Positions 1 through 64,000 of a DNA stretch of 64,000 nucleotides are shown in pieces. Position numbers and translations under genes: made by a program. This DNA is from Brevundimonas abyssalis TAR-001. GTDB taxonomy: Bacteria; Pseudomonadota; Alphaproteobacteria; Caulobacterales; Caulobacteraceae. Position 1 is the stretch's first letter. Each line of letters begins with the position of its first letter. The stretch spans positions 1-64,000 of the forward strand of contig NZ_BATC01000006.1 of NCBI RefSeq assembly GCF_000466985.1, in the 5' to 3' direction. The notes beneath the pieces were generated by a model. The model made no database searches. It was not told where the DNA came from and worked only from the letters and a program-made list of their open reading frames with translations.

Positions 1-663
1 GTCCTGATCGGCGACACCAATGCGGGCAAGTCGACCCTGTTCAACCGGCTGGCGGGCCGTGAGGCCGCCATCGTCACCCCGACGCCCGGCACCACCCGCG
101 ACGTGCTGGAGGCCCATCTGACTCTCGGCGGCTATGCGGTCACCCTGATGGACACCGCCGGCCTGCGCGACACCGCCGACCCCATCGAGGCCGAGGGCGT
201 GCGCCGCGCCCGCGCCCGGGCCGCCGAAGCCGAGTTGCGCCTGTGGGTCCGCGCCCCCGGCTTCGACGGCGCCGCCGTTGCCGATCTGGTCCAGCCGGGC
301 GATCTGGCGGTGCTGAACAAGGCCGACCTCGAGGCCCAGACGCCGCCCGAGGGCATGGCGCATCTGGCGATCAGCGCCGGGCGGGGGGAGGGGCTGGAGG
401 CTCTGGAAGCCCGGCTGGCCCGTCGCATCGCCGACGATCTGTCCGGCGCCGACTTCCCCGCCGTGACCCGGGAGCGGCACCGCATCCGGCTGGAGCGGGC
501 GCGGGATCATCTGGCCTCGGCCCGGACCGCCATGGCTATCGGTCCCGAGGTGGCGGCCGAGGATGTGCGGCAGGCCGCCAACGCCCTGGCCGAGATCGTG
601 GGCGAGGTGGGGGTCGAGGATGTGCTGGGCGAGGTCTTCGCCAGCTTCTGCATCGGCAAATAG
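1..663 (+). CDS. mnmE: tRNA uridine-5-carboxymethylaminomethyl(34) synthesis GTPase MnmE, 3' part
   Basis: This is the last 220 codons of MnmE; the N-terminal folate-binding and most of the helical domain lie upstream of the window. MnmE works with MnmG to install the carboxymethylaminomethyl group on wobble U34 of certain tRNAs. Visible in the fragment are the G1 loop GDTNAGKST (fragment residues 4-12), the GTTRD switch, DTAG, NKAD and the invariant C-terminal CIGK with its functional cysteine. It is followed by a parS site and mnmG, the gene order usual near alphaproteobacterial origins. The open frame runs from the first base of the window, so the gene is cut only by the window edge. Confidence 0.97.
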   Translation, partial: VLIGDTNAGKSTLFNRLAGREAAIVTPTPGTTRDVLEAHLTLGGYAVTLMDTAGLRDTADPIEAEGVRRARARAAEAELRLWVRAPGFDGAAVADLVQPGDLAVLNKADLEAQTPPEGMAHLAISAGRGEGLEALEARLARRIADDLSGADFPAVTRERHRIRLERARDHLASARTAMAIGPEVAAEDVRQAANALAEIVGEVGVEDVLGEVFASFCIGK

Positions 664-666
664 GCC

Positions 667-682
667 TGTTTCACGTGAAACA
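667..682. promoter_or_regulatory. parS centromere site 1
   Basis: A perfect 16-bp palindrome TGTTTCACGTGAAACA lies four bases after the mnmE stop. It matches the widely conserved ParB-binding parS consensus. The parA and parB genes lie 2.6-4.3 kb downstream, so this is a nucleation site for the chromosome-partition complex. Confidence 0.95.
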
Positions 683-771
683 TCGCCCGCCTGCCCACCG
701 ACCCTCGCGCAAGGATGACCGGGCGCCCATCTGATGCTATAGGCCCCGCCCCGAGTTCAGAGTCTCCACCC

Positions 772-2648
772 GTGACCCAATCGCCTGAAAACACAGTCTG
801 GGACGTCATCGTCGTCGGCGGCGGCCACGCGGGCTGCGAGGCGGCGACGGCGGCTGCGCGCATGGGGGCGGCCACCCTGCTGCTGACCCACAAGCTCGAT
901 ACCATCGGCGAGATGTCGTGCAACCCGGCCATCGGCGGCCTGGGCAAGGGTCATCTAGTGCGCGAGATCGACGCCCTGGCCGGGGTCATGGGCCGTCTGG
1001 CCGACCGCTCGGGCATCCAGTTCCGTCTGCTGAACCGCTCCAAGGGCGCCGCCGTGCGCGGCCCGCGCGCCCAGATCGACCGCAGGCTCTATCGCGAGGC
1101 CATGCAGGCTGAACTGGCCGAGACCCCGAACCTGACGATCGTCGCTGCGGCGGTGGAGGATCTGGTCATAGAGCACGGCCGGGTGGTCGGCGCCGTGGCC
1201 GACGATGGCCGGCTGTTCCGCGCCGCCGCCGTGGTCCTGACCACGGGCACCTTCCTGAACGGCGTCATCCACCGGGGCGACGAGCGCATCCCCGCCGGCC
1301 GCCACGGCGACCAGCCCGCCATCGGCCTGTCGCAGCGCCTCTACGGGCTGGACCTGAACATGGGTCGCCTCAAGACCGGCACCCCTGCGCGTCTGGACGG
1401 GCGCACCATCGCCTGGGAGCGGCTGGAGATGCAGCAGGCCGACGAGACCCCGGTCCCGTTCTCCTTCCTCACCGACCGGATCACCGTTCCCCAGATCGCC
1501 TGCGGCATCACCGCCACCAACGCCCGCACCCACGAGATCATCGCCGCCAATCTGGGCCAGTCCGCCGTCTATGGCGGTCACCTGTCCGGGCGCGGCCCCC
1601 GCTATTGCCCGTCCATCGAGGACAAGGTGGTGCGCTTCGCCGACAAGGACAGCCACCAGGTCTTCCTTGAGCCCGAAGGCTCGACGACCCCACGGTCTAT
1701 CCCAACGGCATCTCCACCTCGGTGGCGCCGGACACCCAGCTGGCCTTCCTGCGCACCATGGCCGGGCTCGAGGCTGTGGAGGTGATCCGCTACGGCTACG
1801 CCATCGAATATGACTACATCGACCCGCGCGAGCTGGACCCGTCGCTGCAGATGAAGCGCCTGCCGGGCCTGTGGTGCGCCGGACAGATCAACGGCACCAC
1901 GGGATACGAGGAGGCGGGGGCCCAGGGCCTCGTGGCCGGGCTGAACGCCGCTCGCGCGGCGTCCGGCGCAGACGCCGTGACCTTCGGCCGGGACGAAGCC
2001 TATATCGGCGTCATGATCGACGACCTGGTGACGCGCGGTGTGACCGAGCCCTACCGCATGTTCACCAGCCGGGCCGAGTACAGATTGACTCTGCGGGCCG
2101 ACAACGCCGATCAACGCTTGACTGGCCGGGGTGTGGAGCTGGGTCTGGTGGGCCCCGAGCGGGCCGCCGCTTTTGCCCACAAGGCTCTCCTGCTGAAGGC
2201 TGCGGACGAGGTGGTCCGCACGGTCACCTTCACCCCCAATGAGGCCAAGGCTCTGGGCGTCACGGTCAATGCGGATGGCCAGCGCCGGTCCATCCGCGAC
2301 CTGCTGGCCTACCCGGGTGTGACTCTGGACGCCTTCGCTGCGGTCGTCCCCGCCATGGCCGACTGGCCCGAGGTGGTGCGGGAGCAGGTGGTGATCGACG
2401 CGGGCTATGCCGGCTATATCGACCGCCAGCGCATCGAGGCCGAGTCCCTGCAACGGGAAGAGGCCCTGATCCTGCCCGCCGAGCTTGACTACGCCACGGT
2501 CGGCGGCCTCTCCAACGAGGTGCGTGAGAAGCTGGAGCGCATCCGCCCCCGCACCCTCGGTCAGGCCGGGCGCATCGAGGGTATGACCCCCGGCGCCCTG
2601 ACGGCCCTGCTGTTTCACGTGAAACATCGCCGGACCGTGGCGGCGTGA
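772..2648 (+). CDS. mnmG: tRNA uridine-5-carboxymethylaminomethyl(34) synthesis enzyme MnmG (one-base frameshift)
   Basis: MnmG (GidA) is the FAD/NADH partner of MnmE in wobble-uridine modification. The FAD motif [12 protein letters not shown] sits just after the chosen GTG start at 772. Further motifs are [18 protein letters not shown] and, after the break, [13 protein letters not shown]. Codons up to 1680 (ending FLEPEG) and after 1681 ([11 protein letters not shown]) are in different frames. Inserting one C at 1680/1681, turning GGCTCGAC into GGCCTCGAC, restores one 625-residue protein, the normal family length. An upstream ATG at 715 is possible but adds a non-conserved leader. A second parS lies inside the last codons, and the stop overlaps the rsmG start. 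The break is probably a sequencing error because MnmG loss is costly. Confidence 0.9.
2611..2626. promoter_or_regulatory. parS centromere site 2, inside mnmG
   Basis: A second perfect TGTTTCACGTGAAACA palindrome is embedded in the mnmG coding sequence, where it encodes the LFHVKH residues near the C-terminus. It is identical to the copy at 667-682 and lies about 0.65 kb upstream of parA. The C-terminal tail of MnmG is not conserved, so the site could be accommodated in the gene. Confidence 0.95.
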
Positions 2649-3268
2649 GCCTTACCGCGGCGCAGTTTCAGGCCCTCAGCGGCGCGACCGACGCCCAGAT
2701 CGCGGATCTGGAGCGCTTCCGCGTCCTGCTGACCGAAGCCAATCAGGTCATGAACCTGGTCGGACCCTCCACCTTGCCCGATTACTGGTCCCGGCATGTG
2801 CTGGACAGCTGGCAGCTGATCGACCACGCGCCCGACGCCCTGACCTGGGCCGATCTGGGGGCGGGGGCGGGCGTGCCCGGCGTGGTTCTGGCCATCTTCC
2901 TGAAAGGCCGTCCGGGCGCCCACGTCCATCTGATCGACAGCCTCGGCAAGCGCTGCCGCTTTCTGGAACAGGTGAAGACCGAACTGGATCTGCCCGCCAC
3001 CGTCATCAATGGCCGGGCCGAGGAGCAGGCGATCACCGTCGATGTGGTCACCGCCCGCGCCGTCGCCCCCATGGACAAGCTGCTCGGTTATGCACAGCCC
3101 TACATGGATCGCGGTGCACAAGGTCTGTTCCTCAAGGGAGAAAAGGCCCCCGACGAGTTGAAGTCGGCGCGCTTATCCTGGCATTTCAAGGCTCAGCTCC
3201 ATCCGTCGCGTCTCACCGACGGCCGGGGCCATGTTGTTCAAGTCCGGGGATTGCGCCGTGCCCGCTGA
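2645..3268 (+). CDS. rsmG: 16S rRNA (guanine(527)-N(7))-methyltransferase RsmG
   Basis: RsmG (GidB) methylates N7 of G527 in 16S rRNA using S-adenosylmethionine. The 207-residue length matches the family. The SAM-binding loop ADLGAGAGVPG is at residues 69-79, and the conserved RHVLDSWQL precedes it. The GTG start at 2645 overlaps the mnmG stop in a GTGA junction, which suggests translational coupling. The 3' end overlaps the parA start. Context (mnmG before, parA after) is the standard origin-proximal order. Confidence 0.95.
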   Translation: MSLTAAQFQALSGATDAQIADLERFRVLLTEANQVMNLVGPSTLPDYWSRHVLDSWQLIDHAPDALTWADLGAGAGVPGVVLAIFLKGRPGAHVHLIDSLGKRCRFLEQVKTELDLPATVINGRAEEQAITVDVVTARAVAPMDKLLGYAQPYMDRGAQGLFLKGEKAPDELKSARLSWHFKAQLHPSRLTDGRGHVVQVRGLRRAR

Positions 3269-4076
3269 TCGTCACCAGACCCGCGTCCTCGCGGTCTCCA
3301 ACCAGAAGGGCGGGGTGGGCAAGACCACCACGGCCATCAATCTGGGCACCGCCCTGGCCGCCATCGGCCAGCGTTGCCTGATCGTGGACATGGATCCCCA
3401 GGGCAACGCCTCCACCGGTCTGGGCGTGGCGCGGGAATCCCGCACCGTCACCATCTATGACGTGGTGGTGGACGGCCGCTCCATCGACGACGCGGCGGTG
3501 AAGACTGCCGTGCCCGGCCTCGACATCGTGCCCGCCGATGCGGACATGTCCGGGGTCGAGATCGAGCTCAGCCAGGCCGATCGCCGCGCCTATCGCCTGC
3601 GCGACGCCCTTCGTGCGCAAGGCGAGGGCGGCCATACCCGGTATGACTATGTGCTCATCGACTGCCCGCCGTCCCTGAACCTGCTGACCCTCAACGCCAT
3701 GAGCGCGGCGGACGCGGTGCTGGTGCCGCTGCAGTGCGAATTCTTCGCCCTGGAAGGCCTGACCCAGCTCATGAAGACCGTTGAGATGGTCCGCCAAAGC
3801 CTTAATCCGGCTCTGGAAATTCAGGGACTGGTGCTGACCATGTACGATCGGCGCAACAGCCTGTCGTCCCAGGTGGAGGCCGATGTGCGGTCCCATTTCG
3901 GCGACAAGGTCTATGACGCCGTGATCCCCCGCAACGTCCGGGTGTCCGAGGCGCCGTCCTTCGGCAAGCCGGCCCTGATTTATGACCTGAAGTGTGCGGG
4001 CAGCCAGGCGTATCTGCGTCTGGCGCGCGAACTGGTGGCCCGGGAGAAGTCCCGCCGCCAGGCCATCGCTGCCTGA
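3258..4076 (+). CDS. parA: Chromosome-partitioning ATPase ParA
   Basis: ParA is the nucleoid-binding ATPase whose gradient pulls the ParB-parS complex to the opposite pole. The deviant Walker A motif KGGVGKTT is at residues 17-24 counted from the GTG at 3258, followed by DPQGNAST and a Walker B-like YVLIDCPPSLN. I chose the GTG at 3258 because it places the Walker A near the N-terminus as in Caulobacter ParA. An ATG at 3231 would add nine residues lying within rsmG. The gene overlaps the rsmG end by 11 bases and is 22 bases upstream of parB, so parAB are co-transcribed. Confidence 0.96.
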   Translation: MPADRHQTRVLAVSNQKGGVGKTTTAINLGTALAAIGQRCLIVDMDPQGNASTGLGVARESRTVTIYDVVVDGRSIDDAAVKTAVPGLDIVPADADMSGVEIELSQADRRAYRLRDALRAQGEGGHTRYDYVLIDCPPSLNLLTLNAMSAADAVLVPLQCEFFALEGLTQLMKTVEMVRQSLNPALEIQGLVLTMYDRRNSLSSQVEADVRSHFGDKVYDAVIPRNVRVSEAPSFGKPALIYDLKCAGSQAYLRLARELVAREKSRRQAIAA

Positions 4077-4098
4077 TTAGTGTAACGGAATCAAACAA

Positions 4099-4968
4099 GT
4101 GGCTGAACGTCAAAGAGGATTGGGCCGGGGTCTGTCGGCCCTGATCGGGGACACCGCCGAGGCCGTGGCCGCCGACATCGAGGCGCGGGTGGGCGTGCGC
4201 GACATCCCCATCGAGCAGCTGCATCCCAACCCGGACCAGCCCCGCACCCATTTCTCGGACGACGAGATCGCCGAGCTGTCCGCCTCCATCCGCGACAAAG
4301 GCGTGCTCCAGCCCCTGCTGGTGCGCCCGGCGCCCGGCGGCGACGGCTGGCAGATCATCGCCGGCGAGCGCCGCTGGCGCGCCTCCCAGAAGGCGGGCCT
4401 GAAGACCATTCCCGTGCTGGTGCGCGAGCTGGACGACGCCCAGGTGCTGGAAATCGCCATCGTCGAGAACGTCCAGCGCGAGGACCTGAACCCGGTGGAG
4501 GAGGCGCGCGCCTACCGCACCCTGATGGAGCGCTTCAACCGCACCCAGGACGTGGTGGCCGGGGTGGTGGGCAAGAGCCGCAGCCATGTGGCCAACACCC
4601 TGCGCCTGCTGGCCCTGCCGGACCCGGTGCTGGACCATGTGCTGGCCGGACGCCTGTCCGCCGGCCACGCCCGCGCCCTGATCACCGCGCCCAACCCGGA
4701 CGAACTGGCCGACACCATCATCAAGAGCGGCCTGTCGGTGCGCCAGACCGAGGCCCTGGCCCGTCAGGCGGCCGACGGGCCCAAACCGGCGAAGGCGAAG
4801 CCCGCCATCGACCGCTCCGCCGACACGGTGGCCCTTGAACAGGATCTGGGCGACGCCCTGGGCCTCAAGGTCGAGGTCCGCGACAAGGGCGGCAAGGGCG
4901 AACTGGTCATCCGCTACGGCGCCCTCGAGCAGCTGGACGACCTCTGCCGCCGCCTGACCCGGTCCTAG
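4099..4968 (+). CDS. parB: Chromosome-partitioning protein ParB
   Basis: ParB is the CTP-dependent clamp that loads at parS and spreads. The 289-residue product starts at GTG 4099 with the typical RGLGRGLSALIGD. It contains the CTP-binding box GERRWRAS and ENVQREDLN, and a helix-turn-helix around VVGKSRSHVANTLRLL. The C-terminal dimerisation segment ends at TAG 4966-4968, overlapping the holA stop on the other strand by four bases. Two of its target sites lie upstream at 667-682 and 2611-2626. Confidence 0.97.
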   Translation: MAERQRGLGRGLSALIGDTAEAVAADIEARVGVRDIPIEQLHPNPDQPRTHFSDDEIAELSASIRDKGVLQPLLVRPAPGGDGWQIIAGERRWRASQKAGLKTIPVLVRELDDAQVLEIAIVENVQREDLNPVEEARAYRTLMERFNRTQDVVAGVVGKSRSHVANTLRLLALPDPVLDHVLAGRLSAGHARALITAPNPDELADTIIKSGLSVRQTEALARQAADGPKPAKAKPAIDRSADTVALEQDLGDALGLKVEVRDKGGKGELVIRYGALEQLDDLCRRLTRS

Positions 4969-6016
4969 AGCCCCAGACGCCGGGCCCGGCCCGCCACCTC
5001 GAGCAGCAGGCGCTCGGCCAGCAGGGCGTCGGGAGAGCCCGCGGTCTTGCAGGCCTTCTCACATTCCAGAGTATTATCAAGGACTTGCGACAAATCCTCG
5101 TGCCGCCAGGCGCGCATCTGGCGCAGCACCTCGCTTCCTGCTTCCAGAACACGCCCGCGGCCTTGGTCGCTTCCTTGGGCCCGGCGCCGTTGTCGGTCAG
5201 GGCGCGGATCTTCCTCAGACGGTTCAGGTGGCCGCTGACCGCGCGCACGGCGGCCACCGGGCTCTCGCCCTCCGCAAAGGCGCGGCGCACATTGGCCTGG
5301 GCCTGCGCCGCCCGTCCGCCGAAGGCCTGCAGCGCCGCCTCGAACAGGGACGCGTCCGGCTCCACCCCCAGATGCAGCTCCAGTTCGTCGGGACCCAGGG
5401 TCCGGTCGCTGCCGGGGCCGATGAACAGGGCCAGCCGCTCGATCTCCTGCCGCATCAGGCCCCGTTCGCGGGGCAGGCGGGCGGTGAATTGGGCCAGGGC
5501 GTCCGACGTCAGGCCCACCCGGTCTTTCGCGAGGGCCTCGCGCACCATCCGGGCCACGTCGCCCACCTCGTCCTCGTAACAGGCGATGCTGACTGCCGCT
5601 TTCGAGGCTTCGGCCGCCTTCCGCAGCGCGGAATCGCGGCCCAGCGCCCCGGCCTCCACCACGAACATGGCGTCGGGGTTGAAGCCGCCGTCGGTGTGGG
5701 TCTTGAGCGCCGCGGCCACGGCCTTGTCGGTGGACGCCTTGTCGGTGGACAGCCGCAGCCGCACCAGCCGCCGGCCGCCGGTCATGGACTGGGCCGACAG
5801 GGCGTCGTCCAGCGCCGCGCCGTCAGCCTCCACATCGCTGTCGGTCAGCAGGGTGACGTCGAAGGGGTCGTTCAGGTCGGGCACGATCTTCAGGCACAGG
5901 GCCTGGCCCCGCTCGCCGACGCCGCCCCGGTCCTTGCCGTGGATCACCACCGCCCGCACCGCCGGGTCCGGCGCGGCCAGGAACCGCTCGACCTCGGGGC
6001 GCTTGGCCAGAATCAT
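4965..6016 (-). CDS. holA: DNA polymerase III subunit delta HolA (one-base frameshift)
   Basis: HolA is the clamp-loader delta subunit that opens the beta sliding clamp. The N-terminal part (MILAKRPEVERFL, VIHGKDRGGVGER) to KAAGVFWKQEA is in one frame. The C-terminal EVLRQMRAWRHEDL to ARRLGL is in another. Restoring one base near 5133 (plus-strand CCTCGCTTCC to CCTCGGCTTCC) gives a 350-residue protein, normal for the family. It is convergent with parB and their stops overlap. In Caulobacter holA also lies next to parB. The subunit is essential, so the break is very probably a sequence error. Confidence 0.88.
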
Positions 6017-6052
6017 TGGAAAAGGATCATGCGGGACGCCCGGCCGAGCCGG

Positions 6053-6274
6053 TCAGTCCCAGCGGGTGAAGACGCCGCCGCCCTCGTCCCATTCGCCGCC
6101 GGCGTCAAAGGCGTCGTCGAAATTCAGCAGCCGGTCCAGCACCACCCCGGCGATCAGTCCCAGCCCCGCCACGGCGATCAGGGTCGCGGCCGACCCGATG
6201 CCCGCCTTCTGAAGCCCGGTCAGAGGCTTGCGCACGGCGCGGACGGCCTTGCGACGGGCGTTGGCGCGGGCCAT
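6053..6274 (-). CDS. Small single-span membrane protein, unknown function
   Basis: The product is 73 residues: a strongly basic N-terminus (ARANARRKAVRAVRK), one hydrophobic segment (about residues 28-46, GSAATLIAVAGLGLIAGVV) and an acidic C-terminal tail. Its ATG overlaps the def stop in an ATGA-type junction, so it is probably translated with def. I do not recognise a family. The positive-inside rule predicts N-terminus in, C-terminus in the periplasm. Confidence 0.7.
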   Translation of the reverse strand: MARANARRKAVRAVRKPLTGLQKAGIGSAATLIAVAGLGLIAGVVLDRLLNFDDAFDAGGEWDEGGGVFTRWD

Positions 6275-6837
6275 CAGGCCGCCACCCGCTCGCGCATGAC
6301 CTTCTTGACCCGGGTCATGGCCCGGTCCCGGCGCAGCCGGGACAGGTGGTCGATGAACAGCACCCCGTTGAGGTGGTCGATCTCGTGCTGGACGCAGACG
6401 GCGTAAAGGCCCTCGGCCTCTTCCTCCACCGTCTCGCCATCACGGTTCAGATAGCGCAGCCTGATCCGCGCCGGGCGCTGGACCTCGTCGAAATACTCGG
6501 GGATCGACAGGCAGCCTTCCTCGTAGGGCGCGGTCTCTTCCGAGGCCCACAGGATCTCCGGATTGATGAAGAAGCGGGGGTTGGGCTTGCGCGCGTCCTC
6601 GCTCTCCGGGGCCTCGCCGTCCTCGCCGCCGTCGCCCAGATCCATGACCACGATCCGGCGCGTGTCGCCGACCTGAACGGCGGCCAGGCCGATGCCCGGG
6701 GCGTCGTACATGGTCTCCAGCATGTCATCCATCAGGGCGCGCACGTCGTCGGTCACAGCCTCCACGGGGGTGCAGACGGTCTTGAGCACCGCCAGGTCGG
6801 CGGGATTGTTCACGGTCAGGATGCGACGAATGGCCAT
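6274..6837 (-). CDS. def: Peptide deformylase
   Basis: Def removes the formyl group from nascent N-terminal methionine. All three metal-site motifs are present: [10 protein letters not shown] at residues 48-57, EGCLS at 107-111 with ligand C109, and QHEIDH at 150-155 with H151 and H155 as ligands and the catalytic glutamate between. At 187 residues it is slightly long because of an acidic insert (about residues 68-84, rich in G, E and D) between motifs I and II. It is co-directional with the small membrane protein downstream. Confidence 0.97.
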
Positions 6838-6894
6838 GTCCCGGAGGTAGGCGCAAAGGCCCCTCCGGTCAAGAATTCCGACCGCCGGGCGGGG

Positions 6895-7293
6895 TCAGTC
6901 GCGGTCGGGCAGGGGCCGGGGCTTCCGGTCCTGATCGATGGCCACATAGGTGAACACGCCCTCGGTCACCCGCACCATCTCATCCTGACCGCGGCCCCGC
7001 TTCCACGCCTCGACCCGCACGCCGATGGAGGTGCGGCCGGTGCGGATCACCGTCGCATAGATGCTGACCTCGTCGCCCACGGACACCGGCTGGTGAAACA
7101 CCATGGAGTCCACCGCCACCGTGGCGCAGCGGCCGCGCGCCAGATTGAAGGCCGGCGAGGACCCGGCCAGGTCCATCTGGGCCAGCAGCCAGCCGCCGAA
7201 GATGTCGCCCTCGGGATTGGCGTCGGCGGGCATGGCGATCATGCGGCCCACGGGCTGGTCGTCGGGCGGGCAGGGGGACAGGGCGTCGGTCAT
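6895..7293 (-). CDS. Acyl-CoA thioesterase, hotdog fold (YciA-like)
   Basis: The 132-residue product looks like a single-hotdog YciA/BACH-type acyl-CoA thioesterase. The features are NPEGDIFGGWLLAQMD near residue 25, containing the usual catalytic Asp after the G-D-x-F-GG pattern, VDSMVFHQPVSVGDEV, and a basic surface strand. Such enzymes hydrolyse a range of acyl-CoAs to free acids and CoA in the cytoplasm. The preferred substrate cannot be read from sequence. Confidence 0.88.
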   Translation of the reverse strand: MTDALSPCPPDDQPVGRMIAMPADANPEGDIFGGWLLAQMDLAGSSPAFNLARGRCATVAVDSMVFHQPVSVGDEVSIYATVIRTGRTSIGVRVEAWKRGRGQDEMVRVTEGVFTYVAIDQDRKPRPLPDRD

Positions 7294-7325
7294 GGGCGCC
7301 GATTAGCCGCCGATGCGGCGCAAGT

Positions 7326-8558
7326 CTATTGCGCCTTGTCGCCGTCCGGCGCGCTGTCGATCAGTTCGGGCCGGCTCAGGGTGCGCGTGGATTGCTCCAC
7401 CGGCGCCAGTTCGGGCAGATCCTTGCCCTCGTGGTCCACCTGCAGGTCCTCGAAGCGGCGGGCCTGCACCATCACCTGGCTCTCCAGCGAGCCCACGAAC
7501 TGGTTGTAGCGCTTCACCGCCCGGTCCAGGTCCGCCCCCAGCGAGGAGGCGTATCCGCCCATGGTGGCCAGGCGCTTGTAGAGCTCCTTGCCCAGCCGGG
7601 CCACGTGTTCGGCGTTGGCGCTCTGCTCCTCGGCCCGCCAGCCGTAGGCCACCGCCTTGCACAGGGCGAACAGGGTGGTGGGGGTGACGATGACCACCCG
7701 GCAATCCATGGCGTGGGTCATGATGTCCGGCGCATGGTCCAGGGCCGAGGACAGGAAGGCGTCGCCGGGCACGAACAGGGCCACGAAATCGGGGCTGGGC
7801 TTGAACTGGTCCTGATAGGCCTTGGACGCCAGCTGGCGCACATGGGTCTTCAGACTGGCGGCGATCCTCAGCGAGCGAGCCTGGGCCCGGCTGTCCTCGT
7901 CGCCCTCCTCGTCGGCGTCGAAGGCCAGCGGCACCTTGGCGTCGATCACGAACATGCCGCCGCCGGGCAGGCGCACGATGAAATCCGGCCGGGACTGGCG
8001 GCCCTCGTCGTCGGCCTGCGACGTCTGCTCCTGAAAATCGAAGCGGCCCGCCATGCCGGCGGCCTCCAGCACATTGCGGCAGGTCTGTTCGCCCCAGCGG
8101 CCGCGCCGCCCGGTGTTGCCGCGCAGGGCCTCGGTCAGCTTGCGGGTCTCGTCCCGGGTCGAGGTGTGGGCGGTCATCAGCAGGGCCAGCTGCTCCTTGA
8201 GCCCGCCGGTCTCCTCGGACCGCACCTTCTCCAGCGCCTGCACATGCTCCTGAAACTTGGCCAGGGTCTCGCTGACCGGCTTCAGCTGGGCCTCCATGCG
8301 CTCGCGGGCCACCCGGTCCTGGGCCTGAAAGGTCTCGGTGGCGCGGGCCACCATCTGGTTGGCCACCGATTGGGCCGATTCCGCCGCCTGGGCGCGCAGA
8401 TAGTCGGCCATGGAGGCGCGGGCGTCCTCGATCACCTCGATCTTGTGATGGGCGGCGTCGGCGGCGGATTTCGCCTTCTGCCAGCCCATGAAGGCCCAGA
8501 CAAAGGCGGCCGAGGCCGCCACGAAAAGCCCGGCGAAGACGAGGATCAAGGTGTTCAT
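7326..8558 (-). CDS. rmuC: DNA recombination protein RmuC
   Basis: RmuC proteins limit DNA inversion and recombination events and carry a predicted nuclease-like domain. The 410-residue product has an N-terminal membrane anchor (about residues 3-25), a coiled-coil stretch (about 30-115) and the conserved core with GRRGRWGEQTCRNVLE, RPDFIVRLPGG, FVIDAKVPL and VTPTTLFALCKAVAYGWR. Nothing is missing. It stands alone, co-directional with the thioesterase gene. Confidence 0.93.
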   Translation of the reverse strand: MNTLILVFAGLFVAASAAFVWAFMGWQKAKSAADAAHHKIEVIEDARASMADYLRAQAAESAQSVANQMVARATETFQAQDRVARERMEAQLKPVSETLAKFQEHVQALEKVRSEETGGLKEQLALLMTAHTSTRDETRKLTEALRGNTGRRGRWGEQTCRNVLEAAGMAGRFDFQEQTSQADDEGRQSRPDFIVRLPGGGMFVIDAKVPLAFDADEEGDEDSRAQARSLRIAASLKTHVRQLASKAYQDQFKPSPDFVALFVPGDAFLSSALDHAPDIMTHAMDCRVVIVTPTTLFALCKAVAYGWRAEEQSANAEHVARLGKELYKRLATMGGYASSLGADLDRAVKRYNQFVGSLESQVMVQARRFEDLQVDHEGKDLPELAPVEQSTRTLSRPELIDSAPDGDKAQ

Positions 8559-8697
8559 GCTCCGTTCCTAGCCGGAGTCGCCCAGGCTGGCAAAAGCCGT
8601 GTGGGTCCATCCCTTGGGATACCTACGCGCCTTGGAAGTCGTGCTCAGCGCGCTGGGGTCGATGACGAGTCCGCGGCTGAGGATGGGGGGACGAGGA

Positions 8698-9105
8698 CTA
8701 GCCGTCCCAGTCCTCGTAAATGGGCGGTCCGAGGCGGTGATAATGAAACCGCGCGTCACGGCCGTTGTAGGATGTGATGAAGTGGCGGAGAAATGATCGA
8801 CCGAGAAGCACCCTGTTGCTCGGGTGTTCCATTTCGATGGCCGCCACGCGTTCCCAGTCATTGAATCCAAGTTCGGGTATGGTCACGCGCGCGGCATAAA
8901 TGGTCGATGGAATGCGCGATCCATCAGCCACCTCCATCGTTGTCTGATCGACTGATTGCAGCCCCAGGCGCAGAGCCACCCTCCGATCAATGCAGATGGT
9001 GGAGGCTCCGGTGTCTATGAGCGCTTCGAGACTTTCGGAGGCTTCACCAGGGCCAGACATGCCGATTTGTATGATCGGCCCCGAAACCCAGATTTCCGGC
9101 CCCAC
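8698..9105 (-). CDS. Retropepsin-like aspartyl protease family protein
   Basis: The 135-residue protein starts at GTG 9105, directly abutting the stop of the upstream gene at 9106. It has a single ALIDTGAS motif (catalytic Asp at residue 31) and a downstream LLGRSFLRHF (about residue 100), the two signatures of clan AA retropepsin-like folds, which act as homodimers. No signal peptide is seen, so it is cytoplasmic. Base composition is visibly less GC-rich than the flanking housekeeping genes. The target is unknown. The tight pairing with the 95-residue gene suggests a functional unit, possibly substrate or regulator plus protease. Confidence 0.8.
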   Translation of the reverse strand: MGPEIWVSGPIIQIGMSGPGEASESLEALIDTGASTICIDRRVALRLGLQSVDQTTMEVADGSRIPSTIYAARVTIPELGFNDWERVAAIEMEHPSNRVLLGRSFLRHFITSYNGRDARFHYHRLGPPIYEDWDG

Positions 9106-9393
9106 CTAGCGGCAAACCGCCAGAAACGGGGCGCTGTCCACCACGCCTTCCGTATGCCGGATGAGAACCTGTTCTCCACGATGGTGGCTATCGGCGTAGC
9201 GAGCGGCTTCGCTGAAATCGGTGAACATTTTTACGAACTGCTCGTGGACCATCAGCACCCAACCGGAACCATGCTGTTCCCGAAGTTGCGAGGCTATCCC
9301 CTCATAAGCGACAATCTCACGCTCTAGACTGGCATTGGTCATGGCGATGTTACCGGCTTGAGTCACAGCGAATCGTAACACACTGAGATTCAC
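9106..9393 (-). CDS. Unknown small protein paired with the retropepsin-like protease
   Basis: The 95-residue product has a central helix-rich part (SLEREIVAYEGIASQLREQ) and a beta-containing segment GWVLMVHEQFVKMFTDFSEAARYADSH. The layout resembles small proteins of the DUF5678 type, where a strand pair is followed by a helix, but I cannot confirm the family. An internal ATG about 16 codons in (MTNASLER) is an alternative start. Its stop is immediately followed by the protease GTG, so the two are almost certainly one transcript. Composition is lower in GC than the neighbours, suggesting acquisition. Confidence 0.65.
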   Translation of the reverse strand: MNLSVLRFAVTQAGNIAMTNASLEREIVAYEGIASQLREQHGSGWVLMVHEQFVKMFTDFSEAARYADSHHRGEQVLIRHTEGVVDSAPFLAVCR

Positions 9394-9445
9394 GCCGGAA
9401 GGTTAACCGGCCCTTTCGATGGGCCTACGCCCCCGCATCGGCGCC

Positions 9446-10855
<1,410 letters not shown>

Positions 10856-10944
10856 GGGGTCGCGTGGTATCCGTTTTCTTGCGGGACGCACCGGTCGTCC
10901 CATATAGGCGTGACGCGGTGCAATAAACCGTCGGCGTCACGATT

Positions 10945-10963
10945 GGGAGCGTCTTGGGCTCCC
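10945..10963 (+). other. Small hairpin in the folE leader
   Basis: GGGAGC at 10945-10950 and GCTCCC at 10958-10963 form a 6-bp stem with a 7-nt loop, 19 bases before the folE ATG. It could be a leader structure or chance in GC-rich DNA; I see no larger fold that would match a known riboswitch. Confidence 0.25.
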
Positions 10964-10982
10964 GCCCTTTAGAAAGCGTGTC

Positions 10983-11596
10983 ATGGACCTCCAAGCCAAG
11001 CCCGTCCTGGTCAGCAACGACGGCGACATCAAGCGCCCCAGCCGCGAGCAGGCCATGGACGCCGTGCGCACCCTTATCGCCTGGGCCGGCGACAATCCCG
11101 AGCGCGAGGGCCTGATCGACACGCCGAAACGTGTGGTGGACGCCTATGGCGACTGGTTCCAGGCTATGACGCCGACGCCGCGAAGGAGCTGAGCCGCACC
11201 TTCGAGGACGTGCAGGGCTATGACGACATGGTCCTGCTGCGCGATATCGAGGTGGAGAGCCACTGCGAGCACCACATGGCCCCGTTCCTGGGCAAGGCCT
11301 ATGTGGCCTATGTGCCGGCCGAGAAGGTGGTGGGCATCTCCAAGCTGGCGCGGGTGGTGGAGATCTTCTCCAAACGCCTGCAGACCCAGGAGACCCTGAC
11401 CCAGCTGATCGCCCAGGCCATCGAGGACAACCTCCTGCCCGCCGGGACAGCCGTGCTGATCGACGCCGAGCACCAGTGCATGACCACCCGCGGCGTGCAC
11501 CACCGCCATGTCTCCACCATCACCACCCGCTTCACCGGCGTGTTCAAGTCCGACCCGACACTGCAGGACCGCTTCCTGAAACTGGCCCGCGGCTGA
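10983..11596 (+). CDS. folE: GTP cyclohydrolase I FolE (one-base frameshift)
   Basis: FolE converts GTP to dihydroneopterin triphosphate, the first step of folate synthesis. The N-terminal part ends in [14 protein letters not shown]. The rest, with the zinc site [34 protein letters not shown] and HQCMTTRGV, is in another frame. Adding one G at about 11163 (CAGGCTAT to CAGGGCTAT) joins them into a 204-residue protein of normal size. All catalytic and zinc residues are intact, so the break looks like a sequence error. Confidence 0.88.
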
Positions 11597-11601
11597 TCCA
11601 T

Positions 11602-11648
11602 CCTTCTCCCATTGGGAGAAGGTGGCCGCGCAGCGGCCGGATGAGGGT
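11602..11648. repeat. Intergenic palindromic repeat of the alphaproteobacterial CCTTCTCCC...GGGAGAAGG type
   Basis: Just after folE, CCTTCTCCCA and TGGGAGAAGG form a near-perfect 21-bp palindrome (11602-11622). It is followed by a second inverted repeat GGCCGC/GCGGCC (11624-11638) and GGATGAGGGTCGG. I recognise this layout as a dispersed intergenic repeat common in alphaproteobacteria. It may act as a transcription terminator for folE. Only one copy lies in this window. Confidence 0.6.
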
Positions 11649-11741
11649 CGGGCCGTCCGCCCCCGGCGCGAACATTAAATTTGCGCCCACCCCTTCCGGC
11701 CGCCCGTATGATGGACCTCCATCACCAGACGACGGAGGGGC

Positions 11742-11848
11742 GATTTCGGACAATTCGCACTATTCAGACCCTGTTTTTTTCGGCTCGGGGTCTGGATTTC
11801 GTACAATTCGCATTATTCGCACCCTGTTTTTTGTCCCGCCGGAGTCTG
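11742..11848. repeat. Imperfect tandem duplication, unit about 53 bp
   Basis: Two adjacent units begin GATTTCG (11742 and 11795). They share ACAATTCGCA, TATTC and ACCCTGTTTTTT, and each ends in GTCTG (11794 and 11848). The units differ at scattered positions, so the duplication is not recent or is under constraint. The stretch is far more AT-rich than the surrounding DNA and codes for nothing I can support. The T-runs could serve as a terminator for folE or, read on the other strand, as part of the 3' region of the acyl-CoA dehydrogenase. Confidence 0.7.
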
Positions 11849-11858
11849 AAATCCGTCC

Positions 11859-12989
11859 TCAGTAGCCCCCCGCCCGGGCCACCCGGTTGGCGTGGAAGCC
11901 ATGGTCGCCCATGAGCTCGTTCAGGACGCGGACCCGCTTCATGTACAGGCCCACGTCGTACTCGTCGGTCATGCCGACGCCGCCGTGCATCTGCACCGCC
12001 TCCTGCACGCACAGCTCGGCCACGCGCCCGGCCTTGGCCTTGGCCACCGACACGGCGAAGGCGGCGTCCTCGTCGCCCGCGTCCAGCTTCTGCAGGGCGG
12101 CCAGGGTCGCGGCGCGCACGATCTCCAGCTCGGTGAAGACATGGGCGGCGCGGTGCTGCAGGGCCTGGAACTCGCCGATCAGCTTGCCGAACTGCTTGCG
12201 GGTCTTCAGGTACTCGGCGGTGATCTTGAACGCCTGATCCCCCGCTCCCAGCAGGGACGAGGCGGCGCAGGCTCGCCCCAGGTTCAGGACGCGCTCGAGG
12301 ATCTCGCCGCCCCCGTCCACCGGCCCCAGCACGGCGTCGGCGGTGACCTCCACGTCGGTCAGGGTCACCCGGGCGGCGTTGTGGGCGTCCACCATGGCGG
12401 TGCGCTCGATCTGAAGCCCTGCGGTCTTGGGGTCGATCAGGAACAGGGTCAGGCCGTCCATGCCCTCTCCCGATGTGCGGGCCGCCACGATCACGGCGTC
12501 AGCCACATGGCCGTCCAGCACGAAGCCCTTGTTTCCATTCAGTTTGAAGCCGTTGCCGGAGCGCTCGGCGGTGGTCCGGATGCGGTGCGGGGCGTGCTTG
12601 CCGGCCTCGTCCACGGCCAGCGAAACCATGGCCTCGCCCGCCGCGATCCTCGGCAGCCAGGCCGCCTGCTGCTCGCCCGATCCGGCCTTCAGGGCCGTGG
12701 CCGCCAGCACGCCGGACGACAGGAAGGGCGAGGGCGTCAGGGTCCGCCCCAGCGCCTCGGCCACCACCCCGGCCTCCACCGCGCCCAGGCCCGACCCGCC
12801 CTGGTCCTCGGGGATCAGCACGCCGGAGAAGCCCATCTCGCCGAAGGATCGCCACAGGTCCCGCGAGACCCCGTCGGCGTCATGGCTGTCGCGCAGCTTG
12901 CGCAGGTGGGCGATGGGCGCGTGCTCGTTGAGGAAGCCGTCGGCGGCCTCCGCCAGCATCTGCTGTTCGTCGGAAAGGATCAGGGGCAT
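11859..12989 (-). CDS. Acyl-CoA dehydrogenase family protein (second gene of pair)
   Basis: The 376-residue flavoprotein belongs to the acyl-CoA dehydrogenase family, which oxidises acyl-CoA thioesters to 2-enoyl-CoAs. The N-terminal helical domain is followed by the beta domain (GNKGFVLDGHVADAVIV) and a C-terminal helical domain containing the FAD-contact motif TRKQFGKLIGEFQALQH and the QMHGGVGMTDEY signature. Its start is three bases after the stop of the neighbouring dehydrogenase. Tandem, dissimilar dehydrogenase genes of this kind often encode two subunits of one heteromeric enzyme, which I infer here. Confidence 0.9.
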   Translation of the reverse strand: MPLILSDEQQMLAEAADGFLNEHAPIAHLRKLRDSHDADGVSRDLWRSFGEMGFSGVLIPEDQGGSGLGAVEAGVVAEALGRTLTPSPFLSSGVLAATALKAGSGEQQAAWLPRIAAGEAMVSLAVDEAGKHAPHRIRTTAERSGNGFKLNGNKGFVLDGHVADAVIVAARTSGEGMDGLTLFLIDPKTAGLQIERTAMVDAHNAARVTLTDVEVTADAVLGPVDGGGEILERVLNLGRACAASSLLGAGDQAFKITAEYLKTRKQFGKLIGEFQALQHRAAHVFTELEIVRAATLAALQKLDAGDEDAAFAVSVAKAKAGRVAELCVQEAVQMHGGVGMTDEYDVGLYMKRVRVLNELMGDHGFHANRVARAGGY

Positions 12990-12992
12990 GGG

Positions 12993-14188
12993 TCAGGCTC
13001 CCGGCAGCTGAAGCAGATGCTTGGCGATGATGTTGAGCTGGATCTCGGAGGTCCCGCCCTCGATGGAATTGGCCTTGGTGCGCAGCCAGTCGCGGGCCGC
13101 GGCGCCGTCGCGGGACCGCTCGCCTTCCCACTCCAGCGCATCGGCCCCGCCTGCGGCCATCAGCAGCTCGTGGCGGCGCTTGTTCAGCTCCGAGCCGTAA
13201 TACTTCAGCACCGAGGACAGGGCCGGATGGGCGCGCCCCGCCTTGGCCAGATCGCCGGTGCGCTCCAGCGCCAGACGGAAGGCCGCGCCGTCCACGTCCA
13301 GCTCGGCGATGCGGGCGCGCAGCATGGGGTCGTCCAGCCGCCCGGCCTCGTCCAGTCCCACCGCCTTGGCCGCCGTCCGGCCCAGGGCGGCCCCACCCAT
13401 GACCTCGCCCATGGCGCCGATCATGGTCCGTTCGTGGGCCAGCAGATATTTGGCCACGTCCCAGCCCCGGTTCAGCTCGCCAACGAGGTTCGCCTTCTCC
13501 ACCCGCACGTCGTCGAAGAAGGTCTCGCAGAAGGGCGACTTGCCCGAAATCAGGGTGATGGGCCGGGTCGAGACGCCCGGCGTGGTCATGTCGAACAGCA
13601 CGAAGGAGATGCCCTTGTGCTTGGGCGCCTCGGGGTCGGTGCGCACCAGGCAGAAGATCCAGTCCGCCTTGTCGGCGTAGGAGGTCCACACCTTCTGCCC
13701 GTTGACGATCCAGTGGTCGCCCCGGTCCTCCGCCCGCGTCTGGATCCCCGCCAGGTCCGACCCGCGCCCGGCTCCGAATACCCCTGGCACCAGCGGATCT
13801 CGCCGCGCACGATCTCGGGCAGGAAGCGCTTCTTCTGCTCCTCCGTGCCGAAGGCCAGCAGGGCCGGGCCCAGCATCCAGACGCCGAAGCTGTTCAGGGC
13901 CGGCTGGGCCTTGATGCGGCGCAGCTCCGAGGCCAGCACCTTGGCCTGCTCACGGCTCAGCCCGCCGCCGCCGTATTCGCGGGGCCACTCCGGCGCCGTC
14001 CAGCCGCGCTCGCCCATGGTCCGCATCCAGCGCTCGTGGGCCGGGGTGGCGAAGACGGCGTTGCGGCCGCCCCAGATCATGTCCGCCTCGGACGGCATGG
14101 GTTCGCGCACCTCGGCCGGGCAGTTCGCCTCCAGCCAGGCGCGGGTCTCGGCGCGGAATGTCTCCAGATCGGATGCGGGTTCGCTCAT
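12993..14188 (-). CDS. Acyl-CoA dehydrogenase family protein (first gene of pair, one-base frameshift)
   Basis: The N-terminal part (from ATG 14188, MSEPASDLETFRAE) ends in GYSEPGAG. The remainder, SDLAGIQTRAEDRGDHWIVNGQKVWTSYA onwards, is in another frame. Restoring one base at about 13760 (coding-strand GGGTCGGAC to GGGCTCGGAC) gives a 398-residue protein with the full family architecture, including the flavin-contact SEPGAGSD and a C-terminal EGGTSEIQLNIIAK. The family oxidises acyl-CoA; the substrate is unknown. It is cotranscribed with the dehydrogenase gene three bases downstream. Confidence 0.87.
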
Positions 14189-14361
14189 GGGGTCCTCCGT
14201 GACCGCTCGACCGGCGGCCTTCGTCCTGAAGCCTAGCGGGTCGGTGGTCAAAAGCTACCCTCTACGAATGATCGGGAGAAACGCGGTGTGATCCATCGGT
14301 GCTTGACGCAACCGTTCAATCCGGCGACCTGATCCCGCCACAGAACAAGGAAACCGGTCCC

Positions 14362-15036
14362 ATGCGTCACGATCGTCTGAGCGTCCTGCAGCAGCTTGAG
14401 CGCCAGGGCGTGGTGCCGGTGTTCTATCACCCGGACGTGGAGACCTGCATCGCGGTCATCGAGGCCTGCGCCAAGGGCGGCGCCCCGGCCGTGGAGTTCA
14501 CCAACCGCGGAGACTTCGCGGCTCACGTGTTCCTCGAGGTCAGCCGTCATTTCGCCAAGGCGAACCCCGATGTGATCATGGGCGTAGGCTCCATCGTCGA
14601 CGCCCCCACCGCCGGGCTCTACATCGCCGGCGGCGCGCGCTTCATCGTCGGGCCGATGCTGAACCCCGAGGTGGCGCGCCTGTGCAACCGTCGCATGATC
14701 GCCTATTCGCCCGGCTGCGGCTCGGCCACCGAGATCTCCGACGCCCAGGAGTTGGGCTGCGACATCGTCAAGGTGTTCCCCGGCTCGTCCGTGGGCGGCC
14801 CGGACTTCGTCAAGGCGGTGCGCGGCCCCATGCCCTGGACCAAGATCATGCCCACCGGCGGCGTGGACCCGGACGCGGCCTCCATCGAAAAATGGTTCGG
14901 CGCCGGCATCGTGGCGGCGGGCATGGGCTCCAAGCTGATCACCGACGCCGCCGTGAAGTCCGGCGACTGGGCCGGCATCGAGGCCAAGGTGCGCGAGACC
15001 GTCACCGCCATCGCCGACTTCCGCCGCAAGGCCTGA
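14362..15036 (+). CDS. eda: 2-dehydro-3-deoxy-phosphogluconate aldolase / 4-hydroxy-2-oxoglutarate aldolase family
   Basis: KDPG aldolase cleaves 2-keto-3-deoxy-6-phosphogluconate to pyruvate and glyceraldehyde-3-phosphate. The 224-residue product has AVEFTNRG with the catalytic Glu, SPGCGSATE and CDIVKVFPGS with the Schiff-base lysine. The ATG at 14362 has an AAGGAAA ribosome site in front; an earlier ATG at 14299 lacks one. It stands alone and has no copy of the 30-kb cluster operator upstream, yet it would complete the KDG pathway encoded there. It is somewhat divergent from E. coli Eda, so a related keto-acid aldolase role is possible. Confidence 0.85.
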   Translation: MRHDRLSVLQQLERQGVVPVFYHPDVETCIAVIEACAKGGAPAVEFTNRGDFAAHVFLEVSRHFAKANPDVIMGVGSIVDAPTAGLYIAGGARFIVGPMLNPEVARLCNRRMIAYSPGCGSATEISDAQELGCDIVKVFPGSSVGGPDFVKAVRGPMPWTKIMPTGGVDPDAASIEKWFGAGIVAAGMGSKLITDAAVKSGDWAGIEAKVRETVTAIADFRRKA

Positions 15037-15101
15037 AACAAGCCGCGTGACAGAGGGCCCGTTTGGCGCATATTGGCGCAATCTCCCCCAGGATTGCGTT
15101 C

Positions 15102-15944
15102 ATGACCGCCCAACGAATCGAAGCCGGTCGACAGCCCTTGCTGATCACGCGTTGCTGTCCGCTGTGCGGCCGCGACAACGCAGACCAACCGACCCTGGAC
15201 ATCGCGCCGGACGAGTGGCGCATGAAGACCTGTCCGGACTGCGACATGACCTATCTGGAGGTCGCCCCGGACATCTCGGAGCTGTTCGAGACCTTCGCCT
15301 GGGAGAAGCAACACCACATCGAAAACGCGCGCCGTCACGCGGGCCTGGGTCCGGTCGCGCTCAAGACCCGCAACGCCTGGCGCAAATTCCGGCCCCTGCC
15401 GCGCAAGAACGTGGCGGCCCTGCTGGACCACTATGCCGAGCCGGGCGCCGTGGTGGACGTGGGCTGCGGCGGCGGCAAGCAGCTGGCCGAGCTGGGGCCG
15501 CAGTTCTCCCCCGTCGGCATCGAGATTTCACCCGCCATCTGCCGCGAGGCCGAGGAACGGCTGGCGGACCGCGACGTGCGCATTGTCAACGCCGACGCCC
15601 TTAACGGCCTCAAGCAGATCGAGGAACAGTCGCTGACCGGAGTGGTGATGCGCTCGTTCCTGGAGCACGACGTCACCCCCGTGCCGGTGCTGGAACAGAC
15701 CTTCCGGGTGCTGAAGCCCGGCGGCGTGGCCATCCTCAAGGTGCCCAACTTCGCCAGCTGGAACGCCAAGGTGCGCGGCGCCAAATGGTGCGGCCTGCGC
15801 TTCCCCGATCACGTCAACTACTTCACCCCCGAGACCCTGTCCCGGGCCGTGGAGCAGGCCGGCCTGACCATCCGCGCCTTCGGCCCCAGCTACCGCCTTC
15901 CCACCAGCGACAACATGTGGATGGTGGCGGTCCGTCCGGCCTGA
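15102..15944 (+). CDS. Class I SAM-dependent methyltransferase with N-terminal zinc-ribbon
   Basis: The 280-residue protein begins with a CPLCG...CPDC zinc-binding pair (about residues 17-48). A Rossmann methyltransferase core follows, with VVDVGCGGGKQLAEL as the SAM loop, and after it FRVLKPGGVAILKVPN and FPDHVNYFTPETL. This layout is typical of methyltransferases acting on sugar or small-molecule substrates, including O-antigen or exopolysaccharide decoration, but the substrate cannot be told. ATG 15102 was chosen over an in-frame ATG at 15063 because the zinc-ribbon then starts near the N-terminus. Confidence 0.85.
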   Translation: MTAQRIEAGRQPLLITRCCPLCGRDNADQPTLDIAPDEWRMKTCPDCDMTYLEVAPDISELFETFAWEKQHHIENARRHAGLGPVALKTRNAWRKFRPLPRKNVAALLDHYAEPGAVVDVGCGGGKQLAELGPQFSPVGIEISPAICREAEERLADRDVRIVNADALNGLKQIEEQSLTGVVMRSFLEHDVTPVPVLEQTFRVLKPGGVAILKVPNFASWNAKVRGAKWCGLRFPDHVNYFTPETLSRAVEQAGLTIRAFGPSYRLPTSDNMWMVAVRPA

Positions 15945-16036
15945 ACCGCATCCTTCGCGGATTTGAACCGTTCGAGCGCCACGCCTAAGACAGACCATCA
16001 CGACGCCCTGAAGGGCGCGCCGTTCAGGAACTCCAC

Positions 16037-17941
16037 ATGATCCGCCCCTCCGCCCTCGCCATCGCGGCCGCCCTGGCCCTGTCCGGCGGCCTGTCCGCCT
16101 GCGCCAACATGCCCATGACCGAGGTCGCCGGGCCGCAGGTCCCCACACAGGTGCAATACGTGGCCGACGCCCACTCCCACGCCCGGCCCGAGATCGCGCG
16201 CGTCCATCACGTGGACCTGAACCTGACGGCGGACTTCGACCGGCGCATGCTGGCGGGCACAGCCAGCCTCGACATCACGGCCGAACCGGGCGCGGGCGAG
16301 ATCATCCTGGACATCCGCGACCTGGACATCCACGGCGTGCGCTCCGACGACGGCCCGCTGGACTACACCATCGGCGACGAAAGCCCCTTCATGGGCAAAC
16401 CGCTGACCATCGCGATCCCCTTCACCGAAGGGCGCATCCACATCGATTACTCCACCCGGCCCGAGGCGGCGGCCCTGCAATGGCTGACGCCGCAACAGAC
16501 CGCGGGCGGCCAGCTGCCCTATCTGTTCAGCCAGGGCCAGGCGATCCTGACCCGCACCTGGATCCCGACCCAGGACAGCCCCGGCATCCGCCAGACCTAT
16601 TCCGCCCGCATCACCGTGCCCGAGGACATGAAGGCGGTGATGAGCGCCGAGATGCTGACGCCCGGGGGCGAGAGGACGCCGGACGGCCGCCGCGCCTTCC
16701 GCTTCCGCCTGGACAACCCGGTGCCGCCCTATCTGATCGCCATCGGCGTGGGCGACATCGCCTTCCAGCCGCTGGGCGCGCGCACCGGCGTCTACACCGA
16801 GCCCTCCATGCTGGAGCGCTCCGCCGCCGAGTTCCCCGAGGTCGAGGCCATGGTCGAGGCGGCCGAGGAACTCTACGGTCCCTACATCTGGGGCCGTTAT
16901 GACCTGCTGGTGCTGCCGCCCAGCTTCCCGTTCGGCGGCATGGAGAACCCGCGCCTGACCTTCGCCACCCCGACCATCATCGCGGGCGACCGCTCGCTGG
17001 TGTCGCTGGTGGCGCACGAGCTGGCCCACAGCTGGTCCGGCAATCTGGTCACCAACGCCACCTGGGACGATTTCTGGCTCAACGAGGGCTTCACGGTCTA
17101 TTTCGAGAACCGGATCATGGAGGCCATCTACGGTCCCGAGAGGGCCGAGATGCTGCGGGCGCTGGAGTGGACCTCGCTGCAGGCCGAGATGGCCGAACTG
17201 CCGCCCGAGGATCAGAGCCTGCACCTGAACCTGGCCGGCCGCGACCCGGACGAGGGCATGACCGCCATCGCCTATGACAAGGGCGCCTTCTTCCTGCGCA
17301 CCATCGAGCGGACCGTGGGTCGTGACCGGTTCGACGGCTGGCTGCGCGGCTATTTCGACCGCAACGCCTACCGCCCCATGACCACGGCCATGTTCTTGGC
17401 CGACATCCGCGAGCATCTGATCGCCGGAGATGCCGCGCTGGAGGCCGCGCTTCAGATGGACGCCTGGATCTATGGTCCCGGCCTGCCGTCCAACGCGGTC
17501 CAGCCCGCCTCGAACGCCTTCACCGAGGTCGAGGCCCAGGTCCAGGCCTTCGTGAATGGAACCCCGGCGGCGCAGCTGAACACCGGCGACTGGGTCACGC
17601 AGGAGTGGCAGCACTTCCTGGGCACCCTGCCCGAGATCATGACCGACGCCCAGCTGGCCGATCTGGACCGCGCCTTCGGCCTGTCGGAAGCGGGCAACAG
17701 CGAGATCCTGTTCGCCTGGCTGATGATCGCGGTGCGCCATCAGTACGACCCGGCGGTTCCCGCGCTGGAGCAGTTCCTGACCGGCATGGGACGCCGTAAA
17801 TTCACCCAGCCGCTGTACGTGGCCCTGATGGCGGAGGGCGACTGGGGCCGTCCGCTGGCCCAGCGCATCTACGAAGAAGCCCGCTCCGGCTACCACCCCA
17901 TCACCACCGGTTCGGCCGATCCGGTGGTCCGGGCGGAATAA
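16037..17941 (+). CDS. M1 family metallo-aminopeptidase, lipoprotein
   Basis: This 634-residue protein is a zinc aminopeptidase of the M1 (leukotriene A4 hydrolase-like) family. The substrate-binding GMEN is at 301-304 and the zinc site is HELAH at 327-331 with the third ligand E350 in NEGF. A C-terminal helical domain follows. The N-terminus has a lipoprotein signal with lipobox LSAC (Cys22), so the enzyme should be anchored in the envelope and process peptides in the periplasm. The length is normal for the bacterial subgroup. Confidence 0.94.
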   Translation: MIRPSALAIAAALALSGGLSACANMPMTEVAGPQVPTQVQYVADAHSHARPEIARVHHVDLNLTADFDRRMLAGTASLDITAEPGAGEIILDIRDLDIHGVRSDDGPLDYTIGDESPFMGKPLTIAIPFTEGRIHIDYSTRPEAAALQWLTPQQTAGGQLPYLFSQGQAILTRTWIPTQDSPGIRQTYSARITVPEDMKAVMSAEMLTPGGERTPDGRRAFRFRLDNPVPPYLIAIGVGDIAFQPLGARTGVYTEPSMLERSAAEFPEVEAMVEAAEELYGPYIWGRYDLLVLPPSFPFGGMENPRLTFATPTIIAGDRSLVSLVAHELAHSWSGNLVTNATWDDFWLNEGFTVYFENRIMEAIYGPERAEMLRALEWTSLQAEMAELPPEDQSLHLNLAGRDPDEGMTAIAYDKGAFFLRTIERTVGRDRFDGWLRGYFDRNAYRPMTTAMFLADIREHLIAGDAALEAALQMDAWIYGPGLPSNAVQPASNAFTEVEAQVQAFVNGTPAAQLNTGDWVTQEWQHFLGTLPEIMTDAQLADLDRAFGLSEAGNSEILFAWLMIAVRHQYDPAVPALEQFLTGMGRRKFTQPLYVALMAEGDWGRPLAQRIYEEARSGYHPITTGSADPVVRAE

Positions 17942-17943
17942 CT

Positions 17944-18375
17944 CTAGAGGTTCACCACCTCGAAGCCGTCCTCGCGCGCCAGCCGCTCGGCCAGAACCGA
18001 GCGGTGGCAACCCGCGTGGTCCGCCTCGAAGCACAGCAGGGCGACGGGCCGCTCGCGCGCCAGATCGCGTAGCTGCTCGAACGCCAGCTGGCTGTCCGGC
18101 TCGGCCATGTGATCGGCGAAGATGGCGCGCATCTCGCCGATCCGGCCCTTGCGGGCGGCGTCGCGGCCCGACTTGGGCGTGCCCAGGGCGCGCAGGTGGA
18201 CATAGTCGATGCCCGCCGCCCTCAGGCTCTCGTCCAGCACGGTCTTGGAAAACCCGGCCCGTCGCGAGGCGGCCACGGCCCGCACGTCGATCAGACGCTG
18301 GACCCCGGCCGCCTTCAGCCGCTCGATCACGGCGGCCTGGGGCTCGCCCTCATATCCGATGGTGAACAGTTGCAT
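17944..18375 (-). CDS. DUF488 family protein
   Basis: The 143-residue product starts MQLFTIGYEG and shows the DUF488 hallmarks: TIGYEG, LIDVRAVAASRRAGF, YVHLRALGTPK and the C-terminal LLCFEADHAGCHRSVLAERL. The conserved Cys and His residues suggest metal or nucleic-acid binding, but no function is established that I can name. It is convergent with the aminopeptidase (stops two bases apart) and divergent from the following amidohydrolase. Confidence 0.9.
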   Translation of the reverse strand: MQLFTIGYEGEPQAAVIERLKAAGVQRLIDVRAVAASRRAGFSKTVLDESLRAAGIDYVHLRALGTPKSGRDAARKGRIGEMRAIFADHMAEPDSQLAFEQLRDLARERPVALLCFEADHAGCHRSVLAERLAREDGFEVVNL

Positions 18376-18450
18376 GCCGTCAATATGGAGGGTTCCGCGC
18401 TTGACGCCAGCGGCGCCGAGGGCTCCCCTGCGCCGAAAGGGAGGCTCTTC

Positions 18451-20095
18451 ATGAAACCCATCATCCTCGCCGGCGCGCTGGCGCTGATGGCGCAGGCCGC
18501 CGCCGCCCAGGACATGATGATCCACGGCGGGCCGATCCACACGGGCGTGGAGGACGCCCCCGCCGCCGAGGCGGTGATCGTGCGCGACGGCCGCATCGCC
18601 TGGGTCGGCCGCCGCGCCGACGCGCCCCCGACCCCGGCGGACATGGCGGTGATCGACCTGAGGGGCGCCAGCCTCTATCCGGGCTTCACCGACGGCCACG
18701 GCCATCTGGCGGGCATCGGCGCGCGCGAACTGACCCTGAACCTGGAGGGGGCTGCCTCCATCGCCGAGGCCATGGCGCGCCTGTCGGCCTGGGCCGAGGC
18801 CAACCCGGAGGCCCCATCACCGGGCGCGGCTGGATCGAGACCCACTGGCCCGAGGGCCGGATGCTGGAGCGGACCGATCTGGACGCCGCCGCTCCGGGCC
18901 GCGTCGTGCTGCTGGGCCGGTCCGACGGCCACGCCCTGGTCGCCTCCACCGCCGCCCTGGAGGCCGCCGGGATTACGGCCGACACCGAGGCGCCCTTCGG
19001 CGGCGACATCCTGACCGACGCGGCCGGGACGCCCAACGGCCTGCTCATCGACGCGGCCATGGCGTTGGTGGATGATCTGCGCCCGGCCGACAGCGAGGCG
19101 TTCCGCCGCCAGGCCTATGAGGCGGGGTTCGAGGTCTACGCCCGCTACGGCTGGACCGGCATCCATTCCATGAGCGTGCCCATCGCGGACATCCCCTTGA
19201 TGGAGGCCATGGCCGGGGCGGGCGAGGCCCCCTTGCGGGTCTACAACTCGATTACCCCGGAGGGCGCCGAGGCCCTTTTCGTCCATGGCCCGCGCGCCGT
19301 GGCCGACGGAAGGATCATCACCCGCGCCATCAAGCTCTACGCCGACGGCGCGCTGGGCTCTCGCGGCGCGGCCCTGTTCCAGCCCTATGCGGATGCAGCC
19401 CACACCTCCGGCCTGATGCAGATGACCGATGAGGACGCCCTGCCGCTGTATCGCGCCGCGCTCCGGAACGGCGTCCAGATCACCACCCACGCCATCGGAG
19501 ACCGGGGCAACGCCCAGGTGCTGGACTGGTACGCCGAGGTGCTGGGCGAGGCGGAGGCGGGCGCCGACCCGCGCTGGCGCATCGAGCACGCCCAGGTGCT
19601 GCGCCCGGCCGACTTCACGCGATTCCACGACATCCCTGTCATCGCCTCCATGCAGCCCAGCCACGCCATCGGCGACCTGCACTTCGCGCCGGACCGTCTG
19701 GGCGACGCCCGGCTGGACGGCGCCTACGCCTGGCGCTCGCTGATGGACGCGGGCGTGACGGTGGTGGGCGGGACCGACGCGCCGGTGGAGCGGGGCGATC
19801 CCCTGATCGAATTCTACGCCGCTGTGGCCCGCCGCGACCTGAACGGTTTCCAGGGCCCGGACTGGCGGCCGGACGAGGCCTTGGATCGGGCCGACGCCCT
19901 TCGGATGTTCACCCTCGGCCCGGCCTACGCCTCGTTCCGCGAGGACGAGCTGGGGACCATCGAGGTGGGCAAGCGCGCCGATTTCACCGTCTTCGACATC
20001 AATCTGATGACCGTCCCGGCCGAGGACATCCCCGGGGGCCGCGCCTGATGACCGTGCTGGACGGCGAGATCGCCTGGCGCGCGGACGGCTGGTGA
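18451..20095 (+). CDS. YtcJ-like amidohydrolase (two one-base frameshifts)
   Basis: This secreted metal-dependent amidohydrolase has a signal peptide ending AAAAQD (about residue 20). Metal-site motifs are GFTDGHGHL, THAIGDRGNAQVLD, RIEHAQVL and GGTDAPVERGDPL. The frame changes at the C-run 18812-18815, where one C restores EAPITGRGWIETHWPEGRM. It changes again at 20044-20045, where one C turns a premature TGA into ALMTVLDGEIAWRADGW and moves the stop to 20093-20095. The repaired protein is 548 residues, normal for the family. The substrate is unknown; relatives act on formamides, N-acyl compounds and similar amides. Both breaks are in C homopolymers and are likely errors. Confidence 0.82.
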
Positions 20096-20141
20096 GAACT
20101 CCGCCCTTTCACCAAGCTGATCAGGCCGCCATATAGGCCCC

Positions 20142-22025
20142 ATGGCGATGCGTGGTGAGCGCTCGGGCCGTCGACGCGCCGACCCGGAGGTCCGCGCGCA
20201 GCTGGCCGGGGTCGAGACGAGGACAGAAGGACCGGGGACGCTGGGCGCGCTCATGGATCTGGCGCGTCTGGTGAGCCGTTCGCGAGCGCCCTGGCTCAGG
20301 ACCCGCCTGACCGGCGCCATTCTTCTGACCCTGATCGGCAAGGCGTTGGGCGTGCTGGCGCCCCTGGCCCTGGGCGCGGCGGTCAACCGTCTGGCGGCCG
20401 ATCAGGGCGCCGCCGTCGGTGTGGCGGCGGGCTTTGTGGCTTTTGCGCTGGGCTGGGCGGTGATCCGGTTTCTGTCCTCCGCCGCGCCCCAGCTTTCGGA
20501 CATGGTGTTCGCCCCGGTGCGTCAGGCGGCCCAGCGGACCACGGCGGCCGAGACCTTCGCCCACGCCCTGAACCTGTCGCTGGACTTCCATCAGACCAAG
20601 CGGTCCGGCTCCCTGTCGCGCACGGTCGAGCGGGGCTCGCGCGCCGTGGACTTTCTGCTGCGCATCCTGGCCTTCAACCTGATCCCCACCGGGCTTGAGC
20701 TGATCCTGGCGGCCGGCGTGCTGGCGGGCGCCTATGACTGGCGTTTCGGGGCCGTGGCCGTGGCGGTGGTGGTGATCTATGCGGTGATCACCTTCGCCAT
20801 CTCCAACTGGCGGCTGGAGCATCGCCGCATCATGAACGCGGCGGATTCCGAGGCCGCGGGTCAGGCGGTGGACGCCCTGCTCAACTACGAGACGGTCAAG
20901 GCCTTCGGGGCCGAGGCCCGCGCCGCCGACAGCTATGAGCGTGCGCTGGGCGTCTATGGCGACGCGGCGGTCAAGGCCAACAACTCCCTGGCGGTCCTGA
21001 ACATGACCCAGGGCCTGATCATGAACGTCGGCCTCGGCGTCATGGCGGTCATGGCCGGGTTCGAGGCGGCGGCCGGGCGCATGGGGCCGGGCGACGTGAC
21101 CGCCGCGGTCCTGATCCTGATTTCCCTCTACGCCCCCCTGAACATCCTGGGCTTCGCCTATCGGGAGATCCGCCAGTCCTTCATCGACATGGAGGAGATG
21201 CTGAAGGTCACGCGCCAGTCCCCCCAGGTGGCCGATGCGCCGGACGCCCTGGACCTGCCACCCCCCGCTGACGACCGGGGCGGGGCCGTGGCCTTTGAGG
21301 GCGTAGGCTTCCAGCACTCCTCGCGCGCCACGGGTCTGGACGACATCAGCTTCATCGCCGCGCCGGGAACGACTACAGCGCTGGTAGGTCCGTCGGGGGC
21401 GGGCAAGTCCACCATCGTCAAATTGGCCCTGCGCCTGCTCGACCCCCAGGTCGGCCGGGTGCTGATCGACGGGCTGGATGCCCGGGCGGTGACCCAGGCG
21501 TCCCTGCGCCGCGCCGTCGCCCTCGTTCCCCAGGACGTGGCCCTGTTCAACGACAGCCTCGCGGTCAACATCGCCTTTGCCCGCCCGGGCGCGTCGGAGG
21601 CCGAGGTCTGGGCCGCCGCCGACGCCGCCGAGCTGGGCGACTTCATCCGGGGCCTGCCCGAGGGCATGGAGACGCGGGTCGGTGAACGCGGCCTGAAGCT
21701 GTCCGGCGGCGAGCGCCAGCGGGTGGGCATCGCCCGCGCCCTGCTGGCCGACCCGCGCATTCTGATCCTGGACGAGGCCACCAGCGCCCTGGACAGCCGC
21801 ACCGAACAGGCCATCCAGAAGACCCTGCGCAAGGCCCGCGCCGGGCGGACAACGCTGGTGGTCGCCCACCGCCTGTCCACCATCGCCGACGCCGACCAGA
21901 TTCTGGTGCTGAAGGACGGCCGCATCGTCGAGCGCGGAACCCATATGGAGCTGGTCGCCCGTCAGGGCGGCGAATACGCCTCCCTGTGGCGCAAACAGAC
22001 CCGCGGCGCCCGCAACCCGGCCTGA
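20142..22025 (+). CDS. Atm1/HMT-type ABC exporter, fused permease-ATPase
   Basis: The 627-residue half-transporter has six predicted membrane spans (about residues 55-330) followed by an ATPase domain. Walker A GPSGAGKST is at 416-424, the LSGGERQ signature begins at 520, and Walker B is ILILDE with D544 and E545. The motif GFAYREIRQSFIDMEEM is characteristic of the Atm1/ABCB7 group, which exports glutathione-linked sulfur or metal species and supports Fe-S or heavy-metal homeostasis. It works as a homodimer in the inner membrane. Confidence 0.92.
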   Translation: MAMRGERSGRRRADPEVRAQLAGVETRTEGPGTLGALMDLARLVSRSRAPWLRTRLTGAILLTLIGKALGVLAPLALGAAVNRLAADQGAAVGVAAGFVAFALGWAVIRFLSSAAPQLSDMVFAPVRQAAQRTTAAETFAHALNLSLDFHQTKRSGSLSRTVERGSRAVDFLLRILAFNLIPTGLELILAAGVLAGAYDWRFGAVAVAVVVIYAVITFAISNWRLEHRRIMNAADSEAAGQAVDALLNYETVKAFGAEARAADSYERALGVYGDAAVKANNSLAVLNMTQGLIMNVGLGVMAVMAGFEAAAGRMGPGDVTAAVLILISLYAPLNILGFAYREIRQSFIDMEEMLKVTRQSPQVADAPDALDLPPPADDRGGAVAFEGVGFQHSSRATGLDDISFIAAPGTTTALVGPSGAGKSTIVKLALRLLDPQVGRVLIDGLDARAVTQASLRRAVALVPQDVALFNDSLAVNIAFARPGASEAEVWAAADAAELGDFIRGLPEGMETRVGERGLKLSGGERQRVGIARALLADPRILILDEATSALDSRTEQAIQKTLRKARAGRTTLVVAHRLSTIADADQILVLKDGRIVERGTHMELVARQGGEYASLWRKQTRGARNPA

Positions 22026-22039
22026 CCGCGTCTGCTACG

Positions 22040-22600
22040 CTAGGCCTGCAAGTCCTCCAGCGCGCGGCTGTGTTGCGCGATCCGCTGTGTGCAGCGGTGC
22101 TGGTGGCGGAGATAGAAAGCCAGTCCGCCGAACACGAACAATGCCCCGACCGTATACAGGACCGTCAGATCGCCCTCGTCCGGGTATGCGGCCATGGCGA
22201 GCCCGAGGAACACGGCGGCGCCAAGGGTGATTGCGATTCCCGCCCAGGCCCAGCGGCGGCCGGCTTCGGCTTGACGGATGGCGGCGGTCAGCGCCTGTTC
22301 CGGGGTCTCCAGATCATCGGTCGTCCGCGTTCCGCGCGCCCACACGGTCATGGCGGCGGAGAACAGGCCGAAGATGACGGCCGCCGACCCCAGCAGCCAC
22401 TGGTCCGACGGCCCTGTCGCCAGCACCCATGCGCCGAGGCCCGCGGCAATCATGCACGCGGTCAGCTCGAACATATAATTCAACCGCCCGAGCCGGCTGC
22501 GGCGGCGCACCTGCCGGGCCATTTGGGCCAGCGCCTGATCGTCACGGGCAGGCGCGGTCCAGGCGTCGCTCAGGTCGGTCCAGTCTTCGTTGGGCGTCAT
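22040..22600 (-). CDS. Membrane protein coupled to an ECF sigma factor, possible anti-sigma
   Basis: The 186-residue product has a hydrophilic N-terminal segment (about 1-40) and four hydrophobic stretches in two pairs (about 45-88 and 115-160). Its ATG overlaps the stop of the upstream sigma-factor gene in an ATGA junction, so translation is coupled. Genes in this position usually encode the anti-sigma factor, and the cytosolic N-terminus would be the sigma-binding part. No zinc-binding anti-sigma motif is visible, so the role is inferred from position only. Confidence 0.65.
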   Translation of the reverse strand: MTPNEDWTDLSDAWTAPARDDQALAQMARQVRRRSRLGRLNYMFELTACMIAAGLGAWVLATGPSDQWLLGSAAVIFGLFSAAMTVWARGTRTTDDLETPEQALTAAIRQAEAGRRWAWAGIAITLGAAVFLGLAMAAYPDEGDLTVLYTVGALFVFGGLAFYLRHQHRCTQRIAQHSRALEDLQA

Positions 22601-23142
22601 GACGAGGCCTCCGGGTTCATCAGATCTTTCAGGGCCGCCTTGGCGCGGGTCAGGCGGATGGAGACGGCGTTGGCGTTCAGCCCCAGCATGGGGCCGATCT
22701 CGGCGGGGCTGAATCCCTCCAGCGTCAGGACGGCGGGCTGGCGCAGCGACAGGGGCAGGGCCCGCACCGCCTCGGTCAGCCGCGCCCGCAGATCCTCGGC
22801 CTCCACCTGATCGTGGGGCGTGGGATCGTCGGACGGCATGGCCTCGTCCAGCGGCGCGCGGCGCGGCTGGACAGCCTCTTTCGAGACGTGGGTCACGGCC
22901 CGGTTGTGGGCCACCCGCGCCAGGAACGCCTTGACCGGCGCCTCGCCCCGAAAGCGCGGCAGGGCGCGCCAGACGGCCAGCAGGATGTCCTGCTCCAGCT
23001 CGCGCCGCCGCTCGCGATCGGCTTCATAGCTGCCGGCGATGCGGCGCAGCATCGGGCCGTGCTGGGCCAGCAGCGTCTCGAAGTCCCGGTCTCGTCCCAA
23101 TCCCATGCCCCCGACCATCGGCGATACGATTTCCGCCGTCAC
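22597..23142 (-). CDS. ECF-family RNA polymerase sigma factor
   Basis: The 181-residue protein has a region 2 (QDILLAVWRALPRFRGEAPVKAFLARVAHNRAVTH) and a region 4 helix-turn-helix (LEGFSPAEIGPMLGLNANAVSIRLTRAKAALK), with an acidic linker between. This is the two-domain ECF layout. The partner membrane protein is co-translated. A small membrane protein is transcribed divergently from the 77-bp intergenic region, which may hold the autoregulated promoter. Confidence 0.9.
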   Translation of the reverse strand: MTAEIVSPMVGGMGLGRDRDFETLLAQHGPMLRRIAGSYEADRERRRELEQDILLAVWRALPRFRGEAPVKAFLARVAHNRAVTHVSKEAVQPRRAPLDEAMPSDDPTPHDQVEAEDLRARLTEAVRALPLSLRQPAVLTLEGFSPAEIGPMLGLNANAVSIRLTRAKAALKDLMNPEASS

Positions 23143-23219
23143 CTCTGAAAGACTCCCGACGCGGGCGAGACTTTCATTTCCGAGGGCGGATTTCCGCCGA
23201 TTGAATGAGGAGACCCGCC

Positions 23220-23528
23220 ATGACCATCGAAAACGCCGCCCCCGCTCCCGCCGCGCCGGAAAAGACCAGCGTCCTGAAGAAAGGCCGCGGCTTCCTGATC
23301 GCGCTCAGCATCGCCGTGGGCGTCGCCGCCGTCGCCGCGTGGATCGCCCTGGGCGTGGGGCTCTATATGGATGTGTCGCGCCAGACCCGTCTGATCCTGG
23401 TCGTGGTCGCCGCCGTGGCCACCGAGGCCCTGTTCTGGAGCATCGCCGCGACCCTGGGCCTGTCGGTGCTGGAGGCGCGCAAGCGCATCTGGCGCAAGAT
23501 CACGGGCCGGGGCCGCGCCGAGGCCTGA
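23220..23528 (+). CDS. Small two-span membrane protein, unknown
   Basis: The 102-residue product has an Ala/Pro-rich N-terminus, two hydrophobic segments (about residues 27-50 and 57-80) and a basic C-terminus (EARKRIWRKITGRGR). The ATG at 23220 follows a GAGGAG ribosome site. It is divergent from the ECF sigma gene and its stop is adjacent to the mutL stop. It may be a target of that sigma factor; I recognise no family. Confidence 0.65.
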   Translation: MTIENAAPAPAAPEKTSVLKKGRGFLIALSIAVGVAAVAAWIALGVGLYMDVSRQTRLILVVVAAVATEALFWSIAATLGLSVLEARKRIWRKITGRGRAEA

Positions 23529-25379
23529 TCAACGCCGCCCGAACAGCTTCTCCAGGTCGTGCAGCTTCAGCTCCACATAGGTGGGGCGGCCGTGGTTGCA
23601 CTGCCCGGAGTGGGGGGTGGCCTCCATCTGGCGCAGCAGGGCGTTCATCTCGGGCGCCGACAGCACCCGCCCCGAGCGCACCGAGCCGTGGCAGGCCATG
23701 GTGCCGCACACCTCGCCCAGCCGCTCGGTGAGGGCCAGGGCCGAGCCGTGTTCGGACAGGTCGTCGGCGATGTCGCGGATCAGCCCCTGCACGTCGCAGT
23801 CGCCGAGCAGGGCCGGGGTCTCGCGCACCAGCACGGCGCCGGCGCCGAACGCCTCGACGATCAGGCCCAGCGCGGCCAGTTCGTCGGCGCGGTCCGCCAC
23901 CCGCTCGGCCTCGGCCGGGTCCAGCTCGACCACCTCGGGCGTCAGCAGGGCCTGTCGCGTCACCGCGCCCTCGGCCATCTGGGTCTTCATGCGCTCATAG
24001 ACCAGCCGTTCGTGGGCGGCGTGCTGGTCCACGACGACCAGGCCGTCACGGGTCTGGGCCACGATGTAATTGGCGTGCAGCTGCGCCCGCGCCGCCCCCA
24101 GCGGGTAATCCAGCGGGTCGATGAACCCTGCGGCCTCACCCGACGGCGGTCGGTCCGACGGCACGGGCCAGGCCGTCTCCACCCGGGCCGAGCGTTCGTT
24201 CAGGCCGGGAATGACCTGGGCGGCGGCCTCGGGCCGGCTCCATCCGGTCCAGCCGCTCCAGCCCTCGGCGGCCGGGCCGGAAGGGCTGTAGGGTCCTCCC
24301 ACACCCATATGGGGCTGGAACCCGGACAGGGCGTCCGCCGCCACGGTGGTGGAGGCCCGGTGCCCCGCCGCCGCCAGGGCGTGGCGCAGGGCGCCGACGA
24401 TCAGGCCGCGCACCATCGCCGGGTCGCGAAACCGCACCTCCGCCTTGGCCGGGTGCACGTTGACGTCAACGGAAAGCGGATCGATGTCCAGGAACAGGGC
24501 TGCCGCCGGATGCCGGTCCCGCGCCAGAAAGTCGGCATAGGCGCCGCGGAGCGCCCCCTGCAACAGGCGGTCCTTCACCGGCCGCCCGTTGACGAACAGG
24601 AACTGGTGCGCCGCATTGCCCCGCGAATAGGTGGGCAGGCCCGCATAGCCAGAAAGGCGGATGCCGTCGCGGGACTGGTCGATCAGCAGGGCGTTGTCCT
24701 CAAAGTCCCGCCCCAGCAACGCCGCCAGCCGCTTCAGCCGCCCTTCGTCGCCGGGATGTTCGGCGGGCAGGCGCAGGGTGGTCTTGCCGTCCAGGGTCAG
24801 GGTGAAGGCGGTCGCCTCATGGGCCATGGCCTGCCGCTTGATCTCGTCGGAGATGGCCATGGCCTCGGCCCGCGCCGACTTCATGAATTTCAGCCGTGCG
24901 GGGGTGGCGTAGAACAGGTCGCGCACCTCCACCCGCGCCCCGTGGTCGCCGGGGAAAGCGCCGGGCGCGATGGGCCGCTGGTCCCCGCCCTCCACCGATA
25001 CGGCCCAGGCCTCCGGCGCGCCCATGGCCCGGCTGGTGATGGTCAGCCGCGCCACCGAGCCGATGGACGGCAGGGCCTCGCCGCGAAAGCCGAGGGTGAA
25101 GATGCGCAGCAGGTCCACGTCGCCCGCGTCGTCCGCTTCCAGCTTGGAGGTGGCGTGGCGTTCCACCGCCAGCGGCAGCTCGTCCCTGGGAATGCCCTTT
25201 CCGTCGTCGGCGATCAGGATGCGCGACAGGCCGCCGCCGTCGGCCTGGATGTCGACGCGCGCGGCCCCGGCGTCGAGCGCGTTCTCGACCAACTCCTTGA
25301 CGGCGCTGGCCGGGCGCTCGACCACCTCGCCGGCGGCGATGCGGTTGACGGTTTCGGGGGGGAGGCGACGGATCGGCAT
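23529..25379 (-). CDS. mutL: DNA mismatch repair protein MutL with endonuclease motif
   Basis: MutL couples mismatch recognition by MutS to strand incision. The 616-residue product has the GHKL ATPase motifs [14 protein letters not shown] and [13 protein letters not shown] in the N-terminal domain. A proline/glycine-rich linker (about 335-410) leads to a C-terminal dimerisation domain. At residues 451-462 it carries [12 protein letters not shown], matching the DQHA(X)2E(X)4E metal-binding nickase motif, so this MutL should nick DNA itself. That fits alphaproteobacteria, which lack MutH. Confidence 0.96.
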
Positions 25380-25403
25380 GCGAACAGCCAGTCTAGAACG
25401 AAA

Positions 25404-25433
25404 CCGGCCCGGGTGCGATCGCGCCCGGGCCGG
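25404..25433 (-). terminator. Intrinsic-terminator-like hairpin after bamF
   Basis: CCGGCCCGGG (25404-25413) and CCCGGGCCGG (25424-25433) form a perfect 10-bp stem with a 10-nt loop. Read on the minus strand it lies 27 bases after the bamF stop and is followed by TTTCGTT. It separates bamF from mutL. Confidence 0.6.
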
Positions 25434-25460
25434 AAATGTCTGGCTTGAAGGGCCGGCGGA

Positions 25461-26021
25461 TCAGAGGCCGGGCAGCTTGATGCCGCCGCCGCCGCGCTGG
25501 ATCACCACGTCACGTCCGCCGGTCAGGGCCTGAAGGCGCGCAGCCTCGGTGGCCGGGTCGATGGTGGTCACGCCGTCAGGCGTGCGGACCTGGGTGGCGC
25601 CCTGGGAGGCGGCGTCGCCCCGTCGCCAGAACAGGACGCGGTTGGCCCAACCCTCTTCCTTGTGGGCCAGGTCGCCGAACTCATCGTCGATGACATAGCG
25701 CGCCAGCGGGTCGGCCTGGGCGGCGCCGGCGGCGCTGACCAGGGATTCCTCGCCCGCCGAGCGGGTGATGGCCTGGCGCTGACCCAGCAGGATCTGTCGG
25801 GCCGAGCTTTCCGGCGCCAGTTCGGCCGGGCGCGGCTGGCCGGGCGCCGGCGGACGCAGGCCGTACTCCGGCGGCACGCTGAGCGGGGCCTGGGAGATGA
25901 CGCGGAACTCGTCGGGGGTCACACGCTCCAGTCCGAGGCCCTGACGGACACTGTTGCAGCCGGTCAGGACGACGGCCGTGGCGGCGATGGCGCCGAGGGT
26001 CAGGGTGGAATTCAGTCGCAT
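25461..26021 (-). CDS. bamF: DUF3035 lipoprotein, BamF-like
   Basis: The 186-residue protein has a lipoprotein signal with lipobox LTGC (Cys22), then TPDEFRVISQAPLSVPPEYGLRPPAPGQPRP, the typical DUF3035 signature. In Caulobacter a protein of this family is the BamF subunit of the beta-barrel assembly machinery at the outer membrane, to my knowledge. The C-terminus is Gly/Arg-rich (VVIQRGGGGIKLPGL). It is co-directional with lspA, whose product would help mature it. Confidence 0.8.
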   Translation of the reverse strand: MRLNSTLTLGAIAATAVVLTGCNSVRQGLGLERVTPDEFRVISQAPLSVPPEYGLRPPAPGQPRPAELAPESSARQILLGQRQAITRSAGEESLVSAAGAAQADPLARYVIDDEFGDLAHKEEGWANRVLFWRRGDAASQGATQVRTPDGVTTIDPATEAARLQALTGGRDVVIQRGGGGIKLPGL

Positions 26022-26076
26022 GGTCAGCTGCTCTTTCAGACGGTCGTGCGTTCGCGCTCGCGATTAACCGGGGTGA

Positions 26077-26655
26077 TTACGACTTTTCATGGGCCGCGCC
26101 AACCTTGGCGGCCCGCTCGGAGATGAAGCTGTCCGCGATCAGCAGCACCACCCCGATGGAGATGGCGCTGTCGGCCACATTGAAGACCCAGGGAAAAATG
26201 GACCCTCCGTGGGGAATGAGCCATCCGAGACCAATGCTGCTCACAAAGTCCTGGATAGCCTGCGGATAGCGCGGACCCGAGAAGTCCAGGAAATCCACCA
26301 CGCCGCCGAAGCGGATGCGGTCGATGGCGTTGCCCAGCGCCCCGCCCATGATCAGGCCGAGGGCGGTGATCAGCAGGCGCCGGTCCGCCCGCGTGGCCCA
26401 GAAGGCCAGCAGCCCGGCCACCACGATGGAGAACACCGTCAGCAGCCAGCGCCCCGTCTCCCCGCCGGTCAGCAGGCCGAAGGACACGCCCCGGTTCAGC
26501 ACGAAGGTGAGGTTGAAGATGGGCTCCAGCACCGGGATCTGGCCCACTTCGCGCAGATGCAGGCCGTACAGGATCCAGGCCTTGGTGATCTGGTCCAGCA
26601 CGATCACGGCGGCGGCGAAGGCGTAGGCGGCCCAGGCGATGCGGGGAATGGTCAT
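26077..26655 (-). CDS. lspA: Lipoprotein signal peptidase (signal peptidase II)
   Basis: LspA removes signal peptides from prolipoproteins at the modified cysteine. The 192-residue protein has four membrane spans and the two catalytic aspartates, D112 in GGALGNAIDRI and D162 in FNVADSAISIG. The periplasmic segment between them (about residues 121-158) is longer than in E. coli LspA. Its likely clients in this window include the BamF-like protein, the M1 aminopeptidase and the lipoproteins at 49865 and 61913. Confidence 0.96.
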   Translation of the reverse strand: MTIPRIAWAAYAFAAAVIVLDQITKAWILYGLHLREVGQIPVLEPIFNLTFVLNRGVSFGLLTGGETGRWLLTVFSIVVAGLLAFWATRADRRLLITALGLIMGGALGNAIDRIRFGGVVDFLDFSGPRYPQAIQDFVSSIGLGWLIPHGGSIFPWVFNVADSAISIGVVLLIADSFISERAAKVGAAHEKS

Positions 26656-26729
26656 GCGCGTTCCGTACGGATGGGAACGGCGTCGTTAGCAGGCGACGAA
26701 GCCGGGGTGAAGGGCGCTTTCGTCAGGCG

Positions 26730-27590
26730 TCAAGCCTGGCGGCTTTGGGCCGGAACAGCGCGGCACAGGATTTCGCCCACGCCGTTGAACACCACCCGCG
26801 AGGACTGACCCGCGACGATGTCATGGATGCCCGTGGCCGCGCCGGTGGAGATCAGGTCGCCGGCCTTCAACGGCCGGCCGCGCCGGGCGTTCAGCTCCAG
26901 CAGGAAGGCCAGGGCCCCCAGCGGACCGCCCGGAATGGTCGCGGCGCCGCCCTTGCCGACGCTTTGGCCGTCGATGAAGGTCTCGCAGGTCAGGTCCATC
27001 AGACGCTCGCGCCAGTCCGGCACCTCGTGGCCCAGGATCAGCCCGGCGTTGTTGCCGAAGTCCGACGCCACGACGGGCGGGCCCAGAACATTGATGGTGG
27101 CCAGCGGGCTGCCCGCCGGTTCCACGCCGACGATCAGGGTCTCGACCATGTCTGCGGCCTGTTCGGCGGTCCAGTCGGTGCGGTCTGCGGGAGCGTCCTT
27201 GGCCAGCTTCAGGATGAATTCGGCCTCTACGGCGGCGAATCCGCCCTCGAAGACCGGAAAGTCCATCGTCTCGCCCTCGACCGCCGTCCATACGGCGCGG
27301 CGGAAGATGGGTCCGGCCAGGCGGGGCGCCTTGAGTCGCTCCAGCCAGGCGTCGGGGATGCGGCCGATCTTCCAGCCGACGACCTGATCGTCCCACAGGC
27401 CGATAGCCTCGTCCTGAATGGCGTAAGCCGCGTCCATGCCGCCCGGAACGTCTCCGGGATAGTCGGGCAGGGCGCGCGCCTCGCTGCGCGCCGCCACGAA
27501 GGCGCGTGCGATCGCCGGTCCGGAATCGTTGCTGGTATCGGCCCCGCCAAGGGGTCTGGTATCGGCCCCGCCAAGGGGTTTGGTCGCCAT
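26730..27590 (-). CDS. 2-keto-4-pentenoate hydratase / fumarylacetoacetase-fold hydratase
   Basis: The 286-residue product resembles MhpD-type hydratases: VVGWKIGRIPDAWLERL, a metal-site AVEAEFILKL, and a C-terminal LISTGAATGIHDI and GEILCRAV. Enzymes of this fold hydrate or rearrange 2-keto acids. The gene is divergent from the LacI regulator and shares its operator-bearing intergenic region, so it is probably part of the sugar-acid regulon, perhaps handling a keto-deoxy acid. That substrate is inferred from context. The N-terminus (ATG at 27590) carries a duplicated PLGGADT caused by a 24-bp tandem repeat. Confidence 0.78.
   Translation of the reverse strand: MATKPLGGADTRPLGGADTSNDSGPAIARAFVAARSEARALPDYPGDVPGGMDAAYAIQDEAIGLWDDQVVGWKIGRIPDAWLERLKAPRLAGPIFRRAVWTAVEGETMDFPVFEGGFAAVEAEFILKLAKDAPADRTDWTAEQAADMVETLIVGVEPAGSPLATINVLGPPVVASDFGNNAGLILGHEVPDWRERLMDLTCETFIDGQSVGKGGAATIPGGPLGALAFLLELNARRGRPLKAGDLISTGAATGIHDIVAGQSSRVVFNGVGEILCRAVPAQSRQA
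27532..27579. repeat. Perfect 24-bp tandem repeat, two copies, at the 5' end of the hydratase gene
   Basis: Two identical, adjacent 24-bp units (27532-27555 and 27556-27579) lie just inside the start of the hydratase gene and give it the duplicated peptide PLGGADT. Because 24 is a multiple of three, copy-number change would keep the frame. The exact identity points to recent slippage. Confidence 0.9.
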
Positions 27591-27702
27591 GGTCACGCTG
27601 TTCTTGTCCGTCTGTTTCACGCTGTCGGGATCGTCGTCCCGCGACCCGGGCGTTCATTTGCGCCGGTGTCTGCACTCCCCATCGCCCCAACATTGCGCCA
27701 TG

Positions 27703-27716
27703 GGAAACCGGTGTCA
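27703..27716. promoter_or_regulatory. Candidate LacI-family operator between hydratase and regulator
   Basis: GGAAACCGGTGTCA matches 12 of 14 positions of the palindrome TGACACCGGTGTCA, which occurs elsewhere in this cluster. It lies in the 232-bp divergent intergenic region between the hydratase and the LacI regulator, consistent with autoregulation and control of the hydratase. Confidence 0.6.
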
Positions 27717-27822
27717 ATTTCATTTCGCCACCGGTGGACATTTGCTGGACGCCTCGCAGGTGGCGCGGGGCGTCCCACGCGGCTATGCAAGGGCAGGGAG
27801 CCGCGAGAGGACGGGACTGCAG

Positions 27823-28902
27823 TTGAGCACGATCGAAGACGAAGGCGACGACGCCGGCCCGACCGACCACGGGCTTACGCCAGGGCGCGCCGCGACCATC
27901 AACGACATCGCCCGCATCGCCGGGGTGTCCAAGAAGACCGTGTCGCGGGTCATCAACCAGTCACCCTTCGTCAAGGCGGACACGCGCGAGAAGGTCGAGG
28001 CGGTGATCGCCGAGCTGGGGTTCTCGCCGGATCCGCAGGCCCGGGGCCTGGCGTTCCGCCGCTCGTTCCTGATCGGCATGATCTACGACAATCCCAGCCC
28101 CAACTACGTGGTGAACATGCAGCAGGGGATCCTGGACGCGGTGCGCGGCTCAGGTCTCGAGCTTGTGGTGCATCCCTGCGACCGGACCAGCGACGATTTC
28201 ATGGCCAATGTGCGCGGCTTCGCCGTGCGCCAGAAGCTGTTCGGCGCGGTCCTGCCGCCGTCGGTGTCGGAAGACGAGCGCGTCACCGGCATGCTGACCG
28301 AGGTGGGCTGTCCCTATGTGCGCATCGCCTCGGTCTCGCTGGACGCGCCCGAGCGGATGGTGGTCACCAACGACAGCCGGGGTGCGGCCGAGGCGGCGCG
28401 GCATCTGGTCGGACTGGGGCACAAGCGCATCGCCATGATCACCGGCCCGGACCTGTTCCGCTCGACCCATGAACGGGGTGAGGGTTTCCGTAGCGGTCTG
28501 GCCGAGGCCGGCATCACGCTTGAGGACGCCATGGTCGTTCGGGGCGCCTACACCTTCGATTCCGGCGTGGCGGCGGCCCGCGAACTGCTGTCGCGCAAGA
28601 CCCGGCCCACCGCCATCTTCGCCGGCAATGACGAAATGGCCATCGGCGTCTATCAGGCGGCTCGCGACGCCGGGCTGGACGTGCCGTTCGACCTGTCCAT
28701 CGTCGGCTTTGACGATGCGCCCATGTCGTCGCGCATCTGGCCGACCCTGACGACGGTCAAGCTGCCCATCCGGGACATGGGGCGCATGGCGGCGGAAAAG
28801 CTTCTGGCCAGGAGCCGGGGTCTGGATCCCGCGAAGCTGGAGCAGCCCGAGGTCATTCCCACCCTGATCGCGCGGGACTCCAGCGCCCCGCCCCGCCGGT
28901 GA
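27823..28902 (+). CDS. LacI-family transcriptional regulator of the sugar-acid cluster
   Basis: The protein has the LacI-type DNA-binding helix-turn-helix TINDIARIAGVSKKTVSRVIN followed by a hinge and a periplasmic-binding-protein-like effector domain (IGMIYDNPSPNYV to IVGFDDAPMSSRIWPTLTTVKLP). Starting from the TTG at 27823, which follows a GAGAGG ribosome site, the product is 359 residues. Longer in-frame extensions run into the divergent hydratase gene and look unreal. Its expected targets are the TGACACCGGTGTCA-type sites found around this and the neighbouring genes. Ligand identity is unknown; KDG or an unsaturated-uronate product is likely from the gene content. Confidence 0.88.
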   Translation: MSTIEDEGDDAGPTDHGLTPGRAATINDIARIAGVSKKTVSRVINQSPFVKADTREKVEAVIAELGFSPDPQARGLAFRRSFLIGMIYDNPSPNYVVNMQQGILDAVRGSGLELVVHPCDRTSDDFMANVRGFAVRQKLFGAVLPPSVSEDERVTGMLTEVGCPYVRIASVSLDAPERMVVTNDSRGAAEAARHLVGLGHKRIAMITGPDLFRSTHERGEGFRSGLAEAGITLEDAMVVRGAYTFDSGVAAARELLSRKTRPTAIFAGNDEMAIGVYQAARDAGLDVPFDLSIVGFDDAPMSSRIWPTLTTVKLPIRDMGRMAAEKLLARSRGLDPAKLEQPEVIPTLIARDSSAPPRR

Positions 28903-28924
28903 CGGCGGGCGGAGCCTGCGGCAT

Positions 28925-29566
28925 TCAGCGCCCGACGACGCCCTCGATATAGGCGCGGATGTCCTGATCCTTGGCGTTGGCGAAGAAGTATTCAGAGAAG
29001 CGCTCGCCGGCGACGGCGGCCTTGAGCAGGTCCTGGTCGACGGCCTTCAGGACCGTCAGCATGTCGTTGCAGGTTACGGCCTTCAGGTCCTTCAGGATGC
29101 CGCGGTTCTTCGCCATGATCTCGGCCCGCTCCTTGGGGTAGCCGAGGCCGCGCTCGCCTTCGAACAGCTTGCGGTAGACGTCCTGGAGGTTCAGCTCCGC
29201 CGCCCAGCCGAAGCCCTTGGCGTAGGGCATGGCGATGGCGTTGCCGTCGTTGATCTGGCCGAACAGGAAGGCGTCCGTGGGGTCGATGATCAGACCGCAG
29301 AAAACGCCCGGCATGGCGTTGGCGGCCAGCATGGAGCCGGTCCCCGTGCCGCAGCCGGTGACAACGAAATCGGCCGCGCCCGAATTGATCAGGATGCCCG
29401 TCAGAAGCCCGTTCATGACGTAGGTCAGCGAGGCCTTATCCTCGGGCGCGTACATGCCGTAGTGAAAGACCTCGTGGCCCAGCGGCTCGGCGACCGCGGT
29501 CAGGGCGTCGTGGACGATCTGGCTCTTGGCGGCCTGGCTGTTCTCGATGATCAGGGCGATTTTCAT
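28925..29566 (-). CDS. RpiB/LacA/LacB-family isomerase, probable KduI substitute
   Basis: The 213-residue protein belongs to the ribose-5-phosphate isomerase B / galactose-6-phosphate isomerase family: MKIALIIENSQ, a phosphate/sugar loop VVTGCGTGTGSMLAANAMPGV, and a C-terminal extension beyond normal RpiB length. RpiB-type isomerases (DhuI) acting on 4-deoxy-L-threo-5-hexosulose uronate in place of KduI are known from glycosaminoglycan-degrading streptococci. The gene is divergent from kduD and the shared region carries a cluster-type operator, so I infer the same isomerisation here. A plain RpiB role is less likely given the neighbours. Confidence 0.75.
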   Translation of the reverse strand: MKIALIIENSQAAKSQIVHDALTAVAEPLGHEVFHYGMYAPEDKASLTYVMNGLLTGILINSGAADFVVTGCGTGTGSMLAANAMPGVFCGLIIDPTDAFLFGQINDGNAIAMPYAKGFGWAAELNLQDVYRKLFEGERGLGYPKERAEIMAKNRGILKDLKAVTCNDMLTVLKAVDQDLLKAAVAGERFSEYFFANAKDQDIRAYIEGVVGR

Positions 29567-29649
29567 GGAAGTCCTTCAAGGCAATTGGGATGGAGGCGAC
29601 TGGCCGGGCGCTCCGGCGCCGGAGCGCGTCCATCGGTTGCATCACAGTA

Positions 29650-29663
29650 TGACACCGGTTACC
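29650..29663. promoter_or_regulatory. Candidate LacI-family operator between isomerase and kduD
   Basis: TGACACCGGTTACC keeps the complete left half of the palindrome and matches 11 of 14 positions overall. It sits in the 143-bp divergent promoter region of the RpiB-like isomerase and kduD. Confidence 0.6.
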
Positions 29664-29709
29664 ACTTGAGACAAATCCGCAATACGATGGCTTATGGGGA
29701 AACGTTGAA

Positions 29710-30468
29710 ATGCCCGTTTCGTTCGATCTTTCGGGGCGCACTGCCCTGATCACCGGCGCCAACACCGGCATCGGCCAGGGCATGGCCGTGGGCCTGGCCG
29801 AGGCCGGCGCCGACATCGTCGCCGTGGGGCGCTCCGATGCCGACGAGACCGGAGAGAAGGTGCGCGCCCTTGGCCGCAACTTTCACTTCATCAAGGCGGA
29901 TCTGAGCTCCATCGCCCCCATCGAGGCGGTGGTGGCCGAGGCCTGGGACAAGGCGGGCGGCGTCGACATTCTGGTCAATAACGCCGGCATTATCCGTCGC
30001 GCCGACAGCCTGGACTTCTCGGAAGAAGACTGGGACGCGGTGATGGACACCAATCTTAAGGTCCTGTTCTTCCTGAGCCAGCAGGTCGCCCGCCGCTGGG
30101 TGGCCGACAGCCGCAAGGGCAAGATCATCAACATCGCCTCCATGCTCAGCTTCCAGGGCGGCATCCGCGTGCCGTCCTACACCGCGTCCAAGTCGGGCGT
30201 GGCGGGGCTGACCAGGCTGATGGCCTGCGAGTGGGCGTCGAAAGGCATCAACGCCAACGCCATCGCGCCGGGCTACATCGCCACCAACAACACCGAGGCC
30301 CTGCGCAACGACGAGACCCGCAACCGGGACATTCTGGCCCGCATCCCGGCCGCGCGCTGGGGCGATCCGTCCGACATGGCGGGCGCGGCGGTGTTCCTGG
30401 CGTCGTCGGCGTCGGACTACATGCACGGCGCCATCGTGCCCGTGGACGGGGGTTGGCTGGCCCGCTGA
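29710..30468 (+). CDS. kduD: 2-dehydro-3-deoxy-D-gluconate 5-dehydrogenase KduD
   Basis: KduD is a short-chain dehydrogenase that reduces 2,5-diketo-3-deoxygluconate to 2-keto-3-deoxygluconate. The 252-residue product has the nucleotide loop TGANTGIGQGM, NNAGIIRR, the catalytic Ser-Tyr-Lys in SMLSFQGG...YTASKSG, NAIAPGYIATNNT and the C-terminal VDGGWLAR. These are closely similar to E. coli KduD as I remember it, particularly from the NNAGIIRR block onward. It is transcribed toward the TonB receptor and lies between candidate LacI operators. Confidence 0.95.
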   Translation: MPVSFDLSGRTALITGANTGIGQGMAVGLAEAGADIVAVGRSDADETGEKVRALGRNFHFIKADLSSIAPIEAVVAEAWDKAGGVDILVNNAGIIRRADSLDFSEEDWDAVMDTNLKVLFFLSQQVARRWVADSRKGKIINIASMLSFQGGIRVPSYTASKSGVAGLTRLMACEWASKGINANAIAPGYIATNNTEALRNDETRNRDILARIPAARWGDPSDMAGAAVFLASSASDYMHGAIVPVDGGWLAR

Positions 30469-30526
30469 GGCTGTCCTTGAACGCCGCACTTGCGCCGCAT
30501 TCGGTTTTGGAGTTAGTGTCCCGCAT

Positions 30527-30540
30527 TGATACCGGTGTCA
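30527..30540. promoter_or_regulatory. LacI-family operator 1 upstream of the TonB receptor
   Basis: TGATACCGGTGTCA differs from the perfect palindrome at one position (13 of 14). It lies 33 bases, about three helical turns, before the next copy, so two regulator dimers could bind the same DNA face. Confidence 0.75.
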
Positions 30541-30559
30541 GAAATGCTCCGCGCATCCA

Positions 30560-30573
30560 TGACACCGGTGTCA
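30560..30573. promoter_or_regulatory. LacI-family operator 2 upstream of the TonB receptor
   Basis: A perfect TGACACCGGTGTCA palindrome, 80 bases before the receptor ATG. It is identical to the copy at 33557-33570 before kdgK. Confidence 0.8.
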
Positions 30574-30652
30574 AACGATCAAGTCAAATGACCGGGGGGC
30601 GATGATCCTTCCGGCGGTGGCCCGAAAAGGCCGTACATGGGAGGAGGATTGG

Positions 30653-33493
30653 ATGACCCATAACCATCCGCGCCGCCGCGCGCACAACATCGGGGTGTCT
30701 CTGGGCGCCATGACCGTGGCTCTGATGACCGCCGGGGCCGCCATGGCCCAGGAAGGGCCCGAAGCGACCGAAGTCGAAGAAATCGTCGTCACCGGCTTCC
30801 GCGCCAGTCTGGCCAATGCGCTGAACATCAAGCGCAACGAGGCCGGTGTCGTGGACGCCATCAGCGCCGAGGACATCGCCGATTTCCCGGACAGCAATCT
30901 GGCCGAATCGATCCAGCGGATTCCCGGCGTATCCATCGACCGTGACGCGGGCGAAGGCCGCTCGCTGACGGTCCGTGGCCTGAGCTCGGAATTCACCCGC
31001 ACCCGCATCAACGGCATCGAGGCCCAGGCGACCACGGGCGCCACGGACTCCTCGGGCGGCGTCAACCGCGGCCGGGGCTTCGATTTCAACGTCTTCGCCT
31101 CCGAGCTGTTCAACAACATCACGGTCCGCAAGACCGCCGCCGCCGAGACCGAAGAAGGCTCTCTGGGCGCCACGGTGGATCTGCGCACCAGCCGCCCGTT
31201 CGATTATCCCGGCTTCACCGCCGGCGGTTCGCTGCAGTACGGCTACAACGACATGGCCGAGGACTGGGCCCCGCGCGGCGCATTCCTGGTCAGCAACACC
31301 TGGATGGACGGCCAGGTCGGCGCCCTGCTGTCGGTGGCCTACAGCGAGCGCAGCCTGTTCGAAGAAGGCTTCAGCTCGGTGCGTTGGGGTCCGGCCAGCG
31401 GCGACAACGGCTTCGCCAACCCGGAAGCTCTTCCGGGCGGGGCGGCCAATGCGCCGAATCTGTTCCACCCGCGGATCCCGCGCTACGGCCGCCTGGTCCA
31501 CGAACAGGAGCGCACCGGCGCCACCCTGTCGTTGCAGGCGCGTCCCGGTCACGGCCCCACGACCTTCACCTATGACCTGCTCTACTCGAACCTGGACTCC
31601 ACCCGTCAGGAGAATTTCCTTGAGGCGTGGTCGCTCAGCCGGAATGCCTCCCAGGGCGGCAAGCCGGAAGTGGTCATCGTCGATGCGGTCGCCGAGGGCG
31701 CCGAGCTGGTCTACCTTGAGCTCGACAACATGGACATGCGGACCGAGCAGCGCTTCGACCGCCTGAACACCGAGTTCACCCAGCACACCTTCAACATCGA
31801 CCACGATTTCAGCGACACCTTCCGCATGAACGTGCTCGTGGGACGCTCGGAATCGGTCTTCGACAACGGCGAGCAGACCACGGTCATCATCGACCGCCAG
31901 AACACCGACGGCTATTCGATCGACTTCCGTGGCAATCGCAACCTGCCGCTGATCAACTATGGCTTCGATGTCACCGATCCCAACGCCTGGACCATCGTCG
32001 GTCCGTCGGGCGTGGCGCCGCGCTCGGAAATCCGGATGAATCCGAACGGGCAGACCAACGTCTTCGATACGGCCCAGATGAACTTCACTTGGGACATCAA
32101 CCCCACCTTCACCCTGCGCACCGGCGTCCACTACAAGAACTTCGACTCCGAGGGCTGGGGTCTGCGCCGCGCCGCGTCCAACGACACCATGCCGGAACTG
32201 CCGGCCGGCGTGTCCATGGCCGACCTGACCATGCTGCTGACGGGTTTCGGCGGCAACCTCGACCTGCCCACGGGCAACGCCACGTCCTGGATCGTGCCGG
32301 ACCTGCAGGCCTTCGCCGAGCTGTTCAATATCTACTGCAACTGCGACACCGGCGTGCCGGGCGGCGACTTCCGCCTGACGGGCCTGAGCAACTCGCGTGC
32401 CTTGGGCAACTTCCGCAATGTCACCGAAGAGGCCCGCGGCGCCTATGTCCAGCTGGACTGGGACAGCTTCATCGGCTCCATGCCGTTCCGCGGCAACGTC
32501 GGCGTGCGCCATGTGCGCACCGATGTGGAGGCCACAGGCTATTCCACCTCGTCCGGCGCCACGCCGATCACGGGTGAGAACACCTACGACGACACCCTGC
32601 CGTCCCTGAATATGGCCATCGAGCCGATGCAGGATGTGATCGTCCGCTTCGGCGCCGCCCAGGTGATGTCGCGTCCGCCGGTCGGCAGCCTGATCCCGGT
32701 GTTCAATCTCAGCGCCGACGGGGCGCCGAACCCCAGCGCCAGCCTGGGCAACGTGGACCTGGAGCCTTATCGGGCCGACACCTTCGACCTGAGTGTTGAG
32801 TGGTATTTCGCCCCGGAATCGCTGCTGTCGTTCGCCTTCTTCTACAAGGACATCTCGTCCTTCGTGCAGACGACCCAGCAGACCCTGACCTACGCCGAAC
32901 TGACCGCCCTGAATCCGACGGCTTTCCCGGCCGGAGCGCGTCCTGCGGGTCTGGAGCACGTGTTCTCCACCCCGACCAATACGGCCGGCGGCCCGCTGTC
33001 AGGCTTCGAAATCAGCTACCAGCAGCCGTTCTACTTCCTGCCGGGACCGCTGGAGAACCTGGGCACGATCCTGAACTACACCTTCGTGGAGTCCGAGATC
33101 GACTACTGCCAGAGCTCGGCGTGCACGGCCATCGTGAGCGAGGACCTGGTCAACCTGTCACCGGAAGCCTGGAACGCCACGCTCTACTATGACGACGGCC
33201 GCTTCAACGCCCGGGTTTCCGCCGCTTATCGCGACGGCTACTTCCAGCAGATCCCTGCCGGCAACGCTGGCGGCCTGGGCATCGTGGCCATCGGCAAGTC
33301 CGAGAGCCTGACCTGGGACGCCTCGGCGTCGTATGAAGTGACCGAGAACATCGTGGTCACCTTCGAAGGGTTGAACCTGACCGACGAGCCGAACCGTCAA
33401 TGGCACGGCGAAGTGGGCGGGGGCCGCGACAGCGCCTATGTCTATCACCAGACCGGTCGTCAGTTTTACGCGGGCGTCCGCTACCGGTTCTGA
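30653..33493 (+). CDS. TonB-dependent receptor, Caulobacter type
   Basis: The 946-residue outer-membrane receptor has a signal peptide ending AAMAQ (about residue 33), a TonB-box-like VEEIVVTGFRASLANAL, a plug domain (ISAEDIADFPDSNLAESIQRIPGV, LTVRGLSSEFTRTRING) and a long beta-barrel ending in the aromatic FYAGVRYRF expected for barrel insertion. The start at 30653 follows a strong GGGAGGAGG ribosome site. Two operators sit immediately upstream and a strong terminator downstream. In its context it should import oligosaccharides that yield unsaturated uronates, for example from pectin or a similar polyuronide. No lyase gene is present in the window. Confidence 0.93.
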   Translation: MTHNHPRRRAHNIGVSLGAMTVALMTAGAAMAQEGPEATEVEEIVVTGFRASLANALNIKRNEAGVVDAISAEDIADFPDSNLAESIQRIPGVSIDRDAGEGRSLTVRGLSSEFTRTRINGIEAQATTGATDSSGGVNRGRGFDFNVFASELFNNITVRKTAAAETEEGSLGATVDLRTSRPFDYPGFTAGGSLQYGYNDMAEDWAPRGAFLVSNTWMDGQVGALLSVAYSERSLFEEGFSSVRWGPASGDNGFANPEALPGGAANAPNLFHPRIPRYGRLVHEQERTGATLSLQARPGHGPTTFTYDLLYSNLDSTRQENFLEAWSLSRNASQGGKPEVVIVDAVAEGAELVYLELDNMDMRTEQRFDRLNTEFTQHTFNIDHDFSDTFRMNVLVGRSESVFDNGEQTTVIIDRQNTDGYSIDFRGNRNLPLINYGFDVTDPNAWTIVGPSGVAPRSEIRMNPNGQTNVFDTAQMNFTWDINPTFTLRTGVHYKNFDSEGWGLRRAASNDTMPELPAGVSMADLTMLLTGFGGNLDLPTGNATSWIVPDLQAFAELFNIYCNCDTGVPGGDFRLTGLSNSRALGNFRNVTEEARGAYVQLDWDSFIGSMPFRGNVGVRHVRTDVEATGYSTSSGATPITGENTYDDTLPSLNMAIEPMQDVIVRFGAAQVMSRPPVGSLIPVFNLSADGAPNPSASLGNVDLEPYRADTFDLSVEWYFAPESLLSFAFFYKDISSFVQTTQQTLTYAELTALNPTAFPAGARPAGLEHVFSTPTNTAGGPLSGFEISYQQPFYFLPGPLENLGTILNYTFVESEIDYCQSSACTAIVSEDLVNLSPEAWNATLYYDDGRFNARVSAAYRDGYFQQIPAGNAGGLGIVAIGKSESLTWDASASYEVTENIVVTFEGLNLTDEPNRQWHGEVGGGRDSAYVYHQTGRQFYAGVRYRF

Positions 33494-33516
33494 TCGAACA
33501 ACTTCCTGAGCAGACT

Positions 33517-33552
33517 GGGCGTCGGACCTTCGGGTCCGGCGCCCTCTTTTTT
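33517..33552 (+). terminator. Rho-independent terminator after the TonB receptor
   Basis: GGGCGTCGGACC and GGTCCGGCGCCC form a 12-bp stem (one G-U pair) closed by a TTCG loop, followed by TCTTTTTT. This is a textbook intrinsic terminator, 23 bases after the receptor stop. Confidence 0.93.
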
Positions 33553-33556
33553 GCGT

Positions 33557-33570
33557 TGACACCGGTGTCA
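33557..33570. promoter_or_regulatory. LacI-family operator upstream of kdgK
   Basis: A perfect TGACACCGGTGTCA palindrome lies four bases after the terminator and 161 bases before the kdgK start. It shows that kdgK has its own regulated promoter. Confidence 0.78.
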
Positions 33571-33731
33571 TAATCCAGTTTCCTACCCTCAACGAGAGCC
33601 CCGCTCGAACGGCGGCTTCGCAGGGACGGTTGAAGACTCCGAACCACGCCTGTGCTGAATGCACCCGATGGGCGCCGCCCGGCGCGCCTGTCGCATCCTG
33701 ACGGCCGGGCCCGAAACACGAGGGACCCGCC

Positions 33732-34838
33732 GTGGCCGAGAACATCCTGAACATCCGCCCCGCCAGCGAGACGCGCTGGGACTGCGCGTCGTTCGGCGAG
33801 GTCATGCTGCGCTTCGATCCCGGCTTCGGCCGCGTGCGCAACGCCCGCACCTTCCAGGTCTGGGAAGGCGGCGGCGAGTACAATGTGGCCCGCGCCATGC
33901 GCAAATGCTGGGGCAAGCGCTCCACCGTCGTCACCGCCCTGCCCGTCAACGACCTGGGCTGGCTGGTGGAGGACTGCATCATGCAGGGCGGCGTGGACAT
34001 GAGCCATGTGGTCTGGCGCGAGTTCGACGGTCTGGGCCGCAACACCCGCGTCGGCCTGAACTTCACCGAAAAGGGCTTCGGCGTCCGCCCGGCCCTGGGC
34101 TGCTCCGACCGGGGCCATTCGGCGGCCTCGCAGATCCGCCCCGGCGAAGTGAACTGGGAAAAGCTGTTCGGCGAGGAAGGCGTGCGCTGGTTCCACACCG
34201 GCGGCATCTTCGCGGCCCTGGGCTCCAACACCGCCGAGGCGGTGATCGAGGCGGTGGAGATCGCCCGCAAGCACGGCACCATCGTGTCCTATGACCTGAA
34301 CTACCGCCCCTCCCTGTGGAAGTCGCAGGGCGGCAAGGAGGGGGCCCGGAAGATCAACCGCAACATCGCCCAGTATGTGGATGTGATGATCGGCAACGAG
34401 GAGGACTTCACCGCCTGCCTCGGCTTCGAGGTCGAGGGTCTGGACGAGCACATTTCCTCCATCGACCCGGCCAATTTCAAGAAGATGATCCAGACGGCGG
34501 TGAAGGAATTCCCCAATTTCAAGGTGGCCGCCACCACCCTGCGCAACGCCAAGACCGCCAGCGTCAACGACTGGTCCGCCATCATCTATGCAGGCGGCGA
34601 GTTCTATGAATCCATGATACGCGAGGATCTGGAGATCTACGACCGCGTCGGCGGCGGCGACGGCTTCGCCTCCGGGCTCGCCTACGGCTTCATGGAGGGC
34701 AAGGGTCCCCAGGCGGCGGTGGACTACGGCGCGGCCCACGGCGCCCTGGCCATGACCACCCCCGGCGACACCTCCATGGTCAAGGCCGCCGAGGTCGAGG
34801 CGGTGATGAAGGGCAAGGGGGCCCGCGTCATCCGCTGA
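33732..34838 (+). CDS. kdgK: PfkB-family 2-keto-3-deoxygluconate kinase
   Basis: The 368-residue sugar kinase has the N-terminal FGEVMLRFDPG, the GGGEYNVARAMRK substrate loop, SYDLNYRPSLW and the PfkB signature DRVGGGDGFASGLAYG with the catalytic Asp. KdgK phosphorylates KDG to KDPG, the substrate of Eda. The GTG start at 33732 follows a GAGGGA ribosome site. Its operator and its neighbours (kduD, isomerase) support the KDG assignment over fructokinase or other PfkB members. Confidence 0.88.
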   Translation: MAENILNIRPASETRWDCASFGEVMLRFDPGFGRVRNARTFQVWEGGGEYNVARAMRKCWGKRSTVVTALPVNDLGWLVEDCIMQGGVDMSHVVWREFDGLGRNTRVGLNFTEKGFGVRPALGCSDRGHSAASQIRPGEVNWEKLFGEEGVRWFHTGGIFAALGSNTAEAVIEAVEIARKHGTIVSYDLNYRPSLWKSQGGKEGARKINRNIAQYVDVMIGNEEDFTACLGFEVEGLDEHISSIDPANFKKMIQTAVKEFPNFKVAATTLRNAKTASVNDWSAIIYAGGEFYESMIREDLEIYDRVGGGDGFASGLAYGFMEGKGPQAAVDYGAAHGALAMTTPGDTSMVKAAEVEAVMKGKGARVIR

Positions 34839-34936
34839 TCTTCTTTCCCGAAACCCGCCCGCGCATCGTCCTCTCCCAAGGCGCGCGGGCGGCGCCGGAA
34901 CCGGTCCTTTGTCCTCCCCGAAGGCCGGTCGCCCCG

Positions 34937-34969
34937 ACGCCCGCTCTCCGTCACCCGGGGGGCGGGCGT
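34937..34969. terminator. Possible bidirectional terminator between kdgK and marR
   Basis: ACGCCCGC (34937-34944) and GCGGGCGT (34962-34969) form an 8-bp stem with a 17-nt loop in the convergent region between kdgK and the MarR gene. The following T-tract is short (TGTTG), so the call is weak. Confidence 0.4.
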
Positions 34970-34983
34970 TGTTGCATTCAGCT

Positions 34984-35469
34984 TCAGTCTGTCCGCGGCG
35001 TGGCCATGTGCGCCGTCATCATCTCCGCAAGGTCGGCCATGGCGTCCAGCAGCACGTCGCGCCGGTCCGGCGGCAGGGCGGCGAAGGCGTCCTCGAATCC
35101 CCGGCTGAGCAGACCCGGCGCCTGGCCCAGCGCCGCCTGCCCCGACGGCGTCAGGCGGGTGTGCACCACCCGCCGGTCCACCTCCGAGCGATAGCGTTCG
35201 ATCAGCCCCTTGGCCTCGAGCTTGTCCATCACCGCGACCACCGTGGCGGGGGACATTGAGGCCTCTCTGGAAACCGCCTGCGTCGTCACCTGACCCAGCG
35301 TCCTGATCGACTGCATGACGATCAATTGGGGGATGGTCAGGCCGCTGGTGCGGGCGATCTCGCGGGACCGCACCTCGATGGCCTGGGCGATCCGACGCAT
35401 CGATTTCAGCACAGCCGCGTTGGGGTCTGCGTTCCGGGAATTCTGCGGCGTATCGGTCAGCTTGACCAT
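34984..35469 (-). CDS. MarR-family regulator divergent from the NAGGN operon
   Basis: The 161-residue product is a winged-helix MarR protein: TIPQLIVMQSIRTLG, a recognition helix region MSPATVVAVMDKLEAKGLIERYRSEVDRRVVHTRLT, and flanking dimerisation helices. It is transcribed away from the amidotransferase gene across 76 bp holding a palindrome (35487-35509) that is a natural operator. MarR genes are known neighbours of the NAGGN trio, so an osmotic-response role is a reasonable inference. Confidence 0.9.
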   Translation of the reverse strand: MVKLTDTPQNSRNADPNAAVLKSMRRIAQAIEVRSREIARTSGLTIPQLIVMQSIRTLGQVTTQAVSREASMSPATVVAVMDKLEAKGLIERYRSEVDRRVVHTRLTPSGQAALGQAPGLLSRGFEDAFAALPPDRRDVLLDAMADLAEMMTAHMATPRTD

Positions 35470-35486
35470 GCGGGTTGAAATCCTTT

Positions 35487-35509
35487 GTGTGCAAACTATT
35501 TGTGCACAC
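35487..35509. promoter_or_regulatory. Inverted repeat, candidate MarR operator
   Basis: GTGTGCA (35487-35493) and TGCACAC (35503-35509) are perfect inverted arms separated by nine AT-rich bases, in the only space between the divergent MarR gene and NAGGN operon. Size and position fit a MarR dimer site overlapping both promoters. Confidence 0.65.
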
Positions 35510-35545
35510 TGTTTCTACAATGCAAGACGACCTCTGGGGGTGCCC

Positions 35546-37321
35546 ATGTGCGGCCTGAATGGCGAGATCAATTTCGACGGCAAGCCGGCTGACGCCGGCG
35601 CCCTGCAGCGCATGTGCGACGCCCTGGCCCCGCGCGGGCCCGATGGATCCGGCGTGGTGCTGCGCGGCAACGTGGGCCTCGGCCACCGCCGCCTGAAGAT
35701 CATCGACCTGTCCGAAAAGGCGCAGCAGCCCATGGTCGATTCCGACCTGGGCCTGTCCATCGCCTTCAACGGCTGCATCTACAACTACCCTGAACTGCGT
35801 GGCGAGCTGGAGGCCGCGGGCCACCGGTTCTTCTCCCACGGCGACACCGAGGTGATCCTCAAGGCCTGGCGCCAGTGGGGCATCGAATGCGTGGACCGCT
35901 TCAAGGGCATGTTCGCCTTCGTGATCCACGAGCGGGATACGGGCCGGGTGGTGATCGCCCGCGACCGCTTCGGCATCAAGCCGCTGTATCTGGCGGAAAA
36001 GGGCAAGCGCCTGCGCTTCGCCTCGACCCTGCCCGCCCTGCTCGCGGCGGGCGACGTGGACACCGCCATCGATCCGGTGGGCCTGCACCACTACATGACC
36101 TTCCACGCGGTGGTCCCGCCGCCGCACACCATCATCAAGGGCGTGACCAAATTCCCGCCGGCCACCATCCGGGTGATCGAGCCGGACGGCACGTCCAGGG
36201 ACCGCCTGTACTGGACCCCGGTGCTGGAGCGCGGCCCGGGCGACGCCGAACGCTCCGCCGAGGAGTGGCGCGATCTGGTGCTGGACAGCCTGCGCACCGC
36301 CGTGAAGCGCCGCATGGTGGCGGACGTGCCGGTGGGCGTGCTGCTGTCGGGCGGGGTGGATTCCAGCGTCATCGTCGGCCTGCTGGCCGAAATGGGTCAG
36401 AAAGACCTGATGACCTTCTCCGTCGGCTTCGAGGAGGCCCACGGCGAGAAGGGCGACGAGTTCGTCTATTCCGACCTGATCGCGAAGCATTTCGGCACGA
36501 AGCACCACAAGATCTTCGTGCCCCACGACCGGCTGCTGGACGCCCTGCCGGGCGCCATCGGCGCCATGTCCGAGCCCATGGTCAGCTACGACAATGTGGG
36601 CTTCTACCTGCTGAGCCAGGAAGTCTCGAAACACATCAAGGTGGTGCAGTCCGGCCAGGGCGCCGACGAGGTGTTCGGCGGCTATCACTGGTACCCGCCC
36701 ATGCAGGGCGCGAACGATCCGGTCGACACCTACGCCAGGGCCTTCTTCGACCGCAGCCACGACAAACTGAAGACTCACCTGAACCCCGAATGGATGGCCG
36801 ACACGGACGTCAGCCGCGCCCTGGTGGAGGAGCACTTCGCGCGCGACGGCGCCGCGACGCCGGTGGATCAGGCCCTGCGGCTGGACAGCCAGGTCATGCT
36901 GGTGGACGATCCGGTCAAGCGCGTGGACAACATGACCATGGCTTTCGGCCTGGAGGCGCGGGTGCCGTTCCTGGATCACGAACTGGTCGAGCTGGCCGCC
37001 CGCATCCCGCCCGAACACAAGCTCAGCCAGAACGGCAAGGGCGTGCTGAAGGAGGCCGCGCGTCTGGTGGTCCCCCACGAGGTGATCGACCGCAAGAAGG
37101 GCTACTTCCCCGTGCCCGCCCTGAAATACATCCAGGGCCCCTATCTGGACATGGTCCGCGACGCCCTGGGCTCGCAGGCGGCGCGGGAGCGCGGCCTGTT
37201 CCAGCAGGGCTATCTGGATCAGCTGTTCGACAAGCCCACCGACCACATCACCCCGCTGCAGGGCTCCGAGCTGTGGCAGGTCGCCCTGCTGGAAATGTGG
37301 CTGCAGAACCATGGCGTCTGA
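35546..37321 (+). CDS. asnO: N-acetylglutaminylglutamine amidotransferase (asparagine-synthase-like)
   Basis: The 591-residue enzyme forms the terminal amide of N-acetylglutaminylglutamine amide (NAGGN), an osmoprotectant dipeptide. The N-terminal glutaminase domain begins MCGLNGEI with the nucleophile Cys2. The synthetase domain has the ATP pyrophosphatase loop SGGVDSS at 268-274. The identification against ordinary AsnB rests on the following genes ngg and the M42 peptidase, the three-gene NAGGN locus. The end overlaps ngg by 11 bases. Confidence 0.92.
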   Translation: MCGLNGEINFDGKPADAGALQRMCDALAPRGPDGSGVVLRGNVGLGHRRLKIIDLSEKAQQPMVDSDLGLSIAFNGCIYNYPELRGELEAAGHRFFSHGDTEVILKAWRQWGIECVDRFKGMFAFVIHERDTGRVVIARDRFGIKPLYLAEKGKRLRFASTLPALLAAGDVDTAIDPVGLHHYMTFHAVVPPPHTIIKGVTKFPPATIRVIEPDGTSRDRLYWTPVLERGPGDAERSAEEWRDLVLDSLRTAVKRRMVADVPVGVLLSGGVDSSVIVGLLAEMGQKDLMTFSVGFEEAHGEKGDEFVYSDLIAKHFGTKHHKIFVPHDRLLDALPGAIGAMSEPMVSYDNVGFYLLSQEVSKHIKVVQSGQGADEVFGGYHWYPPMQGANDPVDTYARAFFDRSHDKLKTHLNPEWMADTDVSRALVEEHFARDGAATPVDQALRLDSQVMLVDDPVKRVDNMTMAFGLEARVPFLDHELVELAARIPPEHKLSQNGKGVLKEAARLVVPHEVIDRKKGYFPVPALKYIQGPYLDMVRDALGSQAARERGLFQQGYLDQLFDKPTDHITPLQGSELWQVALLEMWLQNHGV

Positions 37322-39089
37322 CCCCCGGCCGCGCTTCAAGGGGCACCGCCTCAAGCGCCTTCGCGACGAAGGCCTGAAGCCGGTGGTGGGCGGTCAGGAC
37401 GGACCGGCCATCACCGAAAACGCCATCCTCGACTGCGGTTGGGGCCGGCTGCTGTTCGCCCAGACCTATCCCGAGGCCGGACCGCTGATTGAGGCCCTGC
37501 GCGCCGAGGGGCCGGACCGGCGCGACATCGCCTTCTATGTGCGCAACCCGCACGTCCTGTTGGCCCACGCGCCGCAGGAGGTGTTCCTCGACCCCTCCCA
37601 CACCTACCGGCTGGACCTGTCGGTGTACCGCGCCGCTCGTCGTCAGCCGCGCGGCTTCACCGTGCGTCGTCTGGCCTCGCAGGCCGACGCCGAGGCCATC
37701 AATCGCATCTATGCGGCGCGCAAGATGGTGCAGGCCCGCCCCGACTTTATGTGGTCCCAGCGCGAGGGTTCGGCCCTGACCTATCTGGTGGCCGAGGACA
37801 GCACGACCGGTCAGGTCATGGGCACGGTCACGGGCGTGAACCACCAGCGCGCCTTCAATGACCCGGAGAACGGCTCGTCCCTGTGGTGCCTGGCGGTGGA
37901 CCCGCAGGCCACCCAGCCGGGCATTGGCGAGACGCTGGTGCGCCGGCTGGCCGAGCATTTTCAGGCGCGAGGGCTGGCCTACATGGACCTGTCGGTCATG
38001 CACGACAACGAGCAGGCCATCGCCCTGTACGAGAAGCTGGGCTTTCGCCGGGTCTCCTTCTTCGGGGTCAAGCGCAAGAACCCCATCAATGAGTCCCTGT
38101 TCACCGGCCCGGCCGCCGACGAGGCGCTGAACCCCTACGCCCGGATCATCGTGGACGAGGCGCGCCGGCGCGGCATCCAGACCGACATCATCGACGCGGA
38201 AGGCGGCCTGTTCCGCCTGACCCACGGCGGCCGCTCCATCCGCTGCCGCGAGAGTTTGTCGGAGCTGACCTCGGCGGTGGCCCTCAGCATCTGCGACGAC
38301 AAACGCATGACCCGCCGCATCGTCGAGCAGGCGGGCGTGGTGGTCCCCGAGCGCATCGACGCCGAGGACCCCGAGGCGACCCGGGCGGCGCTGAAGCGCC
38401 TGGGCGCCCTGGTGGTCAAGCCCGCGCGCGGCGAACAGGGCAAGGGCGTGGCGGTGGGCCTCAAGGACATGGACGCCGTCGAAAAGGCCGTCGCCGCCGC
38501 CCGCAAGATCTGCGCGGAAGTGCTGATCGAAGAGCATGTCCAGGGCGAGGACCTGCGGCTGGTGGTGATCGACTTCAAGGTTGTGGCCGCCGCCATCCGC
38601 CGTCCGCCCCGGGTGGTGGGCGACGGCCGCTCCACCTTCCGCGCCCTGATCGAGCGCCAGAGCCGCCGCCGCGCCGCCGCCACGGGCGGGGAGTCCCGGA
38701 TCCCGCTGGACGGCGAGACGAAACGCTGCCTCGCTGAGTCGGGCTATCAGCTTGATGACGTCGCCCCCGAAGGACTGGAGGTGGAGGTGCGCAAGGCCGC
38801 CAACCTGCATACCGGCGGAACCATCCACGACGTGACCGAAGAGGTTCACCCCGCCCTGATCCGCGCGGCCACGGCGTCGGCGCGGGCCATCGACATCTCG
38901 GTCACCGGCATCGATCTGATGGTGAAATCCTGGCGCGAACCGGACTATGCCTTCATCGAGGCCAACGAACGCCCCGGTCTGGCCAATCATGAGCCGCAGC
39001 CTACGGCCGAACGCTTCGTGGACCTGTTGTTCCCCCTGTCCATGCCCGCCGCAGCCGCCCGGGTCGCGCGCGCCCCCAAAGACCACTGA
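37311..39089 (+). CDS. ngg: N-acetylglutaminylglutamine synthetase (GNAT plus ATP-grasp fusion)
   Basis: Ngg makes N-acetylglutaminylglutamine: an N-terminal GNAT acetyltransferase domain (about residues 110-250, with LWCLAVDPQATQPGIGETLVRRLAEHF and YEKLGFRRV) is fused to an ATP-grasp ligase domain (about 280-580, with VVKPARGEQGKGV, LIEEHVQGEDLRL and FIEANERPGL). The 592-residue fusion is the expected size. Its start lies inside the amidotransferase gene (overlap 11 bases), so expression is coupled. Confidence 0.95.
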   Translation: MASDPRPRFKGHRLKRLRDEGLKPVVGGQDGPAITENAILDCGWGRLLFAQTYPEAGPLIEALRAEGPDRRDIAFYVRNPHVLLAHAPQEVFLDPSHTYRLDLSVYRAARRQPRGFTVRRLASQADAEAINRIYAARKMVQARPDFMWSQREGSALTYLVAEDSTTGQVMGTVTGVNHQRAFNDPENGSSLWCLAVDPQATQPGIGETLVRRLAEHFQARGLAYMDLSVMHDNEQAIALYEKLGFRRVSFFGVKRKNPINESLFTGPAADEALNPYARIIVDEARRRGIQTDIIDAEGGLFRLTHGGRSIRCRESLSELTSAVALSICDDKRMTRRIVEQAGVVVPERIDAEDPEATRAALKRLGALVVKPARGEQGKGVAVGLKDMDAVEKAVAAARKICAEVLIEEHVQGEDLRLVVIDFKVVAAAIRRPPRVVGDGRSTFRALIERQSRRRAAATGGESRIPLDGETKRCLAESGYQLDDVAPEGLEVEVRKAANLHTGGTIHDVTEEVHPALIRAATASARAIDISVTGIDLMVKSWREPDYAFIEANERPGLANHEPQPTAERFVDLLFPLSMPAAAARVARAPKDH

Positions 39090-39102
39090 ACGGAGGCTTC
39101 CC

Positions 39103-40278
39103 CTGGCCCGCCTGACCATCGACACCGAATATCTCATCGACCGCCTTCAACGGTTGCTGGGGATCGCCAGCCCCACCGGCTACACCGACGAGGTGGTCTG
39201 GGAGGTGTGCCGCGAGCTGGGCCGGCTGGGCGTGGACTACGAGTTGACCCGCCGCGGCGCCATCCGCGCCCGCATCCCGGGCGACGAGCCCCGGCCCGCC
39301 CGGGCCGTGGTCGCCCACGTGGACACCCTCGGCGCCCAGGTGAAGGCGGTGAAGGACAACGGTCGGCTTGAGGTCGTGCCCATCGGCCACTGGTCCTCAC
39401 GCTTCGCCGAGGGCGCGCGCGGCACGGTGTTTTCGGAAAAGGGCGGCTGGCGCGGCACCATCCTGCCGCTCAAGGCCTCCGGCCACACCTTCAACGAGGA
39501 GGTGGACGAGCAGCCCGTCAGCTGGCGCCAGGTGGAGATGCGCATCGACGCCCGGGTTCGAAACCGCCACGACGTGCTCAAGCTGGGCATCGACGTGGGC
39601 GACATCATCGCCATCGACCCCCAGCCGGAGTTCCTGGACAACGGCTTCATCGTCTCGCGCCACCTGGACGACAAGGCGGGCGTGGCGGTCATGCTGGCGG
39701 CCATGAAGGCCATCATGGAGGACCCGCAGACGCCCACGGTGGACACCTACTGGCTGTTCACCATCGCCGAGGAGGTGGGCTCCGGCGCCTCGTCGGTGCT
39801 GGTGCCCGACGTGGCCTCCATGATCACCGTGGACAACGGCACCACGGCGCCGGGCCAGAACTCCGACGAGTTCGGCGTCACCATCGCCATGGCCGACCAG
39901 ACCGGCCCGTTCGACTTCCATCTGACCCGCAAGCTGGTGAAGCTGGCGCGTGAGGAGGACATCCGCTTCCAGAAGGACGTGTTCCGCTACTACCGCTCGG
40001 ATTCCGCCTCGGCGCTGGAGGCGGGGGCCGACATCCGCACTGCCCTGGTCACCTTCGGCGTGGACGCCAGCCACGGCTATGAGCGCATCCATGTGCACGC
40101 CCTGCGCTCGCTGGCCGAGCTGCTGACCGCCTATGTGCTGAGCCCGGTGGAGATCGAGCGGGACGCCAGCCCCATGGCCGGGGTCGAGGGCTTCACCCAT
40201 CAGGACCACAAGGAAGCCCACGAAAGGGCCGGTCGCGAAAAACCGGCGCCCGAGCGGGACGACCGCGAGCCTCGTTGA
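39103..40278 (+). CDS. NAGGN-system M42 family peptidase, probable CTG start
   Basis: This is the third gene of the NAGGN locus, an M42 co-catalytic metallo-aminopeptidase/deacetylase-like hydrolase. Metal ligands are visible: H72 in VVAHVDT, D189 in HLDDKAG and the EE pair at 223-224. The conserved N-terminus (LTIDTEYLIDRLQRLLGI) begins within a few residues of CTG 39103, which has a GGAGG six bases upstream. No ATG, GTG or TTG is available in frame between the ngg stop and the conserved region. The 391-residue length is normal. Its exact role in NAGGN turnover is not established, as far as I know. Confidence 0.88.
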   Translation: MARLTIDTEYLIDRLQRLLGIASPTGYTDEVVWEVCRELGRLGVDYELTRRGAIRARIPGDEPRPARAVVAHVDTLGAQVKAVKDNGRLEVVPIGHWSSRFAEGARGTVFSEKGGWRGTILPLKASGHTFNEEVDEQPVSWRQVEMRIDARVRNRHDVLKLGIDVGDIIAIDPQPEFLDNGFIVSRHLDDKAGVAVMLAAMKAIMEDPQTPTVDTYWLFTIAEEVGSGASSVLVPDVASMITVDNGTTAPGQNSDEFGVTIAMADQTGPFDFHLTRKLVKLAREEDIRFQKDVFRYYRSDSASALEAGADIRTALVTFGVDASHGYERIHVHALRSLAELLTAYVLSPVEIERDASPMAGVEGFTHQDHKEAHERAGREKPAPERDDREPR

Positions 40279-40334
40279 CGGAACAGGGCCGCTTCGCCGT
40301 CCGTTGCCCTTTCACACCCTGAAAGGAAACCGAC

Positions 40335-40538
40335 ATGCTGACTTGGGAACTGATCTTTCCGCTGGGCGCCCTGGCCCTGGGCGTGATGCTCGCGGTGATG
40401 CTGTGGCGCAACAAGCACCGCAACAAGCGCGTGGACGCCGTCACCCAGGCCGCGACCCGCGAGGAATACGACCACCCGGATCGCTACGACAACAAGACTC
40501 ACGACCAGTTCGAGGCCGAGGCCGACCGTCGCAAATAG
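40335..40538 (+). CDS. Small membrane protein downstream of the NAGGN operon
   Basis: The 67-residue product has one membrane span (about residues 4-24) followed by a basic, then highly charged tail (WRNKHRNKRVDA, EEYDHPDRYDNK, EAEADRRK). An AAGGAAA ribosome site precedes the ATG. It follows the M42 gene by 56 bases on the same strand and may share its transcript. Function unknown. Confidence 0.7.
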   Translation: MLTWELIFPLGALALGVMLAVMLWRNKHRNKRVDAVTQAATREEYDHPDRYDNKTHDQFEAEADRRK

Positions 40539-40562
40539 GCGCCGCCCTGCTATAGGGCGCGG

Positions 40563-41750
40563 ATGAAGACCGAAGAGTTCGATGTCCTGATCGTCGGCGC
40601 GGGCGCCGCGGGCATGATGTGCGCCATTGAGGCGGGCAAGCGCGGGCGTCGCGTTCTGATCGTCGACCATGCCTCCGCCCCGGGCGAGAAGATCCGCATC
40701 TCCGGCGGCGGACGCTGCAATTTCACCAACCTGGGGACGGGTCCGGCCAATTTCCTGTCGGAGAACCCCCGCTTCGCCACCTCGGCCCTGCGCCGCTACA
40801 GCCAGCACGACTTCATCGCCCTGATGAATCGCCACGGCGTCGCCTGGCATGAGAAGACCCTCGGGCAGCTGTTCTGCGACGACAGCGCAAAGCAGATCAT
40901 AAGACTGCTGACCGGCGAGATGCGCCAGGCGGGCGCAACCCTGCGGCTGAGCACCGGTGTCGAGGCCGTGGCGCACCAGGGCGACGGTTTCCAGTGCCGC
41001 CTCTCGGACGGCGGCACGGTGCGCGCCGCCTCGCTGGTCGCCGCCACCGGCGGCAAGTCGATCCCGAAGATGGGCGCCACCGGCTGGGCCTATGATCTGG
41101 CGGCGCAGTTCGGGGTGCGGGTGGTCCCGACCCGCCCGGCGCTGGTGCCCCTGACCTTCGAGCCCGGCCTGCTGGAGCAGCTGAAGCCCCTGGCAGGCAT
41201 CTCGGTGGACGCCGTGGTGGCCCACGGCCGCACGCGCTTTTCCGAGGGCCTGCTGTTCACCCACCGGGGCCTCTCCGGCCCCTCCATCCTGCAGATCAGC
41301 TCCTACTGGCGCGAAGGCGACGAGGTCACGGTCGCCATGGCCCCGGGCGCGGAGGTGTTCGAGACGCTGAAGGCCGCGCGCGCCGAAAACGGCCGCCAGG
41401 CCGTGCACACGGCGCTGGGCCGCATCATCCCCGCCCGTCTGGCCGAGAGCATCGCCCTGCGCGAAGGCCTCGCCGGCAATCTGGCCGACCAGCCGGACAA
41501 GGCCTTGAGACGGCTGGATCAGGCGGTCAACGCCTGGACCGTCAAGCCGGTGGGCTCCGAGGGCTACCGCACCGCCGAGGTCACCCTGGGCGGGGTCGAC
41601 ACCGCAGCCCTGGACCAGCGAACAATGGCGGTGAAAGCCGTTCCGGGCCTGTATGTCATCGGCGAGGCGGTGGACGTCACCGGCTGGCTGGGCGGCTATA
41701 ATTTCCAGTGGGCCTGGTCGTCCGGCTGGTGCACGGGCCAGGCCTGCTGA
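40563..41750 (+). CDS. NAD(P)/FAD-dependent oxidoreductase, HI0933/YhiN (BaiN) family
   Basis: The 395-residue flavoprotein has the N-terminal dinucleotide motif IVGAGAAGMMCA, GEKIRISGGGRCNFTN, a middle LFTHRGLSGPSILQIS and the C-terminal YVIGEAVDVTGWLGGYNFQWAWSSG. These mark the widespread YhiN/HI0933 family. Some members are assigned to bile-acid reduction, but the usual physiological role in proteobacteria is unknown, so no symbol is given. Confidence 0.92.
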   Translation: MKTEEFDVLIVGAGAAGMMCAIEAGKRGRRVLIVDHASAPGEKIRISGGGRCNFTNLGTGPANFLSENPRFATSALRRYSQHDFIALMNRHGVAWHEKTLGQLFCDDSAKQIIRLLTGEMRQAGATLRLSTGVEAVAHQGDGFQCRLSDGGTVRAASLVAATGGKSIPKMGATGWAYDLAAQFGVRVVPTRPALVPLTFEPGLLEQLKPLAGISVDAVVAHGRTRFSEGLLFTHRGLSGPSILQISSYWREGDEVTVAMAPGAEVFETLKAARAENGRQAVHTALGRIIPARLAESIALREGLAGNLADQPDKALRRLDQAVNAWTVKPVGSEGYRTAEVTLGGVDTAALDQRTMAVKAVPGLYVIGEAVDVTGWLGGYNFQWAWSSGWCTGQAC

Positions 41751-41753
41751 AGA

Positions 41754-42701
41754 TCAGCGCTCCATTCCGACCTGCGGGCCGTCGGCGGTCTCCACCAGCA
41801 CATAGCGCGGACTGGCTCCCCGGCCCCGGCCGCTGGCCACCGTCACCACCTCGTCCAGGGGCGCGACGCGTATGTCCGCCTCCGGGCGCGACACATACAG
41901 TTCAGCCTGCAACAGGCCGTCGGCCTCCAGACCTGTGATGTCCAGTTCCATGGTGGTCAGGGCCGCCAGGGTCTGCTGGAACTCCGCCGTGTCGCGGAAC
42001 CGACGCTGCACGAAGGTGGCGCCCGCCAGCTTCTCGGTCACCAGACCGCGCTCGGCCATGGCCTCTGCGATGCGGTCATACGGGAACATGCGCAGCACGA
42101 ACGACACCACCCACGGCTTTCGGTCCGCCGCAGCGTCCACGATCTGGCCCAGGGTGGTTTCTGTGACATAGCCCACCGCTCCGGTGGACAGGATCATGTC
42201 GGCCTGGCTCACCACCGCGCGCTGGTCGTCGGTCAGGGCGTTGGTTTCCAGATCGGCGACAATGCCCTGTTCGATCAGGCCCACGGCCTGGGCGTAATCC
42301 AGGGCCGGGGCTGAAATATCCAGGCCCAGCCAGCGAGAGGCGTCCATCTCGGGCCATCCGGCCAGAAACATCCGGTCCAGCACGCGCAGCTGATCGGGCG
42401 TCAGGGGCATCATCTCGCGCCGGGCGTAGCGCCGGTGCAGGTCCCCAAAGCTCAGGGGTCGCCGGTTGACGGCGGCGTTGACGCCGTAGGAGCAGCCCAC
42501 GTCCAGCACCGTCGGGTTGTCTCCGCGCAGGGCTGAGCGCGCCCCCATGAGTTGTCGCATAACCGGCGCGGCCAGATCAGGAATCATGTAGTCGAGGCCG
42601 CCCAGAACCGTGAAGTACTGGCGTGGATCAGGCTGTATATAGATCGTATCGAAATCAGCCTTGTTCTCATTGATGTCCGAAAACAGATCGTTCACGCGCA
42701 C
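41754..42701 (-). CDS. SAM-dependent methyltransferase-like protein
   Basis: The 315-residue product has a Rossmann-like SAM loop TVLDVGCSYGVNAAVN (about residue 65) and a downstream segment ISAPALDYAQAVGLIEQGIVADLE with acidic residues expected to contact the cofactor. The rest is not typical of a characterised family; the C-terminal half has beta-rich stretches without familiar motifs. The N-terminal end is less GC-rich than the neighbouring genes. Substrate unknown; it is convergent with the flavoprotein gene. Confidence 0.75.
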   Translation of the reverse strand: MRVNDLFSDINENKADFDTIYIQPDPRQYFTVLGGLDYMIPDLAAPVMRQLMGARSALRGDNPTVLDVGCSYGVNAAVNRRPLSFGDLHRRYARREMMPLTPDQLRVLDRMFLAGWPEMDASRWLGLDISAPALDYAQAVGLIEQGIVADLETNALTDDQRAVVSQADMILSTGAVGYVTETTLGQIVDAAADRKPWVVSFVLRMFPYDRIAEAMAERGLVTEKLAGATFVQRRFRDTAEFQQTLAALTTMELDITGLEADGLLQAELYVSRPEADIRVAPLDEVVTVASGRGRGASPRYVLVETADGPQVGMER

Positions 42702-42973
42702 CTTTCCACGGCGGGAATACGCCGTGATCTGTAGATAACAATTGAAGTTGTCCGCGAAGGTCTACGCCATGCGGCCTTTCGCTTCAACCAGGCGTCGGCT
42801 TGCGGGACGCCGCCTGCCCGGTCTATGCCTGTCCTCGCGGGACGGGCCCCTCTGGCGCGGTCTTCGGACCACGTGATGTCGGACCGCATCGGGCGCAGCC
42901 CGGTGTCGACGGCCTGTTCCTCGTCTCCGGCGCCCTGCGTTCGATCCCCTCCCATGATCTCGCGAGACCGCCC

Positions 42974-43335
42974 ATGCCCCTTCTGATGTGCCCGAACGAC
43001 AACGCCCCCATGCAGACCGTGGAACGCTCCGGCGTCCAGTTCGACATGTGCCCCACCTGCCGGGGCGTATGGCTGGACCGGGGAGAGCTCGAAAAGCTGA
43101 TGCAGGCCGCCGTCGACGCCGCCCCGGCGCCCTCCGCCCCTCAGGCGCCTTCGCCCCAGGCTCCCTGGTCCCAGCCCGCGCCGCGCCAGCGCCCCCGCCG
43201 GTGCAGCAGCATGGCTACGGCGAGCGCGGGGAATACGGCGAGCGTGGCGAAAGGGGGGAGTACGGCGAACGCGGCGAATACGGCCACGGCGGACATCGCC
43301 GCAAGCGCCCCAGCATCTTCGACATCTTCGACTAA
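42974..43335 (+). CDS. TFIIB-type zinc-ribbon protein (one-base frameshift)
   Basis: The N-terminal zinc ribbon is LMCPNDNAPM...FDMCPTCRGVWLDRGELEKL. After a proline/alanine linker the frame changes at the C-run 43192-43196. Adding one C yields PPPVQQHGYGERGEYGERG and the C-terminal RRKRPSIFDIFD, which is the usual ending of this alphaproteobacterial family. The repaired protein is 120 residues. The linker holds repeated GERGEY units. Function is unknown; the ribbon suggests nucleic-acid or protein binding. In-frame ATGs upstream of 42974 would add an unconserved leader. Confidence 0.8.
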
Positions 43336-43342
43336 GGCCGAT

Positions 43343-43380
43343 CGGCATCGGTGGATCGCTTCGCGACTCCACCGATGCCG
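43343..43380. terminator. Long perfect inverted repeat between convergent genes
   Basis: CGGCATCGGTGGA (43343-43355) and TCCACCGATGCCG (43368-43380) form a perfect 13-bp stem with a 12-nt loop, between the zinc-ribbon gene and the convergent 500-residue gene. There is no T-tract, so it may be a bidirectional terminator or an mRNA-end stabiliser. Confidence 0.6.
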
Positions 43381-43401
43381 TGAATCAGGCGCCTGTTTGA
43401 A

Positions 43402-44904
43402 CTAGGCGGCGAGGCCGGCCGCCTTCATCAGCGGCCGCAGCGGCGCCAGCGCCTCGGGCTCGGCCGACAGGGCGGCCCGGGCGTCGGGCGTCTTGAAGAT
43501 GCGGATGGCCTCTGCGCGCGCCCGCTCGGCCACAGGGCCGAACGGCGCCGTCTCGCCGCTCGCCAGCTTCAGGAGCACGGACAGTCGCCGCACCGGCGGC
43601 AGGGGCGACTTCGCCACCTGGGCGACGAGCCTCGCATCCGCCTCCACCAGCCCGGCCACGGCGCCGATGCGGCCGCTGATCTCGGCCTCATCCTTTTCGC
43701 CCAGGGCGGCGGCGCGGACCCCCTTCTGAAGGACGGCGAGGGCGGCCAGACGCTGGGCGGCCAGATTCGGCGGTCCGCCGCGCTGTTCGGTCTCGAACCT
43801 CAGGGCGCCGACGCAGGCTGACAGCCAGCGGCCGGCGGCCCGCTTGTTGGCCGCGCCGGTGACGTTTTCGCACAGCCGCACCAGGGCTGCGGCCTCGTCG
43901 ACGGCCGATTTGCAGCTGGCGGCGTAGGTGCCGACGAAATCGGCGGTGACAAGGGCCTTGGACCGCTGGACGAAGGCGTCCTGAACCTCCTCCAGCGACA
44001 GCAGCCTGCCGGTGGTGGCCGTCAGGGCCATGGCCAGGGTCCGCAGGATGTCGATCTCGCCGGGGGCGTCGCCGGGCCGCAGACGCCGGGACCCCTTGAG
44101 CTCGCGGATCACCTCGCGCGCCATGGCGGCGGCCAGCAGGCGGAACTCCCCGGCGGCCAGACGACGGCCAAGGCGTTCGGCCGGGCCGTCCACGGGCGGC
44201 ACATGGGCGGCCAGGCGCGGCTCCATGCGGATCAGCATTTCCATTTCATTGGGCGCCACCATGCGCACGATGGCGGCGAGGTTCCCGCCCAGGTCCAGGG
44301 AGGGGCCCAGAATTTCGGCCCGACGCGGCGGCGCGGCGAACAGCTCGCACAGGATCTGTTCGACCGCCACCAGCACCATGGCGCGCGGCGCGCCCTCGGC
44401 CGGGGCGGCGTCCACCAGATCCATCATCCGCTCAAGGCGCGCGCGGCCGCCCGTGACGTCCTTCAGCGCGCCGCACACGGCGCCGCCCATCAGGAAGCCG
44501 CGGTCAGCGTGGCCCTCCAGCTTGATCGCCAGGTCCGCGACCGACGTCCCGGGCTCGTCCAGGTCCGCGAACAGTTTCTTGCGTCCCGCATCAATGATCC
44601 GCTCGGTCGTGGCCTGGATCAGCTTCTGATAGTGTCGGATCAGGTCGTGAACCGGCAGTCCGGTGGCCTGGCTTTCAGGCACAGCCACCTTCTGGACGGC
44701 GTGCTGCAGCTCCACCCCGGAGGCCTCCAGAACCTCCGTCAGATCGGGCCGGTGCAGCAGTTCGAATGGGGTCACCTGGCGCCGCTTCAGCCAGTCCTCC
44801 AGCACCCGGCCGATGACCTCGCGCGCATGCGGTGCGTAAAGATCCTGCGGAGTCATGCAGTTGGACGGCTGATCGTCCTGACGCACGATGCGTTTCTGTT
44901 TCAC
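43402..44904 (-). CDS. Unknown 500-residue alpha-helical protein
   Basis: The product is largely predicted helical, rich in Ala, Leu, Arg and Glu, with no signal peptide or membrane span and no catalytic motif I recognise. The GTG at 44904 overlaps the upstream gene stop in a GTGA junction, which favours coupled translation. An ATG 16 codons later (44856, MTPQDLYAPHAREV) is an alternative start. It lies next to chvI but on the opposite strand. It could be a helical-repeat scaffold; this is a guess from composition. Confidence 0.75.
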   Translation of the reverse strand: MKQKRIVRQDDQPSNCMTPQDLYAPHAREVIGRVLEDWLKRRQVTPFELLHRPDLTEVLEASGVELQHAVQKVAVPESQATGLPVHDLIRHYQKLIQATTERIIDAGRKKLFADLDEPGTSVADLAIKLEGHADRGFLMGGAVCGALKDVTGGRARLERMMDLVDAAPAEGAPRAMVLVAVEQILCELFAAPPRRAEILGPSLDLGGNLAAIVRMVAPNEMEMLIRMEPRLAAHVPPVDGPAERLGRRLAAGEFRLLAAAMAREVIRELKGSRRLRPGDAPGEIDILRTLAMALTATTGRLLSLEEVQDAFVQRSKALVTADFVGTYAASCKSAVDEAAALVRLCENVTGAANKRAAGRWLSACVGALRFETEQRGGPPNLAAQRLAALAVLQKGVRAAALGEKDEAEISGRIGAVAGLVEADARLVAQVAKSPLPPVRRLSVLLKLASGETAPFGPVAERARAEAIRIFKTPDARAALSAEPEALAPLRPLMKAAGLAA

Positions 44905-45122
44905 CTCGGCGCGCCCAGGGTCAGCACCGTGACGCTCTGGAACTCCATGGACTCCGGGTCCAGGGTCTCCTTGGTCACGCGCACGGCGGCGGCGCGCTTG
45001 TCCGCGAGCAGGTCCTCGGCCGTCTCGACGGCCTGTTTGCGATTCTCAGTCGCCTGCAGCAGGCTCCAGGAATCCGCAGGCGTCTTGCGGATATAGATTT
45101 CGTAGTGGACCGGTCCGGCCAT
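44901..45122 (-). CDS. Small conserved-looking protein, unknown
   Basis: The 73-residue product (HYEIYIRKTPADSWSLLQ, followed by a helix EDLLADKRAAAVRVTKE and a final strand) looks like a compact alpha/beta domain. It overlaps the following 500-residue gene by four bases, so the two are expressed together. It is divergent from chvI over a 192-bp intergenic region. Function unknown. Confidence 0.7.
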   Translation of the reverse strand: MAGPVHYEIYIRKTPADSWSLLQATENRKQAVETAEDLLADKRAAAVRVTKETLDPESMEFQSVTVLTLGAPR

Positions 45123-45314
45123 TCTAGCCTCGGAAAGTGCGTTTCTTCGCCATCATGCGGCCAAGCCTTTAAGGTCGCGTGAAACTGCGGCGGCGAAATT
45201 CACGGGCCCCGGAAACGAACGGTTACGCTTGCCGAGCGTTCAGGGGTGTCAAGTTTCGCCGCGCCGCACTATCTGTGACCTGAAGGCGCGTTTCGGAACG
45301 CATGAGGAGACACC

Positions 45315-46019
45315 ATGGCCAACATCACCCTGGTCGATGACGACGAGAACATCGTCGCGTCCGTTTCGATGGCGCTGGAAAGCCACGGCCACAAGGTGAC
45401 CGCCTATCACGACGGCGCCACGGGCCTGGACGCGCTGGAATCCAGCCCGCCCGACCTGGCCATTCTGGACGTGAAGATGCCGCGCATGGACGGCATGGAG
45501 GTGCTGCGCCGCCTGCGCCAGACCTCGACCCTGCCGGTCATCATCCTGACGTCCAAGGACGAGGAGATCGACGAGATCCTAGGCTTCAACCTCGGCGCGG
45601 ACGACTACATCCACAAGCCGTTCAGCCAGCGGCTGCTGATTGAGCGGGTCAAGGCCCTGCTGCGCCGCGTCGGCGCCGACGCCGAGGACGCGGAAGCGGG
45701 CGGCGACGTCTCGGGCCGCGCCATCAAGCGCGGCAAGCTGAGCATGGACCCGGCCCGCCATGAATGCACCTGGGAGGGCCGTCCCGTGAAGCTGACGGTC
45801 ACCGAGTTCCTGCTGCTTCAGGCCCTGGCCCAGCGCCCCGGCTTCGTGAAGAGCCGCGACAACCTCATGGACGCCGCCTACGACGATCAGGTCTATGTGG
45901 ACGACCGGACCATCGACAGCCACGTCAAGCGGATGCGAAAGAAGTTCCGCGTGGTCGATCCCGAGTTCGACGCAATCGAGACCCTGTATGGCGTCGGATA
46001 CCGATACAGAGAAAGCTGA
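45315..46019 (+). CDS. chvI: Response regulator ChvI
   Basis: ChvI is the OmpR-type regulator of the alphaproteobacterial ChvG-ChvI envelope-stress system. The 234-residue product has the acidic pocket DDD (8-10), phospho-acceptor D52 in [14 protein letters not shown]-containing DDYIHKPFS and a winged-helix domain ([43 protein letters not shown]). It overlaps chvG by 32 bases, so the two are coupled. Confidence 0.94.
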
Positions 46020-47652
46020 CCGTTCGCAGGGCGCGGCCTCGCTATGGGCCGCGCGGTGGCGAACCCTGAGGCTGCGCATGGTCGGATCGCGGCTGGGCGC
46101 CCTGATCCTGGCGCTGAACCTGCTCAGCCTGCTGATCCTGTTCGTCGGCGCCCTGTTGCTGAACGAGTGGCGCCGCAACCTGATCGAGGCGCGCCTCGAA
46201 TCCCTGACGTCCCAGGCCGAGCTGCTGGCCAATGTGCTGGGCGAACTGGGCATCACGCGCGGCGAACCCACGCCCTATCTGGACGATTTGGCCGCCTCCC
46301 AGTGGCTGCGGGACAATTTCATTCCCCGTGGCCAGCGGGTGCGGCTGTACGATCAGAACGGCTGGCTGCTCATCGACAGCTACACCGTCACCGAACAGAT
46401 CCCGGGCGAGCCGCTGGATCCCGCCCTTCCGGCCGGCGCGGCGGCCCCCGCGCCCCCTGATCCCGTAAGGGAGAACGCCCGGATCGAGCGCGCGCGGGAG
46501 GAATTGAGCGGCGAGGTCGAGCGCGCCCTGGCCGGCGAACCCCAGACCAGCATTCGACGGGCCGAGACCGGTGAGCGCGTGGTGTCGGTGTCCCTGCCCG
46601 TCCGCCATGTGCGCGATGTGCTGGGCGTCCTGACGCTGGAGGCCGGCGATGTGGACGAAACCTTGGACGCCCAGCGCCGCGCCCTGATGCCCTTCGCCTT
46701 CGTGGCCCTGGCGGTGTCCCTTCTGACGTCCCTTCTGATCCACCTGTTCGTGGCCCGGCCGATCCTGCGGCTGTCGGCGGCGGCGGATCAGGTGCGCCTG
46801 CAGAGGGCGCGGGCCATCTCCCTGCCCGACCTGGAGGAGCGCAAGGACGAGATCGGCGACCTGGCCCGGTCGCTGGAGACCATGACCGCCACCCTGTCGG
46901 ACCGCATGGACGCCATCGAGCGCTTCGCCGCCGACGTCAGCCACGAGATCAAGAACCCCCTGACCTCCATCCGTTCGGCGCTCGAGACCCTGGAGCTGGT
47001 CAAGGCGCCCGAGGACAAGGCCCGCCTGACCGCCCTGCTGCAGCAGGACGTGAGCCGGCTGGACCGCCTGATCACGGACATCTCCAACGCCTCGCGCCTG
47101 GACGCGGAGCTGTCGCGGGACCGCCCGCGCCCGGTGAACCTGTCGAAACTGCTGGGCGACATCGCAGCGGTCTATGTGGCCACCCAGCGGCCCGGCGACG
47201 TCACGGTGCGGTTCACCGACGCTCTGGAGGGCGCCGCCCAGGTCACGGGCCGCGAGGGGCCGCTGGGCCAGGTGTTCCGCAACCTGATCGACAACGCCCG
47301 TTCGTTCAGCCCGCCTGATCACGCCGTGCAGGTCAGCCTGGACGGCCAGGGCGACCGCGTCAGGGTGCGGGTCGAGGACGACGGCCCCGGCGTTCCGCCC
47401 GACAATCTGGAGACCGTGTTCCAGCGCTTCTACACCGCGCGGCCCAAGGGCGCGGCCTTCGGCGGCAACTCCGGCCTGGGCCTGTCCATCGCCCGACAGA
47501 TCATCGAGGCCCACGGCGGGACCATCCACGCCGAGAACCGCACGGACGACGCCGGCGCCGTCAAGGGGGCGTGCTTCGTGGTCACATTGCCGCGCGCCAG
47601 ACCCGGATCGAAGGCCAGGACCCGGCCCGTCGCTGATGACGCCGATGGCTGA
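45988..47652 (+). CDS. chvG: Sensor histidine kinase ChvG
   Basis: The 554-residue kinase has an N-terminal membrane span (about residues 36-58), a periplasmic sensor region, a second span (about 235-255), HAMP, the H-box [19 protein letters not shown] with H319, an N-box NLIDNARSF and G-boxes DDGPGVPP and [10 protein letters not shown]. It senses envelope or acid stress in relatives. The start at 45988 lies inside chvI and the end overlaps hprK by 17 bases. Confidence 0.94.
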
Positions 47653-48094
47653 ATTGGCCCACGCCTGCGCCGCGGCCCTTCGGTTGCCGGACCGGGGCTG
47701 GAGCGGCGTTCTGCTGACCGGCCCGTCCGGCGCGGGCAAGAGCGACCTTCTGCTGCGCCTCATGGACCACGGCTGGCGGGCCGTGGCGGACGACTACGCC
47801 CAGGTCTGGCGCTCTCAGCAGCGCCTCTACGCCCGGGCGCCGGACCGGATCTTCGGCCGCATGGAGATTCGAGGGCTGGGGATCACGCCAATCCCCGCCT
47901 TGCCCTTCAGCCGCGTGGATCTGATCGTCCGATGCGTGGACCAGCCGCCCGAACGCCTGCCTGAACCGGCGTTCCAGAGCCTGGCGGACGTGCCCGTGCC
48001 GACGATCGACATCCAGGCCCTCAACGCCTCGGCGCCGGCCCGGCTCGCTGTGGCGTTGAGGGCCCTTGGAGCCGGCCGTCCTTTGGCCTATTGA
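47636..48094 (+). CDS. hprK: HPr kinase/phosphorylase, short alphaproteobacterial form
   Basis: The 152-residue protein corresponds to the C-terminal catalytic domain of HprK only, as is usual in alphaproteobacteria. Walker A GPSGAGKSD (29-37) is followed by VADDY and GRMEIRGLGI, the signature of the family. It phosphorylates HPr on a regulatory serine. Position after chvG and before EIIA and HPr is the standard order. Confidence 0.92.
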   Translation: MTPMAELAHACAAALRLPDRGWSGVLLTGPSGAGKSDLLLRLMDHGWRAVADDYAQVWRSQQRLYARAPDRIFGRMEIRGLGITPIPALPFSRVDLIVRCVDQPPERLPEPAFQSLADVPVPTIDIQALNASAPARLAVALRALGAGRPLAY

Positions 48095-48227
48095 AGCCGG
48101 TCTGGCCGCAGACCCTCGGGGCGCGGCCGGTCGACACGGGACCGGACGGTCCGGCGGGGGCGCGAAGTTTCGTGAGGCGTTGCATGGCCACGTCAGCCAT
48201 CTCTTCATCCGTTTCGGGCGGGTTCGC

Positions 48228-48632
48228 ATGATCGGACTGGTGATCGTCACCCACGGGGGGCTGGCGACGGAATTCCTCTCGGCCATGGAGCATGTGGTGG
48301 GGCCCCAGCGCGGGACCGCCGCCATCTGCATCGGCCCCGAGGACGACATGGAGCGCCGCCGTCAGGACATCGTCGACGCCGCCGCAGCGGTGGACGAGGG
48401 CGAGGGCGTCATCCTGCTGACCGACATGTTCGGCGGCACCCCCTCCAACCTGGCCATCTCGGTGATGGAGCAGACGAAGGCCGAGGTCATCGCCGGGCTC
48501 AACCTGCCCATGCTGATCAAGCTGGCCAGCGTCCGTCAGCGCGAAAGCCTTGAGGCCTGCGTGGCCCATGCCCAGGACGCGGGCCGCAAATACATCGCCG
48601 TGGCGTCCTGGGTGCTGGCGGGCGAGAAATGA
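48228..48632 (+). CDS. PTS EIIA component, mannose family
   Basis: The 134-residue EIIA-Man domain has the N-terminal VIVTHGGLA with phospho-acceptor His9, and LLTDMFGGTPSN, the conserved core motif. No membrane EIIB/EIIC genes are present, so it probably has a regulatory rather than transport role, as in other alphaproteobacteria. The 133 bp before it hold no gene I can support. The stop overlaps the ptsH start (ATGA). Confidence 0.92.
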   Translation: MIGLVIVTHGGLATEFLSAMEHVVGPQRGTAAICIGPEDDMERRRQDIVDAAAAVDEGEGVILLTDMFGGTPSNLAISVMEQTKAEVIAGLNLPMLIKLASVRQRESLEACVAHAQDAGRKYIAVASWVLAGEK

Positions 48633-48906
48633 GCGAGACGGCCGCTGTCACCGTCGACATCTGCAACGCGCGCGGCCTGCACGCCCGCGCTCGGCCAAAT
48701 TCGTCAAGCTGGCCTCCGGCTTCCAGTCCGAGGTCAAGGTGACCCGCGAGGGCGTCACCGTGGACGCCCGCTCCATCATGGGCCTGCTGATGCTGGGCGC
48801 GGGCCAGGGCTGCCCCATCGAGATCGCCGCCGAAGGCCCCGACGCCGCCGAAGCCGTCGCCGCCCTCAGCGACCTGGTCGGCTGCCGCTTCGAGGAAGAG
48901 CAGTAG
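48629..48906 (+). CDS. ptsH: Phosphocarrier protein HPr (one-base frameshift)
   Basis: HPr relays phosphate from Enzyme I to EIIA. From ATG 48629 the reading runs to RGLHAR with the active His18 and then leaves frame. Adding one C at 48690/48691 (GCGCTCGG to GCGCCTCGG) continues as [12 protein letters not shown], with the HprK target serine in RSIMGLLML, to a 92-residue protein. Without the correction HPr would be destroyed immediately after its active site while hprK and EIIA stay intact, so an error is the simplest reading. Confidence 0.87.
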
Positions 48907-48952
48907 GGCGGGCCTCGCGCCGGCCGCCCTCTTCATCTGATCGGGAAACGCC

Positions 48953-49028
<76 letters not shown>

Positions 49029-49186
49029 GTGCCGGGGTTCCAGGCGAGGGCGCGACATAGGCGGGGCGGCCCTGCGGTGTCAATAGAATCCCGAGTCCCC
49101 CCACCCGGATCGCCGGAAGGGTTTGGCGCGGGCGGCGAAGACCGCTAGAAGCGCCTCGACAACCCCTTGGGAGATTTGGGCGCGGC

Positions 49187-49495
49187 ATGGCCGGTTTCAT
49201 CTGTTTCATCGTCGGCGCGGTGCTGACGCTGCTGTTCTGGGCGATCATCATCAGCGCCATCATGAGCTGGCTGTTCGCCTTCGACGTGATCAACTACCGC
49301 AACCGCTTCGTGGCCCAGGTCGCGGGCTTCCTCGATCAGGTGACCGGGCCGCTGCTGGCGCCCCTGCGCCGGGTGATCCCGCCCCTGGGCGGCATCGATG
49401 TGACGCCGATCATCGTGCTGCTGGTCCTGCGCGGGGCGCAGCTCTATCTGCTGCCGCCCTTCTGCAGGCTGCTGTACGACGTCCTGCCCTTCTGA
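49187..49495 (+). CDS. YggT family membrane protein
   Basis: The 102-residue product has two hydrophobic helices (about residues 5-30 and 73-95) around the YggT core YRNRFVAQVAGFLDQVTGPLLAPLRRVIPPLGGIDVTPII. The family has been linked to osmotic or envelope functions and cell-division-associated factors, without a fixed mechanism. It overlaps the following DUF167 gene by one base (TGATGA). Confidence 0.92.
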   Translation: MAGFICFIVGAVLTLLFWAIIISAIMSWLFAFDVINYRNRFVAQVAGFLDQVTGPLLAPLRRVIPPLGGIDVTPIIVLLVLRGAQLYLLPPFCRLLYDVLPF

Positions 49496-49776
49496 TGACG
49501 CGGCTGACCGTGCGGCTCACCCCGCGCGGCGGCGCCGACTGCATCGACGGCTGGGAGACCGACGCCGGGGGCCGCCCCGTGCTCAAGGTGCGGGTGCGCG
49601 CCGCGCCCACGGACGGCCAGGCCAACGCCGGCCTGCTCGTCCTGATCGCCCGGACGCTGAAGATTCCCAAATCCGACGTGGCCCTCGCCCGCGGCGCCTC
49701 GGCCCGCGTCAAGACGCTTGAGATCACAGGCCTTTCCGAAGCCGAAATCCGCGCGCGGCTGGATTTGGACGGCTGA
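49495..49776 (+). CDS. DUF167 (YggU) family protein
   Basis: The 93-residue protein matches DUF167: LTVRLTPRGGADCIDGW, LKVRVRAAPTDGQANAGLLVLIARTL and VALARGASARVKTLEI. These small alpha/beta proteins usually follow yggT, as here, with a one-base stop/start overlap. Function unknown. Confidence 0.92.
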   Translation: MTRLTVRLTPRGGADCIDGWETDAGGRPVLKVRVRAAPTDGQANAGLLVLIARTLKIPKSDVALARGASARVKTLEITGLSEAEIRARLDLDG

Positions 49777-49864
49777 GGCGGCGATTGGGGCTTTTCCTGT
49801 CCGCCCTGACGCGCTTTGATGCCCCACGCTTCCAGATCGGGAAACGCAAGGGGCTGAAATATCC

Positions 49865-51346
49865 ATGATTTCTCATCGCATGCGGGGCCGCGGCCTCGCG
49901 CTCGCGGGCTGTGCGCTGGCCGCCCTGGCCCTCACCGCCTGCGCCACCACCGGCGCGGCCGACAACGGCGGCGACGCGGCCTCGGCCCCCGCCCGGGAGC
50001 GCACCGAGCTGCCGCGCGGCCTGGACGCGGCGGCCAATCCCGATCCGTTCCCCTCCACCTATCAGCCCCTGCCGCGCCGTGACGCCGCCATCGTCGGCGC
50101 CACCGTCTTCACCGCCGCCGGCGAGCGCATCGAGAACGGCGTGGTCATCATGACCGACGGCCGTGTGGCGGCGGTCGGCGGCGCGAACACCCCGGTGCCC
50201 CAGGGCCACCAGGTGATCGACGCGCGCGGCCGCTTCGTCACCCCGGGCCTGATCGATGTGCACACCCATCTGGGCGTCTATCCCTCGCCCGGCGTGATGG
50301 GCATGTCCGACGGCAACGAGGCCACCAACCCCAACACCGCCTATGTCTGGTCCGAACATTCGGTCTGGCCCCAGGACCCCGGCTTCAACACCGCCCGCGC
50401 CGGCGGGGTGACGACGGTCATGGTCCTGCCCGGCTCGGCCAATCTGTTCGGCGGCCGCTCGGTGACCCTGCGCAATGTGCCCTCGGTGACCATGCAGGGC
50501 ATGAAGTTCCCCGGCGCCCCCTACGGCGTGAAGATGGCCTGCGGCGAGAACCCGTCGCGGGTCTACGGCTCGCGCAACCAGAGCCCGGCCACCGGCATGG
50601 GCAATGTGGCGGGCTACCGCTCGGCCTTCATCGACGCCCAGAACTACGCCCGGCGCTGGAGCGAATGGCGCGAGGACGGGGAGGGAACGCCCCCCAACCG
50701 CGACCTGCGGCTCGAAACCCTGGCCGGGGTGCTGGACGGCTCCATCTCGGTGCAGAACCACTGCTACCGCGCCGACGAGATGGCGGTGATGATCGATATC
50801 GCCGAGGAGTTCGGCTATTCGATCCGCACCTTCCACCACGCCACCGAGGCCTACAAGATCGCCGACATGCTGGCCGAGAACGAGATCTGCGCCGCCATGT
50901 GGACGGGCTGGTGGGGCTTCAAGATGGAGGCCCTGGACGCCATCGAGGAGAACGTCGCCTTCGTCGACGCGCCCGAGAACAGCTGCGCGGTCATCCACTC
51001 CGACGACGACACCCTGATCCAGCGGCTCAATCAGGAAGCCGCCGCCGCCCTGTCCGCAGGTCGCCGCGCCGGACTGGATCTCAGCGAGGAGGACGCCCTG
51101 CGCTGGATCACCATCAACGCCGCCCGCGCCATCGGCGTGGACGACGAGACCGGCTCGCTGGAGCCCGGCAAGCGCGCCGATGTGGTGATCTGGGACGTGA
51201 GCCCGTTCAGCGTCTATGCGCGGGCCCAGCAGGTCTTCATCGACGGCGCCCTGACCTATGACCGGAACGATCCGGCCTATCAGCCGCGCACGGACTTCGA
51301 ACTGGGCCAGCCCGGCCAGCCCAACACCGTCGGAGGCGCCCAATGA
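49865..51346 (+). CDS. Amidohydrolase lipoprotein, metal site intact (first of pair)
   Basis: The 493-residue protein has a lipoprotein signal (LTAC, Cys about 26), a beta-sandwich N-terminal domain and the HxH metal motif PGLIDVHTHLG. Further ligands are likely in IRTFHHATEAYK and VIHSDDDTLIQR (His and Asp). The C-terminal SLEPGKRADVVIWD is typical. It would hydrolyse an amide or cyclic amide in the envelope. Its end overlaps the next amidohydrolase by four bases (ATGA), so they are made together. Confidence 0.9.
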   Translation: MISHRMRGRGLALAGCALAALALTACATTGAADNGGDAASAPARERTELPRGLDAAANPDPFPSTYQPLPRRDAAIVGATVFTAAGERIENGVVIMTDGRVAAVGGANTPVPQGHQVIDARGRFVTPGLIDVHTHLGVYPSPGVMGMSDGNEATNPNTAYVWSEHSVWPQDPGFNTARAGGVTTVMVLPGSANLFGGRSVTLRNVPSVTMQGMKFPGAPYGVKMACGENPSRVYGSRNQSPATGMGNVAGYRSAFIDAQNYARRWSEWREDGEGTPPNRDLRLETLAGVLDGSISVQNHCYRADEMAVMIDIAEEFGYSIRTFHHATEAYKIADMLAENEICAAMWTGWWGFKMEALDAIEENVAFVDAPENSCAVIHSDDDTLIQRLNQEAAAALSAGRRAGLDLSEEDALRWITINAARAIGVDDETGSLEPGKRADVVIWDVSPFSVYARAQQVFIDGALTYDRNDPAYQPRTDFELGQPGQPNTVGGAQ

Positions 51347-52695
51347 TCCGCCGTAATTTCTTCAGCGCCCTGGCGGTCTGCGCCCTGGCCCTCGCCGCCG
51401 CGCCCGCCGTGGCTCAGGACGCCGTCGCCATCACCAATGGCCGCATCCTGACCGGCACGGGCGAGATCGCCTCCGGCACGGTGGTGATCCGCAATGGCCG
51501 CATCAGCGCCATCGGCCCCGACGCCGCGGTGCCCGCCGGCGCCCGCGTCATCGACGCCGCGGGCCGGGTGGTCACCCCCGGGATCGTGGCGGTGGATTCC
51601 GGCATCGGCGGCAGCGAGGTCTCCTCCGTCTCCGGCTCCAACGACCTGCGCCAGTCCAGCAACAGCCTCAGCGCCGCCTTCGACGTGTCGCGCGGCCTCG
51701 ACCCCTGGTCCATCACTATTCCGGTGGCCCGCCTCGGCGGCGTCACCCGCGCGGTGGTCATGCCCCAGCATCCCGGCTCGTCCGGCGGCCATGTGCACGA
51801 GCACGAAACCGCCGGGGCCGGTCACGGCGGCTATCACACGCCGGGCCTGTTCGCGGGTCAGGCGGCGGTGGTGCATCTGGCGCGCGGGACCGACATCCTG
51901 GTGCGCTCCAATGTGGCCATGGTCGCGCCCTTCGGCGAGGCCGGCGCCGGCATCGCCGGCGGCGCGCGCGGGGCCGAGTTCACCCTGTTCCGCGAGACCA
52001 TGGCCGAGGTTCGCCTCTACGCCCGCAACCGTCAGGCCTACGAGCGCGCGGGCCTGCGCGACCTGTCCCTGTCGCGCGCGGATCTGGAGGCCCTGATCCC
52101 GGTGGCCGAGGGCCGCATGCCGCTGGTGGTCAGCGTTCACCGCGCGGCCGACATCCTGCAGGTGCTGCGTCTGGCTGAGGAGGAGAACATCCGCCTGATC
52201 CTGGACGGCGCCGAGGAGGGCTGGCTGGTGGCCGACCGCATCGCGGCGGCGAACGTGCCGGTGCTGCTGAACCCGCTGGCCAATCTGCCCTCGAACTTCC
52301 AGGTGCGGGCCGCGCGGCAGGAGAACGCCGCCCGGCTGCACGCGGCGGGCGTGACCATCGCCATCAAGCCCGGCGGCTCGGCCCATAGGGCCCGGGACGC
52401 TCGCTACAACGCGGGCAACGCCGTGGCCAACGGCCTGCCGTTCGAGGCCGCCATCGCCGCCATCACCGTCAATCCGGCGCGTATCTTCGGCCAGGAGGGC
52501 TTCGGCGCCCTGGCCGTGGGACAGGCGGCGGACGTGGTGGTCTGGTCCGGAGACCCGCTGGAGCCCATGAACCAGCCCGAGGCGGTGTTCATCGCCGGGG
52601 TCGAACAGCCCCTCCAGGCCCGCAATCTGGAGCTTCGCGACCGGTATCACCCCAACCGCGACCAGCGCATGCCGCACGCCTACAGCCCGCGCTGA
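51343..52695 (+). CDS. Amidohydrolase-like protein lacking the HxH metal motif (second of pair)
   Basis: The 450-residue secreted protein (signal peptide ending AVAQD, about residue 25) has the same fold as the preceding protein, including NGRILTGTGEIASGTVVIRNGRISAIG and the C-terminal GFGALAVGQAADVVVWSGDP. At the place of the HxH motif it reads VTPGIVAVDSGIG, with both histidines missing. Other His-containing segments (SVHRAADIL) remain. It is probably catalytically impaired and may be a structural partner of the first protein. A terminator follows. Confidence 0.88.
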   Translation: MIRRNFFSALAVCALALAAAPAVAQDAVAITNGRILTGTGEIASGTVVIRNGRISAIGPDAAVPAGARVIDAAGRVVTPGIVAVDSGIGGSEVSSVSGSNDLRQSSNSLSAAFDVSRGLDPWSITIPVARLGGVTRAVVMPQHPGSSGGHVHEHETAGAGHGGYHTPGLFAGQAAVVHLARGTDILVRSNVAMVAPFGEAGAGIAGGARGAEFTLFRETMAEVRLYARNRQAYERAGLRDLSLSRADLEALIPVAEGRMPLVVSVHRAADILQVLRLAEEENIRLILDGAEEGWLVADRIAAANVPVLLNPLANLPSNFQVRAARQENAARLHAAGVTIAIKPGGSAHRARDARYNAGNAVANGLPFEAAIAAITVNPARIFGQEGFGALAVGQAADVVVWSGDPLEPMNQPEAVFIAGVEQPLQARNLELRDRYHPNRDQRMPHAYSPR

Positions 52696-52720
52696 GGCAG
52701 GCGCCTGCGAGGATTGGAAA

Positions 52721-52747
52721 GGGCGGTTCTCCGGAGCCGCCCTTTTT
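52721..52747 (+). terminator. Rho-independent terminator after the amidohydrolase pair
   Basis: GGGCGGTTC and GGAGCCGCCC form a stem with a TCCG-type loop followed by TTTTT, 25 bases after the stop of the second amidohydrolase. Confidence 0.88.
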
Positions 52748-52868
52748 CACGCCCGGCGCCCAGGCGAAACGTCGCAACCGCTGTTAATCCCTGCAAAACC
52801 ACTTCGGGAGCAAGGGTATCGCATTCTTACGGCGGGTTCGAATCCGCTCATATTTTTAGAGACTTACA

Positions 52869-54350
52869 GTGTCCGCCGATAATCTTTCGCAACGCATGGC
52901 CTTTATGCGCCTGGCTGAACCTTCTGCGGCCTATCGGGCCGTTGAGCCCATTCTGCGCGAGGCCCTGCCCGGGGCCCTCACCCGCTTCTATGGTCAGATC
53001 GAGCAGACGCCGGAGGTCCGGCGCTTTTTCTCGGGTCCCGGCCACATGCAGGCCGCCCAGGCCGCCCAGGCCAGACACTGGGACGCCCTGATTCGAGGGC
53101 GGCCCGACGCTGACTACGCGGCCTCCGTCCGCACCATCGGCCAGGTCCACGCCCGCATCGGGCTGGAGCCGCGCTGGTACATCGGCGGCTACAGCCTGAT
53201 CCTGGCCGAACTGGTCAAGGCTGTCGCCGCGCGTCCCCGCAAGAGGTTCGCCGGCGCCGCCCATGAGGCCCAGACCGCAGAGGCCGTGGCCGAACTCACC
53301 CAGCGGGTCCTGCTGGATATGGATCTGGCCATCTCCATCTATCTGGAAGCCCTCCAGGCCGAACGGGATCGGGTCGCCGTCGAACAGCAGGAGGCCGAGG
53401 CCCGTCAGGCGCGCGTGGTGACGGCGCTGGGGGCCGCCCTGAAGGCCCTGGCGGCCGGAGACCTGTCCGTCTCCATCGACCAGCCCTTCCCCGACGAGTA
53501 CAGTTCGCTCCGGGACGACTTCCATACCGCCGTCGGGGCGCTTGAAGCCGCCATGTCCGGGGTCGTGGAAAGCGCCGCGGCCCTCTCTTCCGCCTCGGCC
53601 CAGCTGGCCAGCGCATCGGACGACCTGTCGCTTCGCACCGAACAGCAGGCCGCGCATCTGGAACGCACCGTGGCCACGGCCGACGGGATCGCCCAGGCCG
53701 TCGCCCAGACCGCCGCCGACGCCGCCCAGGCGGCGGGCGCCGCCGCCTCCACCCGCCGCGAGGTGGAGCAGGGGGTGGCTGTGGTGGTTCAGGCCCGCAC
53801 GGCCATGGAGGCCATTCGCGCATCCTCGGAGAACGTCGCGGGCTTCGTCAGCCTGATCGACGAAATCGCCTTCCAGACCAATCTGCTGGCCTTGAACGCC
53901 GGCGTCGAGGCGGCCCGGGCGGGCGACGCGGGCCGCGGCTTCGCGGTGGTGGCGTCCGAAGTCCGGGCCCTGGCGCAACGGTCCGCCGAGGCCTCGGGTG
54001 AAATCCGCGACCTGATCCGGCGTTCGGGCGAACAGGTCAACGAGGGCGTGCAACTGGTGGACCGCACCGGTCAGGCGCTGGAGCGCATCGATACCCAGGT
54101 GACCAGCGTGGACAGCCTGGCCGAGGCCATGGCGTCCTCGGCGCGGCGTCAGGCCGATGACCTGGCCGACGTGAAGGCCGCCTTCACCCATATGGACTCC
54201 ATCACCCAGCAGAACGCCGCCATGACCGAGGAGGCCACCGCCGCCACGCGCCAGATGGCGAGCGAGGCCGACGGTCTGAACCGCCAGGTGGGCCGCTTCC
54301 GCCTGGGCGGGGCGCGGCGCCCGGTCGATAACCTGCGTCTGGCGAGCTGA
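52869..54350 (+). CDS. Globin-coupled methyl-accepting chemotaxis protein (soluble)
   Basis: The 493-residue receptor has an N-terminal protoglobin-type sensor domain (about residues 1-165) with the probable heme-ligand His94 in [22 protein letters not shown]-like linker around [14 protein letters not shown] leads to a chemoreceptor signalling domain with the hairpin tip [41 protein letters not shown]. No membrane span is present, so it is cytoplasmic and should sense oxygen or another gas ligand. The GTG start at 52869 was chosen. Confidence 0.92.
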
Positions 54351-54410
54351 CGATTGCGGGTTCATCCCCGGCGCGGGCGCTGCTAAGCCGCCTGTTCGAG
54401 GAGGCCCGAC

Positions 54411-55421
54411 ATGAACGCACCCGTCCGCATCCAGGATCTGTCCATCCCGCGCCACGACTGGCGCCTGGACGAGGTCGAGGCCCTGTTCGCCCGGCCGTTC
54501 ATGGAGCTGGTGTTCGACGCCGCCGCCGTGCACCGGCGCTGGTTCGACCCGTCCGCCGTCCAGAAGTCCCAGCTGCTGTCGGTCAAGACCGGCGGCTGCG
54601 CCGAGAACTGCGGCTACTGCAGCCAGTCGGCCCACTTCAGGACCGGCCTGAAGGCCGAGAAGCTGATGGACGCCCAGGTGGTCATCGCCGAGGCCATGGC
54701 GGCCAAGGCGGGCGGCGCGGACCGTTTCTGCATGGGCGCGGCCTGGCGCGAGCTGAAGGACCGCGACCTGCCGAAACTGGCGGCCATGATCGGCGGGGTG
54801 AAGGCCCTGGGTCTGGAGACCTGCGCCACCCTCGGCATGCTGACGGCCGAGCAGGCGAAGGAGCTCAAGGAGGCCGGGCTCGACTACTACAACCACAACC
54901 TGGACACCGGGCCGGAATATTACGCCGAGGTGGTGACGACGCGCACCTATCAGGAGCGGCTCGACACCCTGGAGCATGTGCGCAACGCGGGCATGGCCAC
55001 CTGCTGCGGCGGCATCGTCGGCATGGGCGAAAGCCGCCGTGACCGGGCCAGCCTGCTGCACGCCCTGGCCACCCTGCCCGAACATCCCGACAGCCTGCCG
55101 GTCAATGCGCTGGTCCCGGTCACCGGCACGCCGCTGGGCGAGCGGGTGATGCGGGAGGGCGAGATCGACCCCATCGAGTTCGTGCGCACCGTGGCCGTGG
55201 CCCGCATCGTCTGCCCCAAATCCATGGTCCGCCTGTCCGCCGGGCGCGAGGGCATGAGCCCGGAGATGCAGGCGCTCTGTTTCCTGGCCGGGGCCAATTC
55301 CATCTTCGTGGGCGGCAAGCTGCTGACCACGCCGAACCCCGAGGAGGACGAGGACGCGCGCCTGTTCGCCCTGCTGGACCTGAAGCCCTACATTTCCGCC
55401 GAGCGCGTAACCCCGGATTAA
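54411..55421 (+). CDS. bioB: Biotin synthase
   Basis: BioB is the radical-SAM enzyme that inserts sulfur into dethiobiotin. The 336-residue protein has the CxxxCxxC cluster motif at C63, C67 and C70 (CAENCGYC), [24 protein letters not shown] and the second-cluster region [14 protein letters not shown]. No other biotin genes are nearby. Confidence 0.97.
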
Positions 55422-55445
55422 GCGGCGCCGGGGCAGGGTGCGGCC

Positions 55446-55847
55446 ATGGATCGCCGCGCCCTCATCGGACTGGCTCTCGTCGCCGCCTCGGCCGGATCGG
55501 CCGCGGCCGCCGCGCCCGCGTCGGACGACGGCGGGGCGCCGGCCGCCAGCTACATCAATCTGAACAGCATCAACGGCTCGGTCACCCGCGCCAGCGGCCG
55601 CCGGGGCATCCTGACCGTGGACGTGGGCATCGACGTGCCGGATGTGGATCTGCGCGCCGTGGCCGCCAGCGCCGGACCGCGCCTGCGCGCCCAGATGGTG
55701 CAGGTGGTCCAGAGCTTCGCCGCCTCGCTGCGTCCCGGCGAACCGCCGGACGTGCACCGCCTGTCCCGCGACCTTCAGTTCGCCGTCAATCAGGCCCTGG
55801 GCCGTCGCGGCGCCCGCGTCCTGCTCGGCACGGTGATGGTGGTTTGA
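55446..55847 (+). CDS. Small secreted protein, unknown
   Basis: The 133-residue product has an N-terminal signal (MDRRALIGLALVAASAGSAAAAA) with a twin-arginine-like RR, cleaved around residue 22. Two strands and a helix follow, with RRGILTVDVGIDVPD and a C-terminal ALGRRGARVLLGTVMVV. The shape faintly recalls FliL-type periplasmic domains, but I would not assign it. It is convergent with the SDR gene. Confidence 0.75.
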   Translation: MDRRALIGLALVAASAGSAAAAAPASDDGGAPAASYINLNSINGSVTRASGRRGILTVDVGIDVPDVDLRAVAASAGPRLRAQMVQVVQSFAASLRPGEPPDVHRLSRDLQFAVNQALGRRGARVLLGTVMVV

Positions 55848-55850
55848 GGC

Positions 55851-56633
55851 CTATTGCGCCGACATGCCGCCGTCGATCTTGAACTCGGCGCCGGTGATGA
55901 ATTTGCTCTCGTCCGAGGCCAGATAGACCACGCACCAGGCCACGTCGTCCGGCTCGCCGATGCGCTTGAGCGGAATGCCGCGCGCCAGCTTGTCGTGGGC
56001 CACAGCCTCGTCGCCGCCGGCCATGGCGACGAACGGGTCCAGAATCCCGGTCTTGATGAACACCGGATGCACCGAGTTGGACCGCACCCCGTTGCGCGCC
56101 TTCGCGCACTCCAGCGCCACGGTCTTGGAGAACAGCCAGACCGCCGCCTTGGACGCATTGTAGGGCCCCATGCCCGGCGTCGCCGTCAGCCCGGCGATGG
56201 ACGAGATGTTGACGATCGAGCCCCGTCCCGACTTCGCCAGATGCGGAATGGCGTGCTTGCAGCCCAGCATGACCGACTCGACATTGATGGCCTGCACCCG
56301 CCGCCAGGCGTCCAGATCGGTCTCCACCACCGGCTTCAGTTCACCGCCGATGCCCGCATTGTTGACCAGCACCGACAGCCCGCCCAGATCGCTGACGGCC
56401 CGCTCGATCACGTCGATCCACTGCCCTTCATCGGTGACGTCGTGGGCGTAGGCGAAGGCCGCGTCCGGGTGGTCGGCGTTGATGGCGTCCGCCAGCGCCC
56501 GGGCCCCGGCCTCGTCGATGTCGGTCAGGGCCAGCCGCGCGCCCTCTTCGGCCATGCGCCGCGCCATGGCCTGTCCCAGCCCGCCCGCCGCCCCGGTGAT
56601 CAGGGCGATCTTGCCTTCAAGCCGCCCGCTCAT
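55851..56633 (-). CDS. Short-chain dehydrogenase/reductase
   Basis: The 260-residue SDR has the NAD(P) loop [12 protein letters not shown], an aspartate in TDIDEA favouring NAD, NNAGIGG, the catalytic Ser/Tyr/Lys (SSIAG...YNASKAAV) and the C-terminal [13 protein letters not shown]. The substrate is not evident. Its ATG overlaps the stop of the pterin dehydratase gene (ATGA), so the two are co-translated. Confidence 0.9.
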
Positions 56634-56932
56634 TTCCCGCCCAGCCCCACGGCCGCGCCGTTCATGAATTCCGCCATCGCCACGTCCAGCCCCGTGACCC
56701 CGTCGGCGTCGTGGGTGGTCAGCAGCACCTCGACCCGGTTGTAGACATTGGACCACTCCGGATGGTGGTCCATTTTATCCGCCTTCAGGGCCACGCGGGT
56801 CATGAAGCCGAAGGCCGCGTTGAAGTCCTCGAACACGAACTTGCGCACGATGGCGTCCCGCTCGCCGGGCGCCCGGGCCCAGCCCGGCAGTCCTTCCAGA
56901 GCCTTTTCAGCCCCGATGCGTTCAGCGGCCAT
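56630..56932 (-). CDS. phhB: 4a-hydroxytetrahydrobiopterin dehydratase (PCD/DCoH)
   Basis: The 100-residue protein matches pterin-4a-carbinolamine dehydratase: [29 protein letters not shown] with the catalytic histidines, then [22 protein letters not shown]. It regenerates the pterin cofactor after aromatic hydroxylation. No aromatic amino-acid hydroxylase gene is in the window. It starts at ATG 56932; an extended start would add a low-quality leader. Confidence 0.92.
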
Positions 56933-57037
56933 GTCCGTCTCCTTTGACAATCCTGTCTCCGGCCTATCGCGCACCGCTCCCTGCGGCAAGCGGATGCGGC
57001 CACGTGCGGCGGTGACGGCGCGCCCCGCACCCGCTAA

Positions 57038-57813
<776 letters not shown>

Positions 57814-57815
57814 CC

Positions 57816-59384
57816 GTGCCCTTCAATCCGTCGCCCGAGACCGCCGCCCCCCTGCCGCCCGTGCGCGTGCGCGACCCCGTGGGATCCTTCTTGCGGCTGC
57901 AGGGCTGGCTGTGGGTGCTGATCCGCCACGACGCCCTGGCGCCGCGCGAGATCACCCCCCTGCTGCCGGTCTGGGCCCGGATGATCGCGCGGTTCCTGCA
58001 CCTGTTCTCCGGGCCCCAGGGCCGCGCCGGCCGCCCGGGCCAGCGTCTGGGCGCCGCCTTCGAGCACCTGGGGCCCGTGGCCATCAAGCTGGGCCAGGTG
58101 CTGGCCACCCGCGCCGACATCTTCGGGACCGAGTTCGCCCGCGACCTGGGCCGGCTCAAGGACCGCCTGCCGCCGTTCCCCATCGATCAGGCCCGCCGCG
58201 AGGTGCAGCGCTCGCTGGGCCGCCCTGTGGAGGCCCTGTTCACCGATTTCCAGCCCGCCATCGCCGCCGCCTCCCTGGCCCAGGCCCACCCCGCGTATCT
58301 GGCCGACGGCCGCAAGGTGGCGGTCAAGGTGCTGCGCCCGGGCGTGGAGCGCCGCGTCGCCCTCGGCCTCGACGCCATGCGGCTGGGCGCCAAACTCACC
58401 CGCCGCTTCGTGCCCCTGCTGCGCCGTCTGGAGCCCGAGGCCTTCGTCGAGACCATCGCCCGCGCCCTGCAGCTGGAACTGGACATGCGGCTCGAGGCCG
58501 CCGCCGCCAGCGAGCTGGGCGAGATCATGTCCCGCGACGGCCACATGACCGCCCCCGCCGTCATCTGGGACGGGGTCGGCAAGCGGGTCCTGACGCTGGA
58601 GTGGGCCGAGGGCATGCCCATGACCGACCCCGCCGCCGCCGAGCAGCCGGGGCTGGACAAGAACCAGCTGGCCGACAACATCGTGCGCGCCTTCCTGTCC
58701 CAGGCCCTGGACCACGGCGTCTTCCACGCCGATCTGCACGAGGGCAATCTGTTCTGCTCGGCCCCGGCCCAGGCCGTGGCGGTGGACTTCGGCATCGTCG
58801 GCCGCCTCGGCCCCGGCGAGCGCCGCTACCTGGCCGAGATCCTGTGGGGCTTCCTCACCCGCGACTATCCCCGCATCGCCCGGGTCCATTTCGAGGCCGG
58901 CTATGTGCCCCCCGTCCATTCGGTGGAGACCTTCGCCCAGGCCCTGCGCGCGGTGGGCGAGCCGGTCATCGGCAAACAGGCGTCCCAGGTGTCCATGGGC
59001 CGCCTGCTGGGCCAGCTGTTCGAGATCACCGACCTGTTCGACATGCACCTGCGTCCCGAACTGATCCTGCTGCAGAAGACCATGGTCTCGGTGGAGGGCG
59101 TGGCCCGCCGCCTCAATTCCGATCACGACCTGTGGGAGGCCGCCAAGCCGGTGGTGGAGCAGTGGATCCAGCGCGAGCTGGGCCCCAAGGCCAAGGCCCG
59201 CGATGTCTTGCAGGAAGGCCTCGACACCCTGCGCGCCCTGTCCAGATGGGCCCAGGCCCCCCACGCGCCCCAGACCATCGTCATCGAGCGCCGGGTCGCC
59301 GCCCGCTGGCCCGCCGTGCTATCCATCATCGCCGCTGCCGGGGCCGCCGTCGCCCTGATCCTGTCCACGGGCGTCCTGTCGTGA
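57816..59384 (+). CDS. ubiB: Ubiquinone biosynthesis kinase-like protein UbiB
   Basis: UbiB is the ADCK/ABC1 atypical kinase-like ATPase required for ubiquinone synthesis. The 522-residue protein has the KxGQ motif AIKLGQVLATRAD, the A-rich loop AAASLAQAH, VAVKVLRPGV, VFHADLHEGNLF, VDFGIVGRL and a C-terminal pair of membrane-associated segments ending ALILSTGVLS. The GTG start at 57816 follows the ubiE stop by two bases. Confidence 0.95.
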   Translation: MPFNPSPETAAPLPPVRVRDPVGSFLRLQGWLWVLIRHDALAPREITPLLPVWARMIARFLHLFSGPQGRAGRPGQRLGAAFEHLGPVAIKLGQVLATRADIFGTEFARDLGRLKDRLPPFPIDQARREVQRSLGRPVEALFTDFQPAIAAASLAQAHPAYLADGRKVAVKVLRPGVERRVALGLDAMRLGAKLTRRFVPLLRRLEPEAFVETIARALQLELDMRLEAAAASELGEIMSRDGHMTAPAVIWDGVGKRVLTLEWAEGMPMTDPAAAEQPGLDKNQLADNIVRAFLSQALDHGVFHADLHEGNLFCSAPAQAVAVDFGIVGRLGPGERRYLAEILWGFLTRDYPRIARVHFEAGYVPPVHSVETFAQALRAVGEPVIGKQASQVSMGRLLGQLFEITDLFDMHLRPELILLQKTMVSVEGVARRLNSDHDLWEAAKPVVEQWIQRELGPKAKARDVLQEGLDTLRALSRWAQAPHAPQTIVIERRVAARWPAVLSIIAAAGAAVALILSTGVLS

Positions 59385-59404
59385 CCCCCAGCCGGAGCAC
59401 CCCC

Positions 59405-59812
59405 ATGAAGCCGATCCTGTTCGCCCCCATTCTTGCGATGTCGCTCGCCCTCGTCCCCGCCGCTGCCCTGGCGCAAGACAACCACGCCGGCCACGGCGAC
59501 CACGCCGCCCATGCCGAGGCGCAGGTCTCCGCCGAAGAAACCATGCTGCGCACCACCATCGCGGCCATGCAGGCCGGAACCCCCAACTACGACGACATGG
59601 TCACGGAACTGGCCGACGCCGTCCGCGCCGGCGAGGCCTCCATCACCCCCATGATCCAGGGCTTCGGCGCCGTCCAGACCCTCGAGCATCAGGGCGAGGT
59701 CCAGGGCGCCCAGCACTACCGCGCCACCTTCGACAACGCCGTCACCGACTGGTTCATCGCCCTCGGCGACGACGGCAAGATCGCCGGTCTGGTGTTCCGC
59801 CCGGCGGGGTAG
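59405..59812 (+). CDS. Secreted His-rich small protein, unknown
   Basis: The 135-residue product has a signal peptide (cleavage after ALA, about residue 23) and a His-rich mature N-terminus (NHAGHGDHAAHAEA) that could bind metal. A small alpha/beta domain follows (TEEYR-like helix, then QHYRATFDNAVTDWFIALGDDGKIAGLVFRPAG) resembling the DUF3887-type fold found in periplasmic hydrolase partners. Function unknown; it is 20 bases downstream of ubiB and may be co-transcribed. Confidence 0.75.
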   Translation: MKPILFAPILAMSLALVPAAALAQDNHAGHGDHAAHAEAQVSAEETMLRTTIAAMQAGTPNYDDMVTELADAVRAGEASITPMIQGFGAVQTLEHQGEVQGAQHYRATFDNAVTDWFIALGDDGKIAGLVFRPAG

Positions 59813-59911
59813 ATGGGGCAGGCGAGGGGGCGAAGGGCACGGTCGTCGTGACGACCGGGTAACCTAAGCGTCCCTCTAGCGAGTCCCTGACTGCTCTGCC
59901 AATAATCGGAA

Positions 59912-60646
59912 ATGCCGTTCTCCGATTACATCGTCTTCGCCGACGAGAGCGGCTCGCCTGTTCTGGAAAGACCAGACCCGACTTTTCCGGTCTTCGTCCT
60001 CAACTGCGTCCTGGCATCCAAGGTCGACTACGCTGATCGTATCGTGCCTCGACTCCAACGATTGAAGTTTGACTTCGTGGGGCATGACCAACTTATGCTG
60101 CACGAACGGGATATCCGCCGACAACAGAAGGATTTCGCCTTCCTTCAGGCCGATGCAGCAGGGCGCGAAGCCTTTCTGAACCGTATAAACAGCATTGTTT
60201 CCGAAGCGGAAATCGATGTCATTGCCGCTGTGATTCACAAAATCCGGCTCGCGGAGAAGTACGCCAAGCCCTGGAGCCCGTACGAGATCGCGCTCCATTT
60301 CTGCATGGAGACTTTGCTGGCTCGGCTCCGGCAGCTCGGTCAGGAGGGGCGGATCGTGCACGTCGTCTTCGAGAGTCGAGGCAAGAAGGAAGACGCGGAG
60401 CTGGAGCTTCACTTCCGGCGCATAACCGTCAATCAGGCGAATTGGGGATATAAGCAGCCTGATTTTCGCGCGATGGAGTGGGAGCCCGTTTTTGCCGACA
60501 AAAAGTGCAACTCATCAGGACTGCAACTTGCAGATCTGATTGCGCGCCCCATCGGCTTGAAGGTTCTACGCCCGATGCAGGAAAACCGGGCCTTCGACGT
60601 TATGCAACCGAAGCTCGCCCATGGCGGCATGAAGGTGTTCCCTTGA
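59912..60646 (+). CDS. DUF3800 family protein
   Basis: The 244-residue product shows the DUF3800 pattern: N-terminal IVFADESGSPV (DESG motif), middle IDVIAAVIHKI, FESRGKKEDAELE, and the C-terminal SSGLQLADLIARPIG. The DES and QLAD motifs suggest an RNase H-like metal-dependent fold, but no activity is established. Family members are often carried in mobile or defence-related regions. The gene has clearly lower GC and different codon use from ubiB and lpxO around it, suggesting a single-gene insertion. Confidence 0.85.
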   Translation: MPFSDYIVFADESGSPVLERPDPTFPVFVLNCVLASKVDYADRIVPRLQRLKFDFVGHDQLMLHERDIRRQQKDFAFLQADAAGREAFLNRINSIVSEAEIDVIAAVIHKIRLAEKYAKPWSPYEIALHFCMETLLARLRQLGQEGRIVHVVFESRGKKEDAELELHFRRITVNQANWGYKQPDFRAMEWEPVFADKKCNSSGLQLADLIARPIGLKVLRPMQENRAFDVMQPKLAHGGMKVFP

Positions 60647-60865
60647 AAGCAGAAGGCCCCCGACAAAAGCCGGGAGCCCCACGCCGACCGAGAAACCCCA
60701 GTCCATTTGAGGCCCAACTTAGGTGTGATCGGTCAACAAGTCCATAACTGGCCATGCTGGCCCGGAGCCTCGACCCCGAGGCCCCCCCCACCCCAAACCC
60801 TCACATCCCGCTTGGACAATCCCGAGCTTGGCCGTAAGACTCCGGCCGGGGTCGGGGGACAATCC

Positions 60866-61849
60866 ATGAGCTTCAGTGTCGTCGCGCTGTCTGCGCTGGT
60901 GCTGTATTCGCTGTGTTCGATCGCATACGTCTATCGCTGGCGCGGGCGCACCCGCTACGCCAGCCTGACCCAGTATCTGCGCAAGTCCTGGCCCATCTTC
61001 GCGCCCCTGAACTGCGTCCTGTACATGACCACCCGCCCCTGGGCGCGCGGGCCGGTGACGGCGGCGGAGCGCATGCCCAACCTGGCCCTGCTGCGGGACA
61101 ACTGGCAGGTGATCCGCGACGAGGCCCTGGCCCTGCAGGCCGGCGGCGCCTTCGAGGCGGCCAAGGCCGAGGGTTCGGCGGGCTCCTACGACCTGGGCTT
61201 CCGCACCTTCTTCAAGCGCGGCTGGAGCAAATTCTATCTCACCTGGTACGGGACCACCCACCGCTCGGCCCAGCGCACCTGTCCGCGCACCGTGGCCCTG
61301 CTGAACCAGATCCCCGAGGTGAAGGGGGCCATGTTCACGGTCCTGCCCGCGGGGTCCGAACTGACCCTGCACGCCGACCCGCTGGCCTGTTCCCTGCGCT
61401 ATCATCTGGGCCTGCGCACGCCCAACGCGGACGCGTGTCTGATCGAGGTGGACGGCGTGCCCATGTCCTGGCGCGACGGTCAGGACTTCATCTTCGACGA
61501 GACCTATCCCCATCAGGCCCGCAACGACACGGGCGACAGCCGCCTGATCCTCATGTGCGACGTGGCCCGGCCCCTCAACGTCTTCGGCCGGGTGTTCAAC
61601 GCCGGCTACCGCCGTCTGGCCGCCGGAACGCTGGTGCCCAATACGGCGGAGGACCAGCGCGGCTTCGTCAGCGCCCTGTTCGCCTCGCTCGCGCCCATCA
61701 GCGCCCGGATCCGGGCCCTGAAACAGACCGACGTCCGCCGCTACAAGCTGATCAAGCACACGGTCAACGCCGCCCTGCTGCTCGTGGTCATGGCCGGGGC
61801 CTACGGCCTGTTCGAGCTGGTGGAGGCCGCCACCGACGCCCTGATCTGA
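60866..61849 (+). CDS. lpxO: LpxO-like lipid A / aspartyl-asparaginyl beta-hydroxylase
   Basis: The 327-residue protein has an N-terminal membrane anchor (about residues 4-22), and the Asp/Asn beta-hydroxylase domain with LGFRTFFKRGWSKFYLTWYG, AMFTVLPAGSELTLHADPLACSLRYHLGL and FIFDETYPHQARN. The iron ligands are H169, D171 and H216. A C-terminal hydrophobic segment (about 300-320) is present. This layout closely resembles LpxO, the 2-oxoglutarate enzyme that hydroxylates a secondary acyl chain of lipid A, and that is the most likely function. The nearest gene upstream is the DUF3800 gene. Confidence 0.85.
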   Translation: MSFSVVALSALVLYSLCSIAYVYRWRGRTRYASLTQYLRKSWPIFAPLNCVLYMTTRPWARGPVTAAERMPNLALLRDNWQVIRDEALALQAGGAFEAAKAEGSAGSYDLGFRTFFKRGWSKFYLTWYGTTHRSAQRTCPRTVALLNQIPEVKGAMFTVLPAGSELTLHADPLACSLRYHLGLRTPNADACLIEVDGVPMSWRDGQDFIFDETYPHQARNDTGDSRLILMCDVARPLNVFGRVFNAGYRRLAAGTLVPNTAEDQRGFVSALFASLAPISARIRALKQTDVRRYKLIKHTVNAALLLVVMAGAYGLFELVEAATDALI

Positions 61850-61912
61850 GGGCGCCGCCTGTCGACCCTTCTGATAGCGGCCGCCCGGGCGTGGACCCGG
61901 GCGGCCGGTCTC

Positions 61913-62440
61913 TCACTGCTCCTGCAGGATGCGGGTGGCGGTGTAGCAGGCCGAGGCGTCGCCGCAGCTGAAGACGGTGGTGCGCACCGTGTAGCGGCCC
62001 TGCGCCGTCGGGGTGACGTTCACCACCGGATAGTCGTCCACCAGGGTGTCGCTGTCGACCACCACGCCCTCGGCGTTCTCCAGATAGAGATCCACGTCCG
62101 AGCAATTGGCGTCACAGCCGGCGATGATGCGGTAGGCGACGCCTTCCTGAAGCGTCACGGACCAGCGGTCCTGCCCGCTGTCGGCCAGCGGCGCGACGCG
62201 GTCCTCAAATCCGGACGCGCGCGTATAGCCGCTCGCCAGATCCCGCACGTGCTGGTCCAGCGCCGCGGTCGCCTGGGCGGCGCCCGCCTGCCGTTGTTCG
62301 GCGCTCAGGGCCGCCGCCGGCGTCTCGTCCACCGCGGGCCCATGGTCCACCGGCTCCGCGCCGCCGCAGGCCGCGAGGCCCGCTGTCAAGGCGAGGGCGG
62401 CGGCCAGGCGAAGGATGGTCTGGTTGGTGGCGAGGGGCAT
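61913..62440 (-). CDS. Putative lipoprotein, unknown
   Basis: The 175-residue product has a lipoprotein signal with lipobox LAAC (Cys about 25) and a mature domain with YRIIAGCDANCSDVDLYLENAEGV and a C-terminal YTVRTTVFSCGDASACYTA. The four conserved cysteines suggest two disulfide bonds. The pattern (DVDLYL, then a beta-strand, then RTTV) resembles the C-terminal pre-peptidase-type beta-sandwich found in extracellular enzymes. No catalytic domain is present. Function unknown. Confidence 0.75.
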   Translation of the reverse strand: MPLATNQTILRLAAALALTAGLAACGGAEPVDHGPAVDETPAAALSAEQRQAGAAQATAALDQHVRDLASGYTRASGFEDRVAPLADSGQDRWSVTLQEGVAYRIIAGCDANCSDVDLYLENAEGVVVDSDTLVDDYPVVNVTPTAQGRYTVRTTVFSCGDASACYTATRILQEQ

Positions 62441-62516
62441 AGGCTGAAATCTCCTGAATCAAGCTTGGCCGTAAGCCTATGCATAACGGAGTTCGGCTTG
62501 TCGACCGCCCTGGGGC

Positions 62517-62927
62517 TCAGTCGCTGAAATCCGGCCGTCCCCGCCCGGCCTTGATCTTCGACCGCCCCGCCTTGGCCTGAAGGCGCCGTTCCTTCGACCC
62601 CTTGGTGGGCTTGGTGCGGATGCGCTTCACCGGGGCGATGCGGGCCTTCTCGATCAGGGCGTTCAGCCGCTCCACCGCGTCGTCGCGGTTGCGCTCCTGG
62701 GTGCGGAAGCGCGTGGCCGTGATCTGGATGACGCCCTCATTGGTCAGGCGCGAGCCCGCCGCCTTCATCAGCCGCGTCCGCACCGCCTCGTCCAGCGACG
62801 GCGACCTGGCCGCGTCGAAGCGCATGTGCACGGCGGTGGACACCTTGTTGACGTTCTGGCCGCCCGGCCCGCCCGCGCGGAAATAGCGGAACTCCAGCTC
62901 GTCCTCGGGCACGAGGGGTTCGGTCAT
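62517..62927 (-). CDS. arfB: Alternative ribosome-rescue factor ArfB
   Basis: ArfB is a peptidyl-tRNA hydrolase that rescues ribosomes stalled at the 3' end of mRNA. The 136-residue protein, started at ATG 62927, has the catalytic GGQ at 22-24 in RAGGPGGQNVNKV and a basic C-terminal tail (IRTKPTKGSKERRLQAKAGRSKIKAGRGR) that enters the mRNA channel. A longer in-frame start at 62972 looks unneeded. Confidence 0.93.
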   Translation of the reverse strand: MTEPLVPEDELEFRYFRAGGPGGQNVNKVSTAVHMRFDAARSPSLDEAVRTRLMKAAGSRLTNEGVIQITATRFRTQERNRDDAVERLNALIEKARIAPVKRIRTKPTKGSKERRLQAKAGRSKIKAGRGRPDFSD

Positions 62928-62967
62928 GTCATCCTGCTCCGGCGCACACGCCACACTCCCAAATACC

Positions 62968-63069
62968 GTCATTCCCGGCCTTGTGCCGGGAATCCATAAT
63001 CACGGACCCGTCCGGGCGCGCCGTGCCCCGTCCGCGCGTATGGATCGCCGGGACAAGCCCGGCGATGAC
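62968..63069. repeat. Paired-hairpin intergenic repeat (GTCATTCCCGGC...CCCGGCGATGAC type)
   Basis: Two hairpins face each other: ATTCCCGGC/GCCGGGAAT (62971-62993, loop 5) and ATCGCCGGG/CCCGGCGAT (63044-63066, loop 5). They are enclosed by outer GTCAT/ATGAC and inner TCCA/TGGA inverted ends. This is the familiar dispersed repeat of alphaproteobacterial intergenic regions. It sits between the divergent arfB and ahcY genes. Confidence 0.8.
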
Positions 63070-63134
63070 GAGGACGGGGGCGTTCAACCGCATCAATCCG
63101 GACTCCCGCACATCTGCAACCGCCCCGGCCTCAT

Positions 63135-63162
63135 AAACATATAAAGACATCCTTATATGTTT
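63135..63162. promoter_or_regulatory. AT-rich palindrome upstream of ahcY, candidate methionine-cycle operator
   Basis: AAACATATAA (63135-63144) and TTATATGTTT (63153-63162) are perfect inverted arms around AGACATCC. The element is strikingly AT-rich for this genome and lies 64 bases before the ahcY ATG. Methionine-cycle genes of proteobacteria are often controlled by SAH- or SAM-responsive regulators (SahR, MetJ, SamR types) at such palindromes. I infer an operator; the regulator is not in the window. Confidence 0.6.
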
Positions 63163-63226
63163 GTTGCCCCGCGCGCCCTGGACCGCTATAGCGCGCTCAA
63201 ACCTTCAAGACACGTCAGGAACGAAC

Positions 63227-64000
63227 ATGGTCGACTACATCGTCCGCGATATCTCCCTCGCCGACTGGGGCAACAAGGAGATCGAGATCGCCGAAACCGA
63301 AATGCCGGGCCTGATGGCCCTGCGTGAGGAATACGGCAAGGCCCAGCCCCTCAAGGGCGCGCGCATCGCCGGCTCGCTGCACATGACGATCCAGACCGCC
63401 GTGCTGATCCAGACGCTGGAAGCCCTGGGCGCCGACGTGCGCTGGGCCTCGTGCAACATCTATTCGACCCAGGACCACGCCGCCGCCGCCATCGCCGCGT
63501 CCGGCACCCCGGTGTTCGCCACCAAGGGCGAGACCCTGGAAGAGTACTGGGACTACGCCCACAAGATCTTCGAATGGTCCGACGGCGGCTATCCCAACCT
63601 GATCCTGGACGACGGCGGCGACGCCACCCTGCTGACCGTGCTGGGCCCCAAGGCCGAGAAGGACGCCTCGGTTCTGGACAATCCCCAGAACGAGGAAGAG
63701 GAAGCCCTGTTCGGCGTCATGAAGCGGTACCTGAAGGAGAAGCCCGGCTTCTATTCGGCCATTCGCGACGCCATCAAGGGCGTGTCCGAGGAAACCACCA
63801 CCGGCGTGCACCGCCTGTACGAGCTGGCCAAGAAGGGCGAGCTTCCGTACCCGGCCATCAACGTCAACGACAGCGTCACCAAGTCCAAGTTCGACAACCT
63901 GTACGGCTGTCGCGAGTCGCTGGTGGACGCCATCCGCCGCGGCACCGACGTGATGCTGTCGGGCAAGGTGGCCGTGGTCTGCGGCTACGGCGACGTGGGC
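63227..64000 (+). CDS. ahcY: Adenosylhomocysteinase, 5' part
   Basis: AhcY hydrolyses S-adenosylhomocysteine to homocysteine and adenosine. The first 258 codons are present ([63 protein letters not shown], then the NAD loop VVCGYGDVG at the window edge). The insert around [12 protein letters not shown] is typical of the long bacterial form. The remainder lies beyond the window. Confidence 0.96.

Follow-up and report, generated by a model that had tools for sequence, protein, structure and literature searches.

Retroviruses are the best-known source of retropepsins, and to our knowledge few prokaryotic retropepsins have been studied. Type II toxin-antitoxin modules consist of two small overlapping genes, show a patchy spread and are also carried by phages. 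The families COG3577 and COG5550 comprise single-domain peptidases of about 120 residues, of which little is known according to the accessible text of PMC2642776. In Pseudomonas, the retropepsin-like proteases RimB of the rim operon and RloA of the rlo operon were described to work together with products of their operons (accessible parts of PMC11957791 and PMC12239564).

The two-gene unit described here, located in a window of 64,000 nucleotides (the whole stretch of DNA that was analysed), resembles the Rim and Rlo systems, in which bacterial retropepsin-like proteases act with operon partners. However, as far as the accessible parts of the two papers go, the partners of RimB are an ATP-grasp protein and a phosphodiesterase (RimA), and RloA is a secreted protease whose partner is an inactive transglutaminase membrane protein (RloB), whereas the unit in the window has one small partner. 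Unlike the rim and rlo operons, the window type also appears to lack a recurrent third gene, since no Pfam family was present in more than two of 102 flanking proteins among the 25 of 136 Pfam families listed. With type II toxin-antitoxin modules it shares two small overlapping or abutting genes that are inherited together, a patchy distribution and the occurrence on phages, but the putative toxin would here be an aspartic protease. A full-text literature search by titles and abstracts, with subscription journals mostly outside its coverage, returned no paper pointing to the pairing of protease and partner, no functional paper on DUF5678 (PF18929), the family to which we relate the partner below, and none that combines retropepsin with toxin-antitoxin. 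Related units have a scattered occurrence in bacteria, archaea and phages, which points to a mode of control for such small, HIV-protease-like enzymes that has received little study. A conserved pairing with one partner in two domains of life and in phages would provide a concrete handle on cellular protease control and give DUF5678 a testable role, and the pair rule could help to annotate many hypothetical genes together.

The locus comprises the following features:
9106-9342, minus strand: partner gene, 78 aa, ATG at 9342, stop TAG at 9106-9108 (open reading frame; start from alignment with relatives)
9343-9393, minus strand: possible N-terminal extension of the partner, open frame from GTG 9393, without counterpart in the aligned relative L151
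8698-9105, minus strand: protease of the retropepsin-like clan AA type, 135 aa, starting with GTG at 9105 (Pfam gag-asp_proteas and relatives)
8605-9441, no strand assigned: segment present here and absent from the closest relative G051, containing the two pair genes and little else (blastn)

As stated in the initial annotation, both open reading frames are present, and the stop codon of the partner immediately precedes the GTG of the protease. The two genes share one reading frame. The lower GC content ascribed to the pair was confirmed by an overall GC of 0.585 for the protease and 0.568 for the partner versus 0.691 and 0.689 for the flanking genes, which we take to be rmuC and cysS, respectively, by recognition. 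The third-position GC is 0.652 and 0.628 versus 0.929 for rmuC and 0.903 for cysS, with a mean of 0.859 (sd 0.053) for 48 long open reading frames of the window that were chosen for values above 0.75. Partner and protease alike share 42% amino-acid identity with their counterparts in L151, a locus from a different genome of this genus. Mismatches to L151 at codon positions 1, 2 and 3 number 27, 27 and 54 in the partner, and 55, 51 and 94 in the protease. Since about twice as many mismatches fall on the third as on the first or second position, both genes are genuinely coding, and the partner is no mis-called frame. Its originally proposed length of 95 residues, however, had to be revised: the alignment with the relative L151 begins at the ATG of the latter (MNTVSLEREI), so that ATG 9342 (MTNASLEREI, 78 aa) is most likely the start and GTG 9393 (95 aa) is less likely. 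A scan of the locus for sigma-70 promoters yielded no site, one terminator-like element was found versus 0.7 expected, and no clear flanking repeats were seen around the unit.

The protease had been recognized as a clan AA aspartyl protease by the motifs DTGAS and LLGRSFL, and this assignment holds. The catalytic D-T/S-G and hydrophobic-hydrophobic-G motifs are present as ALIDTGAS and VLLGRSFL, and the cut-offs of the retropepsin-like clan AA families gag-asp_proteas (PF13975; 47.2 versus 28.2 bits) and PF13650 (40.1 versus 24.3 bits) are passed. The residues D, T, G and A as well as the later G are invariant in 17 aligned members, and proteases of the DDI1 and retroviral types with solved structures are matched by a profile of 17 protease relatives. 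By these matches, the window protein belongs to the retropepsin-like proteases of clan AA and has a single domain, the length of which would fit a dimer. We assume COG5550 to be its family. The best NCBIfam match of the window protease is TIGR03698, yet with 43.8 bits it stays below the cut-off of 57.35 bits. The protease thus differs from the TIGR03698/COG5550 peptidases, for which the accessible text of PMC2642776 mentions no partner gene, but its relatives resemble them, as all 17 members of protease alignment A4 match TIGR03698 at E ≤0.01.

With the partner alone, family searches gave no family above the cut-off; in Pfam, the 78 aa form had no match at E 1, and the 95 aa form had none at E 10 except an unrelated family at E 0.24. 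While the window partner itself is without a Pfam match, the partner family shows likeness to DUF5678 in profile and fold. Four of 17 family members matched DUF5678 directly at E ≤1 (best 3.9e-6), and the comparison of the family profile with DUF5678 proteins by hhalign resulted in 96.8% (E 3.1e-10), or in 83.4% (E 8.4e-6) with a profile from the six closest partner rows only. A fold model from the 17-sequence alignment (mean pLDDT 84.3), which superseded a poor single-sequence model (pLDDT 52), predicts a helix, two strands, a helix and two strands. In the viral fold search with this model, nothing was found at E 0.001, and a Pandoravirus DUF5678 protein ranked second (probability 1.00, E 0.019). 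A Foldseek search of the PDB gave no match at E 0.001 and VIA-align against the PDB a best Z of 3.4, which together do not demonstrate a new fold. According to profile and model, the partner is a distant relative of DUF5678 in a divergent branch, and we do not place it as a member of this family. The initial description as a 95-residue partner of unknown fold is corrected on both points, since the partner is shorter and its fold resembles DUF5678.

The top fold matches of the partner include proteins of Pandoravirus, of which two bear the name DUF5678, and the domain therefore seems to occur in giant viruses of eukaryotes as well. In Chloroflexota, a DUF5678-like domain was observed at the N-terminus of proteins of approximately 550 aa (L068; similar long frames in L061-L063, L066, L069, L071, L074, L076 and L078). 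L068, the sole long frame scanned, is a tRNA nucleotidyltransferase and matches DUF5678 with 22.0 bits, just below the cut-off.

As single-sequence queries, the window proteins gave little in plasmids, viral contigs and phages (phages searched with the partner only), and the partner retrieved no genome but its own from 101 relatives and 385 genomes of the class, and nothing in genome_contigs. Proteins of the relatives had three weak matches in plasmids, all to longer annotated proteins with no DUF5678-like neighbour listed; further proteins of the relatives had none in plasmids, and proteins of the relatives had none in phages. The family was uncovered via a protease alignment after these single-sequence queries. 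When an alignment of three proteases was scanned against genome_contigs, a partner-like gene was found directly upstream in 17 of 18 protease loci (one truncated by the contig end; 16 distinct). According to their record titles, these loci belong to Brevundimonas, Caulobacter, other Alphaproteobacteria, Chloroflexi, Fibrimonadaceae, Flavobacteriales, Spirochaetaceae/Treponema and Saganbacteria among the bacteria, and to Thermoplasmatota and Micrarchaeota among the archaea. The one protease locus without a partner, L049, appears by eye to be of a membrane-anchored type. Among the loci collected in this work, the pairs of L046 and L047 are identical, L034 and L003 belong to a single contig, and one pair is shared by L040 and L029. 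In 200 genomes of Pseudomonadota with 30 fetched protease loci, a partner is present in 3/3 loci at ≥59 bits, and 0/27 loci at ≤43 bits have a partner match at E 0.05. As far as these genomes tell, the pairing is characteristic of one subfamily, not of bacterial retropepsins in general.

Searches starting from the partner led to a similar association. Within the genus, six of 121 genomes carry the partner, and all six have the protease alongside. For Thermoplasmatota, where the count is limited to 30 fetched loci among the matches, a D[TS]G motif lies within 400 nt downstream of the DUF5678 gene in 24 loci, and is followed by a later LLGR-like motif in 18. In control stretches, drawn with the partner and the following 600 nt masked, the D[TS]G motif occurred in 23/4614 and both protease motifs in 0/4614; this masked control strengthens the pairing itself. 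The genomes that supplied the first loci have the protease beside the partner in 8/8 cases, or 6/6 if only independent ones are considered (L054 and L057, duplicates of L038 and L045, enter neither this count nor the tree test described below). In Chloroflexota, 13 of 23 DUF5678 loci lie in frames of at least 276 aa and were excluded; among the 10 stand-alone loci, the protease is intact in five (in L059 on profile evidence only) and absent in three. The protease is frameshifted in the Chloroflexota locus L064 and cut off before a transposase-like open reading frame (by eye) in L080, also of Chloroflexota, and a protease remnant is kept beside the partner in L159 of the Thermoplasmatota. The protease is beside three of seven partner matches in Pseudomonadota, and the four matches without it all belong to one genus. 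Altogether, the downstream motif is missing in 12 of 48 stand-alone DUF5678 loci, among them L059 with its profile-confirmed protease. Short or split protease frames are present in L166, L172 and L176, and L162 was counted on the motif alone. In L115-L118, from four genomes of a single genus, a partner-like gene that lacks a protease lies right behind a PAS-GGDEF-like open reading frame (domain names by eye).

The pair is almost certainly conserved as such. Partner-protease pairs recur in bacteria, archaea and viral contigs, and the partner is conserved, so that the absence of co-occurrence or of conservation, named in the initial annotation as what would speak against its proposal, was not found. 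The proposed protease with a dedicated partner, inserted between its neighbours, agrees with the recurrence of the pair elsewhere and with its appearance as low-GC, variable cargo.

The two genes are also closely coupled. In 34 of 36 loci and in all 17 rows of alignments A3/A4, the open frame of the protease reaches or crosses the stop of the partner, and the offset between partner and protease differs across the family. A fusion by stop-codon read-through or frameshift in the gag-pro style had been considered because the genes in the window share one frame with a single stop between them. This possibility was ruled out by the varying offset, which is better explained by ordinary translational coupling. 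The trees of partner and protease are correlated over 56 pairs (r 0.66), over the 24 Thermoplasmatota pairs (r 0.66) and over the 32 others (r 0.77), with 0/2000 shuffles each, although this correlation ignores kinship by the species tree and the two trees agree on the nearest neighbour for only 28/56 pairs. L053 is placed differently in the two trees, possibly as a result of a partner swap. The genus holds three lineages of the unit, namely that of the window and L151, that of L033, L034 and L036, and that of L153. In both trees, the pair L045 from Saganbacteria is nearest to the archaeal L042, as would be expected if whole units move.

In the closest relative, G051, the two flanking proteins are 98% identical to those of the window, and neither protein of the pair was found. 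Its cysS-rmuC slot (L120, 2480-3238) contains a gene for a DUF2243 membrane protein in place of the pair, and the slot is therefore considered variable. In the blastn comparison of this interval with the window, homology stops near 9442 and restarts near 8604. No rmuC match was located beside cysS in any of 28 further cysS loci from the genus, but seven of these are cut within approximately 400 nt. On viral contigs, six of eight loci (four distinct) have both genes; the exceptions are L190, truncated by the contig end, and L191 without partner, which is the one sighting of a partnerless protease of the paired type with complete upstream sequence. The viral records are fragments, and hallmark genes were examined most fully in record G1000 (L186, L196, L197), a clear phage with integrase, portal and both terminase genes in addition to the pair. 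Here, the pair lies on the strand of the integrase, opposite to portal and terminase, in an isolated, moron-like position. This distribution suggests a mobile and patchy two-gene cargo across bacteria, archaea and phages. A survey of the neighbours in 16 relatives, comprising the 102 flanking proteins, found neither a defence island nor a recurrent third gene. Seven PADLOC families were matched among these proteins, none of which makes up a system in our own reading, and for either window protein the PADLOC defence models returned no family at E 10. A defence role thus appears unsupported by the neighbours.

We hypothesize here, with slightly less than even confidence, that the locus is a mobile unit in which a cytosolic retropepsin-like protease is restrained by its own small DUF5678-type partner. 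The partner, encoded first and in a frame overlapping or abutting the protease gene, would bind the protease during its synthesis and hold it inactive or on its target until a signal frees it. The protease would act in the cytosol as an active dimer, which the partner would restrain like an antidote instead of serving as activator or substrate. A control of the enzyme by the partner is suggested by the overlapping frames, by the joint inheritance and by the fact that the protease is seldom seen alone. Restraint of a potentially harmful enzyme would fit the three decayed units L064, L080 and L159, in all of which the protease is damaged and the partner frame intact, although these units are few and were found via the partner, so that the sampling favours intact partners. 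To judge from the 12 motif-less stand-alone loci and the four Pseudomonadota matches mentioned above, the partner can do without the protease. A more speculative possibility is that of an unnamed two-gene system, an antidote-guarded retropepsin with a DUF5678-fold restraint, which would move as a unit between bacteria, archaea and temperate phages and form a prokaryotic counterpart of retroviral protease control.

A co-inherited pair is equally expected if the partner is an adaptor or a substrate. It is rather unlikely that the partner is a positive subunit, i.e. an adaptor or assembly factor that delivers substrates or stabilizes the dimer of a small targeted-proteolysis system, even though the obligate-looking pairing, the overlap and the correlated descent would suit a two-subunit enzyme equally well, and protease-free partner-like domains such as the tRNA nucleotidyltransferase fusion L068 would suit a general binding module. 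A lone adaptor should be useless, but the partner outlives the protease in the three decayed units, with the restriction on their number and sampling given above. The pairing would also be explained by a single substrate gene beside its protease, whose cleavage of the partner as substrate or precursor frees or destroys a small regulator; the orphan partners L115-L118 could then be regulators whose protease has been lost or replaced by another one. This is improbable, given that no conserved cleavage-site-like stretch was found in the partner, that its C-termini show no clear enrichment of hydrophobic ends (17/30 versus 17/43 background C-termini) and that its core is compact in the model.

Very unlikely, in our view, is a role in defence or phage-borne competition, with the unit acting as a moron or abortive-infection pair. 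Such a role would be in line with the presence of both genes in most of the viral-contig loci, with their arrangement in G1000 and with the patchy occurrence within the genus. It is opposed by the missing PADLOC match of the window proteins and the missing recognized system among the flanking proteins, and outside G1000 the hallmark genes of the fragmentary viral records were less fully checked. The restraint of the protease by its partner remains our preferred reading.

The partner-protease pair is duplicated in tandem in L075, and the Saganbacteria genome G494 has five DUF5678 genes (L051, L055-L058), with a clan AA protease behind each of them. In the window itself, two genes at 10983-11596 and 12993-14251, presumably folE-like and acyl-CoA dehydrogenase-like, respectively, are each broken across two frames, which may reflect either small assembly indels or real decay.
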